From Sporomusa sphaeroides DSM 2875 (lineage in GTDB: Bacteria > Bacillota > Negativicutes > Sporomusales > Sporomusaceae): DNA of 64,000 bases. The first letter of the stretch is position 1. The number at the start of each line of letters is the position of its first letter. The position numbers and the translations under genes were made by a program. The stretch covers positions 2,342,524 through 2,406,523 of the forward strand of contig NZ_CP146991.1 in the NCBI RefSeq assembly GCF_001941975.2, in the 5' to 3' direction. This document shows, one piece after another, positions 1 to 64,000 of this stretch. The notes below the pieces were generated by a model. The model was not told where the DNA came from, did no database searches, and saw only the letters and a program-made list of their open reading frames with translations.

Positions 1-427
1 ACTGAACTAATTCTTGTTCAGTAAAATATATGGCAATTTCCCGTTGTGCGCTGGCTATGCTATCTGATCCATGCACAATATTACTGGACATAACTGTGGC
101 ATAATCGCCACGGATGGTTCCGGGCATTGCATCAACAGGATTCGTCGTACCCATCATGGCTCTGACTACTTTTACGGCATTGGGGCCTGAGAGCACCATT
201 GCCACAATAGGACCGGATGTTATAAACTCAATAAGCGCCGGATAAAAGGATTTACCCAGATGTTCTTCATAATGTTTGGCAGCAGTTTCCGGCGGTAATG
301 CCAATAATTTAAGGGCAGTTAGTGCAAGGCCTTTTCGTTCAAAACGGCTGATGATTTCGCCGCAAATTTTTCTTTGAACTGCGTCAGGTTTTAATAGCAC
401 CAGCGTGCGTTCAATTGTGTCCCCCAT
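1..427 (-). CDS. ndk: Nucleoside diphosphate kinase, 3' end cut by window edge
   Basis: Transfers the gamma-phosphate of ATP to nucleoside diphosphates, keeping NTP and dNTP pools balanced in the cytoplasm. Reading leftwards from the ATG at 427 gives 142 residues beginning [17 protein letters not shown], the typical family N-terminus. The NIVHGSDS motif carries the catalytic histidine that is phosphorylated. The frame runs off position 1 at ELVQ, and family members of about 149 residues end a few residues later, so only the extreme C-terminus is missing. A gamma-carbonic anhydrase gene lies just upstream on the same strand, 12 bp away, so the two may be co-transcribed. Confidence 0.95.
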
Positions 428-439
428 AGCTACACCGCC

Positions 440-955
440 TTATACCATATAATTCTTTGCATCTTGAACATAGACTAACGCCGATTGGCGAATAGTTTCA
501 ATTTCTTCCATACTGACCTGACGGATAACTTTGCCGGGTGAGCCCATAACCAGGGAATTGGGCGGGATTTTTTTTCGTTCAGGGATGAGTGCTCCTGCAC
601 CAATAATGCAGTTCTCACCAATTTCAGCATAGTTTAGAATGATGGCCCCCATGCCGATCAGACAGTTGCTGGCAATAGTACAACCATGGAGAATGGCTCC
701 ATGGCCCACCGTGACATAGTTGCCAATTACGGTGGGGAATTCGTACCAGACATGTATGGTACAATTATCTTGTATGTTGGTATACCGGCCAATCCGAATC
801 GGCTGTACGTCACCGCGCAGCACAGTGTTAAACCAGATGCTTGCGTGGGCTTCAATGGAAACATCGCCAATAACTCTGGCTCCTTCGGCAATAAATACGT
901 TATTATCAATTGTAGGCTGCAAACCTTTGAAAGGAATTACCGAACCCAATAGCAT
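440..955 (-). CDS. Gamma-class carbonic anhydrase family protein
   Basis: A left-handed beta-helix protein of 171 residues built from hexapeptide repeats (for example VFIAEGARVIGDV, CLIGMGAIILNYAEIGENCIIGAGA). Histidines in NCTIHVW and in GHGAILHGC sit where the zinc ligands of the family lie, so reversible CO2 hydration is plausible. Many relatives of the YrdA/PaaY type have weak or untested activity. The start is taken at the ATG at 955 (MLLGSVIPFKG), which has an AAAGGAG stretch just upstream. A longer reading to 1006 would run into the upstream gene and lacks a better ribosome site. It sits between ndk and the FAA hydrolase gene in a tight same-strand group. Confidence 0.85.
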   Translation of the reverse strand: MLLGSVIPFKGLQPTIDNNVFIAEGARVIGDVSIEAHASIWFNTVLRGDVQPIRIGRYTNIQDNCTIHVWYEFPTVIGNYVTVGHGAILHGCTIASNCLIGMGAIILNYAEIGENCIIGAGALIPERKKIPPNSLVMGSPGKVIRQVSMEEIETIRQSALVYVQDAKNYMV

Positions 956-971
956 CTTCTCCTTTTTTGTG

Positions 972-1736
972 TCAACCGCGCACAACCGTATTGGTAAGGC
1001 GCCCAATTCCCTCTATTTCAACAGTCACTGTATCGCCTACCTGCATGGCCCCTACTCCGGCAGGTGTGCCTGTCAGGATTACGTCACCAGGATATAAAGT
1101 CATAACCTGACTGATGAAAGCCACCATTTCCGGTACTTTAAATATTAGGTTAGTCGTGTTTGATATCTGCTTTACTTCGCCATTTAATAAAAGTTTAATG
1201 CCAACATCATGAGGGTTTAATTGGGTTTCAATCCAGGGACCAAGTGGTAAAAACGTGTCAAAGGATTTACCGCGCGTCCATTGGCCGTCATGCATTTGAA
1301 TATCCCGCGCCGTTACGTCGTTGGCGCAAGTGTAGCCCAAAACATATTCCCCCGCCTGTTCTACCGGTATCTTATGTGCTGTTTTTTTGATAACGATAGC
1401 CAATTCGCCTTCATAATGCAAGTTTTTGGAGATGGAGGGAAACTCAATCTCTCCATCAGGTTTATTTAAGGCTGACGATGGCTTAATAAAAATTAATGGT
1501 TCTTCCGGCAGCTTAAGGTTCATTTCCCTTGCATGATCATGATAATTAAGGCCAATACAAACGGCTTTCGTTGGTTGGCATGGCGCAAGCAGCGAAACCT
1601 GGTCTAACGCTACTTTTTTATTGCTTTCCTGGTAGGGGCCGCAAAAAATATCACCATCAATAACCGTGATTTGGTTGTCTGTTGCTAACAGGCCATAAGC
1701 AATTTTGCCTTCAAACTCGAATCGGACTATTTTCAT
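972..1736 (-). CDS. Fumarylacetoacetate hydrolase family protein
   Basis: A 254-residue protein of the FAA hydrolase superfamily, metal-dependent enzymes that cleave or decarboxylate beta-diketo and oxo acids. A short N-terminal domain is followed by the catalytic fold. HYEGELAIVI supplies metal-binding glutamates, YTCANDVTARDIQ is the characteristic central motif, and LTGTPAGVG is the C-terminal active-site loop. Length and motifs suit the bacterial acylpyruvase/oxaloacetate decarboxylase/HHDD isomerase subgroup, but the substrate cannot be told from sequence. The start has AGGAGG seven bases upstream. The gene ends 16 bp before the carbonic anhydrase start and is probably transcribed with it and ndk. 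Confidence 0.9.
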   Translation of the reverse strand: MKIVRFEFEGKIAYGLLATDNQITVIDGDIFCGPYQESNKKVALDQVSLLAPCQPTKAVCIGLNYHDHAREMNLKLPEEPLIFIKPSSALNKPDGEIEFPSISKNLHYEGELAIVIKKTAHKIPVEQAGEYVLGYTCANDVTARDIQMHDGQWTRGKSFDTFLPLGPWIETQLNPHDVGIKLLLNGEVKQISNTTNLIFKVPEMVAFISQVMTLYPGDVILTGTPAGVGAMQVGDTVTVEIEGIGRLTNTVVRG

Positions 1737-1806
1737 GGTATCCTCCTATTATGGCTGACTATTGGTATATTTTTTCCATACTTACCGGCTCATATCCTGC
1801 AAAAAA

Positions 1807-1835
1807 ATCCCTCTGAAAGTAATTTTCAGAGGGAT
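1807..1835 (-). terminator. Rho-independent terminator after htpX
   Basis: A perfect 12-bp stem (ATCCCTCTGAAA with its complement, 5-base loop) has a T-run on both strands. It lies 18 bp beyond the htpX stop codon and upstream of the FAA hydrolase gene, so it would end htpX transcription on the minus strand. Confidence 0.85.
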
Positions 1836-1852
1836 TTTTACCAAAAATGATA

Positions 1853-2719
1853 TTAACGCATTTTTTTTGCCTGCGCTTCCAGTTTAGCCACCCGATCGGT
1901 TGTGGACGGATGGGTGCTGAACAGGCTGACAAGCATACCGCCTGCGCCGCTGAGGGGATTGATGATAAACAGATGCGAGGTTGCCGGGGTAGCTGAAGGC
2001 ATAACCCGATGTTTCGCATAGTACTCAATCTTCTGCAAGGCGCTCGCCAAGGCCAGCGGATTACCAGACATCGTGCCGCCTGTTTGGTCGGCCATGTATT
2101 CGCGTGAACGCGATACACCAAGCTGAATAAGAGTGGCTGTCAACGGTGCCACCACTACCAGAAACACAAATTCGACAATGCCGCCGATGCCGCCTTCTTC
2201 GTCATCTCCACGACCAAGACCAAAAATCGCGGACCACTGGGCAATACTGCCAATCATCGCAATAACACCGGCTATACTGGCGACAATGGTGCTAATCAGA
2301 GTGTCGCGGTTTTTGATATGCGCAAGTTCGTGGGCAACAACGCCTTCAAGCTCTTCGTAGTTGAGCGCCCGCATGATACCGGTGGTTACAGCCACCACGC
2401 CATGCTCAGGGTCGCGTCCGGTAGCAAAAGCATTGGGTACTTCAGTATTGATAATATACACCTTCGGCATAGGCATTTTGGCCTTCTGGGCCAAACCGCT
2501 CACCATCCGGACTAAATCAGGTGCGTCCTGTGGTGTAACTTCTTGCGCCCCATACATTTTAAGGACAATTTTATCACTGAACCAGTAGCTGCCAAAATTC
2601 ATTAGAATTGAGATAACAAACATAAACATCATGCCTTGCGTACCGCCGAAGAAAGCACCTACAGCCATCAGTAACCCTGTCAGCGCAGCAAGCAAAACTG
2701 TAGTTTTAAGTGTGTTCAT
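1853..2719 (-). CDS. htpX: HtpX membrane zinc metalloprotease (M48B)
   Basis: An integral membrane protease that degrades damaged or misfolded membrane proteins. The 288-residue product has two N-terminal membrane helices (about residues 6-25 and 30-50), the zinc motif HELAH in VVAHELAHIKNRD, two further hydrophobic segments (about 145-165 and 180-200), and the downstream glutamate motif in SREYMADQTGG. Length matches the family. GGAGGTGTTGTGATG gives two possible starts; the ATG at 2719 has the better spacing than the GTG three bases before it. Monocistronic: a strong terminator follows and the upstream gene has its own spacing of about 150 bp. Confidence 0.95.
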   Translation of the reverse strand: MNTLKTTVLLAALTGLLMAVGAFFGGTQGMMFMFVISILMNFGSYWFSDKIVLKMYGAQEVTPQDAPDLVRMVSGLAQKAKMPMPKVYIINTEVPNAFATGRDPEHGVVAVTTGIMRALNYEELEGVVAHELAHIKNRDTLISTIVASIAGVIAMIGSIAQWSAIFGLGRGDDEEGGIGGIVEFVFLVVVAPLTATLIQLGVSRSREYMADQTGGTMSGNPLALASALQKIEYYAKHRVMPSATPATSHLFIINPLSGAGGMLVSLFSTHPSTTDRVAKLEAQAKKMR

Positions 2720-2873
2720 CACAACACCTCCATAGTTTATAATATTGTACAGTCTTGTTCGTAACGTATGTCAGTGAAAGATGACATCGCTCCCCCATTC
2801 TCTTGCTCCATCTAATCTCTTTTCTGAAGTTATTTTAATTATAAGTGATTTACTTATAATTAACAACCCTTGT

Positions 2874-3314
2874 TTATGCTCGATTTTCCATGCGTTCCTT
2901 GATGGCGGTCAACATATTCAAACTATTGTCCCGTACCTTCTTTTTTAGAATCGGATTTAAGAGTCCCGCTATCATCGGGATACCAAATTCAAAATCTACC
3001 GTCAGCTTTATCTCAGTTCCATCTGCTACCGGGGTCAATATCCACTCTCCCTCAAACTTTTTGAGGTCGCCATCTATCTGTTTGTAGCTAATATGCATAT
3101 TTGCATCATCAAATAGGTCTACTTCTGTCCACTTGATGATGCGCCCGTCGACATTGGACACCCATTTTGTTATTGTGGAATTTTCTTTGCGTTCCACAAC
3201 CTCAACGCTCACCAAATCGGCCATAAATTCCGGATATTTCTCCATCTCTTTCAAGATAGGATATATTTCGCTGCGTTCAGCCCGAACCGGCAAACTTACT
3301 TCTACATATGGCAT
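2874..3314 (-). CDS. SRPBCC/START-like (coenzyme Q-binding COQ10/RatA type) protein
   Basis: A 146-residue single-domain protein of the SRPBCC fold, which forms a helix-grip cavity for hydrophobic ligands. Family traits visible: an N-terminal strand MPYVEVSLPVRA, the conserved helix EIYPILKEMEKYPEFM, a central WTEVDLF and a long C-terminal helix. It resembles the COQ10/RatA subgroup (polyketide cyclase-like). The ligand and role are unknown, and in bacteria the toxin name RatA is a historical label for a few members only. AGGAGG precedes the ATG. It lies between the aminotransferase and htpX with gaps that suggest its own transcript or a loose operon with the aminotransferase. Confidence 0.75.
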   Translation of the reverse strand: MPYVEVSLPVRAERSEIYPILKEMEKYPEFMADLVSVEVVERKENSTITKWVSNVDGRIIKWTEVDLFDDANMHISYKQIDGDLKKFEGEWILTPVADGTEIKLTVDFEFGIPMIAGLLNPILKKKVRDNSLNMLTAIKERMENRA

Positions 3315-3348
3315 AGTATCTTTTCCTCCTGTCCTATTATAGTATATG

Positions 3349-4605
3349 TTATAAGTCTTCCAGCATATCCTGCGCTTTTGCTAAAGCGTCTGCCAATGCG
3401 GCAATCACATAATCAATTTGTTGTTGTTCAATAATCAGAGGAGGTTCAATGCGGATTACTTTCGGATTGTTCAGTGTATAAGCAATCAGTACGCCTTTAT
3501 CAATCATTTCTGACAGGATAAGACCGCCAATACCCTCTTTGGTTAATTCTACGCCAATCATCAGACCTTGCCCGCGCACTTCTTTGACGACCTCTGGATA
3601 TGTATGCGCCAACTCGGTTAATTTGCCGATAAAATAAGTACCGCTTTGTTCGGCCTTGGCGACAAGCCCTTCTTCTTTAATGACATTGATGGCAGCGATG
3701 GCGGCAGCACAAGCCAGTGGATTGCCGCCAAAGGTCGAGGTATGCAAAAACGGGCTGGTAATATACTTATCCCAAATTGCAGGCCGGGCAGTAAAGGCAC
3801 CAATGGGCATAACGCCACCGCCTAAAGCCTTGGCGGTAGTAATAATATCAGGTATTACACCATAGTGTTCGACAGCGAACATTTTACCGGTGCGTCCCAG
3901 TCCTGATTGTACTTCATCACAAATTAACAGCGCTCCCGTTTTGTCGCAAATGTCACGAACCGCAGACAGATACCCGACAGGCGGAACAATGATACCGCCC
4001 TCGCCCTGGACCGGTTCAAGTATGACGGCTGCTGTTTCCTCATCCACAGCTTGACGCAATGCATCGATGTCACCGAATGGCACATGGCTAAAACCGGTAA
4101 GCAGTGGCTGGAACGGATCGCGAAACAAATCGCGTCCGGTGGCGCTCAGTGCTCCCAGGGTTTTGCCGTGAAAGGAATTAACGGTGGCGATAATTTTATT
4201 TCTTCCGGTATGTACCTTGGCTAACTTCAGACTGCCTTCTACCGCCTCGGTACCACTATTTACAAAAAAGCTATATGTAAGGTCACCTGGTGTAATTTCA
4301 GCCATAAGTGCCGCCAAATCGGCCATAGGTTTATCAAACAGTACCTTGCTGGACATCGGCATTAAGTCAAGCTGCCGTTTGACGGCCTCCACTACTTTAG
4401 GGTGCCTGTGTCCCAGGCTGAATACCCCATAGCCGCCCAGACAATCAATATATTCTTTGCCATCAATATCACGAATGACATTGCCCTGAGCCTCCCACTC
4501 AATGGTGGAAAGTCCCATGAAACGGAACAGTTTGGCAACAGCCGGATTAATATATTGCTCATATTTTTCAATAGTTTCGTCGATGATTTGTTGGTTGTCA
4601 GACAT
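3349..4605 (-). CDS. Class III PLP-dependent aminotransferase (putrescine aminotransferase-like)
   Basis: A 418-residue PLP enzyme that moves an amino group from a diamine or omega-amino acid to an oxo acid. Visible family features are the phosphate-binding NSGTEAVEGSLKLA, the cofactor-facing aspartate in LLICDEVQSGLGRTGKMFA, and the Schiff-base lysine in TTAKALGGG. The substrate-binding arginine region VIRIEPPLIIE is near the C-terminus. The sequence looks closest to the putrescine/ornithine group (PatA/YgjG-like); 4-aminobutyrate or acetylornithine use cannot be excluded. AGGAGG lies before the ATG. The next gene, rmuC, is divergent, so the 190 bp between them probably holds both promoters. 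Confidence 0.85.
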   Translation of the reverse strand: MSDNQQIIDETIEKYEQYINPAVAKLFRFMGLSTIEWEAQGNVIRDIDGKEYIDCLGGYGVFSLGHRHPKVVEAVKRQLDLMPMSSKVLFDKPMADLAALMAEITPGDLTYSFFVNSGTEAVEGSLKLAKVHTGRNKIIATVNSFHGKTLGALSATGRDLFRDPFQPLLTGFSHVPFGDIDALRQAVDEETAAVILEPVQGEGGIIVPPVGYLSAVRDICDKTGALLICDEVQSGLGRTGKMFAVEHYGVIPDIITTAKALGGGVMPIGAFTARPAIWDKYITSPFLHTSTFGGNPLACAAAIAAINVIKEEGLVAKAEQSGTYFIGKLTELAHTYPEVVKEVRGQGLMIGVELTKEGIGGLILSEMIDKGVLIAYTLNNPKVIRIEPPLIIEQQQIDYVIAALADALAKAQDMLEDL

Positions 4606-4799
4606 ATTTCAGATCCTCCTTGCAAATTTAATGCTGGTATTATGAAATCTCATGGTATTATTTTCTATTACTATCAAAAGAAATCCTTCTTTATTCCATT
4701 ATGCCCAATAAGTACTGCAATTTTATTCATAACAAAAGGAATTAACCTGGTTTGTCTTGAATAACAATGCCTATTAAAATAAACCTTAGGAGTGTAGCC

Positions 4800-6077
4800 A
4801 TGAATGAAATACTACCTGTAGCCGGCATAGTATTACTTATCTGCAATCTGTTTCTCATACTGCTGCTGCTAATGAAAGCAAGCAAACCCGGACAAATCGA
4901 TATAACTCCCCTTAAGCAATTGACATATAATCAGGAACGTCTGGAAACGGCTTTGCGGGATGAATTGGGAAAAAACCGTCAGGAGCTTACCTTCAACGTC
5001 AAAGTATTGCGTGAAGAACTTGCGTTGCAGTTACATAATTTTACTAACAGCAATGACCAAAAATTTATGCGCCTCACCCAACTCAATGAGCAAAAGCTGG
5101 ACAAGCTGCGTGAGACTGTTGAGACCAAGCTGATCGCTATTCAGGACGACAACAGCAAAAAATTGGAGGAAATGCGTGCCACTGTCGATGAAAAACTGCA
5201 TGCCACCCTGGAAAAGCGCCTGGGTGAATCTTTCCAGCTTGTGAGCGAACGGCTGGAGCAAGTGCATAAAGGACTGGGAGAAATGCAACAACTGGCTGTC
5301 GGTGTCGGTGATCTCAAAAAAGTACTGTCCAATGTCAAGACCCGCGGAATATGGGGCGAGATGCAGCTGGCTTCTTTGCTGGAGCAAGTTTTAACCCCTG
5401 AGCAGTATGCTGCCAATGTGGCTACCAAACGCGGCAGTCAGGACCGGGTAGAGTTCGCTGTCCGCCTGCCTGGCAGAGATAGCAGCGAGACCACTGTCTG
5501 GCTGCCCATTGACGCCAAGTTCCCCCAGGAGGACTACCAGCGCCTGCTGGAAGCCCAGGAGGCGGCTAATTCTGAACTGGCAGCAGCCGCTGCGGCCGGT
5601 CTGGAGACGCGTATCCGGCAAGAAGCAAAAACCATCAGGGAAAAGTATATTGATCCGCCTAACACCACCGATTTTGCCATTCTCTTTCTGCCTGTTGAAG
5701 GTCTGTATGCCGAAGTACTGCGCCGCCCAGGCTTATGTGACATTTTACAGCGGGAATACCGCATCAATGTAACCGGCCCGACTACTCTGGCAGCACTCCT
5801 GAACAGTTTGCAAATGGGTTTCCGGACATTGGCCATTGAAAAGCGTTCCAGTGAAGTATGGACTATCCTTGGCGCAGTTAAAACCGAATTTGGTAAATTT
5901 GGCGATGTTCTGATGAAAACAAAAGAAAAATTGGATCAGGCCAGCCGGCAGATCGATGCGGCTGCTGTACGTACCCGAGCTATTGAACGCAAACTGAAAA
6001 CCGTGGAACAATTGCCTGTGCCAACAGCAGTGGAAGTGTTGGGACAATATGACAATGAGGAAGCTGAAACCGGCTAA
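4800..6077 (+). CDS. rmuC: DNA recombination protein RmuC
   Basis: RmuC family proteins limit inversions at short inverted repeats and are related to nucleases. The 425-residue product starts with a membrane helix (residues about 5-26), continues with a long coiled coil (about 40-185), and then the conserved globular RmuC domain with RGIWGEMQLASLLEQVL and LPIDAKFP (about 190-400). The start at 4800 has TTAGGAG at good spacing; an in-frame ATG 33 bp upstream lacks a ribosome site. The stop codon lies inside the left arm of its terminator. It is divergent from the aminotransferase gene. Confidence 0.9.
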   Translation: MNEILPVAGIVLLICNLFLILLLLMKASKPGQIDITPLKQLTYNQERLETALRDELGKNRQELTFNVKVLREELALQLHNFTNSNDQKFMRLTQLNEQKLDKLRETVETKLIAIQDDNSKKLEEMRATVDEKLHATLEKRLGESFQLVSERLEQVHKGLGEMQQLAVGVGDLKKVLSNVKTRGIWGEMQLASLLEQVLTPEQYAANVATKRGSQDRVEFAVRLPGRDSSETTVWLPIDAKFPQEDYQRLLEAQEAANSELAAAAAAGLETRIRQEAKTIREKYIDPPNTTDFAILFLPVEGLYAEVLRRPGLCDILQREYRINVTGPTTLAALLNSLQMGFRTLAIEKRSSEVWTILGAVKTEFGKFGDVLMKTKEKLDQASRQIDAAAVRTRAIERKLKTVEQLPVPTAVEVLGQYDNEEAETG

Positions 6078-6098
6078 ACTTTTGAGTTTAGCCGGTTT
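6067..6098 (+). terminator. Rho-independent terminator of rmuC
   Basis: A perfect 14-bp stem (AAACCGGCTAAACT with its complement, 4-base loop) followed by a T-run. The rmuC stop codon TAA at 6075-6077 is part of the left arm. Confidence 0.95.
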
Positions 6099-6201
6099 TT
6101 TTCGTTTAACAGCAGGTATAAGTTTTGTGTGCCACCGGATCTTATAAAAAGAAAGCTGCCGAGCCAAGGACCGGCGCGGGCGGCCGTCATACAAGCTGTA
6201 A

Positions 6202-6290
6202 ATAAAGAAAACACGGCTTGTGCCGAAAGCAAAAGCCCGATGTTGCCCTTATCCTGTTCTTAAGAAAGTTATACTTTTTGTTGGGATAAA
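6202..6290 (+). repeat. Dispersed structured repeat R1, copy A
   Basis: First copy of a repeat also found near 10811, 36827, 53946 and 62811, with a fragment at 10751. Shared blocks are AAAGAAAACACGGCTTG, AAGCCGATG-TGCCCTTATCCTG and TTAAGAAAGTTATACTTT. This copy lacks the internal GAGCCTTTGGCG hairpin but keeps the outer pairing of CGGCTT with AAGCC and the AAGT-TAT-ACTT hairpin. It lies between rmuC and the germination operon, in a 290-bp gap in which I see nothing else except the likely gerA promoter region. Confidence 0.85.
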
Positions 6291-6365
6291 AAATAATGTT
6301 AAAAAAATGGTACTCTGGTAATAATAACCACGAGTTGCGATTTACTGGTAAATGGGGTGAATAGT

Positions 6366-8243
6366 ATGGGGGATAACATTATTGTTAAAATCTATCGCTA
6401 TCTGCAAGACATGCTTGTTTATAAACCATCGCGCACTCCTCCTACCTTTTTTTTGGAAGAACTGCCTAATGAGGATGAAACATCGCCCATAACCCCGGCA
6501 GCGGCCTTGCAAGGTTCGGCTGAGGAACTCAATATGCTCTTGCGTCAGGCCAAATCGCTCCAGGACAGTATGGAGAAACTAACAGAAACACTGAGGGACG
6601 GAAAAATATCGTCTATCGACGAGTTCAGAGCCGAGTATAAGAAACTGAGTCAACTGCAAACCGAAATATCACCAGCGCGTTTGGCCTATGATGCAGTGAG
6701 TACGCCGAGTGAGCGCCAGGTTAGCGCTAATTTGGAAGAAAACCGGTCAATTGTAGAAAAATTGTATCGGCTGCCCGAGAACAAAGATACCGTTATTCGG
6801 CATCTGACAATTCCCTTATCCCCGCCTGTCAGAGCCATGATGGTATTCCTGGAAGGTATGGTTGACAGTAAAACCTTGATTTTGGCGATACTGCAGCCAC
6901 TTATGTTATTTTCTGCTGACCGGGTTGTTAATAATACTGCCGACAGTCTTACTGATCAAATTATTGAAGAATGCTTGCCAGCCAACCAAGTCAAGAAAGC
7001 CGTTGATTTTCAATCAGTTCAAAATAGCATTAATAGCGGTGATACCGCGCTGTTTATCAATGGTGTGCCGGAAGCCGTGCTGATCGACACTAAGGGCATG
7101 GCACAGCGGAGTGTCGGCAGGCCTGTTACCGAACAAACCATTCGGGGTTCACAGGCTGCTTTTAGTGAGGGTCTGCGTATCAATACCGGTCTTATCCGCT
7201 CTACATTGAAAAGCTCTGATCTGGTTACTGAATTTGTGGCAGTCGGTAAACGCACAAATACCAATTGCGCCATTATGTATTTGGCCTCTGTAGCCAATCC
7301 ATCACTGGTAAAGGAAATTAAACGGCGCATTGAAGGGATTTCTACCAGTTATGTCGGCGATATAGGCACACTCCAGCAATTTATTGAGGACCACCCGGGT
7401 ATCCTTTTCCCGCAGGCATTATCTACCGAACGCCCTGACCGGGTAGCCTCACATCTGAGTGAGGGCCGGGTAGCTTTTATCCTGGAAGGCGTTCCTTTTG
7501 CCCATATTGTACCGGTTAGCTTCTTTACTTTTTTTCATTCTGCCGAAGATTTTTCTTTTAAGGGGCCTAACAGTTCTTTTTTGCGGATTCTGCGTCTGAT
7601 AGCCGGGTTCACTACTTTATTGCTGCCCTCTTTCTATCTGGCTATTTACTATTTTCACCCGGAAGCACTGCCAACTGAAATTGTGCTGGCCATTGCCGGT
7701 GCCAGAGAACGTGTGCCGTTTCCGGCATTGGTGGAAGTTATCCTGATGGAATTTTCTTTTGAGCTTATCCGGGAAGGCGGGCTAAGAATTCCTGGTGTCC
7801 TGGGGTCAACCATTGGCATTGTCGGTGCTCTCATTTTAGGACAGGCCGCCGTTACGGCTAATATTGTCAGCCCCATTGTTGTTATTATTATTGCTCTTAC
7901 CGGCTTGGCTTCTTTTGCAATACCTGATTTTCAAATGGCTATGGCCTTTCGAATGCTGCGGTTTGTTATGCTGCTGCTGGCCGCCACCCTGGGGCTTGTC
8001 GGCGTAGCTTCCGGACTGCTGATTATGGTGCTGCTGTTATGCAGTATGAAGTCATTCGGCGTGCCTTACATGGTGCCTGTAGCCCCAAAAGCCAAAGCAA
8101 ATTTGGATGTGGTGATACGCGGACCTGTTTTTCGTCAAGAGCAGCGTCCGGATGCGCTTAACACAATCGACAGACAGCGGCAGCCACACATCAGCCGGAA
8201 ATGGATGATGGAAAAACCAGCCGGGGAGGAAGACAAATCATGA
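6366..8243 (+). CDS. gerA: Spore germination receptor subunit A (GerA family)
   Basis: The A subunit of a nutrient germinant receptor located in the spore inner membrane. The 625-residue product has a large soluble N-terminal region (about 1-370), including the family motifs VIRHLTIPLSPPVRAMMVFLEG and EGGLRIPGVLGSTIGIVGALILG, followed by five or so membrane helices (about 375-560) and a short tail. Nutrient specificity cannot be deduced. The start is placed at ATG 6366 behind GGGGTG; a GTG three codons earlier is the alternative. It overlaps the next gene by ATGA, so A, B, C and a small fourth gene form one operon, expected to be forespore-specific from knowledge of the family. Confidence 0.95.
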   Translation: MGDNIIVKIYRYLQDMLVYKPSRTPPTFFLEELPNEDETSPITPAAALQGSAEELNMLLRQAKSLQDSMEKLTETLRDGKISSIDEFRAEYKKLSQLQTEISPARLAYDAVSTPSERQVSANLEENRSIVEKLYRLPENKDTVIRHLTIPLSPPVRAMMVFLEGMVDSKTLILAILQPLMLFSADRVVNNTADSLTDQIIEECLPANQVKKAVDFQSVQNSINSGDTALFINGVPEAVLIDTKGMAQRSVGRPVTEQTIRGSQAAFSEGLRINTGLIRSTLKSSDLVTEFVAVGKRTNTNCAIMYLASVANPSLVKEIKRRIEGISTSYVGDIGTLQQFIEDHPGILFPQALSTERPDRVASHLSEGRVAFILEGVPFAHIVPVSFFTFFHSAEDFSFKGPNSSFLRILRLIAGFTTLLLPSFYLAIYYFHPEALPTEIVLAIAGARERVPFPALVEVILMEFSFELIREGGLRIPGVLGSTIGIVGALILGQAAVTANIVSPIVVIIIALTGLASFAIPDFQMAMAFRMLRFVMLLLAATLGLVGVASGLLIMVLLLCSMKSFGVPYMVPVAPKAKANLDVVIRGPVFRQEQRPDALNTIDRQRQPHISRKWMMEKPAGEEDKS

Positions 8244-9349
8244 GTTACCATCCTGGACGTATGGGTCTGGCAGAAGGAACTGCCCTGGTTTTTATTATAT
8301 TGTTCCCGCGCGTTTTTCTTACAGCACCGGCCAATATGGTGACCATTGCCGCCAGCGCCGGCTGGTGGGTGGATATTCTAGCTGCCATTCCGGCTATAAT
8401 TGCTGTGCTGATCATTCGTTATGTTTATCAATATGTGCAAGGAGACATTGTTAATGTTGCCGAGCGTTTGTTCGGGCGCATGGGGGCCTGGCTTTTCAGC
8501 ATCCTAGGTATTATTGTTTTTTTTACCAATGCAGCCATACTGCTCAGACAATTTGCCGAGAATACACTGCTTACGGCACTGCCGCAAATAGAATTTAGTT
8601 TTATTGTCGGTTGGTATGCTTTTGTAGTGGCATTGGCGGCTTGGTTTGGTCTTGAAACCCTGGCGCGTGGAACATATTTATTAATGCCTATGAGTATTTT
8701 CAGCCTGTTAGCCGTTTTATTGCTGTTAGTGCCCTATTATGATATATATAATCTCACTCCCTGGGTAGGCAAAGGCATTTTGCCTTCACTTAAACAAACT
8801 GTTTTAACTGCAGGTATTAATACCGGGGGGCTAATCCTTATGATAGTGGCTCCTGCCCTGCAGAACCTCAGGACCTTTACATGGGCCAGCATCTTTGGTA
8901 TTGTCAGCAGCGTGTCGATTAAAGGCCTGTCGATCATGGTATTTACTATGGTATTTGGCGTAAATGGCGCAACCGAAAAGATATTGCCATTCTTTGAAAT
9001 GGCACGCTTGGTATATTTGAGCCGCTATGTGCAGCGAATCGAATCCTTGTTTATTATCCTATGGGTTGTTGTCGGGGTGCTAGGTATTGCTATCAGTATC
9101 TACATGGGTACTTACTTTATTACCAGGATGCTGCTTCTGCCTACTATGCGCCCGCTTATTCCCCTGTCAGCTTACCTTATTGCCCAATTAGCTATGATGC
9201 CGCCGGATATTGCTACTGTCATCCGTTTGGATTCCCTGTTTGTCGTAACCGTTTTTAATGCCGGGTTATATCTCATGCCAACAGCAATGCTGCTTGCCGT
9301 CCTTTGGCACAAACGAAAAGGGAGAGTTCGCTCATGTTCCACAGGGTAA
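8240..9349 (+). CDS. gerB: Spore germination permease subunit B (GerB family)
   Basis: The integral membrane subunit of the germinant receptor, related to amino acid permeases (APC superfamily) and believed to bind the nutrient. The 369-residue product has about ten hydrophobic helices, beginning after MSYHPGRMGLAEGTALVF and ending near the C-terminus. The ATG at 8240 overlaps the gerA stop codon (ATGA) and is preceded by GGGGAGGAAG, so translation is probably coupled. A longer in-frame reading from 8201 inside gerA is rejected. It overlaps gerC by 16 bp. Confidence 0.95.
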   Translation: MSYHPGRMGLAEGTALVFIILFPRVFLTAPANMVTIAASAGWWVDILAAIPAIIAVLIIRYVYQYVQGDIVNVAERLFGRMGAWLFSILGIIVFFTNAAILLRQFAENTLLTALPQIEFSFIVGWYAFVVALAAWFGLETLARGTYLLMPMSIFSLLAVLLLLVPYYDIYNLTPWVGKGILPSLKQTVLTAGINTGGLILMIVAPALQNLRTFTWASIFGIVSSVSIKGLSIMVFTMVFGVNGATEKILPFFEMARLVYLSRYVQRIESLFIILWVVVGVLGIAISIYMGTYFITRMLLLPTMRPLIPLSAYLIAQLAMMPPDIATVIRLDSLFVVTVFNAGLYLMPTAMLLAVLWHKRKGRVRSCSTG

Positions 9350-10575
9350 AATTACTATCGGCATTACTACTTTTCTGCCTCCTTATGTCAGGTTGCAATG
9401 GCGCGCGGGAAACTGATGCGGTGGCTTACGTATTGGCTGTTGGCGTTGACGCCGCCGCAGATAATCAATTGAACGTAACCTACCTCATTGCTATTCCCAG
9501 GGCATTGGGCAGTGGCGGCGAGAGTGGCGGCGGCGAAAAAGTGGTGGAAAAAGTTACGGTAAAAGCACCTTCGCTGGTTGAGGCTCAGACTTTATTAAAT
9601 GCCTCTGTCGGCCGTGCACCCAATCTTTCTCATGTCAAGATCTGGGTTGTTGGTGAAAAACTGGCCCGGCAAGGATTAGCCAATTTAATCGGGCCGTTGA
9701 CTCGTTTCCGGGAATTTCGTGGTTCCATGTACCTAGTAGTCGCCAGAGGTACTGCCAAAGAGTTCATCGATATGAACAATCCGGAACTTGAATTGCTGCC
9801 ATCACGCTGGGCAGAAGGAGTTTTGGGCATATCATCGGAAAGCGGCTATTATCTATCCAGCCAACTGCATGATTTTTATGTCAGGCTGAAAGAGCCGGGC
9901 GGCGCTCCCTGCACTGTTCTGGCAGGAATTAATCCCGATACGGGTAAAGATAAACCAAGTGCTGCACCGACACTTCCAGACCGGGCACCGGGGTATCTTC
10001 CCGGCGATATTGCGCGTGAAGGCGGTAATCCGGCCGCCCTTGCGGGCACAGCCATATTTAAAGGTGATAAAATGATAGGTATGCTGACAAATGTAGAAAC
10101 CCGGATGTTGGCCATTCTTATGGGAAATTTCCCTAAAGGATTTTTAACCTTAGCCGACCCGCGTGTGCCGGAACAGAATATCTATCTTCTGATGCGGTTG
10201 GGGAGCGCTCCGAAAATTGAGGTCAGCCTGATTGACGATGTACCGGAAATCAATATTGAAGTGCTGATAGAATGTGAATTAAGCAGTATTTCCAGCGGTA
10301 CTAACTATGAGGCTGATGAGCTGCGGCCGGAGATAGAGCAGCAGGTATCTAAAGCCATTTCTCTGGAGATGAAAAACATGCTGGTCAAAACTCAGGAACT
10401 TGAAGCCGATGTTGTAAACTTTGGCAAATATTTGCGGCCTAAAGTCAAAAATTATGACGAGTTTAGCGCAATTGACTGGAACCGTCTTTATCCACAGGCC
10501 AAAATACATATCAAAGTAGATGCCAAGTTGCGCCGTACCGGCCTTATGTATAAAACTATGCCAATCAGGGAGTGA
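9334..10575 (+). CDS. gerC: Spore germination lipoprotein subunit C (GerC family)
   Basis: The lipoprotein subunit of the receptor, anchored to the outer face of the spore inner membrane. The 413-residue precursor has a lipoprotein signal peptide ending in LMSGC, with Cys21 as the predicted diacylglycerol site. The mature part contains the family opening AVAYVLAVGVDA and the long C-terminal domain with mixed strands and helices ending RRTGLMYKTMPIRE. Start at ATG 9334 behind AAAGGGAGAG, overlapping the end of gerB. A Gly/Ser-rich insert (GSGGESGGGE) lies near residue 55. Confidence 0.93.
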   Translation: MFHRVKLLSALLLFCLLMSGCNGARETDAVAYVLAVGVDAAADNQLNVTYLIAIPRALGSGGESGGGEKVVEKVTVKAPSLVEAQTLLNASVGRAPNLSHVKIWVVGEKLARQGLANLIGPLTRFREFRGSMYLVVARGTAKEFIDMNNPELELLPSRWAEGVLGISSESGYYLSSQLHDFYVRLKEPGGAPCTVLAGINPDTGKDKPSAAPTLPDRAPGYLPGDIAREGGNPAALAGTAIFKGDKMIGMLTNVETRMLAILMGNFPKGFLTLADPRVPEQNIYLLMRLGSAPKIEVSLIDDVPEINIEVLIECELSSISSGTNYEADELRPEIEQQVSKAISLEMKNMLVKTQELEADVVNFGKYLRPKVKNYDEFSAIDWNRLYPQAKIHIKVDAKLRRTGLMYKTMPIRE

Positions 10576-10582
10576 TTTTTGC

Positions 10583-10747
10583 GTGGATTACATGCACCTG
10601 GGCATTGGCGCCGTCATTGGTTTTCACGCCATAACCTATGCTTATTGGCTTATGCGGCATGATAACCGGTCTGGAGCCATTGGTATCTTTATCCTGGTAC
10701 TGGCTGCGCTGGTACTGCCGATATTGCGTATAGTTGAGAGAATGTAA
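10583..10747 (+). CDS. Small two-helix membrane protein at the end of the ger operon (D-type gene)
   Basis: A 54-residue protein beginning at GTG 10583, seven bases after the gerC stop, with GGGAG upstream. It has two hydrophobic helices (IGAVIGFHAITYAYWLM and AIGIFILVLAALVLPIL) joined by a polar RHDNRSG loop. Short two-helix D genes are known next to ger operons in Bacillus, where they modulate receptor activity, and position and topology here fit that idea. The identity is inferred from context and topology, not from a recognised motif. Confidence 0.7.
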   Translation: MDYMHLGIGAVIGFHAITYAYWLMRHDNRSGAIGIFILVLAALVLPILRIVERM

Positions 10748-10750
10748 CCA

Positions 10751-10770
10751 AGACACGGCTTGTGCCGGTC
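10751..10770 (+). repeat. Fragment of repeat R1
   Basis: AGACACGGCTTGTGCCG matches the first hairpin of R1 (CGGC-TTGT-GCCG), but the rest of the element is missing. A near-complete copy begins 41 bp further on, so this could be a relic of a second insertion or of recombination between copies. Confidence 0.6.
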
Positions 10771-10810
10771 TTTTGACGATTACACCTGCACTGCTGTCCG
10801 ACGCGAGGGT

Positions 10811-10909
10811 ATAAAGAAAACACGGCTTGCGCCGAGCCTTTGGCGACGGCGGAAGCCGATGTTGCCCTTATCCTGTTTTTAAGAAAGTTATACTTTCTGT
10901 TAGGAAAAC
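10811..10909 (+). repeat. Dispersed structured repeat R1, copy B
   Basis: A near-complete copy. CGGCTT pairs with AAGCCG around an inner CGCC/GGCG hairpin, followed by the AGAAAGT-TAT-ACTTTCT hairpin enclosed by TCCT/AGGA. The right end runs directly into the terminator at 10910, whose minus-strand T-run is partly supplied by the repeat. It lies between the convergent ger operon and terC-like gene. Confidence 0.9.
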
Positions 10910-10944
10910 AAAACCGCCGACGGCAATTGCCCGTCGGCGGTTTT
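10910..10944. terminator. Bidirectional terminator between ger operon and TerC-like gene
   Basis: A 14-bp stem AAAACCGCCGACGG with its complement and a 7-base loop, flanked by T-runs on both strands. It can serve the ger operon on the plus strand and the TerC gene on the minus strand. Confidence 0.9.
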
Positions 10945-10972
10945 CATCCTGGCAAAAAACAAATTAAATTAA

Positions 10973-11671
10973 TTAACCCTCGGCTTCAGTGGGGGCATCA
11001 GGTTTGTTTCTCCTCACATACCCGATACCAACTACTGCCAATGTCAAAGCAATCTTGAGGAATAACGCATAATCGCTGACATATTGTCCGACCGCACTAT
11101 CGGCAACGATCATTGCAGCGGCTGCATACCCAAGTATACCTGCTCCGATATAGATAATGATCGGGAAACGATCCATAAGTTTCATCAAAAGTTGGGCGCC
11201 AAACACCACTAGCGGAATGCTGGTTGCAAGACCAATCGTAATCAAACCGTATTTACCGGAAGGAACGGTTTGGGCAATAGCGGCCAAAGCAAGAACATTG
11301 TCCAGGCTCATGATAAGGTCGGCAAACAGAATAATTTTAATGGCTTCGAAGTAGGAATTAGCTTGACCTACATTGCCTTCACCCTCATCTTTTTTCAACA
11401 GGCTAATGGCAATATAAAGCAAGGCCAAACCGCCAAAAAATTGGAGATACGGGATATCCAACAGATAAGCTGCTACGAAGGTAAGAATGATCCTGAGAAC
11501 AACCGCCCCCACACTTCCCCACATAATTGCTTTGTTTCTTTGATCAGGTGGCAGGTTTTTACTGGCAAGTGCAATAATAACAGCATTATCACCGCTTAAT
11601 ACCAAGTTAACCAAAAGGATGCTTCCCAAAGCCATAAACCATTCAGGACCAATAGTACCGAAAAAATCCAT
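10973..11671 (-). CDS. TerC/YjbE-family integral membrane protein (probable manganese exporter)
   Basis: A 232-residue membrane protein with about seven helices. The two acidic membrane motifs of the TerC family are visible: LSGDNAVIIALA in helix 2 and FADLIMSLDNVLALAA in the middle. Members of this family move divalent metal ions; YceF/YkoY and YjbE types are linked to manganese export and metalation of secreted enzymes. The upstream leader is a yybP-ykoY riboswitch, which senses Mn2+, so a role in manganese efflux is well supported by context. Start at ATG 11671 behind AGGAGG. Confidence 0.88.
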   Translation of the reverse strand: MDFFGTIGPEWFMALGSILLVNLVLSGDNAVIIALASKNLPPDQRNKAIMWGSVGAVVLRIILTFVAAYLLDIPYLQFFGGLALLYIAISLLKKDEGEGNVGQANSYFEAIKIILFADLIMSLDNVLALAAIAQTVPSGKYGLITIGLATSIPLVVFGAQLLMKLMDRFPIIIYIGAGILGYAAAAMIVADSAVGQYVSDYALFLKIALTLAVVGIGYVRRNKPDAPTEAEG

Positions 11672-11782
11672 AAATTATTCCTCCTATTTTCTGTTCTTAC
11701 TAGTGTGGTGTTTTCCAACACTATTCTATACCAATGCAAAAGCTATTTTGCTTCCTTGGTGGCTCCTCCTCTCAAACTAAAA

Positions 11783-11910
11783 AGACCTCAGGTACGCAAT
11801 TAATACATACCGAAGGTCTCACTATTGGTAATATACCAATGATAATGCCAGATGCCTCAGGCACCGTATGTTGACAATTATCCGAAAAGCTACTCCCCTT
11901 ACGATGAAGG
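11783..11910 (-). ncRNA. yybP-ykoY manganese riboswitch with terminator platform
   Basis: On the minus strand the leader contains AAGGGGAGTAGC and, further on, GAGACCTTCGG, which match the conserved core of the yybP-ykoY class. P1 can form between ATCG-T-AAGG (11898-11905 region) and CCTTCGGT (11809-11816 region). The same CCTTCGGTA is also the left arm of a terminator (AGACCT..GGTA with TACC..AGGTCT, 11783-11819) followed by TTTTT. Mn2+ binding that holds P1 would therefore free the transcript from termination and switch on the TerC-type gene. Confidence 0.9.
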
Positions 11911-11934
11911 TCATATTCAATTGATTGCATTTGA

Positions 11935-11964
11935 ATTATAACGAATAGCAGCCAGTATTGTCAA
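11935..11964 (-). promoter_or_regulatory. Sigma-A type promoter of the riboswitch/TerC transcript
   Basis: Minus strand: TTGACA at 11964-11959 and TATAAT at 11940-11935, spaced by 18 bases. Both hexamers match the consensus exactly. The aptamer begins about 25 bases downstream. Confidence 0.88.
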
Positions 11965-11980
11965 GGGGGATGTCATGCTT

Positions 11981-12011
11981 TTGTTGGTATTATATTTTAG
12001 AATACCAACAA
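11981..12011. promoter_or_regulatory. Perfect 11-bp inverted repeat upstream of the TerC promoter
   Basis: TTGTTGGTATT and AATACCAACAA are separated by nine AT-rich bases. It lies just upstream of the -35 box of the TerC transcript and in the gap to htpG. It could be an operator or a weak terminator-like hairpin; no regulator was recognised. Confidence 0.45.
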
Positions 12012-12159
12012 GTTGCCACATAATGATTATCTCCCGCCAAAAAAACGCTGCTATTTGCAAACAAATAAAATTTGCGCGAAAAATACCGTAATATAACGAA
12101 AATCACAGCTATAAGCAGCAGTATTATAGCAATTTGGACTAATTTATCTGTTGCAACAT

Positions 12160-12188
12160 TTGATTTTACCTGGTAATTTAGCTATTAT
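12160..12188 (+). promoter_or_regulatory. Probable htpG promoter
   Basis: TTGATT at 12160-12165 and TATTAT at 12183-12188 with a 17-base spacer place the transcription start next to the CIRCE operator. An alternative pair, TTGCAA 12151-12156 and TAATTT 12174-12179, also has a 17-base spacer. Confidence 0.5.
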
Positions 12189-12198
12189 TTAGATATAT

Positions 12199-12225
12199 TT
12201 AGCACTCAAAGACAAAGAGTGCTAA
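12199..12225 (+). promoter_or_regulatory. CIRCE operator (HrcA binding site)
   Basis: TTAGCACTC, nine bases, GAGTGCTAA: an exact match to the CIRCE inverted repeat bound by the heat-shock repressor HrcA. It lies 28 bp before the htpG start codon and overlaps the predicted transcription start, so htpG should be repressed by HrcA and induced on heat shock. Confidence 0.95.
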
Positions 12226-12252
12226 CAGAGTAATAAAATATCGGAGGTTTCT

Positions 12253-14211
12253 ATGGTTCAAGAAGCAATTACTAAAGAAACAAGGGAATTTCAAGCAGAG
12301 ACTAAACAATTGTTGGATTTGATGGTTCACTCTATTTATACTAACCGGGAAATTTTTTTGCGGGAACTTATCTCGAATGCCTCAGACGCCATCGACAAAA
12401 TTCGGTTTGAGTCATTAACCAATCATGCGCTTTTAGAAAACGAGACTGATTTTGAAATCTTTCTTATTCCCGACGAAACTACTCATACTCTGACTATTGC
12501 CGACAATGGCATGGGCATGACGCTTGATGAAGTAGTTGAGAACATCGGCACTATCGCTAAATCAGGTACAAAATCCTTCCTTGAAAAAGTAAAAGAGGCT
12601 GGTTCGGTCGCTGATACGGAATTAATTGGTCAGTTCGGGGTCGGTTTTTACTCAGCCTTTATGGTGGCTGAAAAAGTAACTTTATTAACCCGTGCACCTG
12701 GACAAAGCAAAGGAATTAAGTGGGAGTCAACCGGTGATGGCACTTATACCATCGAAGAGTGTGACAAGGATACGCGCGGCACCACGATTGTACTGACTTT
12801 AAAGCAAGAGTATCATTCACCTGAGCATCAGGAAGAAAACTTTTTAAACCGCTATATTCTTCAAAACCTGGTAAAAAAATATTCTGATTACATCCGCTAT
12901 CCCATTAAAATGAATTTTGTCAAAGAAGAACAGCCATTAGATGCGGAGGGCAAAGCAATAGCTGATGCGCCTCCTTCCCAAACAGTAGAAGTATGCACCC
13001 TTAACTCCATGACGCCGCTGTGGACGCGTAACAAGAATGATATCTCCAAAGATGAGTACAATCAGCTATATAAAACCCTTTTCCATGATTGGGAAGATGC
13101 TTTGGAGATCATTCACTCGAAAGTAGAAGGTGCTGTAGAATATACTACCCTGCTCTTCGTTCCTGCTCATGCTCCTTTTGATTTTTACCAGCGTGAGGCC
13201 ACAACCGGTATCAGACTATACTCTAAAAATGTATTTATCATGGACAATTGCCAGGAATTGCTTCCTGAGTATTTACGCTTTGTCAAAGGCCTGGTCGACT
13301 CTCCCGACTTTTCCCTTAATATCTCCCGGGAGCTTCTCCAACACAGTCAACAGCTAAAACTGGTTGGTAAAAACCTGGAAAAGAGCATCCTGAAAACACT
13401 GGAAAATATGCTGAGCAAAGACCGGTCTAAATATGAAAAGTTCTGGAACGAGTATGGTAAAGCCATAAAAACAGGAGTTTATGCGGATTATCACAGTCGT
13501 GACAAGTTAAAAGATCTGCTGCTTTTCTCCTCTTCCCAGTCTGAAGAGCTTACTACATTGCAAGAGTACACAGACCGGATGCCTGAGCAACAAAAAGTTA
13601 TTTATTACGCCACCGGCAAAGATCGTTCTGCCGTAGAGCGTCTGCCACAGATGGAACTTCTCAAAGAAAAAGGTATTGAAGTCCTCTACCTCTTTGATCG
13701 GGTGGACGAATTTAGTATTGATGCTCTGGGTGAGTACAAGGATAAAAAATTCCAGTCAGTCAGCCGCGGCAATTTAGACTTGGAAGATATCGGCTCTTCT
13801 GAAATACAAAAAGAGGTTCAAGAGCTTTCCAAGGAAAATGAGTCGTTGATTAAAGCAATAAAAGACCAGTTGACCGGTAAAGTTGCCGATGTTAAGCTTA
13901 GCAGCCGCCTCAAATCAAGCGCTGTTTGCCTGGTTAGCGGTGATACCGGCATTAGCTTATCTATGGAACAAATTTTAGCTGAGATGAACAAGTCTTCCTT
14001 CAAAGCAAGCCGTATCCTGGAAATCAATCCAGACCATGAAATTTTCGCCGTTATCAAGACCCTGCATGAAACGGCTCCGGATTCTACAGAGTTTAAAGAT
14101 TATTGCGATTTACTCTATGGGCAGGCCTTGCTTATGGAGGGCATTGCCCCTGAAGACCCAATCAGCTTTGCCAACAAAGTCGCTGCATTAATGGCACAAA
14201 GCAGGAGGTAA
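12253..14211 (+). CDS. htpG: Molecular chaperone HtpG (Hsp90)
   Basis: An ATP-dependent chaperone dimer that remodels client proteins in the cytoplasm. The 652-residue product carries the GHKL ATPase motifs in the N-terminal domain: ELISNASDAIDKIRF, DNGMGM, and GQFGVGFYSAF. The middle domain holds the catalytic arginine region NISRELLQ, and the C-terminal dimerisation domain lacks the eukaryotic MEEVD tail, as expected. CGGAGG precedes the ATG at 12253. It is a single-gene unit under a CIRCE operator and ends at a terminator. In B. subtilis htpG is not in the HrcA regulon, so its control here differs. Confidence 0.97.
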   Translation: MVQEAITKETREFQAETKQLLDLMVHSIYTNREIFLRELISNASDAIDKIRFESLTNHALLENETDFEIFLIPDETTHTLTIADNGMGMTLDEVVENIGTIAKSGTKSFLEKVKEAGSVADTELIGQFGVGFYSAFMVAEKVTLLTRAPGQSKGIKWESTGDGTYTIEECDKDTRGTTIVLTLKQEYHSPEHQEENFLNRYILQNLVKKYSDYIRYPIKMNFVKEEQPLDAEGKAIADAPPSQTVEVCTLNSMTPLWTRNKNDISKDEYNQLYKTLFHDWEDALEIIHSKVEGAVEYTTLLFVPAHAPFDFYQREATTGIRLYSKNVFIMDNCQELLPEYLRFVKGLVDSPDFSLNISRELLQHSQQLKLVGKNLEKSILKTLENMLSKDRSKYEKFWNEYGKAIKTGVYADYHSRDKLKDLLLFSSSQSEELTTLQEYTDRMPEQQKVIYYATGKDRSAVERLPQMELLKEKGIEVLYLFDRVDEFSIDALGEYKDKKFQSVSRGNLDLEDIGSSEIQKEVQELSKENESLIKAIKDQLTGKVADVKLSSRLKSSAVCLVSGDTGISLSMEQILAEMNKSSFKASRILEINPDHEIFAVIKTLHETAPDSTEFKDYCDLLYGQALLMEGIAPEDPISFANKVAALMAQSRR

Positions 14212-14221
14212 AGTTGAAAAA

Positions 14222-14256
14222 GCGCCCGACACTTCCATGTTGTCCGGGCGTTTTTT
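14222..14256 (+). terminator. htpG terminator
   Basis: GCGCCCG and CGGGCG arms with an additional ACA/TGT pairing, then six T residues at 14251-14256, about 10 bp after the htpG stop. Confidence 0.88.
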
Positions 14257-14316
14257 GCTCTCCATTATTTCAACGCTGCATATTATGTAATATCAGAGTA
14301 ATGGAGGGTTACATTT

Positions 14317-14502
14317 GTGAAAAACAAAAGAAATGAACGGCTCAAAGAGTATCCGGAAATAACCGAATTTGACGAACAGCAGGATATTCGTCAATGCTGC
14401 ATTCCCTTTTATTGCCGCCCGTATCATTGCAGACCATATTACTGCCGGCCATACCGATTATGTCGGCCATTCGACTGCTGCAAGCGCCGTGTAATTCCTT
14501 AA
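14317..14502 (+). CDS. Small Cys-rich CRPY-repeat protein (spore coat-like)
   Basis: A 61-residue protein from GTG 14317, with GGAGGG upstream at good spacing. The N-terminal third is charged (KNKRNERLKEYPEI). The rest is a run of short repeats of the form YCRPYHCRPYYCRPY, followed by LCRPFDCCKRR, giving eight cysteines. Tyr/Cys/Arg-rich repeats of this sort occur in spore coat and crust proteins, where they are thought to cross-link. I do not recognise a named family; the coat role is inferred from composition and from the sporulating host. It stands alone between htpG and a tRNA cluster. Confidence 0.65.
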   Translation: MKNKRNERLKEYPEITEFDEQQDIRQCCIPFYCRPYHCRPYYCRPYRLCRPFDCCKRRVIP

Positions 14503-14529
14503 CCTACTAACCTCCTCAGACAAACTATG

Positions 14530-14576
14530 AAACGTAAAAAGAACTTCGCGTTATTCGCGAAGTTCTTTTTACGTTT
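14530..14576. terminator. Bidirectional terminator, perfect 21-bp stem
   Basis: A 21-bp perfect inverted repeat around the loop TTATT (14551-14555), with internal A5/T5 runs on the arms. It separates the Cys-rich gene (plus strand) from the tRNA cluster (minus strand) and abuts the CCA end of tRNA-Leu. Confidence 0.9.
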
Positions 14577-14664
14577 GGTGCCGAGGACCGGAATCGAACC
14601 GGTACGGAAATTTCTTTCCGACGGATTTTAAGTCCGTTGCGTCTGCCAGTTCCGCCACCCCGGC
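14576..14664 (-). tRNA. tRNA-Leu (anticodon TAA)
   Basis: Minus-strand cloverleaf with 7-bp acceptor GCCGGGG/CCTCGGC, the long variable arm of class II tRNAs, anticodon loop CTTAAAA, T loop TTCGATT and an encoded CCA. Last gene of the Asp-Phe-Gly-Cys-Leu cluster. Confidence 0.97.
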
Positions 14665-14719
14665 ATGGGGATTAGTTAGCATAAATAAAAACCACGAATA
14701 TGTGGCTTTATTTTGTAGA

Positions 14720-14794
<75 letters not shown>

Positions 14795-14795
14795 A

Positions 14796-14848
14796 TAAAC
14801 AGCGAAGCAACATGTGTGAGTCGTTTAGTTCCAGCGTAGCGCGGAACT
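14796..14848 (-). repeat. tRNA-spacer repeat R2, short copy
   Basis: Minus strand reads GTTCCGCGCTACGCTGGAAC, then TAAACGACTCACAC and GCTTCGCTGTTTA. It matches the repeats between the tRNA-Leu genes near 29.6-30.1 kb. The second hairpin is deleted, as in the copy at 29854. It occupies the spacer between tRNA-Gly and tRNA-Cys. Confidence 0.8.
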
Positions 14849-14865
14849 TCCTCTAAATATGGAAC

Positions 14866-14940
14866 TGGAGCGGAAAACGAGATTCGAACTCGCGACCCTC
14901 GCCTTGGCAAGGCGATGCTCTACCGCTGAGCTACTTCCGC
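14866..14940 (-). tRNA. tRNA-Gly (anticodon GCC)
   Basis: Acceptor GCGGAAG/TTTCCGC, anticodon loop TTGCCAA, T loop TTCGAAT, encoded CCA. Identical to the copy at 19289. Confidence 0.97.
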
Positions 14941-14945
14941 TTAAA

Positions 14946-15021
<76 letters not shown>

Positions 15022-15025
15022 GAAA

Positions 15026-15102
15026 TGGCGACCCTGAACGGATTTGAACCGTCGATCTCCGCCGTGACAGGGCGGCATGTTAGACCGCTACACCACAGGG
15101 CC
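15026..15102 (-). tRNA. tRNA-Asp (anticodon GTC)
   Basis: Acceptor GGCCCTG/CAGGGTC, anticodon loop CTGTCAC, T loop TTCAAAT, encoded CCA. First gene of the cluster; almost identical to the copy at 19369. Confidence 0.97.
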
Positions 15103-15246
15103 GCTAGACAATCGCATGTTTTAGTATATATTATTTGCTAGGTAAAGTCAATACTTTAGCTAGTAAAATCATACTCAACATGCACAACAACGCGATTAAT
15201 TATATAGTAATATATCTAAATAGTCAAGTATTTTCAGTAAGCAGAT

Positions 15247-15609
15247 TTAACCAGCCAGGACTTTATTGATCGTTTCCTCTACTTGTCCTGGATCAAAAGG
15301 TTTGATAATAAAACTTGATGCACCTGCTTTGATGGCCTCAGTGATAATACTCCGTTGACCAATGGCTGTTACCATAACAATACGAGCAAAAGGGTCTTCC
15401 TCATGAATATGTTTGACTGCCTGGATTCCGTCCATGACCGGCATGGTGATATCCATAGTAACCAAGTCCGGTTTATGTTGACGATATAATTGTACAGCGT
15501 GTTTTCCGTCACCAGCTTCTGCAACTACTTCGTGTCCTTTTTCTATTAGCAGTTTTTTGAGTATCATGCGCATGAATGAGGAATCATCACATATTAATAT
15601 TCTTGGCAT
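15247..15609 (-). CDS. Single-domain response regulator (CheY-like)
   Basis: A 120-residue receiver domain without an output domain. The acidic pocket Asp8-Asp9, the phospho-acceptor Asp53 in LVTMDITMPVMDG, the Thr in MVTAIG and the Lys in FIIKPFDP are all in place, so it should be phosphorylated normally. Such proteins act by protein-protein contact, for example on the flagellar motor switch. Start behind AAGGAGG. It lies 30 bp after a gene for a duplicated-domain protein of unknown function, and the two likely form an operon; no chemotaxis cluster is adjacent, so the target is open. Confidence 0.92.
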   Translation of the reverse strand: MPRILICDDSSFMRMILKKLLIEKGHEVVAEAGDGKHAVQLYRQHKPDLVTMDITMPVMDGIQAVKHIHEEDPFARIVMVTAIGQRSIITEAIKAGASSFIIKPFDPGQVEETINKVLAG

Positions 15610-15639
15610 ATAGCTTACCTCCTTAATTGCAGATTCTAA

Positions 15640-16308
15640 TCAGATTGTTCTTGTAGTTTTACTCAAATCGTCAAGAGTTGGAATTAGCTTGTCCACTACC
15701 CGCGCCTCAAGCTCAGGCAACGTTTTGGCATCAAAATCAGATATCATAACAGGTGTCCGCTTGGTACGGATTTCACCAAAAAATTCGTCACGGAAAATAT
15801 TATAGTTTATTGTCAAATTGCTCTCTGTCGTAAAATCACTGTAGTCTATTAAAACGTAGGTACCGTTTAATGCTTTAAGCGGTTCCCGCGGATTTATAAA
15901 AAGTTCAAATCCGGACAATTGTTTGGGCAGCTTGGTTATATACGGCCATTCAACAATTTTCTTTTCTTTAAACCGCACACACAAAGATGCCGGATCAAAA
16001 TATACTAATCCCTTAAGGGTTTTTTCCATCCGGTCTGTCAGAATATTTTCCAATGCCGCCAAATCGCCGGTAATAAAGCTAATATCACAGTATTCCATTA
16101 ATCCCACTACTGTACGGGCCAGGAAGTCTTTAGTCGCTTGATCATACATAATAGTAAAACTGCGCCGGGCCATGTGGTTATTATAAGTAAAAATGCGATA
16201 CTGGGAACCACAAGTCATTAATTCATTAATTAGCGTAAAACCGAAAATTTCACGAGGGAGTTTCTTTAAATAATCCCAGCCAGCAACTTGTTCAATAATT
16301 TTTTCCAT
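15640..16308 (-). CDS. Unknown protein with two tandem homologous halves, linked to CheY
   Basis: A 222-residue cytoplasmic protein with no recognised motif. The two halves align: YLKKLPREIFGFTLI (residues about 13-27) with YITKLPKQLSGFELF (about 123-137), then YRIFTYNNHMARRSFTIMY with YVLIDYSDFTTESNLTINY, then LAALENILTDRMEKTL with LPELEARVVDKLIPTL. Each half is therefore about 100-110 residues of mixed strands and helices. GGAGAGG precedes the ATG. It is the first gene of an apparent operon with the CheY-like regulator, so a part in the same signalling path, perhaps as a binding partner, is an inference from position only. Confidence 0.8.
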   Translation of the reverse strand: MEKIIEQVAGWDYLKKLPREIFGFTLINELMTCGSQYRIFTYNNHMARRSFTIMYDQATKDFLARTVVGLMEYCDISFITGDLAALENILTDRMEKTLKGLVYFDPASLCVRFKEKKIVEWPYITKLPKQLSGFELFINPREPLKALNGTYVLIDYSDFTTESNLTINYNIFRDEFFGEIRTKRTPVMISDFDAKTLPELEARVVDKLIPTLDDLSKTTRTI

Positions 16309-16455
16309 GAGTTAGTCCTCTCCTATTAGCTAATGATTATATTCTTGGTTACCTGCAAAAAAACCTGCCTCCCCTGTAACCAAAAAACAAAGTCCGAATA
16401 CTATAAAAGTAGCTCACCCGGAAGTATAGACAATAGCAACAAGGAGGGATTTCAC

Positions 16456-17532
16456 ATGGTAAGACGCTGGTGTGGACTGGTTTCAGTCTTACTTGTACTC
16501 ACCTTTCTCATTACTGCCTGCAGTCAGGCGCCCGCTACCCGGGTAAATCCGGCAAAAGCCCCTGCCTGGTCCTCTGGCTTAACGCCCCTGCCACAAGAAA
16601 TCGTTGTAAAAGTCGGCATGAAGCAGGTTGTTTCCGATGCTGGTATTCTTATTGGCATGGCTAAAGGGTATTATCAGGATCTGGGGATTAAAATTGAGCC
16701 TGTACAGTTTAATACAGGCCAGGAAATGATCAATCAATTGGCCGCAGGTCAGTTAGATGTCGGTGCGACAGTTACGGCATCCGGACTGCTAAACGCCATG
16801 TCGCGGGACATACCGGTAAAAATTGTAGCCGACAAAGGCATTAATGTTCCCGGTCAAGGCTATTACCGGCTGGTTATAAGAAAAGACCTTGCCGGCAAAA
16901 TTGAAGATTTTTCCGACTTGCGCGGCAAAAAAATTGCCGTGGTTGGCACAGCTTCACTTGATGAAATATGTTTAGACAGAGTGTTGGCCAAGGGAGGCTT
17001 AACCGTCAACGATATTGATATGCAGGTAATCCGTGCTTTCCCGGATATGCTTGTTTCACTTGGCAATAAAAGTATCGACGCCGCTATGGTGATTGAGCCT
17101 TTTGTAACCCAAGGTATTGCCAGAGGATTTGTCGATCCCTGGAAAGACCCGTCTGAATATGACCCTGAGGCACAAATCGCGCTGTTAGTGTACGGCACAA
17201 GCATGACAACACGGCCAGATGTCGCCAACCGCTTTATGACCGCCTATGTTAAATCTATGCGCGACTACAATGACGCCTTTTTTAAGAATAAAAATAAAGG
17301 AGAGATCATTGCTATACTGTGCAGGTATTCAGTAATCAAAGATCCTGAACTATATGAAAAAATGTTTCCCACAGGACTTAATCCTGACGGTTACCTAAGA
17401 ATGCAGGGCATTGCTGCTGACTTGGCCTGGTACAAAGCCAGAGGCTTGCTGAAATCCGAAATTCAATTGGAAGATGCTGTTGATAACAAGTATGTAGACT
17501 TTGCCGTACAAACATTGGGTGCTTATCAGTAA
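16456..17532 (+). CDS. ABC transporter substrate-binding lipoprotein (SsuA/TauA/nitrate type)
   Basis: Binds a small anionic substrate outside the membrane and delivers it to the permease encoded next. The 358-residue precursor has a lipoprotein signal peptide ending LITAC (Cys22). Family features are the MAKGYYQDLGIKIEPV opening, the QLAAGQLDVGATVTASGLLNAM ligand loop and DLRGKKIAVVGTASLDEI. Start at ATG 16456 behind AAGGAGGG; in-frame codons further upstream are not needed. It is the first gene of a three-gene ABC operon. The substrate (sulfonate, taurine, nitrate, pyrimidine precursor or other) cannot be told. Confidence 0.9.
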   Translation: MVRRWCGLVSVLLVLTFLITACSQAPATRVNPAKAPAWSSGLTPLPQEIVVKVGMKQVVSDAGILIGMAKGYYQDLGIKIEPVQFNTGQEMINQLAAGQLDVGATVTASGLLNAMSRDIPVKIVADKGINVPGQGYYRLVIRKDLAGKIEDFSDLRGKKIAVVGTASLDEICLDRVLAKGGLTVNDIDMQVIRAFPDMLVSLGNKSIDAAMVIEPFVTQGIARGFVDPWKDPSEYDPEAQIALLVYGTSMTTRPDVANRFMTAYVKSMRDYNDAFFKNKNKGEIIAILCRYSVIKDPELYEKMFPTGLNPDGYLRMQGIAADLAWYKARGLLKSEIQLEDAVDNKYVDFAVQTLGAYQ

Positions 17533-17561
17533 GTTATGTCGTATACCGGGAGCTGATTATA

Positions 17562-18308
17562 ATGAAAACAGCCATTTCCATACTGTCTCCGTTAACTCTG
17601 CTCTTCATTTGGGAAATTGCAGCCCGGGCAGGGTTTGTTGATACCCGTTTGCTCTCAAGTCCGTCACTTATTCTCCAGGCTTTTTTCCCTTTATTAATTT
17701 CCGGCGACCTGATTTACAACACCTGGGTAAGCGTATTACGGGTCATTTGGGGCTTTCTGGCCGGTGCCATTCCCGGGATTCTTCTCGGCATGAGCATGGG
17801 GCTTTCCCCTTTTGTTCGTTCGGCTTTTGAACCAATGATTGCAGCTACCTATCCTATTCCCAAACTAGCCATTATGCCGCTCATTCTCCTCATTTTCGGA
17901 CTGGGGGAAACCTCCAAGATATTCACCATTGCCATTGGTGTCTTTTATCTGGTGGTAATTAATACGATGGCCGGTGTATTAAATATTGATAAAATTTATC
18001 TGGAGGTCGCCAAAAATTTTGGTGCCAGCCGTAAAGATTTTTACCTTACCGTTGCTTTGCCGGGAGCATTGCCCATGATATTCGCCGGCCTGAAGCTTGG
18101 TATGGGCATGGCTCTTATTCTGATTGTGGCAGCCGAAATGTCGGCCGCCAAAGCCGGCGTCGGTTGGATGATTTGGCGGGCCTATGATATGTTTGATATT
18201 GAGCAGATGTTTGTGGCACTGATTACCTTATCGGTGCTTGGCTATATCTTTTCCCTGTTGCTTGACTGGCTGGAACATCTGGTGCTGCCCTGGAAACAAA
18301 CCAATTAA
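17562..18308 (+). CDS. ABC transporter permease (SsuC/TauC type)
   Basis: A 248-residue inner-membrane permease with about six helices. The cytoplasmic EAA loop is seen as KNFGASRKDFYLTVALPGALPMIFAGLKLGMG near residues 148-180, the contact site for the ATPase. Start at ATG 17562 behind GGGAG. Second gene of the operon, 29 bp after the binding protein. Confidence 0.92.
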   Translation: MKTAISILSPLTLLFIWEIAARAGFVDTRLLSSPSLILQAFFPLLISGDLIYNTWVSVLRVIWGFLAGAIPGILLGMSMGLSPFVRSAFEPMIAATYPIPKLAIMPLILLIFGLGETSKIFTIAIGVFYLVVINTMAGVLNIDKIYLEVAKNFGASRKDFYLTVALPGALPMIFAGLKLGMGMALILIVAAEMSAAKAGVGWMIWRAYDMFDIEQMFVALITLSVLGYIFSLLLDWLEHLVLPWKQTN

Positions 18309-18332
18309 AAGGGTTCCAAAGGAGGTGCGGTT

Positions 18333-19133
18333 ATGCCTTATGACAGCAACAGCATTGTCTTAACCAATATAGGAAAAACATTTGCTACCAGCCGTGGTCA
18401 GATTACCGCTCTTACTGACATTAATATTGCTATCGGAGACGGTGAGTTTTTCTCGATTGTTGGACCAAGCGGCTGCGGCAAAACTACACTGCTGCGCATA
18501 CTTGCCGGCTTGGATACAGCATCTTGCGGCAGTGTTGATATAGCACTCAAATCAGGCGACCGCCCGGTAAATTCTATGGTGTTTCAGGAACAGTCGGTCT
18601 TTCCCTGGATGACGGTGATTGACAATGTAGCGTACGGCCTCAAACTGCGTGGTATACCCAAAAAAGAGCGTTATGAAATTGCTGAAGATTATATTCGTAT
18701 GATAGGCCTGAGCAAATTTGCCAAAGCCTATCCTCACCAGCTTTCCGGCGGTATGAAGCAGCGGGTAAGCGTGGCCCGCGCTTTTGCCAATGATCCGGAG
18801 ATACTGCTAATGGATGAGCCTTTTGGTGCGCTTGATGAACAGAACAGGATCATTCTTCAGCAAGAACTATTGCGTATTTGGGATCTGAGCAAAAAAACCA
18901 CCGTCTTTATCACCCATAGCATTGATGAAGCTTTATGCCTCAGTGACCGCATTCTCATCATGACCGCACATCCTGGTACAGTCAAATCAATCGTCAATGT
19001 CAATCTCTCCCGCCCTCGTGACATTGCGGCCATCCGCACCACTCTTCATTATAACGAACTGTTCCAGTCTATCTGGCTGACACTGCGTGAAGAGGTATTA
19101 AAGGTAAAAGAGCTGGAACTGGCTGACGGGTAA
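18333..19133 (+). CDS. ABC transporter ATP-binding protein (SsuB/TauB type)
   Basis: A 266-residue ATPase that drives import through the permease. Walker A GPSGCGKTT, the Q-loop VFQEQSVFPWMTV, the signature LSGGMKQRVSVARA, Walker B ILLMDEPFGALD and the H-loop FITHSIDEAL are intact and in the usual order. Length and motif spacing match the nitrate/sulfonate/taurine subfamily. AAAGGAGGTG precedes the ATG. Last gene of the operon, followed by a strong terminator. Confidence 0.95.
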   Translation: MPYDSNSIVLTNIGKTFATSRGQITALTDINIAIGDGEFFSIVGPSGCGKTTLLRILAGLDTASCGSVDIALKSGDRPVNSMVFQEQSVFPWMTVIDNVAYGLKLRGIPKKERYEIAEDYIRMIGLSKFAKAYPHQLSGGMKQRVSVARAFANDPEILLMDEPFGALDEQNRIILQQELLRIWDLSKKTTVFITHSIDEALCLSDRILIMTAHPGTVKSIVNVNLSRPRDIAAIRTTLHYNELFQSIWLTLREEVLKVKELELADG

Positions 19134-19157
19134 ATTAAAGGATCTTGGCTTGTAAGT

Positions 19158-19204
19158 AAATAAAGAATCCATACAGGCTGAAAACCTGTATGGATTCTTT
19201 ATTT
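19158..19204. terminator. Bidirectional terminator after ABC operon
   Basis: A 20-bp stem from AAATAAAGAATCC to GGATTCTTTATTT with a 7-base loop. It lies between the convergent ABC operon and the tRNA-Trp/Gly/Asp cluster. Confidence 0.9.
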
Positions 19205-19205
19205 G

Positions 19206-19281
19206 TGGCAGGGGCAGAAGGACTTGAACCCTCAACCAACGGTTTTGGAGACCGCTACTCTACCAATTGAGCTATACCCCT
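19206..19281 (-). tRNA. tRNA-Trp (anticodon CCA)
   Basis: Acceptor AGGGGTA/TGCCCCT, anticodon loop CTCCAAA, T loop TTCAAGT, encoded CCA. Confidence 0.96.
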
Positions 19282-19288
19282 GTATGGA

Positions 19289-19363
19289 TGGAGCGGAAAA
19301 CGAGATTCGAACTCGCGACCCTCGCCTTGGCAAGGCGATGCTCTACCGCTGAGCTACTTCCGC
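19289..19363 (-). tRNA. tRNA-Gly (anticodon GCC), second copy
   Basis: Identical in sequence to the tRNA-Gly at 14866, including the spacer TTAA on its 5' side, which points to a segmental duplication of tRNA genes. Confidence 0.97.
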
Positions 19364-19368
19364 TTAAA

Positions 19369-19445
19369 TGGCGACCCCGAACGGATTTGAACCGTCGATC
19401 TCCGCCGTGACAGGGCGGCATGTTAGACCGCTACACCACGGGGCC
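19369..19445 (-). tRNA. tRNA-Asp (anticodon GTC), second copy
   Basis: Acceptor GGCCCCG/CGGGGTC, anticodon loop CTGTCAC, encoded CCA. It differs from the copy at 15026 only in paired acceptor positions (CCCCG for CCCTG with the matching change), so the stem is kept. Confidence 0.97.
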
Positions 19446-19604
19446 GTAATTCATGTATCTCCCTGACAGAATCTAATATTACCATGGTTCTCACAGAATA
19501 GCAATAGCTTTCAGCAACTATTTTACGGAATTATTTATGTATATCTCGTTGAATATCTTTATATCGCTTGTTTACTATAATTTCTATGAAATAAGTAATA
19601 ATGT

Positions 19605-19636
19605 AACAAGGCTGCACGAACTGGTGCAGCCTTGTT
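19605..19636 (-). terminator. Terminator of the pyr operon
   Basis: Perfect 13-bp stem AACAAGGCTGCAC with its complement and loop GAACTG, 8 bp past the pyrE stop. The T-run is short on the minus strand. Confidence 0.75.
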
Positions 19637-19643
19637 TGCATAG

Positions 19644-20216
19644 TTATAGCTTGCGGCTGCCGCGCTTGGTGATGGCTGTACCTTCTTTACATAAAGGGCA
19701 ATCATCCGGTTGGTAGGCCGGAACAGTCAAATGCAGCAGCGCTTGAGCCGGTATACTAAAGTCGGCTTTGCCGCCGCTGCGGTCAACCAGCATGCCTACC
19801 GCAACCGGAATGCCGCCATGCTGGCGCACCACATCAACAACTTCTTTTACCGATCCGCCTGTTGTAACAATATCTTCAACAATAAGCACACGCTGCCCTT
19901 TTTCAATAACAAAACCGCGTCTTAGTGTCATCTTTCCATTTTCCCGCTCAGTAAAAATGGCACGGGTACCAAGATGTTTACCCACTTCATGGGCCAGGAT
20001 GATGCCTCCGGTTACAGGGCCAACTACCAGTTCAATATTAGCGTTCTTAAAACGTTCAGCCATTGCCACACACAGTTTTTCAGTATGTTTCGGATATTGC
20101 AACACCTGGAATTTCTCGACATACAGCGGACTATGCAAGCCTGACGTCAATAGAAAATGCCCCTCTAAAATGGCACCTGTCTCAACAAATAGCTGTCTCA
20201 CTTCTGCCTCATTCAT
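19644..20216 (-). CDS. pyrE: Orotate phosphoribosyltransferase
   Basis: Joins orotate to PRPP to make orotidine 5'-phosphate, step five of UMP synthesis. The 190-residue product has the PRPP-binding loop VLIVEDIVTTGGSVKEVVDVV, the flexible catalytic loop around FTERENGKMTLRRGF and the opening GHFLLTSGLHSPLYVEKF. The C-terminus carries a CPLC pair also found in the longer bacterial type. It is the last gene of the pyr operon; its ATG shares one base with the pyrF stop (TAATG), so translation is coupled. Confidence 0.96.
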   Translation of the reverse strand: MNEAEVRQLFVETGAILEGHFLLTSGLHSPLYVEKFQVLQYPKHTEKLCVAMAERFKNANIELVVGPVTGGIILAHEVGKHLGTRAIFTERENGKMTLRRGFVIEKGQRVLIVEDIVTTGGSVKEVVDVVRQHGGIPVAVGMLVDRSGGKADFSIPAQALLHLTVPAYQPDDCPLCKEGTAITKRGSRKL

Positions 20217-20932
20217 TATGCTTCCCTCATTTCCTCTAAAATTGCCAATGCTGCTGCCCTTGGATCCGGGGCTGCCGTAATGGGCCGTCCTACCACCAGA
20301 TAATGTGCGCCTGCCTGTAAAGCCGCCGCCGGTGTAGCAATCCGGCTTTGGTCGTTTAAGGCTGCGCCATGGGGGCGAACACCGGGAGTAATAATGGCAA
20401 AATTCTTGCCACAGGCTGCCCGGATAAGCTCTGCTTCCTGCGGTGATGCAACTACTCCGTCCATTCCGGCTGCCTGCGCCATTTTTGCCAGATGCACTAC
20501 CTGGTCAGGAATACTGGCCGTATTTCTCAGCGAGGCCCATTCGGCATCATTCATACTGGTAAGGATAGTGACAGCTATAAGCTTGGGTCGCGGTATATTA
20601 AGGGTTTTGGCGGTTTCGGCAACCTTTTCAGCCGCAGCCTGCATCATCGCCTGTCCGCCTGATGCATGAACATTAATCATAGCCACTCCCAGCCGGGTGA
20701 GCGAAGCCGCACCCTGAGCCACCGTATTCGGAATATCATGCATTTTCAGATCAAGAAATACATCTTTACCCTGCTCACGCAGATAGGTCAGACATTCCAT
20801 GCCCACACTATAAAAAAGCTGCATGCCGACTTTATAATAGCTTACTGCATCGCCTAAAGTCTCAACAAGTTGCCTGACATCAGCCATACTGGCAACATCG
20901 AGGGCTACAATCAAACGGTTACGTACTTCCAT
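20216..20932 (-). CDS. pyrF: Orotidine 5'-phosphate decarboxylase
   Basis: Decarboxylates OMP to UMP, the last step of the pathway. The 238-residue TIM-barrel protein shows the catalytic DLKMHDIPNTV (the Lys-x-x-Asp charge network), the opening LIVALDVAS and the phosphate-binding ends GVRPHG and LVVGRPIT. Start at ATG 20932 with GGGAG upstream; the gap to pyrD is 26 bp. Confidence 0.96.
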   Translation of the reverse strand: MEVRNRLIVALDVASMADVRQLVETLGDAVSYYKVGMQLFYSVGMECLTYLREQGKDVFLDLKMHDIPNTVAQGAASLTRLGVAMINVHASGGQAMMQAAAEKVAETAKTLNIPRPKLIAVTILTSMNDAEWASLRNTASIPDQVVHLAKMAQAAGMDGVVASPQEAELIRAACGKNFAIITPGVRPHGAALNDQSRIATPAAALQAGAHYLVVGRPITAAPDPRAAALAILEEMREA

Positions 20933-20958
20933 TTTGCCATTCTCCCTGCTATATGATT

Positions 20959-21885
20959 TTAGCCGCAGTTGACTTTGCCGACAAGCTGGCTCACCTGGTT
21001 CAAACCGCGCTCGGTAAGATAATCTCTGATGCCCCCGGCTACCTCAACTGCTGCGTACGGATTAACAAAATTGGCTGTGCCAACCGCTACGGCACTGGCT
21101 CCGGCCAGCATAAATTCAACGGCGTCAGCTGCAGTCATAATTCCACCCATACCAATAACCGGTACTTTGACGGCGTTGGCTGCCTGCCACACCATGCGCA
21201 GCGCCACCGGTTTAACTGCCGGCCCGGAAAAGCCACCGACAATGTTGCCAAGCACAGGCCGCCAGGTATGGATATCGATAGCCATTCCCAGCAGGGTATT
21301 AATGAGCGAGATGGCATCCGCACCGGCAGCTTCCACCGCTTTGGCCATGAGGGCAATATCGGTAACATTGGGTGAAAGCTTGGCGATAACCGGCAAAGTA
21401 GTCTTTGCTTTTACTTCCCGCACTACCTGCGCCGCACTATCCGGGCAGGTGCCGAAGGCAATGCCGCCTTGCTTGACATTAGGGCAGGAAATATTTACTT
21501 CCAAACCGGCTACCCCTGTCTTGTCAAGCCTTGCCGCCAATTGCCCGTATTCTTCCACCGTATTGCCTGAAATATTAACAATAACAGGCACATCATATTT
21601 CGCCAGTCTGGGCATTATGGTGTGGATAAATTCCTCCACACCGGGATTTTCCAGACCAATAGAGTTGAGCATCCCTGCCGGGGTTTCCGCCATCCGCCGG
21701 CCGCTGTTACCGGCCTTCGGAGCAAGGGTTGTGCCTTTAACGACTATGGCACCTACCTGGTTCAAATCAACAAAATCGCTGTATTCCAGACCAAAGCCAA
21801 AGGTTCCTGAAGCTGTCATAACCGGTGTCTTCATTTTTATCCCGGCAATATTGACAGCAAGCATATCATTTACATTGCTCACCAT
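20959..21885 (-). CDS. pyrD: Dihydroorotate dehydrogenase, catalytic subunit (class 1B)
   Basis: Oxidises dihydroorotate to orotate with FMN; electrons pass to NAD+ through PyrK. The 308-residue protein has ASGTFGFG, the active-site cysteine in [12 protein letters not shown], the FMN-binding [11 protein letters not shown] and [27 protein letters not shown]. The start is set at ATG 21885 ([19 protein letters not shown]) behind GAGGAGG; a longer frame running back to 22017 only overlaps pyrK. It overlaps pyrK by 7 bp, as expected for subunits made together. Confidence 0.96.
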
Positions 21886-22646
21886 GCCACCTCCTCGGCC
21901 CAGAAAACCGGGCCGTCGGTGCACACTTTGTGACGTTTGCCGCTGGTACCGGCACAGGTACAGGAAAGACAGGCACCAACACCGCAGGCCATATATTCTT
22001 CCAGTGAAACCTGACAAGGAATCTTGTATTTTGCAGCAATGGCCGCCACACCCTGAAGCATGACATGCGGTCCACAGGCATAGATGACATCAAACTTTTC
22101 TTTTTCTAATAGTCCGGGCAATACATCTATCGTAAAACCGCGGTAACCGATACTGCCGTCATCTGTTGTAATATGTATATTGGGGCAAACCCCGGCATAC
22201 ATATTGGGCCAAAACAGCTCCTGTTCATTGCGTCCGCCCATCAATATAGTAGCCGGCCGGGAGCAAAAGGCTTTGGCCAGCATAACAAGCGGCGCCAGCC
22301 CCATACCGCCCCCTACCAGGAGGGGGCGCTGGCCTGTCAAGGTAAAACCATTGCCCAGCGGTCCCATGCAATCGACAGTATCTCCTGGCTGAAGCTTAGT
22401 CATAAGCATTGTCCCACGACCAACAACCCGGTAAATGAGAGTCAGTGTGCCGTTAGCAGCATGGCAATCGGCAATGCTGAGCGGCCGTCTGAGCAATGGA
22501 TCAAGCTGGTCTGTCAGCCGCAGGTGGACAAACTGACCGGGCCGGGCAATACCGGCAATTGCCGGAGCAGTCACAATCAATTTAAATACATCGCCGGCAA
22601 TAACGCTATTTTCAATTATCTGAGCCAGTACACAGGTTTTAGCCAC
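21879..22646 (-). CDS. pyrK: Dihydroorotate dehydrogenase electron-transfer subunit
   Basis: Carries FAD and a 2Fe-2S cluster, passing electrons from PyrD to NAD+. The 255-residue protein has an N-terminal FAD domain ([16 protein letters not shown]), an NAD-binding stretch [15 protein letters not shown], and C-terminal cluster cysteines in [13 protein letters not shown] and KVCTDGPVF. Translation starts at a GTG (22646) that overlaps the end of carB by 8 bp, with GGAGGAG upstream inside carB. Confidence 0.95.
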
Positions 22647-25600
22647 GGGTTGTTTCTCCTCCGCCTACATAGTCCTGCAATGCCAGTACATAAAGGAATT
22701 TACCCTGACGCATGATACTAAGCACATCAAGTACGGCGCTGGCCGTGTCCATCGAGGTCAGGCAAAGCAGGGAATGCTCCACAGCCGCCCTTCTGATTTT
22801 GAAACCGTCGCTTTCAAAATCCCGTCCTTTAGTTAAAGTATTAATAACCATATTGATTTTTCCAGCCTTAATCATCTCAATGATTTCCGGCTGTTGTTCA
22901 TGGAGCTTAGGTACCTCGCCTACCGTTAAACCCTGTGACCGGAGATACTTAGCCGTACCGCTGGTTGCAATCAGTTCATAGCCCATTTGGACAAACTCTT
23001 TGGCGATCTCGGCAGCCTCAGGTTTATCTTTATCAGCCACTGTCACCAGTACTGTACCCTCTTGCGGTATATTCATACCTGCACCGACAATCCCTTTATA
23101 AAGTGCTCTGGAATATTGATAATCAATTCCCATAACCTCACCGGTGGATTTCATTTCCGGTCCAAGCGAGATATCCACATGCTGCATTTTGGCAAAAGAG
23201 AATACCGGCACTTTGACGGCAATATAGTCTCTGAGTGGCAGCAGTCCGGGAGTATATCCCAAGCCTTTCAAGGTCTCCCCAAGAGCTATACGGGTTGCTA
23301 CGTTGACCATTGGTACATCGGTAATTTTGCTTAAGAACGGAATTGTCCGGCTGGATCTGGGGTTTACTTCGATTACGTAAACTTCTTCATCAACAATAAC
23401 ATACTGGATATTGATCAGGCCTTTTACTTTAAGTCCTTTGGACAGACGCCCGGTGTAGTCGATAATGGTGTCAATGACCTTAGGAGACAATGTTTGCGGC
23501 GGGTATACCGCGATACTGTCACCGGAATGGACGCCGGCGCGTTCGATATGCTCCATGATGCCAGGGATCAGGAAATCCTCGCCGTCAGCGATAGCATCAA
23601 CCTCTACCTCTGTGCCTTGCATATAACGGTCAATCAGCACCGGATGTTCTGGCGAGGCTTTTACGGCGCGCACCATATAATCTTTTAACTCGGTTTCATT
23701 ATAGACAATTTCCATAGCTCGCCCGCCCAGTACATAGGAAGGACGGACAACAACCGGATAGCCGATACGGGCGGCGGCTGCCGGCGCCTGAGCGGCAGAG
23801 GTGACTGTAGCGCCCTGAGGGCGTGGAATATTGAGTTCTTCTAAGAGTGCTTCAAACCTTTCCCGGTCTTCCGCTCTGTCAATCCCTTCCACACTGGTGC
23901 CAAAGATCTTGACACCGGCTTTTTCCAGTGGTCCGGCCAAATTGATAGCCGTTTGACCACCGAACTGAACGATGACGCCCTCAGGCTTTTCTTTATCAAT
24001 AATATTTAATACATCCTCCGGTGTCAGCGGTTCAAAGTACAGGCGGTCAGAAGTATCAAAATCTGTTGATACGGTTTCCGGATTATTATTGATAATAACC
24101 GACTCAATGCCCATCTCGCGCAGTGCCCAGACAGAATGCACCGAGCAGTAATCAAATTCGATGCCTTGGCCGATACGGATAGGACCGGAACCCAGTACTA
24201 CAACTTTGCGTTTATCGGTTGTTGTTACTTCATCTTCCTGGGCATAGCTCGAGTAGTAGTAAGGCGTAACTGCTTCAAACTCACCGGCGCAGGTATCCAC
24301 CATCTTATAAGTTGGCACAATATTAGCCTCTTTGCGCATCGTCCGGATTTGGTATACCGTTTTACCGGTAAGTTCGGCAATGGTTTTATCCGCAAATCCC
24401 ATCTTCTTAGCGCGCAGAAGCACTGTGGGGGATAATTCTTGGCTGATTTTTCTTTCCATCACTACAATGTTTTCAATTTTGTCCAGGAAAAATTTATCGA
24501 TAGCGGTTATGGCGTGAATATCTGCCACCGTTATGCCGCGGCGCATAGCCTCGGCAATAACAAAGGCCCGCTCGTCATTGGCAGACTCAAGTTTTTCGAT
24601 AATTTCCTGATCGCTAAGGCCAATCAATTCCGGAATGGATAAACGGTTAAGACCAATCTCCAAGGAACGCACAGCTTTTAATAAGGCTCCTTCAAAATTA
24701 CGGTCAATGGACATAACCTCTCCGGTAGCCTTCATCTGGGTGCCGAGAGTCCGGTCGGCAAGGTTGAATTTATCAAAAGGCCAGCGGGGAAACTTGACTA
24801 CCACATAGTCAATGGCCGGTTCAAAGCAGGCTTTGGTTTTTCCGGTTACCGCGTTGGTAATTTCGTCCAGGGTGTAGCCGATTGCGATTTTTGTGGCTAC
24901 TTTGGCAATCGGATAACCGGTGGCTTTAGAAGCCAGCGCACTGGAACGGCTTACCCGGGGATTTACTTCGATGACAATATATTTACTGCTGTTAGGGTCA
25001 AGCGCATACTGGACATTACAACCGCCTTCGATGCCCAGCGCGCGGATGATTTTAAGTGACGCGCTTCTCAGCATCTGATATTCATGGTCCGAAAGCGTCT
25101 GTGACGGCGCTACAACAATACTATCACCGGTGTGGATGCCGACAGGGTCAAAGTTTTCCATATTGCATACCGTAATGCAGTTATCGGCCGCATCACGAAT
25201 AACTTCGTATTCTATTTCTTTCCAGCCTGCTACACTCCGTTCAATCAGCGCCTGACCAATCAGACTGTATTTCAGCCCTCTGTTTACTGTATCAATGAGT
25301 TCTTTATCATTATAGGCAATGCCGCCGCCAGTTCCTCCCAGCGTATACGCTGGCCGCACAATAAGCGGATAACCAATTTCCTGCGCAAACTTGAGCGCAC
25401 TGTCAATATCTTCAACAATGGTGCTTTCCGGAATGGGCTGACCAATTTCTTCCATAGTGGCTTTGAATAGTTCCCGGTCTTCCGCTTTTTTGATTGCGTC
25501 AAGCGGTGTCCCCAGGAGCTTAACCTGATATTTGTCCAGTACGCCATTTTCTGCCAGTTTAACCGCCAGATTAAGTCCTGCCTGGCCGCCTAAAGTAGCT

Positions 25601-25860
25601 AACAGCCCGTCCGGACGTTCTTTTGCGATAATTTCCTCTAAATATTCAGGAGTAAGCGGTTCAATATATACCCAATCGGCAATATGGGTATCTGTCATAA
25701 TGGTAGCCGGATTACTGTTTACCAGCACCACTTCAAAACCATCTTCTTTCAGCGTTTGGCAGGCTTGTGTGCCGGCATAGTCAAATTCAGCCGCTTGGCC
25801 AATGACAATTGGTCCTGAGCCGATTACCATAATTTTGTGCAATTTGTCTTTTTTCGGCAA
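22639..25860 (-). CDS. carB: Carbamoyl-phosphate synthase large subunit
   Basis: Makes carbamoyl phosphate from bicarbonate, ammonia passed from CarA and two ATP. The 1073-residue protein has the standard order: first ATP-grasp half (about 1-400, opening with [21 protein letters not shown]), oligomerisation region (400-550), second ATP-grasp half (550-935, [19 protein letters not shown]) and the C-terminal allosteric domain (935-1073). Start is a TTG at 25860 behind AAGGGGGAA, with 2 bp between it and the carA stop. No second, arginine-specific carAB is seen in the window. Confidence 0.97.
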
Positions 25861-25862
25861 CG

Positions 25863-26939
25863 TTAGTTCCCCCTTGCCTTATTTGTTTCCTGGGCTAAAA
25901 GCTTCATAAAATCGTCGAACAAGTAGCTGCTGTCATCAGGGCCTGGTTTGGCTTCGGGATGATATTGCACCGAAAAAATAGGCAAACTATTATGCCGCAT
26001 GCCTTCGATGGTTTCATCATTAACCGCCCGGTGAGTTACTGTTACGTCAATTTTGCCGAGCGAGCTGTCATCAATAGCATAGCCGTGATTCTGTGAGGTA
26101 ATATATACCCTGTTTGTTGCCAGGTCTTTGACCGGCTGGTTGGAACCGCGATGGCCAAACTTTAACTTATAGGTATCTGCCCCTAAAGCTAAAGCCAGGA
26201 GTTGATGCCCCAGACAAATGCCAAATATCGGTTTTTTGCCGATTAACTCCCGTACAGTATCCACCGGCGCATTTTTAGGGTCGCCAGGCCCGTTGGATAA
26301 AAATACACCGTCAGGATTAAGAGCCAATATTTCTGCCGCCGGAGTATGAGCAGGCAGTACCGTAATATCGCAGCCGGTGTTGGCCATCGTGTTCAGGATA
26401 TTACGTTTAATACCGAAATCCATAACCGCGATACGCGGTCCATTGCCTGAAATCCGATAGACTTCGTTTGTCGTGACTTCATTGACCACATCATCACAAA
26501 GCGGTCTTCCCAACAGCTCAGCAATTTCGCCTGCCGTAGCATCAGCCGTTACAATCACGCCTTTCATAGCCCCGTGTGAGCGTATCCGTCTGGTAATTGC
26601 CCGGGTATCAACATCATAGATGCAGGGAATATTCCGGGCTTTCAGGTAAGCAGCCAAAGAATCTTCCGCCTGCCAGTTACTGGGCTGATGGCAAAGTTCG
26701 CTGATGACAAAACCCCGTACAAACGATTGTCTGGCTTGTTCGAATATATCAGCCACACCGTAATTGCCGATTAAGGGATAGGTCATTGTTACGATTTGTC
26801 CGCAATAGGACGGATCTGTCAATACTTCTTGGTAACCGGTCATGCCGGTGTTGAACACTACTTCTCCAACTGTGTTAGCAGCAGAAACCAGCATCCCTTG
26901 GAAAACGCTGCCGTCTTCCAATATCAGTTTGCCAATCAT
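25863..26939 (-). CDS. carA: Carbamoyl-phosphate synthase small (glutaminase) subunit
   Basis: A class I glutamine amidotransferase that releases ammonia for CarB. In the 358-residue product the N-terminal domain ([20 protein letters not shown]) precedes the amidotransferase domain with the nucleophile Cys in [14 protein letters not shown] and the His/Glu dyad in [11 protein letters not shown]. It overlaps pyrC by ATGA and is followed at once by carB. Confidence 0.97.
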
Positions 26940-28225
26940 TTAAGCACCTCGCCGTTTTGCATAATTATACTACCGTTCACTATAGTAATTAGCGCTTTGC
27001 CCTTAAAATTCCTGCCTTCAAATGGAGAATGTTTGCCTCTTGTATAAAAATTTATGCAATTAACATCCCATTTATATTCAGTATCGATAATCGTTATATC
27101 TGCCGGAGCGCCGACTTTCAGCACACCGCTTTCCAGTCCGAGGATTTTTGCCGGAGCATATGACATTTTATCAATCACTTCCATCAGTGTCAGCTTTTTG
27201 GTGTGATAAAGTCCTGTCAGCACAACACCAAGCGCTGTTTCCAGTCCGGCAAAGCCACTGGGCGCATAACGGAACTCAACATCTTTTTCCTCAAAAGCAT
27301 GGGGAGCATGATCGGTAGCAATGGCATCCAGGGTTCCGTCCTTCAGTCCGGCAATCAGCGCTTCCCTATGGTCGGCCGACCGGAGCGGCGGGTTTACTTT
27401 GAAAGCGGTGTTAAAACTCTTCAGTTCTTCATCAGTCAGGGTCAGGTGATGTGGTGTTGTTTCTGCCGTCACTTTTACGCCCCGCCGTTTAGCCTGCCGG
27501 ATAATCTCAACCGCCCCCTTACTGCTTACATGGGCAATATGAATGGGCGAATTTGCATATTCTGCCAGCATAATATCTCTGGCAACCGCAATGTCTTCAG
27601 CGACGGCCGGCCGTCCTTTTATTCCCAGCATGGCCGATACGGCACCTTCATGCATATAGCCTTCGCCGGCAAGTTCTTCGTCCTCCGAGTGGGTAATGAC
27701 CGGACGTTGAAACATACCGGTATACTCAAGACCGGTTTTTAACAGCCGGGTACTGTCCAAATGACCGCCGTCATCAGAGATGGCTACCGCCCCGGCTGCA
27801 ATCATATCACCAATTTCGGCAAGCTCTTTGCCTTCCAGGCCCTTACTTAAGGCACCAATTATTTTAAGGTTCACTACACCTTCTGTTTGGCCGCGCTGAA
27901 TTAACCCGGAAACCAGAATCGAATTATCAACAACCGGCTTGGTATTAGGCATGCAGGCGACGGTAGTGAAGCCACCGGCCGCGGCTGCCCGTGTACCTGA
28001 AGCAATATCTTCTTTTGCCTCCAGGCCTGGTTCCCGCAAGTGCACATGCATATCAATAAGACCAGGAGCCACAACTAAGCCGGCGGCTTCAATAACTTGC
28101 CCGCCATCGGCTGTGAGGTTTTGCCCGATTGCCACGATCTTACCCTGTTCAATCACAATATCGCCTGTCATGTCCATCTGTTCAGCCGGATTTATAATGC
28201 GTCCACCTTTAATTAGCAGCTTCAA
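26936..28225 (-). CDS. pyrC: Dihydroorotase
   Basis: Cyclises carbamoyl aspartate to dihydroorotate. The 429-residue amidohydrolase has the metal motif [10 protein letters not shown], further His ligands in THSED and HIAHVSS, and the catalytic aspartate in IATDHAPH. This is the class I (PyrC of Bacillus) form. Start is a TTG at 28225 behind GGGAGGG, lying within the last codons of pyrB (17-bp overlap), so coupled translation is likely. Confidence 0.96.
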
Positions 28226-29165
28226 TGTGAGTCCCTCCCATCAATACCAAGAATAACAACGCCATTCTAACTGCCAGTCCGTTCTTTACCTGCTCTTGTA
28301 TCGCCGACTGCTCCCCGTAGGCTACATCAGGCGCAATTTCCAGGCCGCGATTCATCGGACCCGGATGCATCAATAGCGCATCCTGCTTGGCGAGTGCCAG
28401 CCGTTTCGCGTTAACACCAAATATGCGGGCATATTCGCGTGCCGACGGGAACAATCCCTTTTGCTGCCGTTCACGCTGAATCCGGAGTACATTCACGACA
28501 TCTGCCTGATCCAGCGCATCTTCAACCCGGTAGTGTACCGTGACACCCACCTGTTCCAGGCCGCGCGGCAACAGGGTTTGTGGTCCGGCTACATGAACCT
28601 CGGCTCCCATTTTCAGAAGACCCCAGATATTAGAACGGGCTACCCGGCTGTGAAGAATATCGCCGACAATAGCCACTTTAAGGCCGGCAATATTGCCTTT
28701 ATATTGCTTTATGGTAAACATATCCAAGAGACCCTGGGTCGGATGCTCATGCGCGCCATCACCGGCATTGATGATTACCGGTTTAGCGATATTGGCAGCA
28801 AATTGCGCCGAGCCTTCGGCTTCATGGCGCATGACGATAATATCTACTCCCATGGCTTCGACGGTTAGCAGAGTGTCACGCAAGCTTTCCCCTTTGGCAA
28901 CACTGCTTGTGCTTGTCGATATGTTAACAACATCTGCTCCAAGATACTTGCCTGCCAGCTCGAAAGAAGTACGGGTCCGGGTACTGTTCTCAAAAAATAA
29001 ATTAATGATGGACTTGCCGCGCAGTGTGGGCGCTTTCTTGATATCACGATCGATGATGTTTTTCATTTCTTTTGCAGTATCGAGAATCAGGTTCATTTCG
29101 GCTGCGGACATGGTTTCAAGACCAAGAATATCCTTGTTTCTCAGTGATATATGGGATTTAATCAT
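28209..29165 (-). CDS. pyrB: Aspartate carbamoyltransferase catalytic subunit
   Basis: Condenses carbamoyl phosphate with aspartate, the committed step. The 318-residue protein has the carbamoyl-phosphate loop [13 protein letters not shown], the second-subunit [11 protein letters not shown] loop, the HPTQGLLD motif and HPGPMNRG. Start at ATG 29165 behind GGGAGAG. An open frame continues 71 codons upstream but covers the PyrR attenuator and is not coding. No pyrI regulatory gene is present, as usual in Bacillota. First gene of the operon. Confidence 0.96.
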
Positions 29166-29187
29166 TACACACTCTCCCTTCGAATGT

Positions 29188-29297
29188 AAAAAAACTCCCT
29201 GCCCCAAGGAGCAAGGAGTTATAACTAACCACGCCGGATAAAGCCTTGGCGTTTTGGCAACAACATCCTTGCAGACCTCACGGGGCCAATTTAAAGG
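29188..29297 (-). promoter_or_regulatory. PyrR-type attenuator 2 (proximal to pyrB)
   Basis: Minus-strand leader with a PyrR binding-loop sequence GGCCCCGTGAGGTCTGCAAGG inside CCTTTAAATTGG...AAGG (29267-29297), followed by a 13-bp terminator stem (29193-29220; AACTCC...GGAGTT arms) and a T-run at 29192-29188. It fits the rule that UMP-bound PyrR stabilises the binding loop and lets the terminator form, cutting pyr expression. Confidence 0.85.
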
Positions 29298-29324
29298 ATA
29301 GTATTTGTTATTATTAGGCATAAT

Positions 29325-29412
29325 AAAAGCCTTCTTGGCACGAAAAGCGCGCAAGAAGACAAAATTCCCTACTACCATCCCCTTGCCAGCCTCACAGGAC
29401 CAACTTAAAGGC
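29325..29412 (-). promoter_or_regulatory. PyrR-type attenuator 1 (distal), duplicated unit
   Basis: A second binding loop, GTCCTGTGAGGCTGGCAAGG in CCTTTAAGTTGG (29381-29412), matches the proximal one at most positions and fits the PyrR consensus CCnGnGAGG better. It is followed by a hairpin (29331-29358, CTTCTTGCGC with GTGC-C-AAGAAG) and GCTTTTATT, which looks like its own terminator. Two units in tandem would give two chances to stop. Confidence 0.7.
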
Positions 29413-29430
29413 CATATGCTTATTGTATAA

Positions 29431-29460
29431 ATAATAACAGAGTTCGCCGAGGCTTGTCAA
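29431..29460 (-). promoter_or_regulatory. pyr operon promoter
   Basis: Minus strand TTGACA (29460-29455), 18-base spacer, TATTAT (29436-29431). Transcription would begin just before the first PyrR binding loop. Confidence 0.85.
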
Positions 29461-29469
29461 TAGATAACT

Positions 29470-29504
29470 AAAAAAGCCTTTGAGATAGTCTCAAAGGCTT
29501 TTTT
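29470..29504 (-). terminator. Terminator after the tRNA-Leu cluster
   Basis: A 16-bp perfect stem of AAAAAAGCCTTTGAGA and its complement with a 3-base loop; T6 on the minus strand. It ends the tRNA transcript 6 bp after the tRNA-Leu(GAG) CCA. Confidence 0.9.
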
Positions 29505-29510
29505 GCTTTT

Positions 29511-29596
29511 TGGTGCGGTTGGTGAGACTTGAACTCACACGCCTTGTGAGCGCCACCCCCTCAAGATGGTGCGTCTGCCGATTCCGCCACAACCGC
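29511..29596 (-). tRNA. tRNA-Leu (anticodon GAG)
   Basis: Class II tRNA with acceptor GCGGTTG/CAACCGC, anticodon stem CCATC/GGTGG around loop TTGAGGG, long variable arm, T loop TTCAAGT, encoded CCA. Confidence 0.93.
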
Positions 29597-29615
29597 GTTG
29601 TTTATTGTAGATAGA

Positions 29616-29702
29616 GGATGTTCTTCGCTCCACTCAGAACTAAGCGACTCACACAGGTTCTTACTTCGCCTGATGGCTTGCAACAACCTGGTTCGCTGCT
29701 TA
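29616..29702 (+). repeat. tRNA-spacer repeat R2, full copy 1
   Basis: Hairpin 1 GTTC-...-GAAC (29620-29640), then TAAGCGACTCACA, hairpin 2 CAGGTT...AACCTG, and a closing TTCGCTGCTTA that can pair with TAAGC. It fills the gap between two tRNA-Leu genes. Confidence 0.8.
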
Positions 29703-29788
29703 TGGTGCGGTCGAGTGGATTTGAACCACCACGAGGTTGCCCCCACTAGCTCCTGAGGCTAGCGCGTCTGCCGTTCCGCCACGACCGC
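29703..29788 (-). tRNA. tRNA-Leu (anticodon CAG), copy 1
   Basis: Acceptor GCGGTCG/CGACCGC, anticodon stem CTAGC/GCTAG with loop CTCAGGA, long variable arm, encoded CCA. Identical to the gene at 29911. Confidence 0.97.
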
Positions 29789-29853
29789 ATGTTATGTTAT
29801 CCAACAACTGAAATTATACGATAAATGCTTCGGTTCGTCAAGAAATTTTTAAA

Positions 29854-29906
29854 GGATGTTCCGCGCTACCGCTTGGAACTAAGCGACTCACACAGGTTCT
29901 TGCTTA
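29854..29906 (+). repeat. tRNA-spacer repeat R2, short copy
   Basis: Hairpin 1 is GTTCC...GGAAC, a paired change relative to GTTCT...AGAAC. The second hairpin is deleted, leaving CAGGTTCT joined to TGCTTA, the same deletion type as at 14796. Confidence 0.75.
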
Positions 29907-29910
29907 TAGA

Positions 29911-29996
29911 TGGTGCGGTCGAGTGGATTTGAACCACCACGAGGTTGCCCCCACTAGCTCCTGAGGCTAGCGCGTCTGCCGTTCCGCCACGACCGC
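29911..29996 (-). tRNA. tRNA-Leu (anticodon CAG), copy 2
   Basis: Base-for-base identical to tRNA-Leu at 29703; tandem duplication with an R2 element in each spacer. Confidence 0.97.
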
Positions 29997-30014
29997 ATGT
30001 TGTGATATATATAT

Positions 30015-30102
30015 AGGATGTTCTTCGCTCCGCTCAGAACTAAGCGATTCACTCATATTCTCTCTTCGCTTTGCAGCTCGCGACAATATGGTTCTCTGCT
30101 TA
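30015..30102 (+). repeat. tRNA-spacer repeat R2, full copy 2
   Basis: Hairpin 1 GTTC...GAAC, then TAAGCGATTCACT, hairpin 2 CATATT...AATATG and closing GCTTA. The second hairpin stem has several base pairs changed on both sides compared with CAGGTT...AACCTG in full copy 1. Confidence 0.8.
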
Positions 30103-30185
30103 TCACTGTTTAACGCAACATAATATATATTATCACAACAATAAATCATCGTCAAGCTTTTCCGTCAAGAATTTTATGTCGAGCA

Positions 30186-31820
30186 TTATTTAGTAATCGT
30201 AAAACCCCATTGCCAGGCATTCCACATATTGCCTGAGGGGGTTGGATTAGGCTGATAGTTAGCTACCGACGTCTTTACCGCATCAATATTTCCCCGGAAG
30301 AACAGCGGAACAACCGGACAATCTTGACGAATAAAATCCTGGATAAGAAAATAGATATCTTTTCTGGCCGCAATATCGACCGTTCTGACGCCAAGTTCAG
30401 TAAGCCTATCCACTTCAGGATTACGCCAGCCGGGATAATTTTGCCCTGTATACGCGTTAGCGGCACCGGGGATCTTACGGGAATGCCAAAGGTTGGTATT
30501 GTCTGGATCAATACCGGACATCCAGGCATATAAGGCTGTTTCAAACCGCCTGTTTTTCAAAACCTCACTGAAAAACACCTGTCCTTCAACAGGCCGTACT
30601 TCTACTAAAACACCAATTTCCTTTAGTTGTTCAGCAATCTTTTGGGCAGTCTGCTCCCGTTGCCGATTGCCGGTAGGAGTGGTCAGCGAAAAAGCCAGCT
30701 TCTTATTTTCTTTGGTCATAATTCCGTCAGAGCCGGGCTGCCAGCCTGCCTGTGCCAGTAAATTGCGCGCTGTATTAATATCTTTGCCGGTTGGCTGCTG
30801 CATAGGATTGTAGGCCCAGGACAGCGGCGACTGGTCAGCATAGGCAGGGCTGGCAACACCTTTGAGCACATTGGTGATAATGGCTTGCGGATCAATGGCA
30901 AGAGCAATGGCTTTGCGCACCCTCACGTCCTGGAACAAAACATTATCAAGATTAAAATCCATGTGCTCCCAAACCATAGTGGGCGCAATGACTGTCCGTA
31001 TTCCGTCTAGCGCCTTTACTTGCTCCAGATATGAAAAGCCAATATTACTGGCAATATCCAATTCTCCAGTTTTCAGTTGGGTAAGCAGCAAATTTGCGTC
31101 AGGAATAACTTTATAAACAATACTGTCTAGCACCGGTTTACCACGGTAATAACTGGTGTTAGCCTCCAAAACAACAGCTTCTGCTATCTGCCAATCCTTA
31201 AACTTAAAGGGACCGGTACCGATGGGAGCCCGGTTAAAGGCTGCTTTATTAATATCACCTGCGTTTTCCAGCCTGTGTTTTGGCAATATGGTGGTAAATA
31301 GCGTCAAATAAGGCGCATAAAACTCTTTGAATTTGATAACAACCGTGTATTTGTCCGGAGTCTCAATATCACTGATCTTATCATAGCCATCCCGCCATAC
31401 AATATTTACTTTGCGGTTCATGATAAGCTGCCAGGTAAACTTAACATCTTCGGCAGTAAATTCCATGCCGTCATGCCACTTAACCCCCTGGCGCAAGCGA
31501 TAAGTTATTCTCAGCCCGTCAGGAGTAACCCCGCCGTTAGCCATTGTGGGCACATCCACAGCCAGGTCCGGCAGCCATTCGCCCTTATCTCCGGTAATTA
31601 CCAAACCACTAAAGAGCAGTCTGCCTACTTCAGCGGTAGATAAAAAATCAGAAAGAAGTGGATTTAACGTGTTCGGTTCCTGTAAACTGCCATACTTTAA
31701 CTGTCCACCCTGCTGAACAGCTATCTTTTTGTTCTCAGACGGCAGGGGCTGTTTGTCGGAACCGCACCCCGCAGCAACTACCGTCAATAAGGTTAAAAGT
31801 AAAATCATTAACTTACGCAT
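30186..31820 (-). CDS. Peptide/nickel ABC transporter substrate-binding lipoprotein (OppA/DppE family)
   Basis: An extracytoplasmic solute-binding protein of family 5, binding oligopeptides or similar ligands. The 544-residue precursor has a lipoprotein signal (LLTVVAAGC, Cys19). Family features are SLQEPNTLNPLL near the mature start, LRQGVKWHDGMEFTAEDVKFTWQ and the RFETALYAWMSGIDPDN region. The start chosen is the ATG at 31820, giving a standard signal peptide; an ATG 21 bp earlier is possible. No permease or ATPase genes are adjacent, so this orphan binding protein must use a transporter encoded elsewhere or act as a receptor. Confidence 0.88.
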   Translation of the reverse strand: MRKLMILLLTLLTVVAAGCGSDKQPLPSENKKIAVQQGGQLKYGSLQEPNTLNPLLSDFLSTAEVGRLLFSGLVITGDKGEWLPDLAVDVPTMANGGVTPDGLRITYRLRQGVKWHDGMEFTAEDVKFTWQLIMNRKVNIVWRDGYDKISDIETPDKYTVVIKFKEFYAPYLTLFTTILPKHRLENAGDINKAAFNRAPIGTGPFKFKDWQIAEAVVLEANTSYYRGKPVLDSIVYKVIPDANLLLTQLKTGELDIASNIGFSYLEQVKALDGIRTVIAPTMVWEHMDFNLDNVLFQDVRVRKAIALAIDPQAIITNVLKGVASPAYADQSPLSWAYNPMQQPTGKDINTARNLLAQAGWQPGSDGIMTKENKKLAFSLTTPTGNRQREQTAQKIAEQLKEIGVLVEVRPVEGQVFFSEVLKNRRFETALYAWMSGIDPDNTNLWHSRKIPGAANAYTGQNYPGWRNPEVDRLTELGVRTVDIAARKDIYFLIQDFIRQDCPVVPLFFRGNIDAVKTSVANYQPNPTPSGNMWNAWQWGFTITK

Positions 31821-31978
31821 TTGTAGTACATTTCCCCTCATTACCTGCTAATACATCTAGATTTTGCTTCATAGGGACTCTCAGTTTTCACAAACGGGAG
31901 CTAAGACTGTTTATAACCCCCTGGATAAGGGCGACTAACCTTCTGATGGGGTAAACCCCACCTGAAGCTAAGTCTGCT

Positions 31979-32557
31979 TTATCGGCCATACAATTCCTGA
32001 TAGCGTTTTTTGTTATGCATTACTTTTTCGACATACTCTCTGGTTTCCTTGAAAGGGATCTGCTTTATATCAGCAAAATCTTCCGACCAGCCGTACCTCT
32101 GCATCCATTGCTTCACATTGCCTCGTCCGCCGTTATAGGCTGCGAGATACAATACTTCATTGTCGTGAAATTCTTTTTTTAATGAAGCTAAATACCAAGT
32201 ACCAAACCGGATATTAATATCCGGATCAGTAAGATCGGCTATCATAAATTTTTCATGATTAAGCTGTTCGGCAATCCAGCGGCCAGTATCAGGCATAATC
32301 TGCATCAGTCCCAAAGCGCCTTTCGGCGAGCGGGCTTCAGTAATAAACTTACTTTCTGTTTTGATAACACCAGCCACTAAAAACGGATCAATATCCTGTT
32401 CTAAGGCATACGTATATATGGCTTCCTGGTATAAAAACGGATACATAAATTTTTTTTGAAACCAGTCGCCGGTGTATGCCGTATATATCCCGGCGACAGT
32501 TAACAAAAGACCGATGAGCAGGACTTTAAACCAAGTCCGGATACGCAATAAAATCAC
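31979..32557 (-). CDS. Soluble lytic transglycosylase family protein (SLT domain)
   Basis: Cleaves the glycan strand of peptidoglycan, forming 1,6-anhydro ends. The 192-residue protein has an N-terminal membrane anchor/signal helix (about 11-26) and an SLT domain with the catalytic glutamate in VIKTESKF, followed by GALGLMQIMPDTG, AAYNGG and RYGWSEDF. Length matches the short Bacillota form found next to coaE-mutM-polA. The GTG at 32557 is the furthest start; a TTG at 32548 has better spacing from GGAG. It is probably the last gene of the polA operon, 55 bp after coaE. Confidence 0.88.
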   Translation of the reverse strand: MILLRIRTWFKVLLIGLLLTVAGIYTAYTGDWFQKKFMYPFLYQEAIYTYALEQDIDPFLVAGVIKTESKFITEARSPKGALGLMQIMPDTGRWIAEQLNHEKFMIADLTDPDINIRFGTWYLASLKKEFHDNEVLYLAAYNGGRGNVKQWMQRYGWSEDFADIKQIPFKETREYVEKVMHNKKRYQELYGR

Positions 32558-32612
32558 TCCGCACTAAAAATCGCTGTATTAAAGATATGTTTGGTTGGTA
32601 AGAAAAATACCG

Positions 32613-33218
32613 TCAGCTTTGTTGCAAAAGCCTTATCCTCTGCCAGGCTGTAAGCACCTGTGCTTTGGTATTTTCAAGAGTGCCGTTATTGTCAATAATA
32701 ACGTCCGCATAATTCAATTTTTCATGCAAAGTCATTTGTGCCTGGATTCTTGCCACGGCATCTTCATAACTAATATTGTCACGCAATCTTAGCCGGGTAA
32801 GCTGAGTTTGTTCATTAACAAAGACCACCCATACACTATCTGTTTTGTGATGCCAAGCCACTTCGATTAATAGGGGCGCATCAAGCACAGCTACCGTACA
32901 GCCATTCTGTTCCGCCCTAATAATGGCAGCCATTGTTTCGGCCTCAATACGCGGATGGGTGATTTGTTCTAAATCAAACCGTGCCTGACTGTCAGCAAAA
33001 ATAATTTGTCCTAAACGTTTGCGGTTGATTTCCCCGCCAGGCTCAATAATACCGTCGCCAAACCGCTTAATAATTTCCTGCCAGGCCGGCTTTCCGGGAA
33101 GAGTAACTTCCCGCGAAAGTTGGTCGGCATCAATAATAGCTGCCCCCAGCTTGCCGAGCATTTTGCTTACCGTACTTTTGCCGCTGGCAATGCCGCCGGT
33201 TAATCCAATGACATACAT
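32613..33218 (-). CDS. coaE: Dephospho-CoA kinase
   Basis: Phosphorylates the 3'-OH of the ribose of dephospho-CoA, the last step of CoA synthesis. The 201-residue P-loop kinase starts MYVIGLTGGIASGKSTV (Walker A) and contains DADQLSREV and the LID-region arginines RLRLRDN. Start at ATG 33218 behind GGAGGAAG. It lies 14 bp after mutM. Confidence 0.95.
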   Translation of the reverse strand: MYVIGLTGGIASGKSTVSKMLGKLGAAIIDADQLSREVTLPGKPAWQEIIKRFGDGIIEPGGEINRKRLGQIIFADSQARFDLEQITHPRIEAETMAAIIRAEQNGCTVAVLDAPLLIEVAWHHKTDSVWVVFVNEQTQLTRLRLRDNISYEDAVARIQAQMTLHEKLNYADVIIDNNGTLENTKAQVLTAWQRIRLLQQS

Positions 33219-33232
33219 AAGGCTTCCTCCGG

Positions 33233-34057
33233 TTACTTTTGGCAATTAGGACAATAATGAGTGCCACGCCCTCCTACTTCTTTGCGGGCAATAATAGCGC
33301 CGCAGCGATGGCAGGGTTGATTGGCACGACCATATACATGGAGGTGGTGCTGGTGGCTGCCGCTTTGGCCTGCACCATCACGATAGTCGCGAAAAGTGGT
33401 GCCGCCATGGGAAATCCCGTCAGCGATAACCTGATTTATTGCCTGGTAAAGATATTTTGCTTCAGTTTCATTAATACTGCTGGCTATCCGGTCAGGATCA
33501 ATACCGGCAATGGCTAACGCTTCATCGACATAGATATTTCCCAGACCGCCAACCAGCTTCTGGTTTAATAACACCGGTTTAATTTTAGCCTGGCGTTTTT
33601 CCAGCATACCGGCAAAATACTCCAGCGTAAACTCTTCAGACAGCGGTTCCGGCCCCATAGAGGCCAGACCGGCAATACGCCATAATTCAGCCTGAGGCAT
33701 CAGATACAAAGTTCCCAAAGTACGCGTATCGGCATATAACAATGCATCGCCATTATCAAGGAAAAACAGGATATGCGTAAATTTATCATATTCTCTTCCC
33801 TGGGTTGCATAATACAAACGTCCGGTCATTCGTAAATGAATAACAAGAACCAAGCTGTTGTCAAGGTAAAACAGCAGATATTTACCCCGCCGTACCAGCT
33901 TTTCAACTGTCCGGTCAGTGAGTACCGCCTGAAATTCTGGTGCTGTCGGCCACTTAATCAGGCGCGATAATTTTATATCAACACGGGTAATTTTCCGCCC
34001 TTCAATCTTATCAGTAAGCGTCCGGCGAATTGTTTCGACTTCTGGCATTTCCGGCAT
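33233..34057 (-). CDS. mutM: Formamidopyrimidine-DNA glycosylase
   Basis: Base-excision repair enzyme removing 8-oxoguanine and formamidopyrimidines, with AP lyase activity. After removal of Met1 the N-terminal Pro2-Glu3 (PEMPEVETIRR) is the catalytic nucleophile/acid. The lysine in RRGKYLLF, the H2TH region and the C-terminal zinc finger CHRCG...YCPNC (last 30 residues) are present. The ATG at 34057, not the one three codons earlier, gives the obligatory Pro2. 274 residues; 15 bp after polA. Confidence 0.96.
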   Translation of the reverse strand: MPEMPEVETIRRTLTDKIEGRKITRVDIKLSRLIKWPTAPEFQAVLTDRTVEKLVRRGKYLLFYLDNSLVLVIHLRMTGRLYYATQGREYDKFTHILFFLDNGDALLYADTRTLGTLYLMPQAELWRIAGLASMGPEPLSEEFTLEYFAGMLEKRQAKIKPVLLNQKLVGGLGNIYVDEALAIAGIDPDRIASSINETEAKYLYQAINQVIADGISHGGTTFRDYRDGAGQSGSHQHHLHVYGRANQPCHRCGAIIARKEVGGRGTHYCPNCQK

Positions 34058-34072
34058 GGTACACACTCCCTT

Positions 34073-36715
34073 TTATTTGGCCTGAGCCCAATTACTGCCG
34101 GTCTTTACTTCGGCTACCAGCGGCACATCAAGTTCTACTGCCTGTTCCATTGCTTGTTTCACAAGCGCTGCCACCTGATCAAGCTCGTTTTCTGTTACTT
34201 CCAATACTAATTCATCATGAACCTGCAGCAATAGCCGGCTTTTGAGCTGCTTTGCCTTAAGTGCGGCATACACCTTATTCATGGCAATCTTGATAATATC
34301 GGCAGCTGCTCCTTGAATAGGGGTATTCATAGCTGTTCGTTCGGCAAAGGAGCGCTGATTAAAGTTGCTGCTGTTAATATCCGGCAAATGACGGCGCCGC
34401 CCAAACAAGGTTGTGACATAGCCGTCGCGGTGGGCACCGGCGACAACTTCATCAATATATCTTTTCACACCTTGATAGTTAGCAAAATAACTCTCAATGT
34501 AGTAACTGGCTTCTTTGCGGCTGACACCAATATCACGCGCCAGCCCGTAATCGCTTATGCCATAAACAATACCAAAATTGACAGCCTTGGCTCTGGCCCG
34601 CATCTCCGGCGTAACTTCCGCCATCGCTATACCAAAGACTTCCGCTGCTGTCCGGGTATGTATATCCTGATTATGGCGGAACGCTTCCAGCAAACTGGCA
34701 TCACCAGCCATATGGGCCAGTACTCTGAGCTCGATTTGCGAATAGTCGGCAGACATAATATACTGGTACTCTTCGCCGGGAACAAATAATTCCCGTATTT
34801 TCCGCCCAATATCGGAACGGATAGGAATATTCTGCAGGTTGGGCTCAGAACTGCTCAACCTGCCGGTTGCCGTAACCATTTGATTAAAGGTAGTGTGAAT
34901 TCTGCCTGATTCAGGGTGAATTAATCCTTCCATACCGTCAAGATAGGTTGACTTAAGTTTGGTCAGCATACGGTATTCCAGCAGTTTATCGATTAGCGGG
35001 TGCTGTCCGGCTAATTTTTCCAGTACCTCTGCGTCAGTAGAGTAACCTGTTTTTGTCTTTTTAATAATAGGAAGCTTGAGCTTTTCAAATAAAATAACGC
35101 CCAACTGCTTGGTGGAATTGACATTGAATTGTTCATCAGCCAACAGGTAAATTTCATCGATCAGCTGATCTACTTTACCGGCAATACTTACCGCCATCTC
35201 CCGCAGGTAGCTGCGGTCAACACTAATGCCGGCAACCTCCATCGCTGAAAGAGCTTCGACAAGCGGCATCTCAACTTCTTCAAACAATTTGTCCAAGCCG
35301 GTATTTTTAAGTTGCACAGCCAGTACCGCTTGCAACTGCCCGGTAATACCACTGGCCCAGGCAGCAAACTCCGGCTTCAACGGCAAGTTTTTGTCCCCGG
35401 CAGGCAAAATCACATTTTGCTCCAAATATTTTTTGGCCAAAACATCCAGCGGATAGGCAGAAGCCGTGGGGTCCAGCAAGTAGGCGGCAATCAGGACATC
35501 TGTTACTTGAGCCTGCACCAGCGTCCCTCTTGCCTGACAGGCATTATACAGCTTTTTAGAATCATAGGCAACTATCGTTACACTGCTGTCGGCCAACAAG
35601 TCAAAAACGCCGTTCCAGCCTTCTGCCTCTGCGGGAATGTAGACGGTTTCTTCAGCACAAGTGAGAGCAAGGCCAATAAGTCCGGCTAATGGTGAGTGTC
35701 CTGGCGATACCGGATAGCAGCTCATGCGCCCCTGTTGCCTAACCTTGGCACAAACGGCAGCAACCTCTGACCGGCTGGCGGCGATAGCAGGCGTACTTAG
35801 CTCAACAGCCGGCGATTGAATCTCGCCGGCATCCCTGCTGCTGATTCCCGGAAACAAGGTGTCCACTTTTGCCAACAGGGTTTTGAATTCAAATTTAGCA
35901 AACAATTCTTTTACAGTCTGCGTTTCTGGATGAATACCAAAATTTTCCGGGATAAACTCCATATCCATGTTGCAAACAATAGTAGCCAACTGTTTTGATA
36001 AAATTGCCTGGTCGGTAAATTGACGCAGATTTTCCTGCAGTTTTTTGCCTGACACCTGGTCAATATTGGCTAAGACATTTTCCAGTGAACCGAATTGGGC
36101 CAGCAGCTTTCCTGCCGTTTTTTCGCCAACACCGGGTACACCCGGTATGTTGTCAGAGCTGTCTCCCATCAGACCTTTCATATCAATAATCTGGGCCGGA
36201 GTCAAACCGTATTTTTCTTTGAGCGCAGCCGTATCCATGGTCTCCATATCTGAGATGCCTCTTTTGGTAAGCAGCACCTTGGTCTCCGGCCCGATAAGCT
36301 GGAGGGCATCACGGTCACCGGTTACAATAAGCACCTCATAGCCTTGTCTGGAAGCCTTTGCTGCCAGTGTGCCGATAATATCATCGGCCTCAAAGCCCGC
36401 CTCTTCAATTGTCGTGATGCCAAACGCCTGTAACAGCTCGCGAAGCAAGGGGAACTGTTCGGACAGTTCTCCGGGAGTAGCCTGACGTTGAGCCTTGTAC
36501 TGTGAGTAAGTTTCTGTCCGGAAGGTCACCCGTCCTTTATCAAAAGCCACCGCTAAAAAATCCGGTTTGTAGTCTGCCAGCAATTTTACAAGCATGGTTG
36601 TAAATCCATATACCGCATTGGTATGCAGCCCGTCAGCTGTACGCAGCATTGGCAGCGCATGAAATGCCCGATGAACCAGACTGCTGCCGTCAATTATAAT
36701 AAATCTTTGGGGCAT
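34073..36715 (-). CDS. polA: DNA polymerase I
   Basis: Fills gaps and removes RNA primers in replication and repair. The 880-residue protein has the N-terminal 5'-3' flap nuclease (about 1-290; IDGSSLVHRAFHALP, GDRDALQLI, LMGDSSDNIPGVPGVGEKTA), a central 3'-5' exonuclease-like domain (about 310-480) and the family A polymerase domain with motif A MSADYSQIELRVLAHM, motif B RAKAVNFGIVYGIS and motif C LLQVHDELVLEV. In the central domain the DxE metal motif is replaced by SCYPVS, so proofreading is probably lost, as in Bacillus Pol I. First gene of polA-mutM-coaE-slt. Confidence 0.97.
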   Translation of the reverse strand: MPQRFIIIDGSSLVHRAFHALPMLRTADGLHTNAVYGFTTMLVKLLADYKPDFLAVAFDKGRVTFRTETYSQYKAQRQATPGELSEQFPLLRELLQAFGITTIEEAGFEADDIIGTLAAKASRQGYEVLIVTGDRDALQLIGPETKVLLTKRGISDMETMDTAALKEKYGLTPAQIIDMKGLMGDSSDNIPGVPGVGEKTAGKLLAQFGSLENVLANIDQVSGKKLQENLRQFTDQAILSKQLATIVCNMDMEFIPENFGIHPETQTVKELFAKFEFKTLLAKVDTLFPGISSRDAGEIQSPAVELSTPAIAASRSEVAAVCAKVRQQGRMSCYPVSPGHSPLAGLIGLALTCAEETVYIPAEAEGWNGVFDLLADSSVTIVAYDSKKLYNACQARGTLVQAQVTDVLIAAYLLDPTASAYPLDVLAKKYLEQNVILPAGDKNLPLKPEFAAWASGITGQLQAVLAVQLKNTGLDKLFEEVEMPLVEALSAMEVAGISVDRSYLREMAVSIAGKVDQLIDEIYLLADEQFNVNSTKQLGVILFEKLKLPIIKKTKTGYSTDAEVLEKLAGQHPLIDKLLEYRMLTKLKSTYLDGMEGLIHPESGRIHTTFNQMVTATGRLSSSEPNLQNIPIRSDIGRKIRELFVPGEEYQYIMSADYSQIELRVLAHMAGDASLLEAFRHNQDIHTRTAAEVFGIAMAEVTPEMRARAKAVNFGIVYGISDYGLARDIGVSRKEASYYIESYFANYQGVKRYIDEVVAGAHRDGYVTTLFGRRRHLPDINSSNFNQRSFAERTAMNTPIQGAAADIIKIAMNKVYAALKAKQLKSRLLLQVHDELVLEVTENELDQVAALVKQAMEQAVELDVPLVAEVKTGSNWAQAK

Positions 36716-36826
36716 AAGCCCACCACCTTATATTCTAATATTGTCCAATCTACTTTTATTGGCTATTAAACACAAAATCCCTTCTCTATTTTCCTAAATA
36801 CCTGCTAACATTATGTAATAGTTTGC

Positions 36827-36927
36827 TAAAGAAAACACAGCTTGCGCCGAGCCTTTGGCGAAAGCGGAAGCCGATGCTGCCCTTATCCTGCTTTTAAGAA
36901 AGTTATACTTTCTGTTAGGATAAGAAA
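36827..36927 (+). repeat. Dispersed structured repeat R1, copy C
   Basis: The best-preserved copy. CTTATCCT pairs with AGGATAAG around the AGAAAGT-TAT-ACTTTCT hairpin, and the 5' half has the full CGCC-GAGCCTTT-GGCG hairpin. The right end abuts the long hairpin at 36930. It lies upstream of polA and downstream of the L,D-transpeptidase gene. Confidence 0.92.
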
Positions 36928-36929
36928 AA

Positions 36930-36994
36930 CGTTGCCACGCTACTGCTTGCCATGACAAAGACCGGAGGTCATGGCAAGTGTCAACGTGACAACG
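36930..36994 (-). terminator. Composite long hairpin after the L,D-transpeptidase gene
   Basis: Inner perfect 11-bp stem CTTGCCATGAC/GTCATGGCAAG and an outer stem CGTTGCCACG/CGTGACAACG with one mismatch. On the minus strand it is followed by GTTTTTCTT, the T-run being the edge of repeat R1, so it probably terminates the transpeptidase transcript. Confidence 0.7.
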
Positions 36995-37019
36995 CTATGG
37001 GAGGTTATATTAATTTGCG

Positions 37020-38234
37020 TTAAGGATAAGTAAGCTCTAAGGTCTTAGCCGCTTCATTCAAATACACATAAGCATCAAAGTAACGATTTATATTCGTAAT
37101 TTTAATGTAGGGCACTGCTGCGACCATCTCAACCGGAACATTAACACTCTGCCCTTTATCGTTGATGGTTAGCTTATGTTCTTTTTCATTCCATTCAAAC
37201 TTATGTTCCATCATTTCTGCTAACGAGAGCGCCGGTACTGCCAAAATCCCCTGAATTCTAAGCACTTCCAAATTCACCGGTTGTTCGTTCAAAAAAACCT
37301 TTAATTTATCAAAATTCCAGGAATTTTCTTCTGAGTGCCAGCTCTGCTCACCGCTAAACAACGCTGCTATACTGGCGGCTGAAACAAATACCATACTGCC
37401 ACTGGCAATGCCTGGTACACTGACTGCTTCATTCCGGGCAGTTTTAGTTTTTTCATCCCAGTGTATTTTCTGTTTCAGCGCCTCGGCAAGTGAATAAAGG
37501 GGAATGTAGGGAACTTCCTGCACAATCAGCCCGCGTGAGGTTAGCAGACTGCCATTCACTCTAATAGGAAATGGTTTGGCGATAACTACCTGCTTGTCAC
37601 TGGGTTTGTTGAGTATATTTCGCAGAAATTCATCACTGACAAAATCGTTTAGGTAATAGGTATTAAGCTTGTTTCTTATATCCCGCACGGTTATACTGCC
37701 ATAATTATAGACATCAGGATATACTGACAGCAATATCTGGCCGGTGGTATTTGTCCGGACCTTTATTCGGTCATAAGTGATCCGTACCGGTGTACCATAG
37801 CTCACCTTGTCAAAAAGCTCTTCCACATCTTCTTCGTACATACGAATACAGCCATTAGATACGGCTGTTCCGATAGACCAAGGCGCGTTTGTACCGTGAA
37901 TGCCATAGGTATGCCAAATTCCTATCCACCTGTATCCCAGCGGATTAGCCGGGCCTGTGGGCACCACTATCCCCTTCTGATCCGGCGGATACCAGGCAGG
38001 ATTTACTTCCTTGCAAATAATAGAATAATTCCCAAGCGGAGTTGGGGTAGCCGGCTTGCCGATAGCTACCGGAAACTCCTTCAGCAAATTATCTCCCGAG
38101 AATAATTCTATTGTCCGGCTGGGCAAATTCACGATAAGACTTGGTGCAACCAGCTCGGCACTCGGTTTGGCATAGCCGATAGATACTGTTAGCAACAAAA
38201 ACACATACAGCCACAAGGTAACCCGGAGTAACAC
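37020..38234 (-). CDS. Secreted L,D-transpeptidase (YkuD) with copper-amine-oxidase-like domains
   Basis: Cross-links peptidoglycan via 3-3 bonds or attaches proteins to it. The 404-residue precursor has a signal peptide (about 1-22, ending GYAK), a YkuD catalytic domain (about 30-160) with IHGTNAPWSIGTAVSNGCIRM holding the catalytic His and Cys, and a C-terminal region (about 210-404) with two repeats like the copper amine oxidase N-terminal fold (VNGSLL...VPYIPLYSLAEAL...HWDEKTKT; VFLNEQPV...VPALSLAEMM...EWNEKEHK), a common cell-surface module in Bacillota. Start is a GTG at 38234 behind AGAAGGG. Single gene, followed by a long hairpin. Confidence 0.88.
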   Translation of the reverse strand: MLLRVTLWLYVFLLLTVSIGYAKPSAELVAPSLIVNLPSRTIELFSGDNLLKEFPVAIGKPATPTPLGNYSIICKEVNPAWYPPDQKGIVVPTGPANPLGYRWIGIWHTYGIHGTNAPWSIGTAVSNGCIRMYEEDVEELFDKVSYGTPVRITYDRIKVRTNTTGQILLSVYPDVYNYGSITVRDIRNKLNTYYLNDFVSDEFLRNILNKPSDKQVVIAKPFPIRVNGSLLTSRGLIVQEVPYIPLYSLAEALKQKIHWDEKTKTARNEAVSVPGIASGSMVFVSAASIAALFSGEQSWHSEENSWNFDKLKVFLNEQPVNLEVLRIQGILAVPALSLAEMMEHKFEWNEKEHKLTINDKGQSVNVPVEMVAAVPYIKITNINRYFDAYVYLNEAAKTLELTYP

Positions 38235-38343
38235 TTAGCATCCCTTCTTCACATCGTTTTTTGTAGCAATATCATAATATGAAGAATGCAGGCTCAGATA
38301 TTACCCCTTAAGCCAGCCTTTAACCTATAATTTTTTAACATAC

Positions 38344-39486
38344 TTACTGAAGATTAAGTATCTGTTGGTGTACCACCCGTAACCGCCGGTGGCGTTCGTC
38401 AACAATCGGAAGATAGATATGAATCTGTGCACCTGTATTGCCAGCAGGTAATGGATTGATATTGATAAAGCCACCATGCTCACTAATAATCCGGTGAGCT
38501 ACCGGCAACCCCAGTCCCATATGTTCAAGTTTGGTGGTATAAAACGGTTCGAATACCCGGGACAAAATTTCCGGCGAAACGCCGGAGCCTGTATCACCGA
38601 TGGCGATGACAAGCATACTTAGCTCAGAGTTAATCCAGGATTTTACTGACAGTACGCCCTTGCCCGGCATTGCTTCTATGGCGTTTTGCATAATGTTAAC
38701 AATAGCCTGTTTGATTAAATTACTGTCAACATTGAGCAGCGGCAGATCAGCAGCCAGCTGTTTGTCAATGTCAATCTGTTCACCACCAAGCTGTTTGAAG
38801 GTCAATAGCAAGGCTTCTTCAATGACGCGGTTTATGTTGATGCTGTTTTCTTTGTTCACAGGCGGCTTGGCAAACAAAACAAGGTCTTTTACCACATTAT
38901 TGATGCAAGATACCTCATCCAGCATCATCTCCAGCACATCACGCCCCACCGTATATTGATCATCTTCCAGCCGGCCGAGCATTACCTGCAAATACCCGCT
39001 TATGGTTGTAAGAGGAGTCCGCACATGATGAGCCACTCCGGCTGCCAATTCGCCTAAAGACATAAGCATCTGCGTTATCTGTATCTGCTTTATCGCGGCC
39101 CGTACGGCAGATAAGTCCTGGATAATAACAATTAAGCCGTTTGTTTCCCGGGCAGCGCCTCTAAGCCTTAGTGTATCAATATGAACATAAACAAACTGAT
39201 CTTTGACTTTTAGCTTTAAATTTGCAGTATGTAAATCCTCATATTCATCCATATGAAATACCTGCAAAAACTTTTCACCATGATGTTTAAATACATCGTC
39301 TACCCGTCTACCTATGGATTTACTCCTGTCAATACCACAAATCTTTTCTGCTTCACGATTGAGATTTTTCAACTTAAGCTCATTGTCTATGAAAATAATT
39401 CCTGTGGTGGTTTCAAAAGAATCTTGACAGTCATCCTCTCTGGGTAAGTACACTACGTTATTATCGAGAGCTTCTGCCGCAGACAT
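38344..39486 (-). CDS. PAS-domain sensor histidine kinase (NtrB-like)
   Basis: A soluble two-component sensor of 380 residues with no membrane segment. It has an N-terminal PAS domain (about 25-135; GIIFIDNELKLKNLNREAEKICGID), the dimerisation/phospho-acceptor region with LAAGVAHHVRTPLTTISGYLQ, and an ATPase domain with N box QNAIEAMPGKG, G1 GDTGSGV, and G2 HMGLGLPVAHRIISEHGG. No response regulator is adjacent, so the partner is unknown; orphan PAS kinases of spore formers often feed the sporulation phosphorelay, which is one possibility. AGGAGG precedes the ATG. Confidence 0.88.
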   Translation of the reverse strand: MSAAEALDNNVVYLPREDDCQDSFETTTGIIFIDNELKLKNLNREAEKICGIDRSKSIGRRVDDVFKHHGEKFLQVFHMDEYEDLHTANLKLKVKDQFVYVHIDTLRLRGAARETNGLIVIIQDLSAVRAAIKQIQITQMLMSLGELAAGVAHHVRTPLTTISGYLQVMLGRLEDDQYTVGRDVLEMMLDEVSCINNVVKDLVLFAKPPVNKENSININRVIEEALLLTFKQLGGEQIDIDKQLAADLPLLNVDSNLIKQAIVNIMQNAIEAMPGKGVLSVKSWINSELSMLVIAIGDTGSGVSPEILSRVFEPFYTTKLEHMGLGLPVAHRIISEHGGFININPLPAGNTGAQIHIYLPIVDERHRRLRVVHQQILNLQ

Positions 39487-39818
39487 TGTCGATCGCCTCC
39501 TAGTGACCAGCTTTACCTTTGGTGCTGTTAAACATTCTTGTAAATTATTGTAATTCCTGCTAAATTAGCCTAATTAGTTTTCGTAAAAAACCGACACTTT
39601 TTCAAGCTTCCTTGTCGAAATTAATAGCTGGAAACCAACAACCCTTGACCTGCTTACGGTTGGAGCGCCGCCTAATTCGACACGATGACTTATTTACCTA
39701 TGGTTATCCTGCTTATTATTCAACATAATTAGGGCTGACATTTCACTTAATTTACAATATTTGTAATAAAAAACACTAAATTACAAATATTTCCATTTAT
39801 ATTTTAACCTGCAACAAT
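39487..39818. other. Intergenic region upstream of the histidine kinase
   Basis: A 330-bp AT-rich stretch without a convincing ORF, repeat or RNA. It should contain the kinase promoter, but I could not pick a pair of hexamers with confidence. Confidence 0.5.
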
Positions 39819-39870
39819 AGTAAAAGGCAGTGTTCCGGGCAAATTATGCCTTGGCTCACTGCCTTTTACT
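39819..39870 (-). terminator. Terminator-like hairpin after the MerR/coiled-coil gene
   Basis: Perfect 14-bp outer stem AGTAAAAGGCAGTG with its complement and a 24-base loop that contains a further GGGCA/TGCC pairing. It lies 45 bp past the gene's stop codon. Confidence 0.65.
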
Positions 39871-39914
39871 TAGCAATATATAATATCCAAAAGCTATCGT
39901 ATACAATTCTTATT

Positions 39915-40496
39915 TTAGCTAAATAATCGCTGCCAGAATGATTTTTGCTTGGTGGGTTCTTTTTCTTCCGCCAGTTGTTGCAACCGGGCATCTACCAATT
40001 GAAAATGTTCGGTGAGTTCCGCTTCCATACGCTCCTCAAGTTTAGAAACTTCTTGCCTTAAATCATGCAATTCTTCCTGCTGTCCGTTTACAATACTAAT
40101 GGTAGCTGCAATTTGCTGTAAAGCCTGGTTTTGTGAAGCAATAACCGCCATAATGGTAGAACCTTCAACCTGAGCTATTGGCGATAAGGCTTGCGATTGG
40201 ACCAATTCTTCCTCTTGCGGAGCTGTTGCGCTGCCGTCCTGCGATTCGGCATCGACTTCAATAAATCTTGCAAACCGCCTATTGAGATCACGAGCAATGT
40301 CATCTGCATTTTTATTTTGGTGCATACCTTTCGCAATAGCCTGGAACACTTCAACGGCTTCAGGGTAAAAACGTTTCTTTTTCCCTTCGCCGGTAGCCGG
40401 CAAATAATCCATAAATAAATCGCGATAATACCGTAAAGTGCTTTGCGGAATACCAATTTCCTGCGATATGTCTTTGATGCTAAGCAATTCTGTCAT
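39915..40496 (-). CDS. MerR-type HTH protein with C-terminal coiled coil (RacA-like)
   Basis: A 193-residue protein. The N-terminal 75 residues form a MerR-like winged helix (LLSIKDISQEIGIPQSTLRYYRDLFMDYLP...FYPEAVEVFQAI). The remainder is an Ala/Gln/Glu-rich linker and a long coiled coil (about 110-175; QQEELHDLRQEVSKLEERMEAELTEHFQ) ending with the basic KSFWQRLFS. This layout (MerR HTH plus coiled coil, ~190 residues) resembles RacA, which anchors the chromosome at the cell pole in sporulating Bacillus, though an ordinary regulator is possible. Start at ATG 40496 behind GGAGGG. Confidence 0.7.
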   Translation of the reverse strand: MTELLSIKDISQEIGIPQSTLRYYRDLFMDYLPATGEGKKKRFYPEAVEVFQAIAKGMHQNKNADDIARDLNRRFARFIEVDAESQDGSATAPQEEELVQSQALSPIAQVEGSTIMAVIASQNQALQQIAATISIVNGQQEELHDLRQEVSKLEERMEAELTEHFQLVDARLQQLAEEKEPTKQKSFWQRLFS

Positions 40497-40695
40497 AAAA
40501 CCACCCTCCATGTTTTTGTAGTTGCGATTATATTCGCGCTTGCAGGGTGGTTCTCCTGCTATTTTTATGAATTAATGTAAAAAAATACCAAAAATAAATT
40601 TATATTCATTTCTTATGAGAATAATGTCAATAATTTATAAGCCGTCAAGTAAAAAGAAGGCCGGAAACAAAATATTGTTCTCTAGGGGATATACG

Positions 40696-40732
40696 CAGAA
40701 CAAGGCATCCATATTATGAATGCCTCGTTCTG
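40696..40732 (-). terminator. Hairpin downstream of the YjcZ-like gene
   Basis: Stem CAGAACAAGGCAT...ATGCCTCGTTCTG with one mismatch, 43 bp past the stop of the 40-residue gene. There is no T-run on either strand, so its function as a terminator is uncertain. Confidence 0.45.
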
Positions 40733-40774
40733 TTCCCTAATATCTCGTTGTGTTTTGGCGTAAGGCGAAATTAC

Positions 40775-40897
40775 TTAGCAGGTCGGGCTGCAGTCATCAT
40801 TACAGAAGCAGAATAGCAACAGAATAATGATAATTATTATAAAGCAACCACCAAAGCCGCCTCGACCTCCAAAGCCGCCGAATCCGTTAAATCCCAT
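40775..40897 (-). CDS. Tiny Gly-rich/hydrophobic YjcZ-like spore protein
   Basis: A 40-residue ORF starting at ATG 40897 behind AGGAGG at good spacing. It reads MGFNGFGGFGGRGGFGG, then a hydrophobic helix with six Ile and three Leu, then Cys-rich CFCNDDCSPTC. Glycine-rich leader plus one membrane helix is the pattern of YjcZ-type sporulation proteins; the four-Cys tail is extra. A CATAGATTA box at 40943-40935 resembles a late sporulation -10 element (CATAnnnTA), about 30 bp before the start. Too small for most gene finders. Confidence 0.7.
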   Translation of the reverse strand: MGFNGFGGFGGRGGFGGCFIIIIIILLLFCFCNDDCSPTC

Positions 40898-41010
40898 ATG
40901 TGCGCCTCCTATCCACAAAGTAAGGGGTATGTTGTAATCTATGAATGGCTGAGTAATTTTGCTACAAAAAAACGTTCATTTAATTCGTGCCGAATTGAAG
41001 CCGGAAATAG

Positions 41011-41034
41011 AAAAACCGCACCCTGCAGGATGCG
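41011..41034 (-). terminator. Terminator after the 210-residue membrane protein gene
   Basis: Minus strand CGCATCC-TGCA-GGGTGCG followed by GTTTTTCT, about 90 bp past the stop codon. Confidence 0.7.
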
Positions 41035-41121
41035 ATCCACTTATACCACCTTTGTTTTCTAATGAATATACCGGTACCGTACGCAATGTAACGGTAAAAA
41101 AAGGCAATGGGTAATATTTGT

Positions 41122-41754
41122 CTATTTTGGGGAACCATTAGCCATTAAAATACTAACCATGCACCAATAAACTATTAATTCGGACAGCTCTTCTAATACC
41201 TGCGAATACGGCTTGAGTAATAAAATTAAATTTCTTTCAAAAATAAGCTGTGAAGCTATGGCGGCAATAATTAACAGAACCCCATCAACCGTTGATATGT
41301 AGACTTTTTGTTTAATATGCTCCCAGTTGAAATTGCGCCACAATCCGATTAGTGTACTAATAATGATAACCGTAAGCACCGGATACACATACTTACCATA
41401 CCAAATTGCATGAATCGACGGAAACGTAGGGCCATCCGGTCCGATAGTTATCGGCTCAAAAAATACCCGTCCCCAGCTCAATTCTCGCCCAACCATCATC
41501 AGCCAAACAACTATCATCCATAAACACAAATTATGAATTTGTCTATCATCGCGGTTATGATGCGCCAACCTCCAAGATAAGAATGCTCCAAAAATAAGAA
41601 TAGCCACCTGTGAATTTTCTATCAGACCATTTTCCCAGCCGCACCACTCCGGCAGGAACAAACCAAGAGGAAATAGCAATACCGTCAAAAATAAAGATAC
41701 CCAGGTTGTCGGAAATATCCTCCGCGTAAATAATTGCTTCTTTTGTATTGACAT
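41122..41754 (-). CDS. Multi-pass membrane protein of unknown function
   Basis: A 210-residue protein with about five to six hydrophobic helices (approximately 17-35, 48-62, 77-92, 123-142, 157-172, 190-206). Polar residues of note are GWENGLIENSQ in the first external loop and GRELSWGR after the third helix. I do not recognise the family. AAGGAG precedes the ATG. It stands alone between a tRNA-Leu terminator and the YjcZ-like gene, with its own terminator. Confidence 0.75.
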   Translation of the reverse strand: MSIQKKQLFTRRIFPTTWVSLFLTVLLFPLGLFLPEWCGWENGLIENSQVAILIFGAFLSWRLAHHNRDDRQIHNLCLWMIVVWLMMVGRELSWGRVFFEPITIGPDGPTFPSIHAIWYGKYVYPVLTVIIISTLIGLWRNFNWEHIKQKVYISTVDGVLLIIAAIASQLIFERNLILLLKPYSQVLEELSELIVYWCMVSILMANGSPK

Positions 41755-41836
41755 CGAATTACTCCTTCAGTGTTAACCAGCTTATTCATAGATAATTTAC
41801 TAGTTAACGTATAAGCCCCTTTTTCAAAAAAATAAT

Positions 41837-41870
41837 TAAAGCCACTCCAAGCAATGCTGAGAGCGGCTTA
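41837..41870 (-). terminator. Terminator of tRNA-Leu(CAA)
   Basis: AAGCCACTC and GAGCGGCTT arms with one mismatch; minus strand continues TTAATTATTTTTTTG. Confidence 0.65.
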
Positions 41871-41919
41871 TTTCGTCCAAAAAAATTCAAATAAATGTTA
41901 AAATAGTTTTCGATTCAAT

Positions 41920-42005
41920 TGGTGCCCGGGAAGGGACTTGAACCCCCACGTTGTTACCAACAAAAGATTTTGAGTCTTCCGCGTCTGCCATTCCGCCACC
42001 CGGGC
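41920..42005 (-). tRNA. tRNA-Leu (anticodon CAA)
   Basis: Acceptor GCCCGGG/CCCGGGC, anticodon stem GAAGA/TCTTT with loop CTCAAAA, long variable arm, T loop TTCAAGT, encoded CCA. Stands alone. Confidence 0.96.
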
Positions 42006-42173
42006 ATTTATTATGTTTATGTCCTATAGCGGACATTAGTTATAATACCACCTGCATTTGTTATTGTCAAGTAAGTTTTTTACCATGAAAAAATAACTCT
42101 TCCTAGAAAAGGACAATCTGATTTTATGGCAAATATATAATTTTGATTTACTACTATCACAAAGGAATTAACT

Positions 42174-42905
42174 ATGCCGACAATTAAACTCAATGACCGT
42201 ATAATTACTTATTCACTGCGTCTTGATAAACGCCGGAAAACCATTCAATTGCGGCTGCTCCCTACTGCCGTAGTTGAAATCGCAGCGCCAGGGAAACTCA
42301 CCGCTGATGAAGTTAAGCAGATTCTGACAAGTAAAAGCAGATGGCTTACAGGCCGGCTAAACAAACAAGCGGCACTTGCCGCCAACCCTGTGAACCAGAC
42401 GCTGACACCCGGCTCTCAACTGCTGTACCAGGGCCAGACTTACACTCTTGTTGTTTTGCCTGGCAGCAATAACAAGCCGGAAGTAATAATAAAGCCCTCG
42501 GAAATTCTCGTAAAGCTGCCTGGACCGAGGATGGCCGCAGAGCATTCTGTCACTACCGAACAAATACTAAAAGCCTGGCTAATAAACCAGGCTGGTGAAC
42601 AATTTCTTGTCAGAACCAAGCATTGGGCGGCATTAATTGGCGTTCGCCCGGTACGTATAACCATCAGAGATCAGAAAACCCGCTGGGGTAGTTGTTCAAG
42701 CCTTGGCAATATCAACTATAACTGGCGAGTCATCATGGCTCCTCCCCGGGTAGCTGATTATCTGATTATTCACGAGCTGTGCCATTTACTGGAGCCCAAC
42801 CATTCTGTTAAGTTTTGGAATGAAGTCAGAAAGTTTGCTCCTGACTATCAGGAATGCCGCAAATGGCTCACCGATAACGGCAAAGTTTTATGTCGTATCT
42901 TTTAA
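42174..42905 (+). CDS. YgjP-like zinc metallopeptidase domain protein (DUF45/M48-related)
   Basis: A 243-residue soluble protein. The C-terminal third carries the gluzincin-type motif HELCHLLEPNHSVKFW, with the upstream TRWGSCSSLGNINYNWR block that is diagnostic for the YgjP/WssP group (about residues 163-220). The N-terminal part is a strand-rich domain with LDKRRKTIQLRLLP. Relatives are found alone or with restriction systems; the natural substrate is unknown. AAAGGA precedes the ATG. It converges with the C_GCAxxG_C_C gene, stop codons only 1 bp apart. Confidence 0.88.
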   Translation: MPTIKLNDRIITYSLRLDKRRKTIQLRLLPTAVVEIAAPGKLTADEVKQILTSKSRWLTGRLNKQAALAANPVNQTLTPGSQLLYQGQTYTLVVLPGSNNKPEVIIKPSEILVKLPGPRMAAEHSVTTEQILKAWLINQAGEQFLVRTKHWAALIGVRPVRITIRDQKTRWGSCSSLGNINYNWRVIMAPPRVADYLIIHELCHLLEPNHSVKFWNEVRKFAPDYQECRKWLTDNGKVLCRIF

Positions 42906-42906
42906 A

Positions 42907-43359
42907 CTATCCCTTTGTTGCCAGCTCTTTCTCCTGGATATATTTCAGCAGCAGTTCGGCGGTATTACCGGTAATTTTAAGGCAAGTACGCCGCTGCTCC
43001 TGAGTGCCGAATTCATGAGGATTGAGCACCCGGCAACAGGCGGCGCCAAACTTTTCGGAAAAGATGCCATGGAAATCATGGGAGCTGCTGTAGATAGGAC
43101 CGCGGCTTTGCTCCTTATTGTCCCGGCCCTGGAACATCCCCAATACCATGGTGGCGCCTGAAAGAGCGCCACACATACAGCCGGCATGACCAAGACCACC
43201 GCCGAAGCCTGACGCCATCTTTAAAGCCTCATCAGAAACATCTAACTGATAAAAGTCACGAAAAGTCCTTACAATAGTCTCAGAACAATTGTAGCCTTCT
43301 TTGAAGTTTTTCCCTGCCAGTTCTTTGATGCTTAGATTATTTTGCTCTTGTTCGCTCAT
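42907..43359 (-). CDS. C_GCAxxG_C_C family protein
   Basis: A 150-residue protein of the C_GCAxxG_C_C family, small redox-type proteins of anaerobes with conserved cysteines. Visible are GYNCSETIVR, then GFGGGLGHAGCMCGALSGATMVLG, and a later CCRVLNPHEFG and RTCLKITG. The cysteine spacing suggests binding of a metal or cluster, but no biochemical role is established. GGAGG precedes the ATG. Single gene. Confidence 0.85.
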   Translation of the reverse strand: MSEQEQNNLSIKELAGKNFKEGYNCSETIVRTFRDFYQLDVSDEALKMASGFGGGLGHAGCMCGALSGATMVLGMFQGRDNKEQSRGPIYSSSHDFHGIFSEKFGAACCRVLNPHEFGTQEQRRTCLKITGNTAELLLKYIQEKELATKG

Positions 43360-43412
43360 AATTTGTTTCCTCCGTTCTTCTATTTAATACTATACTTTCT
43401 CCTGACGCACCG

Positions 43413-43449
43413 AAAAACCTCTGCCTGGTTGACATTGGCAGAGGTTTTT
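43413..43449 (-). terminator. Bidirectional terminator after the ECF-like gene
   Basis: Perfect 13-bp stem AAAAACCTCTGCC with its complement, 11-base loop; A/T runs on both sides. Confidence 0.88.
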
Positions 43450-43453
43450 TTCG

Positions 43454-43954
43454 TTACTTGATACGTTGTGCCACCCAATATGCCAATATGCCTCCTACCC
43501 CGCCGGTAACCAACTGCGGCCAGCTCATTGCCAGCATAATGCCTGCGGCCACTTTCGGGGAAATCGCGATAAAAGTAAGCAGCCAGGCAAATATTCCGTA
43601 TAAAAGTCCGCTTTTACCCAAGGTTGCCAGAACAATGCCGGGAATACGGCCCAACTGACGACCGGCTAAAAACAGGAGGATGTATGCCGCATTGCCTAGG
43701 GCAACTGGTAAAATGAATACCGGCAAAGGCAGCTGTCCCTGAAAATAAGCCACAACCGGGGCTATTGCGGCAATAATGAGTGCAGGCCACAAACCGGCTT
43801 TTTGTGCAGCAATAAGCAAGGAAGCATTAACCAAGCTGCCAATAATAAACATTGATAAAAACGGCGGCAAGGGAATAAAAAACCGCAGCGACTGAAAAAT
43901 CAGGGTAAGCGACAATAATAATGCCGTTCTGGTAATAATCCGGCTGTCAGACAT
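43454..43954 (-). CDS. Small polytopic membrane protein, possible ECF transporter S component
   Basis: A 166-residue protein with five or six membrane helices and few polar residues (TALLLSLTLIFQSLRF, FILPVALGNAAYILLFLAGRQLG, ATLGKSGLLYGIFAWLL). Size, the N-terminal Arg/Thr-rich helix and the AxxA-like packing recall the substrate-binding S component of ECF vitamin transporters, but the ligand is not evident and no EcfA/EcfT genes are nearby. GGGAGG precedes the ATG. It probably forms an operon with the 101-residue membrane protein just upstream (15-bp gap). Confidence 0.55.
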   Translation of the reverse strand: MSDSRIITRTALLLSLTLIFQSLRFFIPLPPFLSMFIIGSLVNASLLIAAQKAGLWPALIIAAIAPVVAYFQGQLPLPVFILPVALGNAAYILLFLAGRQLGRIPGIVLATLGKSGLLYGIFAWLLTFIAISPKVAAGIMLAMSWPQLVTGGVGGILAYWVAQRIK

Positions 43955-43969
43955 GAGTATTCCTCCCGG

Positions 43970-44275
43970 CTATCTACGCCGGCGATTAGTGTAACCGCGC
44001 CCAAACATTATATAGGCTAAGAGTCCCAACAGAGCCAGATTGCCAATTACCCCGCTTATTATTCCCAAATCAACCAGAACGTTGACAGCAGTTAAACCGC
44101 CAAGAAATATCATAGAGCGCCGCATATCAATAAAGGGGTCGCGACGCAACAGCAAATAAGCTACCCCAAGTACAGCTAAATCAATGACCACCCAAGCCAG
44201 TGTATTGAGAACAAAATACTTTAACATGCTGCCTACAATCATAACCGCCAAAACTTGAAACCACATTTGATTCAT
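43970..44275 (-). CDS. Small membrane protein of unknown function
   Basis: A 101-residue protein with four short hydrophobic segments and the tail GRGYTNRRRR. Not recognised. AGGAGG precedes the ATG. Its close spacing to the ECF-like gene suggests that the two work together. Confidence 0.65.
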   Translation of the reverse strand: MNQMWFQVLAVMIVGSMLKYFVLNTLAWVVIDLAVLGVAYLLLRRDPFIDMRRSMIFLGGLTAVNVLVDLGIISGVIGNLALLGLLAYIMFGRGYTNRRRR

Positions 44276-44509
44276 TCTTAATTCCTCCTGATAATTTATT
44301 GTACTCTGGAAAGCAATTAATTTCTGCTAACAGCTAAGAAGGATCCTAATAAATAAAATTATGCCTGATTAGGAAAATTCCTGCCTTCAAACGCTTAACT
44401 TCGGGAATAACACAAATAAACATTAATAATTTTCAAAATTAATGTTTATAGTTTTGTAAGTTTGAGCATACTTTTATTACACGAGTTAAGTTATTAAGGA
44501 GTGAATAGC

Positions 44510-44866
44510 ATGAGTGAAGAAAAAAGTTTTTCTTTTACTTTATTTGAACCCCATCGTACCCGGCTGCCCAAAAATGATCAACCAGCCATTGAGGTGCGCC
44601 CAAATGGCCGTATTGTTTTTAACAAACAGGCCACACAGCTTTTAGAAAACAATAGTTTTTGCATGTTAGGCTATGATCCCGCAAACCGGGCACTGGGGAT
44701 TCTTCCTCTGGGAGAACTAAAGCCCAACACTTTTCCTGTACGCTATGCAGCCAAAGGTGCCTATATCGGAGCAAAAAAATTTTTTAAACACTTCGATATC
44801 TTACCCAGTCAACTACTTGAAACAGCTCCGTTTAAAAGCGGTGAATTTATCGGCATAACGTTATAA
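44510..44866 (+). CDS. Unknown small soluble protein
   Basis: A 118-residue protein with no membrane segment. The sequence suggests a strand-rich fold: IEVRPNGRIVFNKQATQLL, FCMLGYDPANRALGILPLGE, then KGAYIGAKKFFKHFDIL. The start at ATG 44510 is favoured over the GTG at 44501 because AAGGAG lies 8 bases upstream. Not recognised. It is the first gene of a plus-strand run ahead of the MoxR/VWA pair, but separated from it by 140 bp and a weak hairpin at 44892-44919. Confidence 0.7.
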   Translation: MSEEKSFSFTLFEPHRTRLPKNDQPAIEVRPNGRIVFNKQATQLLENNSFCMLGYDPANRALGILPLGELKPNTFPVRYAAKGAYIGAKKFFKHFDILPSQLLETAPFKSGEFIGITL

Positions 44867-45008
44867 TAACAGTATATCTTCCGCTGTACGCAAAAGTTAC
44901 TCAAATACGGGTAGCTTTTGTTTTTTGGAGAAACGTTTTCTCTTGTCAATTATTATCAACTTGCGGTAGAATGAAAACAATACATTGATTAGAGATAGGA
45001 GAACAATT

Positions 45009-45962
45009 ATGTCCAAAAAATCTACACTCTCTATGCCGGAACTACGCACTGCTTTTGAAGCGCACGGGTATATAAGTGATAAAGAGCTTCTTACCACTGT
45101 CTATTTGGCGCTTAAGCTGGAAAAACCACTGCTTGTTGAGGGTGCCCCCGGTGTCGGTAAAACCGAAATTGCCAAGGTGCTTAGTAAAGTGTTTGATACC
45201 GAACTTATCCGTCTGCAATGTTATGAAGGTCTGGACGAAAACAAAGCCTTATATGAATGGAATTACCAGCGCCAGCTCATCAAAATTCAAATGTTGCGGG
45301 ACACTGCTTGCCAGAACCTTTCTGAAGATGATGTATTTTCTTTAGACTACTTATTGGAACGCCCGCTGTTAAAAGCCATTCGAGCAGAAAATCGGCCAGT
45401 CTTATTAATAGATGAAATCGATAAAACTGACGAAGAGTTTGAAGCTTTTCTCTTTGAGATCTTATCCGACTTTCAAATCTCGATTCCGGAACTTGGTACT
45501 GTCAGCGCCAAACACATTCCCATTGTTGTGCTGACAAGCAACCATGACAGAGAATTATCGGAAGGCTTGCGCCGGCGGTGTGTTTACTTATATATTGACT
45601 ATCCGACCATTGATAAGGAAATTAATATTATCCGCGCTAAAATCCCTGAAGTCACAGAAAAATTAGCTCTGCAGATTGCCACTGCCGTTAATCATCTGCG
45701 TAACAGTCTGACACTGAGCAAACAGCCTTCCATTGCCGAAACACTTGATTGGACAAGGGCGCTCATTGCCATGCATGCCGACCACCTTGATTCCACCATG
45801 GTTAAACAAACAATGGGGCTGCTATTTAAAAACCGCGATGATTTGACAGCCTTTCAAAAGGATATGGGTGCCGATGGACTCTGCGCTGCTGTCAAGCAAG
45901 CAACAGGTATGACGAACACAGCTTACCACTGCCATAACGACGACGCAAGCTGCGGAGGCTGA
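45009..45962 (+). CDS. MoxR-family AAA ATPase
   Basis: A 317-residue AAA+ ATPase that typically works with a VWA protein to remodel or insert metal into client enzymes. Walker A GAPGVGKTE (about 42-50), Walker B VLLIDEIDKTD, sensor 1 VLTSNHDREL and the arginine finger LRRRC are present. The C-terminus ends with an unusual His/Cys tail, YHCHNDDASCGG. Start at ATG 45009 behind ATAGGAG. The VWA gene begins 5 bp later; such pairs occur beside CO dehydrogenase, RubisCO or nitric oxide reductase, but no client gene is adjacent here. Confidence 0.92.
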   Translation: MSKKSTLSMPELRTAFEAHGYISDKELLTTVYLALKLEKPLLVEGAPGVGKTEIAKVLSKVFDTELIRLQCYEGLDENKALYEWNYQRQLIKIQMLRDTACQNLSEDDVFSLDYLLERPLLKAIRAENRPVLLIDEIDKTDEEFEAFLFEILSDFQISIPELGTVSAKHIPIVVLTSNHDRELSEGLRRRCVYLYIDYPTIDKEINIIRAKIPEVTEKLALQIATAVNHLRNSLTLSKQPSIAETLDWTRALIAMHADHLDSTMVKQTMGLLFKNRDDLTAFQKDMGADGLCAAVKQATGMTNTAYHCHNDDASCGG

Positions 45963-45967
45963 TCACA

Positions 45968-47317
45968 TTGAACTCACTTGCCGATAATATCGTAGGATTT
46001 GCTCAGATTTTACGCCAACTCGGAGTACGGATCAGCATTGCAGAGACCATTGATGCCGTAAACAGTCTGACAATCATTGATAATTTTGACAGGGACGAAT
46101 TCCGGGCAGCTTTGAAAAGCACACTAATTAAGAATGCGGAAGATCAAGCAGCCTTTGAGCAAACCTTCAATTTGTTTTTTGTACCGCCTGAAGCAAAGCA
46201 AGAGCAGCGTGAGGCCTGGGATTCCAAACAACAGCTTGATCTTGAGCAATCGCAGCAGGCACAGGAAGAACTGGTCTTTCAGGGCCGTCCGCTTGATATT
46301 CCTGACGAACTTAGGGATGTCTATAAGCTCTTGCCTGAAATGGAAAAACAGCGGCTGCAGGAATTCCTGGAGAAAACCTCGACAGGTCATAATGTCAAGG
46401 AATCGTTTCAGCCGGTAGTGGAAAATTTGCTCAAGAGCTCTTTGTCATTCTGGCAGCGACAACTGTCGCCGGAAGATTTAGCACAATTGGCGGCCGCCCG
46501 GCGGCAATTATTGGGGTATGACGAGCTGGATCATGTCGTGGATTCAGCAGCAGGTCTTGGCGGCACAGGACGCAATCCCCTGCTGTACAAAAATATGCAA
46601 GACATTGCCGAACACGAAATTCCACAAGTTACTTCGCTTATCAAGCGTTTGGCGCATCGTCTGACAACTCGTATCTCCCGCCGTTTCCGTATGACCGGAC
46701 GCCGCAAGCTCATTGATATCCGTCAAAGTATTCGCCGCAATATGCGCTATGGCGGTATCATGATTTCTTTAAAATATAAAACCCAAAAAATTCATAAGCC
46801 TAATATTGTTGTCTTGTGCGATGTATCAGCCTCTATGACCAAATATGTCCGGTTTACCCTGCCACTGCTTTTTGGTCTGTCCAGTGTTGTGAAAAATATT
46901 GAATCCTTTGTTTTTGCCACCGACCTGGAAAAGGTAACCGGTTATTTTCGCGGCAGAGATGATTTTGCTCAGGTTACGGAAGAACTAATATCAAGTTCCG
47001 CCCAAATGGGGCAAGGTACTAATCTTTATATTGCTTTAACAAGTTTAGAAGCTCAATACAAAAAACTGTTGTCACCTTCTACCCTGCTATTTATTATCAG
47101 TGATGCCAATACACTGGCGCCGCTCGAAACCGCCGGCGAATTATCGCTGATCAGCAAAAAGGTTAAGCGAATTTTATGGCTTAATACCCAACCCAAAGAA
47201 CGCTGGAGCCAAAATAGCGCTATTCCGCTTTTTTCTAAACATTGTTCCATGTTTGAGTGCTATTCTCTGGCACATTTAACTAAAATATTATCTCTTAATC
47301 TGACCCGTCAATCGTGA
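45968..47317 (+). CDS. VWA-domain protein (CoxE-like), partner of MoxR
   Basis: A 449-residue protein. A helical, Glu/Gln-rich N-terminal region (about 1-260) is followed by a VWA domain (about 275-440) with the metal-ion-dependent adhesion motif DVSASM (DxSxS), GQGTNLY and the later DAN. Starts at TTG 45968 with GCGGAGG upstream. Translated directly after the MoxR gene, so the two should form a complex; the client enzyme is unknown. Confidence 0.88.
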   Translation: MNSLADNIVGFAQILRQLGVRISIAETIDAVNSLTIIDNFDRDEFRAALKSTLIKNAEDQAAFEQTFNLFFVPPEAKQEQREAWDSKQQLDLEQSQQAQEELVFQGRPLDIPDELRDVYKLLPEMEKQRLQEFLEKTSTGHNVKESFQPVVENLLKSSLSFWQRQLSPEDLAQLAAARRQLLGYDELDHVVDSAAGLGGTGRNPLLYKNMQDIAEHEIPQVTSLIKRLAHRLTTRISRRFRMTGRRKLIDIRQSIRRNMRYGGIMISLKYKTQKIHKPNIVVLCDVSASMTKYVRFTLPLLFGLSSVVKNIESFVFATDLEKVTGYFRGRDDFAQVTEELISSSAQMGQGTNLYIALTSLEAQYKKLLSPSTLLFIISDANTLAPLETAGELSLISKKVKRILWLNTQPKERWSQNSAIPLFSKHCSMFECYSLAHLTKILSLNLTRQS

Positions 47318-47367
47318 TGAATGGAATTACTGTAATACAGAATATATAAAAAAGGATGTGACTGACC

Positions 47368-47631
47368 ATGTATTTTGATGGACCCTCATTAGTTGCCCAT
47401 TATCAGCGTTGGCTCACCACGTATCGTGAGCCTATTGAGGAAAAGTTAACAACCGCTCTAAGCCACAGAGACCAAAAGCAAGCTATGCACAACGCTATGG
47501 AAGTCCTTTTGACCGAAGTTTTACCCATGGCCTTAGCTGAAATGATTTTGTACAACAATGGACGCCTGGAAGAATATATGCAAGAACAAGGCGGCGGTTG
47601 TTCCAGCTGTGCCACCAATCTTAAAGGATAA
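47368..47631 (+). CDS. Small helical protein with C-terminal CSSC, downstream of VWA gene
   Basis: An 87-residue protein, mostly helical (YREPIEEKLTTALSHRDQKQAMHNAMEVLLTEVLPMALAEMIL), ending in GGGCSSCATNLKG with a Cys-x-x-Cys. AAAGGATG precedes the ATG. It lies 50 bp after the VWA gene and before a terminator, so it is probably the third gene of the unit. Not recognised; the CxxC at the end could bind metal. Confidence 0.7.
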   Translation: MYFDGPSLVAHYQRWLTTYREPIEEKLTTALSHRDQKQAMHNAMEVLLTEVLPMALAEMILYNNGRLEEYMQEQGGGCSSCATNLKG

Positions 47632-47633
47632 AT

Positions 47634-47670
47634 AAACTGCCGCAGGCCTTAAAGAGACCTGCGGCAGTTT
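47634..47670. terminator. Bidirectional terminator
   Basis: Perfect 13-bp stem AAACTGCCGCAGG with its complement, 11-base loop, between the MoxR unit and the convergent gene at 47704. Confidence 0.88.
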
Positions 47671-47703
47671 ATTTACTTTGCGGCGCGGTGAAAACTCGGT
47701 GCT

Positions 47704-48045
47704 TCACTGGCAGGCTGAACATGTGCCGCAGGTTTGAGCCGGAACCGGCAAGCCGAACATCCCCAGCTTTTTCCCAAACAAGTTTGTTTCCGTATCAATT
47801 CGTAAAAGAATTTTGTCATTATAATTAACCACCGAACTGTGGGCATGAACCATAACTCCATCAATGGTAAACGTTTGATAATCCTCCTTTTCGTGTTTTT
47901 CCGGCTCGCCCACATGCACGGCCGGAACATCTGCTGTCTGGAGGCTGCTGCAACCGGGTATCAGGCGTTTCTCAATTTTAACCGTGATTACGCCGCCTTC
48001 CTGGGCAATAAATTCCTGTGCCCGTTCTGTCACTGTCATATTCAT
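47704..48045 (-). CDS. Small Cys-rich protein, possibly IscA/HesB-like
   Basis: A 113-residue protein whose opening VTERAQEFIAQEGGVITVKI resembles the N-terminus of IscA/HesB scaffold proteins. Cysteines occur at PGCSSLQ and at the C-terminal CGTCSACQ. Whether it carries an Fe-S cluster or metal cannot be said, and the family assignment is weak. AAAGGAGAG precedes the ATG. The TGA stop after ACQ shows no sign of selenocysteine read-through. Single gene. Confidence 0.6.
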   Translation of the reverse strand: MNMTVTERAQEFIAQEGGVITVKIEKRLIPGCSSLQTADVPAVHVGEPEKHEKEDYQTFTIDGVMVHAHSSVVNYNDKILLRIDTETNLFGKKLGMFGLPVPAQTCGTCSACQ

Positions 48046-48243
48046 GAGTTTTCTCTCCTTTTTTTAAAATATAGTATTTATTAATAATGATTATACATTA
48101 TCCGGTAATTTTCTGCCAACTGAAAAATTGGCTAAGTTTAAAGCTATATAGGTTGAATTAACCGAACTTTTATTGCAGTTTCAGCAGTTACGGCCTATAA
48201 TAAATAGTGGTTTTACTATACTTTGTCCCGGAAAGGATTGCCA

Positions 48244-49200
48244 ATGAACACATTAGCACTATTTTACCTGGCACTAACAAGCGTTTCATTTTTCTGGGGA
48301 ACTTCCTATGCTGCCGCCAAAATTGGCATGTATGAGCTGTCACCCATTAATTTAGGCATTTTCCGCGCTATTCTCGCGGCTGTCCTTTTTGCGATTATTT
48401 TAGCAAAAATGGACCGCGGCAGTACCATTGAGCGCAAAGATATTCCGAAGTTCATTCTTTTGGGGTTTTTGGTAATTACATCTTATTTTTACCTTCACTA
48501 TACCGGGCTTAGTTATACTACCACAATCAATGCCGCACTCATCATTGCTACCAGTCCCATCTTTACCGCACTACTGGGAGCGGCATTAGGCTGGGAAAGA
48601 ATCGGCACCGTCGGCGGTATCGGTATTATGCTGGCCTTTGTCGGTGTAAGCCTGATCATTACCAATGGTCAGCTGGGCACTATATTTCAGTCAGCTACGT
48701 TGCTGGGTAATCTCCTGCTCTTATCCAATGCCTTAGTTTGGGCCGGGTTCACCCTGTACGGCAAACCACTTTTGCAGAAATACCGCCCCTTCACAGCCAT
48801 AGCTTATATTCATATTTTCGGTACAATCATGCTGCTGCCATTCGCTTTTTTCCCTACAAAAATCGCACCCCTGCCTTTTATCCAGCAAGTAACGACCATA
48901 AGCTGGCCGACTGCCGGTGCGGCATTGTATCTGGCAATACTATGCTCTGTATACGGTTATTATATGTGGTATACCGGAGTCGCACGTATCGGACCTGTGA
49001 AAACTGCCGTCTTCAGCTACTTGAATCCGTTGTTCGCCATTTTAGCCGGCGTTTGGCTGTTAGGAGAAAAACTAACCGGCTATACTATTTTCGGCGGCAT
49101 ACTGGTTATTGCCGGGGTCTACCTGACCAATCAGTACAAACAGGCGGCGCTGCCTGTCAAACAACATTCTGCCTACGGAAGAGTGGAACAGTATGAATAA
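48244..49200 (+). CDS. DMT/EamA-family membrane transporter
   Basis: A 318-residue drug/metabolite transporter with ten predicted helices arranged as two EamA repeats (about 1-145 and 155-300). Motifs FFWGTSYAAAKIG and NAALIIATSPIFTALLGAALG in the first, and SYLNPLFAILAGVWLLGEKLTGY in the second. Usually a metabolite or amino acid exporter; the substrate is unknown. Start at ATG 48244 behind GAAAGGA. It overlaps the acyltransferase gene by 8 bp. Confidence 0.9.
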   Translation: MNTLALFYLALTSVSFFWGTSYAAAKIGMYELSPINLGIFRAILAAVLFAIILAKMDRGSTIERKDIPKFILLGFLVITSYFYLHYTGLSYTTTINAALIIATSPIFTALLGAALGWERIGTVGGIGIMLAFVGVSLIITNGQLGTIFQSATLLGNLLLLSNALVWAGFTLYGKPLLQKYRPFTAIAYIHIFGTIMLLPFAFFPTKIAPLPFIQQVTTISWPTAGAALYLAILCSVYGYYMWYTGVARIGPVKTAVFSYLNPLFAILAGVWLLGEKLTGYTIFGGILVIAGVYLTNQYKQAALPVKQHSAYGRVEQYE

Positions 49201-50344
49201 GCAGCATATCGTTGCCCTTGATTATATTCGCGGCCTGGCCATGCTTGGCGTTATCGGCATCCATACAGGCGCCTATTCGCTTTCCTACCCGGATAGCAGT
49301 CCGCACCTTTTTGCGCTGTTTGAAATTTTCACCAGATTTAGTGTGCCGATATTTTTCTTTGTATCGGCATTCGGACTATTTATCAGTCAGCCGCTGGCCG
49401 CTGATTTTAATTATCCGGCATTTATGCGCCGCCGCTTTAAATCCGTACTCTTACCCTATCTGGCCTGGTCAATTCTGTATATGCTCCATTATACCTGGAT
49501 AAGCCGTGATGCCGGCATCTGGCATCTGCCAACTGTATATGAATATTTTTTCTTTGGTTTGGCTTCTTATCAACTCTATTTTCTGGTTATTTTGCTTTGG
49601 TTTTATGCCCTTATGCCATTATGGCGGCAGCTTACACGCCTGATTGTAAAAGCTCCGGCAACAAGCTTGCTCATACTGCTCTTCGGGCAAATCGTCTTTA
49701 ATTATTATTCAAGCTATCTGCTCAAAACCGGGTTTGACAACTATTACCTGAATGTGGCTGTCCAATACCGTATGAATTATTGGATTTTTCATTACCTGTT
49801 TATCTTTATCCTTGGTGCCGTTTGCGCTGAACTCTATCCTCAATTTCAGGCCGCTTTGGAGCGGTACAGGCAAAGGGTTACTATATTCTTTACTGTGACT
49901 CTGGGCGGAATGCTCTTGGCTTATTATTACTTTATCTACTTTAAACAGTTTAGTCTGGAAGCAGCCGTTAATACCGTCCACCAACTCAGTCCTATTGGCG
50001 TATTATATACAGTAGGTGCAACACTATTTTGGTTTAAACTTTTCAGCACGCCACTGTCCAAGTGGTTGTCGACCTTGTTAAACCGGATGGGAGAATACTC
50101 TTATCTGATTTATCTTGTGCATCCACTAGTTATGTATCATTTGTTTGCTCAACTTACTAAAGCTTCGATTCCGTTAACACCATCTGCTGCGATTGCTTTC
50201 TATCTGGTCACTCTTGCTTTAAGCACCGGGCTGGCCCTGCTTATCACCAGGGCTGGCAGCCTTATTCCTTTAGTAAGCCTGGCTCTTACCGGCAGCTTTC
50301 CCAAGCAGCATCTTCTCCGGCATAAGCATAACAGGACCATGTGA
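49193..50344 (+). CDS. Membrane acyltransferase (acyltransferase 3/OafA family)
   Basis: A 383-residue protein with about ten helices. The N-terminal ALDYIRGLAMLGVIGIHTG is the family signature with the catalytic His; RRRFKSVLLPYLAWS follows. Members add acyl groups to surface polysaccharides, peptidoglycan or small molecules. The ATG overlaps the end of the DMT gene, so the two are translationally coupled, which hints at an exported and acylated product; this is inference. Confidence 0.88.
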   Translation: MNKQHIVALDYIRGLAMLGVIGIHTGAYSLSYPDSSPHLFALFEIFTRFSVPIFFFVSAFGLFISQPLAADFNYPAFMRRRFKSVLLPYLAWSILYMLHYTWISRDAGIWHLPTVYEYFFFGLASYQLYFLVILLWFYALMPLWRQLTRLIVKAPATSLLILLFGQIVFNYYSSYLLKTGFDNYYLNVAVQYRMNYWIFHYLFIFILGAVCAELYPQFQAALERYRQRVTIFFTVTLGGMLLAYYYFIYFKQFSLEAAVNTVHQLSPIGVLYTVGATLFWFKLFSTPLSKWLSTLLNRMGEYSYLIYLVHPLVMYHLFAQLTKASIPLTPSAAIAFYLVTLALSTGLALLITRAGSLIPLVSLALTGSFPKQHLLRHKHNRTM

Positions 50345-50364
50345 TACAAGCTTGTATATAAAAT

Positions 50365-50401
50365 GGGGCTGGGTAACTTCTCGCAAAGTTGCCACAGCCC
50401 C
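50365..50401. terminator. Terminator hairpin between convergent genes
   Basis: GGGGCTG...ACAGCCCC with a further ACTT/AAGT pairing, followed by TTGTTCTTT. It lies between the acyltransferase gene and the gene at 50414. Confidence 0.7.
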
Positions 50402-50413
50402 TTGTTCTTTATT

Positions 50414-51793
50414 TTATTCTGAAATAAATCCAAGCTTTTTTAACTGCTCACGGTCGGCTGCGGTTATCCCTTCGCCGGTATTGAAATCAGCCCCGTCGGC
50501 TGTCGCGCGCTTTTGCCGGCGTTTAATCCTGGTACAATACAAAAATAGCAACTGACAAAACTTCTTGATCGATTTGTTATGTCCGGCGTTTCCCTGTCGC
50601 TTAATCCAGTCAAGATAGATTTGTTCAATGATATCGGCGGCGGTTACAGCAAAGTTCTGTCTGCCAACAAATTCTATCAGTTGCAGACACTCCCGCACCA
50701 ATACATATAATGCCTGTTGGCGGAAGCTGTCCTGCAGCGGGCCGGCATTAAGTTCTGCAATAAGTAAACGGCGCCCCATTTCAAACAATGGATAGCCAAC
50801 AGCAAAACATTCTGTTAAAGTCCGTTGGGCTATCGCCAGCCTGGCAGCCTGGCCGGCGCCATCAACCGCCTGCCGCCAAATACTGACGGTTCTCATTTGT
50901 ACCGCCAGTTCGAGATTTGTCATGGAGATTGCACCGGTTAACCGGCTATAAGGATTCCGACTGTCCATACCTGCTAAATAATTGCATTCGGCAATGATTA
51001 TCGTTATTGCCTGCTCTGTTAATAGCCCTTTTTTCACCAGTTGATCGATATATTGTGTCAGTATTGCAAGCTGACTGGCATCACCGGTTTTTACTATCCG
51101 GTGCAACCAGGCCGAAAGTATCCCGGCTACCTGCTCCTGGCTCGAAACCGTTGACTGTACGGCCATCAGCCAAGTCTCTAGTTTACTCTGCAGCTCAAGG
51201 ACAAGACCGGTATCCTGCCGGCGCAGAGCAAACAGTCCGATAAGCCGCAGCGCCCGCATGACAGATGCATGGTCGGCTTCATCTGCCGCTGCCCCCATGC
51301 CGGCAGCAATAACCTCCACTGCCCGGGCAGCCAGGAAATTCTGACGCTTTTTCAGGCTGAGAACAGCAATAAGTGCAAGTTGTTCAACTGCGGCCGGCAC
51401 TTCACCTGGCTTCATATTCTTCAACAAAGGCCGAAAGGCATCAATACCGTGGCCGGCAATATCAAGCTGGTTTGACTTTACAGCCAGATATACAGCGGCA
51501 GTAAGCCGCAACGGTTCTCCCGGCCTCCCTAATCCTTGGCCTAAAGCCAGCTTTAACAAATCAAATGCACGGTAAGCATCAGCTGCCTTACCGGCATACA
51601 AACTGGTATTGATAATTTTATAAATCCGGCTAAGTATGCGTTTGCCGGCAGCAGCTTTTACCTGCCGCTTAGTAGTGATCTTATTTAATTGAGCTGTAAT
51701 GTGCGCAAATTGCCAATCAAGCCGCCTGGTATAGCACCACCAGGCGGCTAAGATGATCCCAATCAGCGTTAGCGCAAACAACCATACTGACAT
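50414..51793 (-). CDS. Membrane-anchored helical-repeat protein of unknown function
   Basis: A 459-residue protein. One N-terminal membrane helix (about 4-22; LFALTLIGIILAAWWCY) is followed by a long, almost entirely helical region rich in Ala, Leu and Gln (about 50-420), in the manner of TPR or other alpha-solenoids, and a basic Lys/Arg tail (KRRQKRATA). No motif recognised. It starts 11 bp after the pyk stop behind GGGAGAA, so it is expressed with pyruvate kinase; no functional link is known. Confidence 0.75.
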   Translation of the reverse strand: MSVWLFALTLIGIILAAWWCYTRRLDWQFAHITAQLNKITTKRQVKAAAGKRILSRIYKIINTSLYAGKAADAYRAFDLLKLALGQGLGRPGEPLRLTAAVYLAVKSNQLDIAGHGIDAFRPLLKNMKPGEVPAAVEQLALIAVLSLKKRQNFLAARAVEVIAAGMGAAADEADHASVMRALRLIGLFALRRQDTGLVLELQSKLETWLMAVQSTVSSQEQVAGILSAWLHRIVKTGDASQLAILTQYIDQLVKKGLLTEQAITIIIAECNYLAGMDSRNPYSRLTGAISMTNLELAVQMRTVSIWRQAVDGAGQAARLAIAQRTLTECFAVGYPLFEMGRRLLIAELNAGPLQDSFRQQALYVLVRECLQLIEFVGRQNFAVTAADIIEQIYLDWIKRQGNAGHNKSIKKFCQLLFLYCTRIKRRQKRATADGADFNTGEGITAADREQLKKLGFISE

Positions 51794-51804
51794 AAGGGTT
51801 CTCC

Positions 51805-53559
51805 CTATCGAGCGTTAATTTCTCCCTGATATACGATACCACGGGCGGCATCCACAGTAACAATGGAACCATCCTGCAGACGTTCAGTAGCGCCTTCAAC
51901 ACCAACAAGTACCGGCATGCCAAAGCTTACTCCCACAATAGCGGCATGAGAGGTCAGTCCACCTTCTTCAGCAACAATGGCCGCTGCTTTAACCGCATAA
52001 GAGGCAGTATCTTCATCAATGCTGCTAACCACCAAAATATCGCCCTCTTGGAATTTAGTTTGAATATCCTTAACAGAATTTACAATAGCAATTTTACCGG
52101 TTACAGCCCGTTGCCCGATACCTGTGCCACGCATCAGGATATTGCCGACAATATGCACCCGTATCATGTTAGTGGTGCCAGACATACCGGCAGGCACACC
52201 GGCAGTAACAACAACTAAATCACCGTCTTTAACAACTCCGGCTTGCAGCGAACTGGCGACCGCACTTTGCACCATTTCGTCAGTATTATTGAAGCTGGGT
52301 CCCAAAATCGGATAAACACCCCATAATAACAGCATCCGGCGCACCGTTTTCATACAGGGGGTAACGGCCACAATGGTAGCCTGAGGACGGTATTTTGATG
52401 CCATTCTGGCGGTATAGCCTGTTTGTGTTGCCGTTACAATTGCGGCAGCACCTAATTCATAAGAAATCTGCGCAGTGGCATGGCTGATAGCATCTGTAGT
52501 TGTCCGCTGAAGCTGAATGCCTTTGCCTCGCAGAATGGTATTGTGACTTAGTGAGGTTTCTGTACGCATAGCAATCCTGGCCATGGTCTGGACAGCCTCG
52601 AGCGGGTATTGTCCGGAAGCGGTTTCACCACTCAGCATAATAGCATCCGAACCGTCAAGAATAGCATTGGCAATATCGCTGGCTTCCGCTCTGGTAGGCC
52701 GCGGATTGGTTACCATTGATTCCAGCATTTGGGTAGCCGTAATAACAGGCTTACCAGCCTTATTACATTTTTGGATAAGCATCTTTTGCACCAGTGGCAC
52801 TTCTTCAGCGGGAATTTCTACGCCAAGGTCACCCCTTGCCACCATGAGGCCATCTGACACTTTAATAATTTCATCAATATTCTTAACACCTTCGGCATTT
52901 TCAATTTTAGGGATGATATCCATCGAATAATTGGCGTCTTCCAGTATTTTGCGAATAGCAAGTACATCGGCTGTCCGCTGAATAAAAGAAGCGGCAATAA
53001 AATCCATTTGATTTTCAATCCCAAATTTAATATCGGCAACATCCTGCTCGGACAAGGGCGGCAGGTTAACGGCAATACCAGGTGCCGCAACCCGTTTGCG
53101 GTCGCCAATTTGCCCACTGTTATTCACAGTAGTAATAATATCATCGCCTTCAACCGCATCAATGTGAAGACTTACCAAACCATCGGAAATAAGTATAGTT
53201 TGTCCGGGGGCAACTTCTTGTGGCAAAAACTTATGATTGACGGAAGCGATCTCTTGGGTGCCCAGAAGCTCGCGTCCTGTCAGCACAAATTTCTGGCCTT
53301 TTTCCAAACAGACCTTGCCATCAGCAAATAAACCCAGCCGCATTTCCGGTCCTTTAGTATCAAGCATAAGCGCTATTGGCTTGTTAACAGCTTGGGCAGC
53401 CTCTCTTACTCTGGCAATACGTTTCGCATGTTCTTCATGAGAACCGTGAGAGAAATTAAACCGGGCAACATTCATACCGGCAGCCATCATGGCTTCTAAA
53501 ACACCTGGTTTATCTGTGCTGGGACCCACAGTGCAAACAATTTTCGTTTTTTTCAACAA
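51805..53559 (-). CDS. pyk: Pyruvate kinase with C-terminal phosphohistidine-like domain
   Basis: Makes pyruvate and ATP from PEP and ADP, the last step of glycolysis. The 584-residue protein has the barrel with RFNFSHGSHEEH, the signature IIPKIENAEGVKN (catalytic Lys), and GDLGVEIPAEEV, then the allosteric C-domain (about 350-470). An extra domain (about 480-584) contains EEGGLTSHAAIVGVSFGMPVLVG, the PEP-utilising mobile domain found in Bacillus and other Bacillota pyruvate kinases. Start is TTG at 53559 behind AAGGAG. Confidence 0.96.
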   Translation of the reverse strand: MLKKTKIVCTVGPSTDKPGVLEAMMAAGMNVARFNFSHGSHEEHAKRIARVREAAQAVNKPIALMLDTKGPEMRLGLFADGKVCLEKGQKFVLTGRELLGTQEIASVNHKFLPQEVAPGQTILISDGLVSLHIDAVEGDDIITTVNNSGQIGDRKRVAAPGIAVNLPPLSEQDVADIKFGIENQMDFIAASFIQRTADVLAIRKILEDANYSMDIIPKIENAEGVKNIDEIIKVSDGLMVARGDLGVEIPAEEVPLVQKMLIQKCNKAGKPVITATQMLESMVTNPRPTRAEASDIANAILDGSDAIMLSGETASGQYPLEAVQTMARIAMRTETSLSHNTILRGKGIQLQRTTTDAISHATAQISYELGAAAIVTATQTGYTARMASKYRPQATIVAVTPCMKTVRRMLLLWGVYPILGPSFNNTDEMVQSAVASSLQAGVVKDGDLVVVTAGVPAGMSGTTNMIRVHIVGNILMRGTGIGQRAVTGKIAIVNSVKDIQTKFQEGDILVVSSIDEDTASYAVKAAAIVAEEGGLTSHAAIVGVSFGMPVLVGVEGATERLQDGSIVTVDAARGIVYQGEINAR

Positions 53560-53709
53560 ATCGTATCACTCCTTATGCTATTTGCTGGTTACCTAATAAC
53601 TAACCGGTGCTTCAACTTCAGCTTCAGTCAGCGGGAGCATAGAAAAAATTCCCTGCAAGTCATGCGATTTTAGTTATAGATGTGCTTCTAACTCCATCTG
53701 CAACTAAAA

Positions 53710-53910
53710 CTAACGTGTTACGTATTGGCACAAAATAGAATTAGCTTCGTCGGCTTCTGACTCCAAAACCAAAATTTCATACATGCCATCCCCGAGCGCG
53801 GACACGACTCCTGCCGGACGAATATTAGCAAGTACACCTTCATTGCACAGTACATTTTTAAACATTTCAGCCTGTGCCCGGTTAGAAGCTATATATACTA
53901 CGGTCCACAT
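53710..53910 (-). CDS. Small DUF2007-like protein
   Basis: A 66-residue protein, WTVVYIASNRAQAEMFKNVLCNEGVLANIR...EILVLESEADEANSIL, resembling small ferredoxin-like-fold proteins of the putative signal transducing (DUF2007) type. Function unknown. AGGAGG lies before the ATG. Monocistronic, about 150 bp from pyk; the gap between them shows no other gene. Confidence 0.65.
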   Translation of the reverse strand: MWTVVYIASNRAQAEMFKNVLCNEGVLANIRPAGVVSALGDGMYEILVLESEADEANSILCQYVTR

Positions 53911-53945
53911 ATGTATCCTCCTATTAGCTTCTTACTAGTTAATCT

Positions 53946-54030
53946 GCAAAGAAAACACGACTGGCGCTGAGCCTCTGGCGAAAGCGGAAGCCAATGCTAC
54001 CCTTGCCCTTTGTTTTTAAGAAAGTTATAC
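53946..54030 (+). repeat. Dispersed structured repeat R1, copy D (degenerate)
   Basis: The most diverged copy: GCAAAGAAAACACGACTGGCGCTGAGCC... then GCGAAAGCGGAAGCC and TTAAGAAAGTTATAC. The last hairpin is interrupted after TTATAC and the right flank is lost. It lies between the 66-residue gene and the symporter gene. Confidence 0.8.
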
Positions 54031-54124
54031 ACATGGTATACTTCACCATTATAAGCCAATATCCTCTAGCTGCACGCAGTCCTATAAAGATTTTCTTTTT
54101 GCGTATGTTGTTAGTTTGCAAAAT

Positions 54125-54152
54125 AAAACCCGGACTCATAAGCCCGGGTTTT
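54125..54152 (-). terminator. Terminator of the symporter operon
   Basis: AAAACCCGG-A-CT and AG-C-CCGGGTTTT arms with one mismatch and a 4-base loop, 17 bp after the symporter stop. Confidence 0.8.
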
Positions 54153-54168
54153 ACTTTACACCTGGAAG

Positions 54169-55644
54169 TTATTGGGTCTTAACTGTCGTAGCAGCAGAGC
54201 GGTCAAGCTTCGCATCATAAGTTAACAAACTTACTACAACAAAGACTGCAGCATTAGCTACTAATGCCACAAACCCGGCATTCAGGTTCAAATTGGCAAA
54301 AGGCAGTGGGTCCATTTTTCCAAGAATAAGCGCAAAAACAAGTATTTCTCCCACAATCAGCCCGGCATAGGCTCCCAGCTTTGTGGCTTTCTTCCAGCAC
54401 AAACCCAGCACAAGCATGGGGAAGAACTGAGTAACGCCGGAATAGCCGGTTAAGAGCAGGTTTACAAGCATATTGGGAACAAATATAGCCAGTGCCAGAG
54501 CAATGGCTGTCAGCACAAGCACAACCATCCTTGCCAGCCTTCCAATAGTTGCCGGGCTGGCATTCTGACCTATTGTCCGTCCATATACATTACGCGAAAA
54601 CAGCATCGAAGTAGACAACAGCAAGTCAGCCGCCGGTATCATACAGGCCAGTGCTCCGGCACCGCCCACCAAGCCGAGAGCCCAGCCCGGGAAAACTTGC
54701 TGAACAATGGCCATAAACGCCATGTCAGGTGTCTTAAGTGCCGGCACCAGCACCAGCAGCGCCGTAAAACCAATAAGCATCGGGAAAAGTAAACAAAATT
54801 GATATAATGGCAAATACACGGCATTATGACGTAATACTTCATTGTTTTTAGCACTAAAACTGTTTGCGGAAAAATGAGGCCACATGTAAAAGCCTAAGCT
54901 AGTGACCACTAAAGTTGACATCACCCAGCTTACATCCAGATTCTTGGTGCCGCCAGGCAAAGTTAAGAAACCCGGTTTTGCCGCATCCAAGGCTTCAAAC
55001 ATGCCGCCGACACTACCGAAATAGTGTGCCGGAAGATATAAACCAAAAAATACTACGGCAGCCATCATAATAACATCTTTTATCGCTGCCGTGGCAGCAA
55101 CACCCTTTAAACCGCTTATGTACACAAAGGTAGCCACCATAGTAAAGGCTATCAGCATAGCCGGTACACGGGTAATTTGCCCATAGGAGCAAGTTTCAAT
55201 AATCAGACCAAGCCCTGTTAACTGAAGCTGCAAATAGGGCATCAGGAAAGCTATCCCTATACAAGCCGTGAGTATGCCCAAGGCTTTGCTGTTATATAGC
55301 TTTTCCACCAAATCCGGCTGCGTCATCAGACCATGCTTGCGGCCTACTGTGGCAATAGCCGGCAGTAAATAATACCCTACTACATAGGCCAGCGCCCCAT
55401 AACCCAGGATATAGAAAGTCGGTCCGCCACGTGCGTAGGCCCAGCCGCTTGCTCCCAAAAAAGCAAAGGCAGTATAGATCTCGCCAGCCATAATAAACCA
55501 ATTAAGCCATCGGCCAAAACTCCGGTTGCCAACAGCCCACTCTTCCAAACTCATTTTCTTATTCATACCGGGAATCATACCAACAATAGTAGCGCCAATA
55601 ACAAAGATAAAAATAACAATAAGCGCAATTACCTCATTACTCAT
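54169..55644 (-). CDS. Sodium:solute symporter (SSF family)
   Basis: A 491-residue Na+-coupled transporter with about thirteen helices. Family features: the N-terminal GMIPGMNKKMSLEEWAVGNRSFGRWLNWFIMAGEIYTAFAFLG and the sodium-site region SAWSL-like helices further on (VGGAGALACMIPAADLLLSTSMLFSRNVY). The type that pairs with a DUF3311 protein includes monocarboxylate and pantothenate-like carriers; the substrate is not known. Downstream of a DUF3311 gene and an M20 peptidase gene, so it may import an acylated amino acid, peptide or carboxylate that the peptidase processes. Confidence 0.88.
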   Translation of the reverse strand: MSNEVIALIVIFIFVIGATIVGMIPGMNKKMSLEEWAVGNRSFGRWLNWFIMAGEIYTAFAFLGASGWAYARGGPTFYILGYGALAYVVGYYLLPAIATVGRKHGLMTQPDLVEKLYNSKALGILTACIGIAFLMPYLQLQLTGLGLIIETCSYGQITRVPAMLIAFTMVATFVYISGLKGVAATAAIKDVIMMAAVVFFGLYLPAHYFGSVGGMFEALDAAKPGFLTLPGGTKNLDVSWVMSTLVVTSLGFYMWPHFSANSFSAKNNEVLRHNAVYLPLYQFCLLFPMLIGFTALLVLVPALKTPDMAFMAIVQQVFPGWALGLVGGAGALACMIPAADLLLSTSMLFSRNVYGRTIGQNASPATIGRLARMVVLVLTAIALALAIFVPNMLVNLLLTGYSGVTQFFPMLVLGLCWKKATKLGAYAGLIVGEILVFALILGKMDPLPFANLNLNAGFVALVANAAVFVVVSLLTYDAKLDRSAATTVKTQ

Positions 55645-55674
55645 TATTACGTCCCCTTCTTTCGTTCATGGTGC

Positions 55675-55875
55675 TCATTCCGCCTCTTTATTATTTTTTG
55701 AGTCAATGGCATAAAGAGCCTTAATGCATAAGAATGCTACAATAATTCCAGCTACCAGCCAAAAGGCTAAAAACGGCAGACCCATAACCATTGGTTTAAC
55801 GCGGTTGACAAAAGGAATCATACCAATTGTCCAGATAAAAGGAATTAGCGTTAAAATAATTTTAACCGGACTCAA
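55675..55875 (-). CDS. DUF3311 family small membrane protein
   Basis: A 66-residue protein with two helices (IILTLIPFIWTIGMIPFV and PFLAFWLVAGIIVAFLCIKALYAI). DUF3311 proteins sit next to SSF symporters and may be accessory subunits. The TTG at 55875 is preferred as start because GGGAGG lies 8 bases upstream; a GTG at 55884 is too close to it. It lies between the M20 peptidase and the symporter. Confidence 0.8.
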   Translation of the reverse strand: MSPVKIILTLIPFIWTIGMIPFVNRVKPMVMGLPFLAFWLVAGIIVAFLCIKALYAIDSKNNKEAE

Positions 55876-55907
55876 AATCCTCACCTCCCTGCTATTTCAT
55901 TACTAAA

Positions 55908-57080
55908 TCATGCCTTTAACAGATGCAAGGCAGAATTCACCATAACCTCGACCCCATGGCTAAGTGCCCTTTCGTCCATATCAAACTTAGGATGGTGATG
56001 AGGGTAAACAACCCCTTTGGCCTCATTACCAACACCAATAAACATGAAGCAACCCGGTACCTGCTGCTGATAGTAGGCAAAATCCTCACCTACCATGGCC
56101 GGACTTAATTCAATCACTGCCGTCTTGCCTAAGACCTTTTCTCCGGCTGTGGCGACAACTTGTGCCACTTGCGGATTATTGATAACCGGCGGAAAACCAT
56201 AGAGACTTTCCAGCGTATAAGCAGCGCCTGCAGCAGCGCAAATCCCGTTGCAAATCCTGTCAATATTAGCGAAAATTATTTCGCGGATATTTTGCGCAAA
56301 TGTCCGTACCGTTCCCCGCAAGATTGCCGTATCGGGAATTATATTGAAAGCATCGCCTGCTTTAAACATCCCAATTGACAGCACTGCCAGCTCCTTGGCA
56401 TTTACCTGGTTGCCGGTAATGGTTTTTAAAGCCAGCACAATCTGAGCGCCAACGTACAACGGATCAATTGTTTGATGCGGCATTGACCCATGACCGCCGC
56501 GACCTTTAATCGTAATAGTAAACTGATCTGGTGAAGCCATCATCGGGCCATAGGTTATCCCCATTGTCCCTACTGCCAGCGGCTGCCAGAGATGCGCCCC
56601 TATTATCGCATCCACCTTAGCCAGCGCGCCTTCATCAATCATAGCAATAGCACCACCGGGGAAGCTTTCCTCACTCGGTTGAAATAGCAGCCGGATATTG
56701 CCTGTCAGTTCATCTTTAATGCTGCTAAAAACTTTGGCACTGCCAAGCAGCATGGCAATATGACCGTCATGGCCGCAGGCGTGACAGCAACCGGCGTTTT
56801 GTGAACAGTATGGCTGCTCAATCTCATCTTGAATAGGCAGCGCATCAATATCAGCACGTATAGCCACCGTTCTGCCAGCCTTTCCTCCCGTAATCTCAGC
56901 CAGAACTCCTGTCCCGGCAATCGAACGGGGTTCCAGTCCCATAGCTGTCAGTTCGGATATGATTTTTTTCTGAGTTTCATACTCCTGTCCGCTTAGCTCC
57001 GGAAAACTCCGGAAATGCCGCCTCATTGCAACAACATAATTATGTCCGTGCTGTACAAGTTCATGAATGGGTTGGTTCAT
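55908..57080 (-). CDS. M20-family amidohydrolase/N-acyl-amino acid hydrolase
   Basis: A 390-residue di-zinc peptidase of the AmhX/hippurate hydrolase group, which removes N-acyl groups from amino acids. Metal ligands are visible in CHACGHDGHIAMLLG, FQPSEESFPGGA and GAHLWQPLAVG, plus the terminal PHHHPKFD. The dimerisation domain (about 185-300) is intact. The ATG at 57080 has GAGAGG at good spacing, better than the ATG at 57089. First gene of the M20-DUF3311-symporter operon, which suggests uptake and hydrolysis of acylated amino acids. Confidence 0.9.
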   Translation of the reverse strand: MNQPIHELVQHGHNYVVAMRRHFRSFPELSGQEYETQKKIISELTAMGLEPRSIAGTGVLAEITGGKAGRTVAIRADIDALPIQDEIEQPYCSQNAGCCHACGHDGHIAMLLGSAKVFSSIKDELTGNIRLLFQPSEESFPGGAIAMIDEGALAKVDAIIGAHLWQPLAVGTMGITYGPMMASPDQFTITIKGRGGHGSMPHQTIDPLYVGAQIVLALKTITGNQVNAKELAVLSIGMFKAGDAFNIIPDTAILRGTVRTFAQNIREIIFANIDRICNGICAAAGAAYTLESLYGFPPVINNPQVAQVVATAGEKVLGKTAVIELSPAMVGEDFAYYQQQVPGCFMFIGVGNEAKGVVYPHHHPKFDMDERALSHGVEVMVNSALHLLKA

Positions 57081-57231
57081 ATATATCATCCTCTCATCTC
57101 AATCTGGCAGCGGAATACAACCATTGAGTGAAGACTTACACAATCACAGCTAAAATCCTGCTTAATTTGAATTTTTTTACAAATATTTTTCGAGAAAATT
57201 ATTTCGAACTTTCCCGTCAGGGCAAAAATAA

Positions 57232-57260
57232 AAGGCTCAGCCTCTGCAAGGCCCAGCCTT
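57232..57260 (-). terminator. Terminator of the small secreted protein gene
   Basis: AAGGCT...AGCCTT arms with an inner GCCT/AGGC pairing; minus strand continues TTTATTTTTG. Confidence 0.7.
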
Positions 57261-57271
57261 CATACTAAAAA

Positions 57272-57469
57272 TCACCAATAGTAATACACTTTGTCGCCAG
57301 CATGCTTGATGTAACCGTGACGAAGTTTGTTGGTTCTGTTGTCATCGGCTTTCAATTGATCCACACCGGCATCCCGGGAAACCTGCCTAGCCGCTTGCAC
57401 AGGAACCGCTCCTATGAACAAAGTAACCGCAATGACAGATAGTAGGGAAAGGAACAATCTGCTTTTCAT
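57272..57469 (-). CDS. Small secreted protein of unknown function
   Basis: A 65-residue precursor with a clear Sec signal peptide (KSRLFLSLLSVIAVTLFIGAVPVQA, cleavage expected after AVPVQA). The mature part is about 40 residues, basic and aromatic at the end (LRHGYIKHAGDKVYYYW). Not recognised. AAAGGC lies before the ATG. Has its own terminator. Confidence 0.65.
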   Translation of the reverse strand: MKSRLFLSLLSVIAVTLFIGAVPVQAARQVSRDAGVDQLKADDNRTNKLRHGYIKHAGDKVYYYW

Positions 57470-57992
57470 AAATACCAGCCTTTCAAGCTACTATCGGTAT
57501 ATATTCGCACTCTTCCTGCCACTTCCTGCTGCCGGTTGCTAGGCACGTCATAAGAATTAAATTCCAGCTAGAATGTATCCTTATAAACGGACACTGAGCA
57601 AAAAGGCCTCTAGTTTTTGGTGGCAAATCCAATAGACTAAATTTAATAAGACAACTTAATATCAAGTACAAAAAGAACAAGAAAAGTAAAGCACTTTACT
57701 TTTCTTGTTCTTTTCTAAAGAGATGATTCTTGTGCAAACTATTTCATTCACCAAATGAAAACCAGGAGGTACATATTTTCTAAGAATAACACCAGAAAAT
57801 CCTAACATTACACAATACTGGCTGAGGGGCTATTTGCTATATTTTTAATATAGCAAAAAAAGATTATTCAGAAAGGTGGGATTGTTGATGTGCATATGCA
57901 GCAGCAAGAAAGAATTGTTGTGGTGATAATCTAATCGCTTCTGGTATCTGTATGAAGCGCACAATGTGCGCACGAAAGGAATGATCATAAAG
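57470..57992. other. 520-bp intergenic region with two hairpins, before amt
   Basis: No convincing full-length gene. It holds a perfect 21-bp inverted repeat AAAAGAACAAGAAAAGTAAAG and its complement around CA (57671-57714), which resembles a terminator without a gene. A second hairpin TTTGCTATATT/AATATAGCAAA (57833-57857) lies further on. A 12-codon frame MCICSSKKELLW (57888-57926) with AAAGGTGGG upstream and the short palindrome GCGCACAATGTGCGC (57955-57969) lie closer to amt. AT-rich, in contrast to amt itself. Confidence 0.5.
57671..57714. repeat. Perfect 21-bp inverted repeat
   Basis: Arms AAAAGAACAAGAAAAGTAAAG and complement with a 2-base centre. It lies 200 bp upstream of the small secreted protein gene and 280 bp before amt; no adjacent gene end explains it as a terminator. 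Confidence 0.75.
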
Positions 57993-59195
57993 ATGATGCA
58001 AGCTGGAGATACCGCATTTATTTTAATTTGTACCTGCGTTGTTTTGTTCATGACTCCTGCGGTGGCTGTTCTTTATGGCAGCTTGACGGAAAGGCGCTAT
58101 GGGCCGACGATGCTGATGCAAACCTGTATTGCCATACCCGTTATTACCATTGTCTGGAGCCTGCTGGGCTTTACCCTCGCCTTCGGCAGCGATGTTCTCG
58201 GAGGCCTGATTGGCGGTTTAGACTATCTTTTCCTGCGCAATATCGGGATCGAGACCGGTGCCTTTGCACCTACGGTTTCCTTTGCGCTTTTCTTTGTTTT
58301 TCAGGCTACATTTGCCATTATAACGTCGGCATTGATTTGCGGCGCCGTCGTCGGTCGTATGCGCTTACTGCCTTATATGCTTTTTATCTCTCTTTGGAGT
58401 CTCCTGGTATACAGCCCCGTGGTACATTGGGTATGGGGCGGCGGTATTTTGCAGCAATGGGGTTATGTGGATTTTGCCGGCGGCGTGCCGGTCCATATGA
58501 TCGCCGGTTTCTCCGCTTTGGCGGCGGTAAAAGCCGTCGGCAACCGGGAGACGGGCAAGGAGGGCCCCAGTAATCTGACAAATGTTGTGATTGCCATGGG
58601 GATTTTGTGGGCCGGTTGGTTTTGCTTCAATGGCGGCAGCTCCATGGCAGCCGGCGGCATCGCCGCTGTGGCCATGGTTTCCACTTTGCTGGGCAGCTCC
58701 GCCGGGGCCATCGTCTGGATGATGTTAGCCTACTACCGCAATGACAAACAGGTGACGATTTTAGACCTTTCTTTCGGCGCCTTGGCAGGGCTCATTGTCA
58801 GCTCCCCTTTGGCCGGCTATGTTGTCCCCTGGGCAATTATTTTGGCTGGCGCCATCGCGGGACTCGCCTGCTATTACGCCGTACTCTTTCGCATACAGCG
58901 CAATTATGATGATACCTTGGATGTTTGGGCGCTCCACGGTGTCGGCGGCCTGCTAGGCGCTTTCCTGCTGGGAATTTTTGCTGATCCTTCTCTGGCTCCC
59001 GCTGCCGGCCTGCTTTATGGGAATCCGCAGCAATTGACGGTGCAAGCCGCCGGGATCCTTATTGCCGCCGTCTATTGTTTTTTTGTTACGTATGTCATGG
59101 TGAAGGTCATCAACCGTTTCTCCCGTTTCCGCACGGCGGGGGATGTGCCGGAGGATTTCGGCACCGAGGAGGACACTGCCGTCATGAACGGCTGA
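57993..59195 (+). CDS. amt: Ammonium transporter (Amt family)
   Basis: A membrane channel for ammonium uptake, trimeric in known cases. The product (400 residues from ATG 57993) has eleven predicted helices. Conserved features: LMTP-like FMTPAVAVLYG, the DFAGG-x-PVHM-x-AG motif with the first pore histidine, and ALHGVGG with the second. The start is uncertain: AAAGGA lies directly before ATG 57981 and 12 bases before 57993. The gene is visibly GC-richer than its neighbours, with many GGC/GCC codons, which suggests transfer. No glnK/glnB gene follows, unusual for amt. Confidence 0.9.
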   Translation: MMQAGDTAFILICTCVVLFMTPAVAVLYGSLTERRYGPTMLMQTCIAIPVITIVWSLLGFTLAFGSDVLGGLIGGLDYLFLRNIGIETGAFAPTVSFALFFVFQATFAIITSALICGAVVGRMRLLPYMLFISLWSLLVYSPVVHWVWGGGILQQWGYVDFAGGVPVHMIAGFSALAAVKAVGNRETGKEGPSNLTNVVIAMGILWAGWFCFNGGSSMAAGGIAAVAMVSTLLGSSAGAIVWMMLAYYRNDKQVTILDLSFGALAGLIVSSPLAGYVVPWAIILAGAIAGLACYYAVLFRIQRNYDDTLDVWALHGVGGLLGAFLLGIFADPSLAPAAGLLYGNPQQLTVQAAGILIAAVYCFFVTYVMVKVINRFSRFRTAGDVPEDFGTEEDTAVMNG

Positions 59196-59314
59196 AATCC
59201 GACAGGTCAAGTACGAATGGATGCAGAGAGGAGCGGATTGTCCTGTTTAACAAAGAATTCCTAGAAATCTCTTTCCAGTTAATGCGGAACAGGGGGATTA
59301 GTATACAGTTTTAG

Positions 59315-61363
59315 CTACAGTTTAAATTTGCTTACTGCCTGCGTCAGCGTCTCCGCCATCCTTGCCAGCGACTCGCTGGCGGCAGCGATTTCCTGCATGG
59401 ATGCTGCCTGTTCTTCGGTAACCGCTGAAACTGTCTGGGTTTGTCCGGCAGTATCCAGGTTTATGCCGGCAATGTCTTGTACGGCAGTAACAATATCCTG
59501 GCTGCCGCCGGCAACCCGCTGCACCGCCCCCGTTATTTTGCCCACCTGTTCGGATACCTGCTCAAACAGTACCACAATCTCGGCAAAGGCATGACCTGCA
59601 TTATTGACAACTTCCGCTCCGAGTTTTACTTCACGGGTGCCCTCATCCATGGCGGTGACAGCACTGGCAGTCTCGCTTTGGACTTCGCTAATGAGCCCGG
59701 CAATCTGCTTGGCGGCTTCATGAGACTGTTCAGCCAGTTTGCGGACTTCTTCGGCCACTACCGCAAAGCCGCGCCCTTGTTCCCCGGCCCGTGCGGCCTC
59801 AATCGCGGCGTTGAGAGCTAAGAGGTTGGTCTGACTGGCAATACCGGCAATGGTGTTGACAATTTGGCCGATTTCATGGGAGCGTTCCCCCAGCTTAACT
59901 ACAATCTGGGCAGAATGTGTTACTTTAGTTTCAATAGCAGCCATTTGCCGCACGGCGGCTTCGACAGCTTTGCCTCCTTCTTTGGCAGCGCCTGACGCTT
60001 GCCCGGAAGTTGTCGCAACTATGCCGACATTGCCGGCAACCTGATTGATCTCGTCGGAAATGCGGGCAACAACCGCCGTGGCTTCGTTAATGGCTTCGGT
60101 TTGCCGTTCGGTACCGGCTGCCACCGCCGTAATGGTTGTTGCTGTCTGGCTTGCCCCCTGGGCTGACTGCTCGGCACTTGCTGTCAGCTCTTCTGACGAA
60201 GACGCCAGCGATTCCGCCGACTGCATGACCTGCGCCATCAGGGTTCGCAAATTGCCGGACATGGTGTGGAATGCCGCCGCCAGCCGTCCGATCTCGTCAT
60301 TTGACGTCTGTTCTGCCTTGAGATTGCTCAGATCACCGGCGGCAACCAGGTTGGCAGTTTCGGACAAGCTTTGCAATGGCTTGATAATACGCCGGTTTAC
60401 AGCATAGGCTAAGGCCAATACGAGTAAAATCAGGGAAACAATCACCAAAATAATGTTGAAATACATCAGCTTGTTCAATCCGGCAAAGACTTCCGCCGCC
60501 GGATAGGCCAGGAACAGAGTCATACCACTGTCACCTACCGGGGAGTATACGATATAATTGTCGTTTACCCGCATAACTCCCGGCTTGTCCGCCTGCAGCG
60601 CAGCTTGGCCCAACGCCTGCCAATCCTTGTCAGCCACCTGAGTAAGTTGTACCGACAAGTCTTTTGCCTGCTCCGTGCCGGGGCCGGTATAATTGCCGAT
60701 TACTAAACCAGTCCGGGTAAGCGCGAAGGCATAACCGTTCTGCCCTACCCGGATGTCGGTCAGTTGCTTCTTAAAAGTATCCAGGGTAAAATCCGCTGCG
60801 GACACGCCAATGCGCTTCCCGTTTTTTTCGATCGGATGAACGCAGCTTACCCATATCCGGCTGGCATCACTTTGATCCAAATAGGGCTCTGAATAAGCAA
60901 TTTGTTTTTGCGAACTGATGCCTAATTTGTACCACGCTCTCGCATGATAATCCACTACACTGTAATCCCAGGTCAAAGCCGGGGTGCCGTTCTGGTCCTT
61001 TCCGATGTACGGGAAATGATTTTTCACATCCGGCTGATAACCATATGGTTCAAACGCTATGCCGGCCCCGGCAAACGACTTGCTTTTCTGTACGCTTTTC
61101 ATAATATAATTAACTATAATCTCGTCACGGTACTCCGGTATAGTTGCAGTCATATTGCCCAGAGCCACTGCTTCATCGGCAATTTCTTTGAGGGGGATGT
61201 ATAGTGCCGTCGCTTCCTGCGAAACCTGCAACAGCAACTTTTCTTCCAGTTGAGCCACGACAAATTCTCTGATCTGGGTTGATGAAACATAGGTCTGAAT
61301 GCCAAATACCACAAGGGTAATGCCGGTAATGACAAGTATAAAAAAAGTCCGGATACTTTTCAC
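59315..61363 (-). CDS. Methyl-accepting chemotaxis protein with dCache-type sensor
   Basis: A membrane chemoreceptor of 682 residues. An N-terminal helix (about 8-27) leads to a large extracellular sensor (about 30-300; [36 protein letters not shown]) of the double-Cache type, often binding amino acids or carboxylates. Then comes a second helix (about 300-325), a HAMP domain, and the signalling domain with the hairpin tip [44 protein letters not shown]. Start is GTG 61363 behind GGAGAGAGG; a frame extending back to 61495 adds no plausible sequence. No chemotaxis genes adjacent. Confidence 0.93.
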
Positions 61364-61498
61364 AAGCCTCTCTCCTCTGCTGTTTTTGTTAGATCTGGCG
61401 CACAAGCCGTGCTGCTCAAGCTCTATTGCAAATTTCCCGGCTGAACAAAAAACAGCTGCGTTAACCGGGAAAATAATTTTCCAGATAAGTGACAAAAT

Positions 61499-61543
61499 AA
61501 AAAGGCCTGAAATCCTTGATTCTTAAGGACTTCAGGCCTTTTT
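61499..61543 (-). terminator. Terminator hairpin between hydroxyacid dehydrogenase and MCP
   Basis: AAAAAGGCCTGAA-A-TCCTT and AAGGA-C-TTCAGGCCTTTTT arms with one mismatch and a 7-base loop. T-runs both ways. It lies about 150 bp past the dehydrogenase stop and 135 bp before the MCP start. Confidence 0.85.
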
Positions 61544-61695
61544 AGCTGATTTTACTGCAAAAGTCAAGTGAGCTGAAAGTCTTTACTCTATAATAGAATA
61601 GAGCTAGCTCGCTAACAAGAAACTAATTGTAAGAAACGAATGGGCAAGTTTTCATACAAACTGTCAGAAACAAGGGGACGGCTTTGCGGCAATAG

Positions 61696-62670
61696 CTAAC
61701 GATAATTGACTTCCTGATTTACGCAAGTTACCAGCGGCTTGCCGGCTAATCCCAGCAGTAAATTTTCCGCTGCCAGCATTGCCATCTTATTGCGGGTTTC
61801 GGTTGTTGCGCTGCCAATATGCGGTACTACAAGAATATTTGATAGTGTTAAGAGCGGATGATCTGCCGGTAACGGTTCGGGATCGGTAACATCCAAGGCG
61901 GCATAGGCAATTTGCTTTTCAGCAAGTGCCTTATATAAAGCCTGCGTATCCACCACCGCACCCCTGGCAGCATTTATGAAATAGGCCGTTGGCTTCATTT
62001 TTGCAAATTCTTTTTCGCCAAACATCCCCCTGCTCTCGGCGGTAAGCGGTGTCAGCACAACAATAAAATCAGCTTCGGCCAACAGTTCATCAAACAGGCG
62101 ATATTCAGCCTTAAGTGCGTCTTGGTCCGGACGTGGCTTGCGGTTACTGTAGATTACTTTCATCCCGCTGGCTTGAGCCCGTCTGGCAACAGCCGAGCCA
62201 ATTGCCCCCATCCCCACAATGCCAAGTGTTTTTCCATATAAATCTACGCCAAAAGGCATAAGCACGCCAGGCTGCCACTTGCCGGCCCGTACCCAGTCCC
62301 AGCCCTCGTGAATGCGCCGGGCGGCAGTTAGCAGCAGTCCAAATGCAAGTTCGGCCGTTGTCTCCACCAGAACACCGGGGGTATTGCCAAACGGAATTTT
62401 ACGGTTAGTGCAAGCTGGAATGTCCACACTATCGTAGCCTACTGCCGGTTGGGCAATTACCTTTAACCGGGGCGCAACTGCCAGTAATTCCTCATTGACA
62501 GGAATATTTGTCGAAACAAACAGCCCCTCGGCCTCACGCAGCCATTCGCTTAAATCCGCTACTCGCGGTCTTGCGGTCTGCTCCCATTGATAGATCTCGC
62601 AATGCTCCTTCAACATCGCCAAACCTGCCGGCATAATTCGTCCGGTAACTACAACTTTATATTTGCCCAT
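61696..62670 (-). CDS. D-isomer 2-hydroxyacid dehydrogenase (glyoxylate/hydroxypyruvate reductase-like)
   Basis: Reduces 2-oxo acids such as glyoxylate or hydroxypyruvate with NAD(P)H, or works in reverse. The 324-residue protein has the Rossmann motif GIVGMGAIGSAVARRAQ, the catalytic Arg in INAARGAVVDTQAL, Glu in the VTDPEPLP region and His in PHIGSATTETRNKM. It fits GyaR/GhrB-like enzymes; the substrate cannot be settled. Start at ATG 62670 behind GGTGGTGA; a frame extending further upstream to 62823 has no supporting site. Single gene. Confidence 0.9.
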   Translation of the reverse strand: MGKYKVVVTGRIMPAGLAMLKEHCEIYQWEQTARPRVADLSEWLREAEGLFVSTNIPVNEELLAVAPRLKVIAQPAVGYDSVDIPACTNRKIPFGNTPGVLVETTAELAFGLLLTAARRIHEGWDWVRAGKWQPGVLMPFGVDLYGKTLGIVGMGAIGSAVARRAQASGMKVIYSNRKPRPDQDALKAEYRLFDELLAEADFIVVLTPLTAESRGMFGEKEFAKMKPTAYFINAARGAVVDTQALYKALAEKQIAYAALDVTDPEPLPADHPLLTLSNILVVPHIGSATTETRNKMAMLAAENLLLGLAGKPLVTCVNQEVNYR

Positions 62671-62810
62671 ATAATTCACCACCATAAGTAATCTCTGGCA
62701 GTCTGCCAGGTCTAAAGCCATAAGGTGGATTTGGGCTTGGCAGACTACTAATATGTATATTCCGCCTGCTCCCGGTAAAATCCTGCCGTTTCTTATTATC
62801 TTAGCCGTGT

Positions 62811-62906
62811 ATAAAGAAAACACGGCTTGTGCCGAGCCTGTGGCGAAAGCGGAAGCCGCTGTTGCCCTCAGCCTGCTCTTAAGAAAGTTATACTTTCTGT
62901 TGGTAG
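62811..62906 (+). repeat. Dispersed structured repeat R1, copy E
   Basis: A full-length copy. The pair CTTATCCT/AGGATAAG of copy C is here AGCCT/TGGT-like, and the AGAAAGT-TAT-ACTTTCT hairpin is intact. The right end abuts the terminator at 62907. It lies between the hydroxyacid dehydrogenase gene and the UPF0180 gene. Confidence 0.9.
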
Positions 62907-62944
62907 AACAAAGGCCCCTTCACACCGGCGAAGGGGCCTTTGTT
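62907..62944 (-). terminator. Terminator of the UPF0180 gene
   Basis: Perfect 15-bp stem AACAAAGGCCCCTTC with its complement and 8-base loop, 7 bp past the stop codon. Confidence 0.88.
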
Positions 62945-62950
62945 GACAAC

Positions 62951-63184
62951 TTACTGAAGTGATTCTATACGGGCAACTACTTGCTCTGGCGTCATGCCGT
63001 CAGCATTAATAACCGGAGCTTTGGTAACCGTATGCTGAATATCCATTAGATTACTATCCATACCTGTTACTATACAAGCCATTACATTTTCCTTGCTTTC
63101 AGGGCTTACTACGGTAAAGCCCCTTTGTGTCAACACTTGTTTAATTGCTGACAGGTTATCCTCCACCGCAACTTTTCTTGTCAT
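62951..63184 (-). CDS. UPF0180 family protein (YkuS-like)
   Basis: A 77-residue cytoplasmic protein beginning MTRKVAVEDNLSAIKQVLTQRGFTVVSP and containing CIVTGMDSNLMDIQHT, the hallmarks of the small YkuS/UPF0180 family of spore-forming Bacillota. Function unknown. ATG 63184 has the strong site GAAGGAGGTG. Single gene with its own terminator; the preceding gap of 117 bp to pheA holds nothing that I can identify. Confidence 0.85.
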   Translation of the reverse strand: MTRKVAVEDNLSAIKQVLTQRGFTVVSPESKENVMACIVTGMDSNLMDIQHTVTKAPVINADGMTPEQVVARIESLQ

Positions 63185-63301
63185 AATAACACCTCCTTCG
63201 GAGTTATTATGACCTGCAAAGCACATAAGCATTACTTAACAGCATACTTTTAACAGCAGCTTTTATTGTGAAAGATCTTTTATAGGAGTCCATAGATATT
63301 G

Positions 63302-64000
63302 CTATTTGCCGGTATGATAGACCGGGTAAGAGCCCAGATTCTTATACCACAAACATTTTTCTTCAATGGCCTTAACAGCGCCGGCAATATTACTTTCCGC
63401 CGTACTGCCTTCCATGTCAAGAAAAAATATATACAATCCCAGTCCGGTACGAGCAGGGCGAGATTCTATCCTGGTTAAATTGACTTCTCTTGCTGCAAAT
63501 TCTTGCAATATATTGTACAAGCTGCCTGGACGCAGCCCATTGATCTGACATACCAGTGAGGTTTTGCAGTTGCCCTGTACCTGGCGTACCGGTTGCCTTT
63601 CCAGACTAATAAACCGGGTTGAATTAGCGATATTATCCTGAATATCGCCTGCCAATATTTTCAATCCATATATTTCGGCTGCCTTTGCACTGCCGACAGC
63701 CGCATACCGGCCATCACCGGCAGCAACAATTCTGGCCGCCTCGGCTGTGCTATCAACCGGTTGGAGTTTAGCCTGCGGATACAGCTTCCCTAAGGTTTTA
63801 CGGCATTGAGCCAACGCTTGCGGATGAGAAACAATTACAGCAATGTTTTTGTTGCCGTCTTTTTTGGTCAGCAAGCTATGTCTGACAGGCAAGACCACTT
63901 CTTTGGTAATATATAAATCAACATCATGGGCAAGGGTATCCAGGGTAATATTGACCGACCCCTCCAGGGAATTTTCCACCGGTACAATACTCTCATCCAC
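63302..64000 (-). CDS. pheA: Prephenate dehydratase, C-terminal part; 5' end outside window
   Basis: Converts prephenate to phenylpyruvate, the committed step of phenylalanine synthesis. About 232 residues are visible: the end of the catalytic domain with SIVPVENSLEGSV and the terminal ACT domain (about 150-225) with the GRPGSLYNIL-like loop LRPGSLYNILQEF and the phenylalanine-binding ESRP motif (TRIESRPARTGLG), so feedback inhibition by Phe is expected. The reading frame is open at 64000, where the codon GTG is internal, not the start. The N-terminal part with the catalytic TRF motif region lies outside. Confidence 0.94.
   Translation of the reverse strand: MDESIVPVENSLEGSVNITLDTLAHDVDLYITKEVVLPVRHSLLTKKDGNKNIAVIVSHPQALAQCRKTLGKLYPQAKLQPVDSTAEAARIVAAGDGRYAAVGSAKAAEIYGLKILAGDIQDNIANSTRFISLERQPVRQVQGNCKTSLVCQINGLRPGSLYNILQEFAAREVNLTRIESRPARTGLGLYIFFLDMEGSTAESNIAGAVKAIEEKCLWYKNLGSYPVYHTGK

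Follow-up and report, generated by a model that had tools for sequence, protein, structure and literature searches.

A polar double-hairpin repeat with one-ended docking at stable-RNA genes in Sporomusa sphaeroides, probably a small mobile palindromic unit

Introduction

Small palindromic repeats of bacteria have mostly been described next to protein genes. The window analysed here, a stretch of 64,000 nucleotides from Sporomusa sphaeroides DSM 2875, contains a repeat that lies between tRNA genes and whose hairpin arms change together from copy to copy. An earlier note on this DNA had offered two readings of it, a structure used in processing tRNA precursors and a palindromic mobile unit, and we asked which of them the element fits. 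One systematic survey of stem-loop families excluded mature tRNA and rRNA sequences and then, by location, tRNA- and rRNA-related clusters (PMC2267715), so that a family docking at those edges could have escaped notice. Our literature search, with most subscription journals outside its reach, found no description of this repeat family or of docking at tRNA ends by palindromic bacterial repeats.

Results

Element architecture and copies in the window

We located the copies in the window by sequence inspection together with a covariance model (R1). The element is polar and about 70-90 bp long, with the order AAGGA, hairpin 1, TAAGC, a conserved linker, hairpin 2, another conserved linker and GCTTA(T). 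The consensus of 19 full copies from the host genome reads AAGGA-hairpin 1 (GTTCC...GGAAC)-TAAGC-GATTCACA-hairpin 2 (CAAGTT...AACTTG)-GTTCTCT-GCTTAT. Five Rfam searches at gathering thresholds left the element unmatched, and the matches elsewhere were tRNA, rRNA and two riboswitches.

The four copies named in the earlier note were recovered by sequence reading and by the model, three on the plus strand and one on the minus strand. A full copy (29614..29703, plus; 91.7 bits) lies between two tRNA-Leu genes that ARAGORN placed at 29511..29596 (gag, minus) and 29703..29788 (cag, minus), and its right end runs 1 nt into the end of the tRNA-Leu(cag) gene (gap -1). Its hairpin 1, GTTCT...AGAAC, occupies 29620..29640 (plus) by sequence and fold; from sequence and consensus fold, the outer pairing spans 29641..29702 (plus), joining TAAGC (29641-29645) to GCTTA (29698-29702), and hairpin 2 joins CAGGTT (29654-29659) to AACCTG (29685-29690) on the same strand. 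The copy at 29852..29907 (plus; 53.7 bits), which lacks the 3' arm of hairpin 2, sits between two tRNA-Leu(cag) genes with a tRNA boundary 3 nt away; one of these genes (29911..29996, minus; ARAGORN) is a near-identical duplicate of that at 29703..29788 (repeat D2, 98%). Another full copy (30014..30103, plus; 95.2 bits) lies upstream of the first tRNA-Leu(cag) in the cluster, with its left end 17 nt from the tRNA and no tRNA near its right end, and is an exception to the docking described below. The minus-strand copy (14795..14853; 44.4 bits), in the tRNA-Gly/tRNA-Cys spacer, lacks most of hairpin 2, is co-oriented with the tRNAs and ends on its right flush with the 5' end of its dock, tRNA-Cys(gca) (14720..14794, minus; ARAGORN).

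Sequence comparison confirmed that both arms change in hairpin 1 (GTTCT/AGAAC versus GTTCC/GGAAC) and in hairpin 2 (CAGGTT/AACCTG versus CATATT/AATATG). The outer TAAGC/GCTTA pairing is kept, and the copy at 14795 carries a further, compensated change in it, TAAAC/GTTTA. The copies at 29852 and 14795 do lack most of hairpin 2, as had been claimed, but the claim of the same kind of deletion in both fails, since their break points differ side by side and thus do not reflect one deletion.

Paired changes in larger sets of copies

In an alignment of the 19 full host-genome copies (A3), built with MAFFT without reference to structure, pairing holds in 98.9% of 437 cells, and both sides change in 5 of 23 pairs. 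For four of the five measures, none of 500 shuffles matched the observed value; the fifth, further pair types, was equalled by 481 of the 500 and exceeded by none. Sliding the structure by 1-3 columns left pairing at 51.5% or less. The alignment of relatives (A5; 109 copies, 95 distinct rows), whose pair counts are biased towards the model because it was fitted to the model structure, showed changes on both sides in 22 of 23 pairs and pairing in 97.0% of 2042 cells, and no shuffle equalled any of the five measures. Folding of single copies gave no more than a moderate gain over shuffles (z between -0.04 and -2.90 in the window copies, -4.92 in L018), so the case rests on covariation and not on energy.

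The earlier note had held that arms changing without compensation would count against it. Some copies do break the pairing, for example C1:1393309 (L057), where the hairpin 2 arms CATGTT/AATAGG are mismatched. The paired changes are real, in the wider sets as well as in the window; the step from them to a structure that matters is less secure, because template switching during replication is another way in which arms can be repaired (PMC8794818), and paired changes alone are no proof of function.

We then compared the two strands. On the consensus strand, wobble (G-T) cells number 10 of 1950 in the relatives and 9 of 857 in the host genome. There are 39 and 19 A-C cells, respectively, which would read as G-U from the opposite strand; all of these are cells of related copies and not independent events. 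By orientation to the nearest tRNA, the A-C:G-T ratio is 35:11 for opposite, 2:4 for same and 21:4 for neither. An argument for DNA-only pairing from the scarcity of G-T cells was weakened by this strand test, A-C cells being commoner. The G-U bias on the transcribed strand hints that this strand is read as RNA to some extent, or at selection at the RNA level.

The excess of A-C over G-T, 39 to 10 in the relatives and 19 to 9 in the host genome, and its distribution by orientation are in favour of an explanation in which selection maintains the element as a structured segment of tRNA and rRNA precursors, the stem right after the mature 3' end guiding or limiting the trimming or cutting of the spacer. 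The low wobble share argues the other way: wobbles account for 0.5 to 1.1% of paired cells when the consensus strand is read and for 2.0 to 2.2% of cells when the other strand is read, against 6.2% G-U in the stems of 154 distinct tRNAs from the examined loci, a control that counts only pairs drawn by ARAGORN and hence shows no mismatches. With the evidence on docking, distribution and empty spacers given below, we consider the precursor explanation unlikely.

Distribution in the host genome

The covariance model found 39 copies (E up to 0.01) in the host genome, which measures 5.0 Mb in two contigs. The position table covers 39 of 41 own matches and 104 of 109 matches in relatives, short local matches being omitted. 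Twenty of the 39 copies have a tRNA no more than 200 nt away, and tRNA spacers clearly hold more than their share. The other 19 have none that close, so that the earlier statement that copies occur in tRNA spacers only was not borne out; the note had also named wide occurrence away from tRNA genes as refuting evidence, and by the covariance-model search this applies to the processing reading. These 19 copies, nine of which lie beside protein genes, argue against the precursor explanation.

Among the copies away from tRNAs, one pair lies behind the 23S gene in L034 and another pair in the matching sequence of L031; single copies lie between 23S and 5S (L047) and just upstream of the 16S start, as read from sequence (L095); and four (L033, L036, L043, L048) are found with a second repeat or with sequence from its right flank. 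Three of the nine beside protein genes (L035, L038, L056) coincide with, or lie close to, the stop codons of three ORFs that resemble one another, and three others (L041, L060, L094) are upstream of ORF starts.

The second repeat is itself dispersed and hairpin-rich (L043:1331-1500 and relatives), with 7 matches in the host genome and 43 in G003. Three of the seven adjoin the element at the same point (L033, L043, L048), and a fourth copy of the element, L036, resembles these in its right flank, its left flank being shortened. We had considered a riboswitch interrupted by the element at these four loci and rejected it: a search of one of them, L043, gave no Rfam match at a permissive E-value, and the flank is the second repeat. 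At L031 1350-1588 and L034 1347-1587, a unit of about 150 nt, made up of a terminator-like hairpin and the element, is tandemly doubled, and the terminator arms of the doubled units themselves differ in a paired way. The rRNA order in this genome, 16S-5S-23S, is unusual, with 4 of 5 own-genome 5S matches between 16S and 23S (L102, L105, L108, L110). Intervening sequences in 23S (L105, L108, L110) were discarded as a candidate, the gaps in the 23S matches coinciding with N runs.

Spread across genomes

Matches at E up to 0.001 were present in 25 of 60 genomes, the host included, in several families of the class; 35 of 60 had none, a further point against a precursor element. Copy number within the genus ranges from 2 to 42. 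A scan of 398 genomes across the phylum, which undercounts because strict filters were used and 11 candidates were scored per genome, gave matches in 7; one of these, G407, belongs to another class and shows the same architecture. Of 31 pattern-search records not named Sporomusa, 18 were without model matches and 13 had them: six Bacillota assemblies from one soil study, Propionispora, Clostridium bovifaecis (two), C. homopropionicum, Acetobacterium dehalogenans, a Eubacteriaceae assembly and a Firmicutes assembly.

Clostridium copies of a compact form (L204:4613-4704, L226:1670-1741, L233:6220-6291) adjoin sequence that, by ORF reading, resembles RHS/YD-repeat proteins. The spacing of exactly 25,748 nt between three equal-scoring copies on C1 of G011 (25973, 51721 and 77469) points to a large tandem triplication or to an artefact of the assembly.

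Docking at the edges of tRNA and rRNA genes

We assembled a docking set of 47 copies with tRNAs on both sides (right gap < 30, left gap < 120, flanking tRNAs on the like strand), which reduce to 45 distinct spacers when copies that agree in tRNA pair and gaps are counted once; where a partial copy stands before the tRNA (right gaps 53-129, opposite orientation), the copy behind it is outside this set as such. The right end was at most 2 nt from the tRNA boundary in 38 of the 45 distinct spacers, with 9.4 expected, and random placement in free spacer DNA reached this number in 0 of 20000 simulations. The left end came as close in 2 of 45, and lay 8-24 nt away in 34 of 47. Orientation was opposite to the tRNA in 42 of 47 copies, which places the right end at the tRNA 3' end, and the same in five, which places it at the tRNA 5' end. 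The orientation to transcription shared by the 42 fits a precursor element, as does the position of the right end, at a tRNA end or, among relatives, at the 3' end of 23S; the five inverted copies docked at the 5' end do not. As the same end docks in either spacer orientation, the asymmetry belongs to the element and not to a need of the tRNA.

For rRNA genes we used a hand-picked table of 23 rows, with coordinates from Rfam. Among 15 opposite-orientation 23S rows from relatives, the distance to the 3' boundary given by Rfam is -3 to -1 nt in 11, 33 nt in three and 303 nt in one. Four 16S rows lie 6-14 nt from the gene and are not flush, the single 5S row is co-oriented and 1 nt from the 5S start, and in three co-oriented copies it is the left end that faces a 23S gene, at distances of 14, 126 and 200 nt behind it.

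Where the host genome has the element, the counterpart spacers in G001 and G007 (L279-L283) hold other palindromes, of the TCGAATATCGA type, and tRNA spacers look like a landing zone in general. In Acetobacterium and relatives, a 5' fragment of tRNA-Lys (..TTAGCTCAGTTGGT) is followed by the element (L213:6486-6687, L211:2845-3034, L241:5362-5453), twice each in L213 and L211 and once in L241.

Empty sites and flanks

The tRNA-Gly/tRNA-Asp spacer is empty in the window (19364..19368; 5 nt, TTAAA; sequence and ARAGORN) and filled in G006 (L162 5104-5194), where the copy is flush with tRNA-Asp and the spacer reads TTTAAAA, element, TGGCGACC. Further empty spacers were the Met-Tyr spacer in G001 and G007 and the Pro-Trp spacer in G001 versus G007. 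Among the examined loci, an empty counterpart was found for 8 of 96 distinct filled sites, on six places; such matching spacers without the element speak against a role in the precursor. Two of ten empty-like matches were set aside (L156:622 and L187:1039), one being another filled copy and the other a different inserted sequence. For the 16S spacer, a search of 60 genomes that allowed up to 2 mismatches did not find the precise empty site that had been predicted. Comparison at the second repeat showed the filled form to have other sequence in place of 13 nt of the empty form, unlike a clean insertion.

Some loci share copies with a similarity of up to 98.9% although their 60-nt flanks do not exceed the random level; the flanks of L033 and L034, for example, have a similarity of 0.57/0.57, against a random mean of 0.56 and maximum of 0.65. 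Near-identical copies in dissimilar flanks, including flanks beside protein genes, are hard to reconcile with an old spacer sequence that spread only by duplication or gene conversion among tRNA and rRNA operons and acquired its paired changes via template switching, and docking by one end only is not predicted by such a history. Several spacers are nevertheless paralogous (Val-Glu, Gly-Cys and the ~150 nt unit doubled behind 23S), template switching can mend arms (PMC8794818) and G-T intermediates are rare. We rate this history as the least probable of the explanations weighed here.

The termini AAGGA... and ...GCTTAT are not inverted repeats of each other, and no target duplication was seen by eye in the listed flanks. 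The left flank is A/T-rich and often ends in TA, with variable spacing to GGA. A conserved target motif was sought and dropped, as the left side gives only a loose (N)TA.

Neighbouring copies and possible spread through RNA

In several spacers a full copy comes first, and a second one, shortened on its 5' side, reaches up to the gene. Of 11 hand-picked neighbouring pairs, some of them related by descent, nine are 69-78% alike and two are 93-96% alike, so most are not simple recent duplications. The 5'-shortened neighbours fit a two-ended transposase badly and thus count against a mobile unit moved in that way. They are in keeping with a SINE-like spread via RNA, in which a reverse transcriptase acting in trans would start at the 3' end of the element RNA (GCUUA), prime at a stable-RNA end or a nick, and frequently stop early or jump to a second template. 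If this were true, the element would be joined end to end to mature tRNA, 23S and 5S ends, right ends would be flush at RNA 3' ends in opposite orientation or at 5' ends in the same orientation, and chains would form of a full copy and then 5'-shortened copies from another subfamily.

The precise right end, the left part often missing in the tandem neighbour beside the gene, the low identity within nine of the 11 pairs and docking at RNA ends, 3' or 5', agree with these expectations. Reverse transcriptase matches are also widespread, being present in 7 of 8 genomes tested, with 13 in the host genome. However, the remaining genome, G019, has no such match and yet holds 3 element copies; neither a linked reverse transcriptase nor a tail was seen at element copies; and the 16S copies, 6-14 nt off the gene end, are not flush. 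A pattern for the lone right-end motif gave 112 hits in four genomes, and the four of these examined as candidate isolated partial copies (L377, L379, L381, L382) gave no model match, which likewise fails to support SINE-like spread. We find it a very doubtful explanation on balance.

Search for a partner enzyme or carrier

Y1 transposase genes were present in 7 of 7 genomes tested, with 50 matches in total. In the loci around 30 of these matches, from the 7 genomes, model R1 found no element at E up to 1, and the numbers of Y1 genes and elements do not track each other: G001 has 13 Y1 matches and 2 elements, and the host genome 3 and 39. No autonomous copy was seen at the host's three Y1 matches (ORFs of 249-256 aa), which are without an element in the surrounding 3.3 kb. 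A RAYT partner was accordingly rejected, the element being absent from the 30 loci and two of the three own RAYT-type genes adjoining other palindromes. These two genes are flanked by inverted palindromes of the GGGACA...TGTCCC and GGGACGTTCCC types (L135:1081-1107 and 1909-1935; L140:1102-1126 and 1936-1960) and are likely a classical REP/RAYT system. Carriage by phage was dismissed as well, since 3 viral contigs had the pattern and 0 matched the model, and no plasmid match was found.

Discussion

A mobile unit with a docking preference

These results indicate that the element is probably a small non-autonomous mobile palindromic unit with a docking preference. Between the two readings of the earlier note, dispersal, unrelated flanks, empty spacers and occurrence in both orientations favour the mobile unit, and a secondary role in RNA processing is possible. 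As neither a transposase nor a reverse transcriptase partner was found, we can only infer how the unit moves, and IS200/IS605-like movement is the likeliest of several ways. Presence and absence of copies were compared between species.

A trans-acting enzyme would recognise the two folded hairpins as single-stranded DNA. It would respond more to structure than to stem sequence, which would leave the stems free to vary if both arms do. A precise cut might then be made at the right end, GCTTA, followed by joining where a tRNA or rRNA gene, foldable when single-stranded, offers an accessible edge, in an IS200/IS605- or REP-like mode of movement. A copy inside a transcribed spacer would fold as RNA and be tolerated, any help in precursor cutting being secondary.

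Several observations weigh against the mobile unit: the enzyme searches gave no partner and Y1 numbers do not follow element numbers, the 16S empty site was not found, 13 nt were replaced at the second repeat, and only 8 of 96 filled sites have empty counterparts among the examined loci. The G-U bias, the undocked copy at 30014 and the three co-oriented 23S copies belong here too. One-ended flush docking at the boundaries of stable-RNA genes is a sharp, testable signature of movement, and it carries a caution, namely that textbook compensatory changes in a tRNA spacer need not indicate a processing element.

Comparison with known systems

The rtT repeats of the E. coli tyrT operon touch a tRNA 3' end. 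Unlike our element, which is dispersed and has no Rfam match, they are longer and confined to one operon.

Mitochondrial double-hairpin or repetitive hairpin elements, as far as the accessible text of PMC2800124 goes, look mobile, are intergenic and show complementary substitutions and tandem forms. Our element likewise has single and double hairpins, complementary substitutions between copies and tandem forms, whereas theirs are organelle DNA with other sequences, and that text describes no docking at tRNA ends (PMC2800124). Bacterial MITEs such as RUP, Correia/NEMIS, ERIC and YPAL are described in PMC2229807 as non-autonomous, < 200 bp and hairpin-forming. The element agrees on all three points; most MITEs, however, have terminal inverted repeats with TA and target duplications, which are unseen in it.

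REPs (GTAG- or CGTC-tagged, associated with RAYT) are short, palindromic, dispersed and extragenic, with a conserved foot beside the hairpin and with termini that frequently meet the ends of genes and provide stop codons (PMC3733652). The element resembles them in these features, including a conserved foot. It differs in having two different hairpins plus an outer pairing within 70-90 bp and in docking at tRNA and rRNA edges; its conserved feet are AAGGA and TAAGC/GCTTA, with the GTAG or CGTC foot absent, and no RAYT gene was flanked by the element at 30 of 50 Y1 loci in 7 genomes.

The comparison with derivatives of IS200/IS605 differs in that neither a TnpA partner nor an autonomous copy was found in the 30 of 50 Y1 loci searched and the left target is only loosely (N)TA. 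Members of this family have asymmetric ends with subterminal hairpins and no terminal inverted repeats, and a guide sequence pairs with the cleavage site. By consensus fold and flanks, the element likewise has subterminal hairpins at both ends, without terminal inverted repeats or target duplication, and the TAAGC that precedes its right hairpin is able to pair with GCTTA at the right end in the manner of a guide with its cleavage site.
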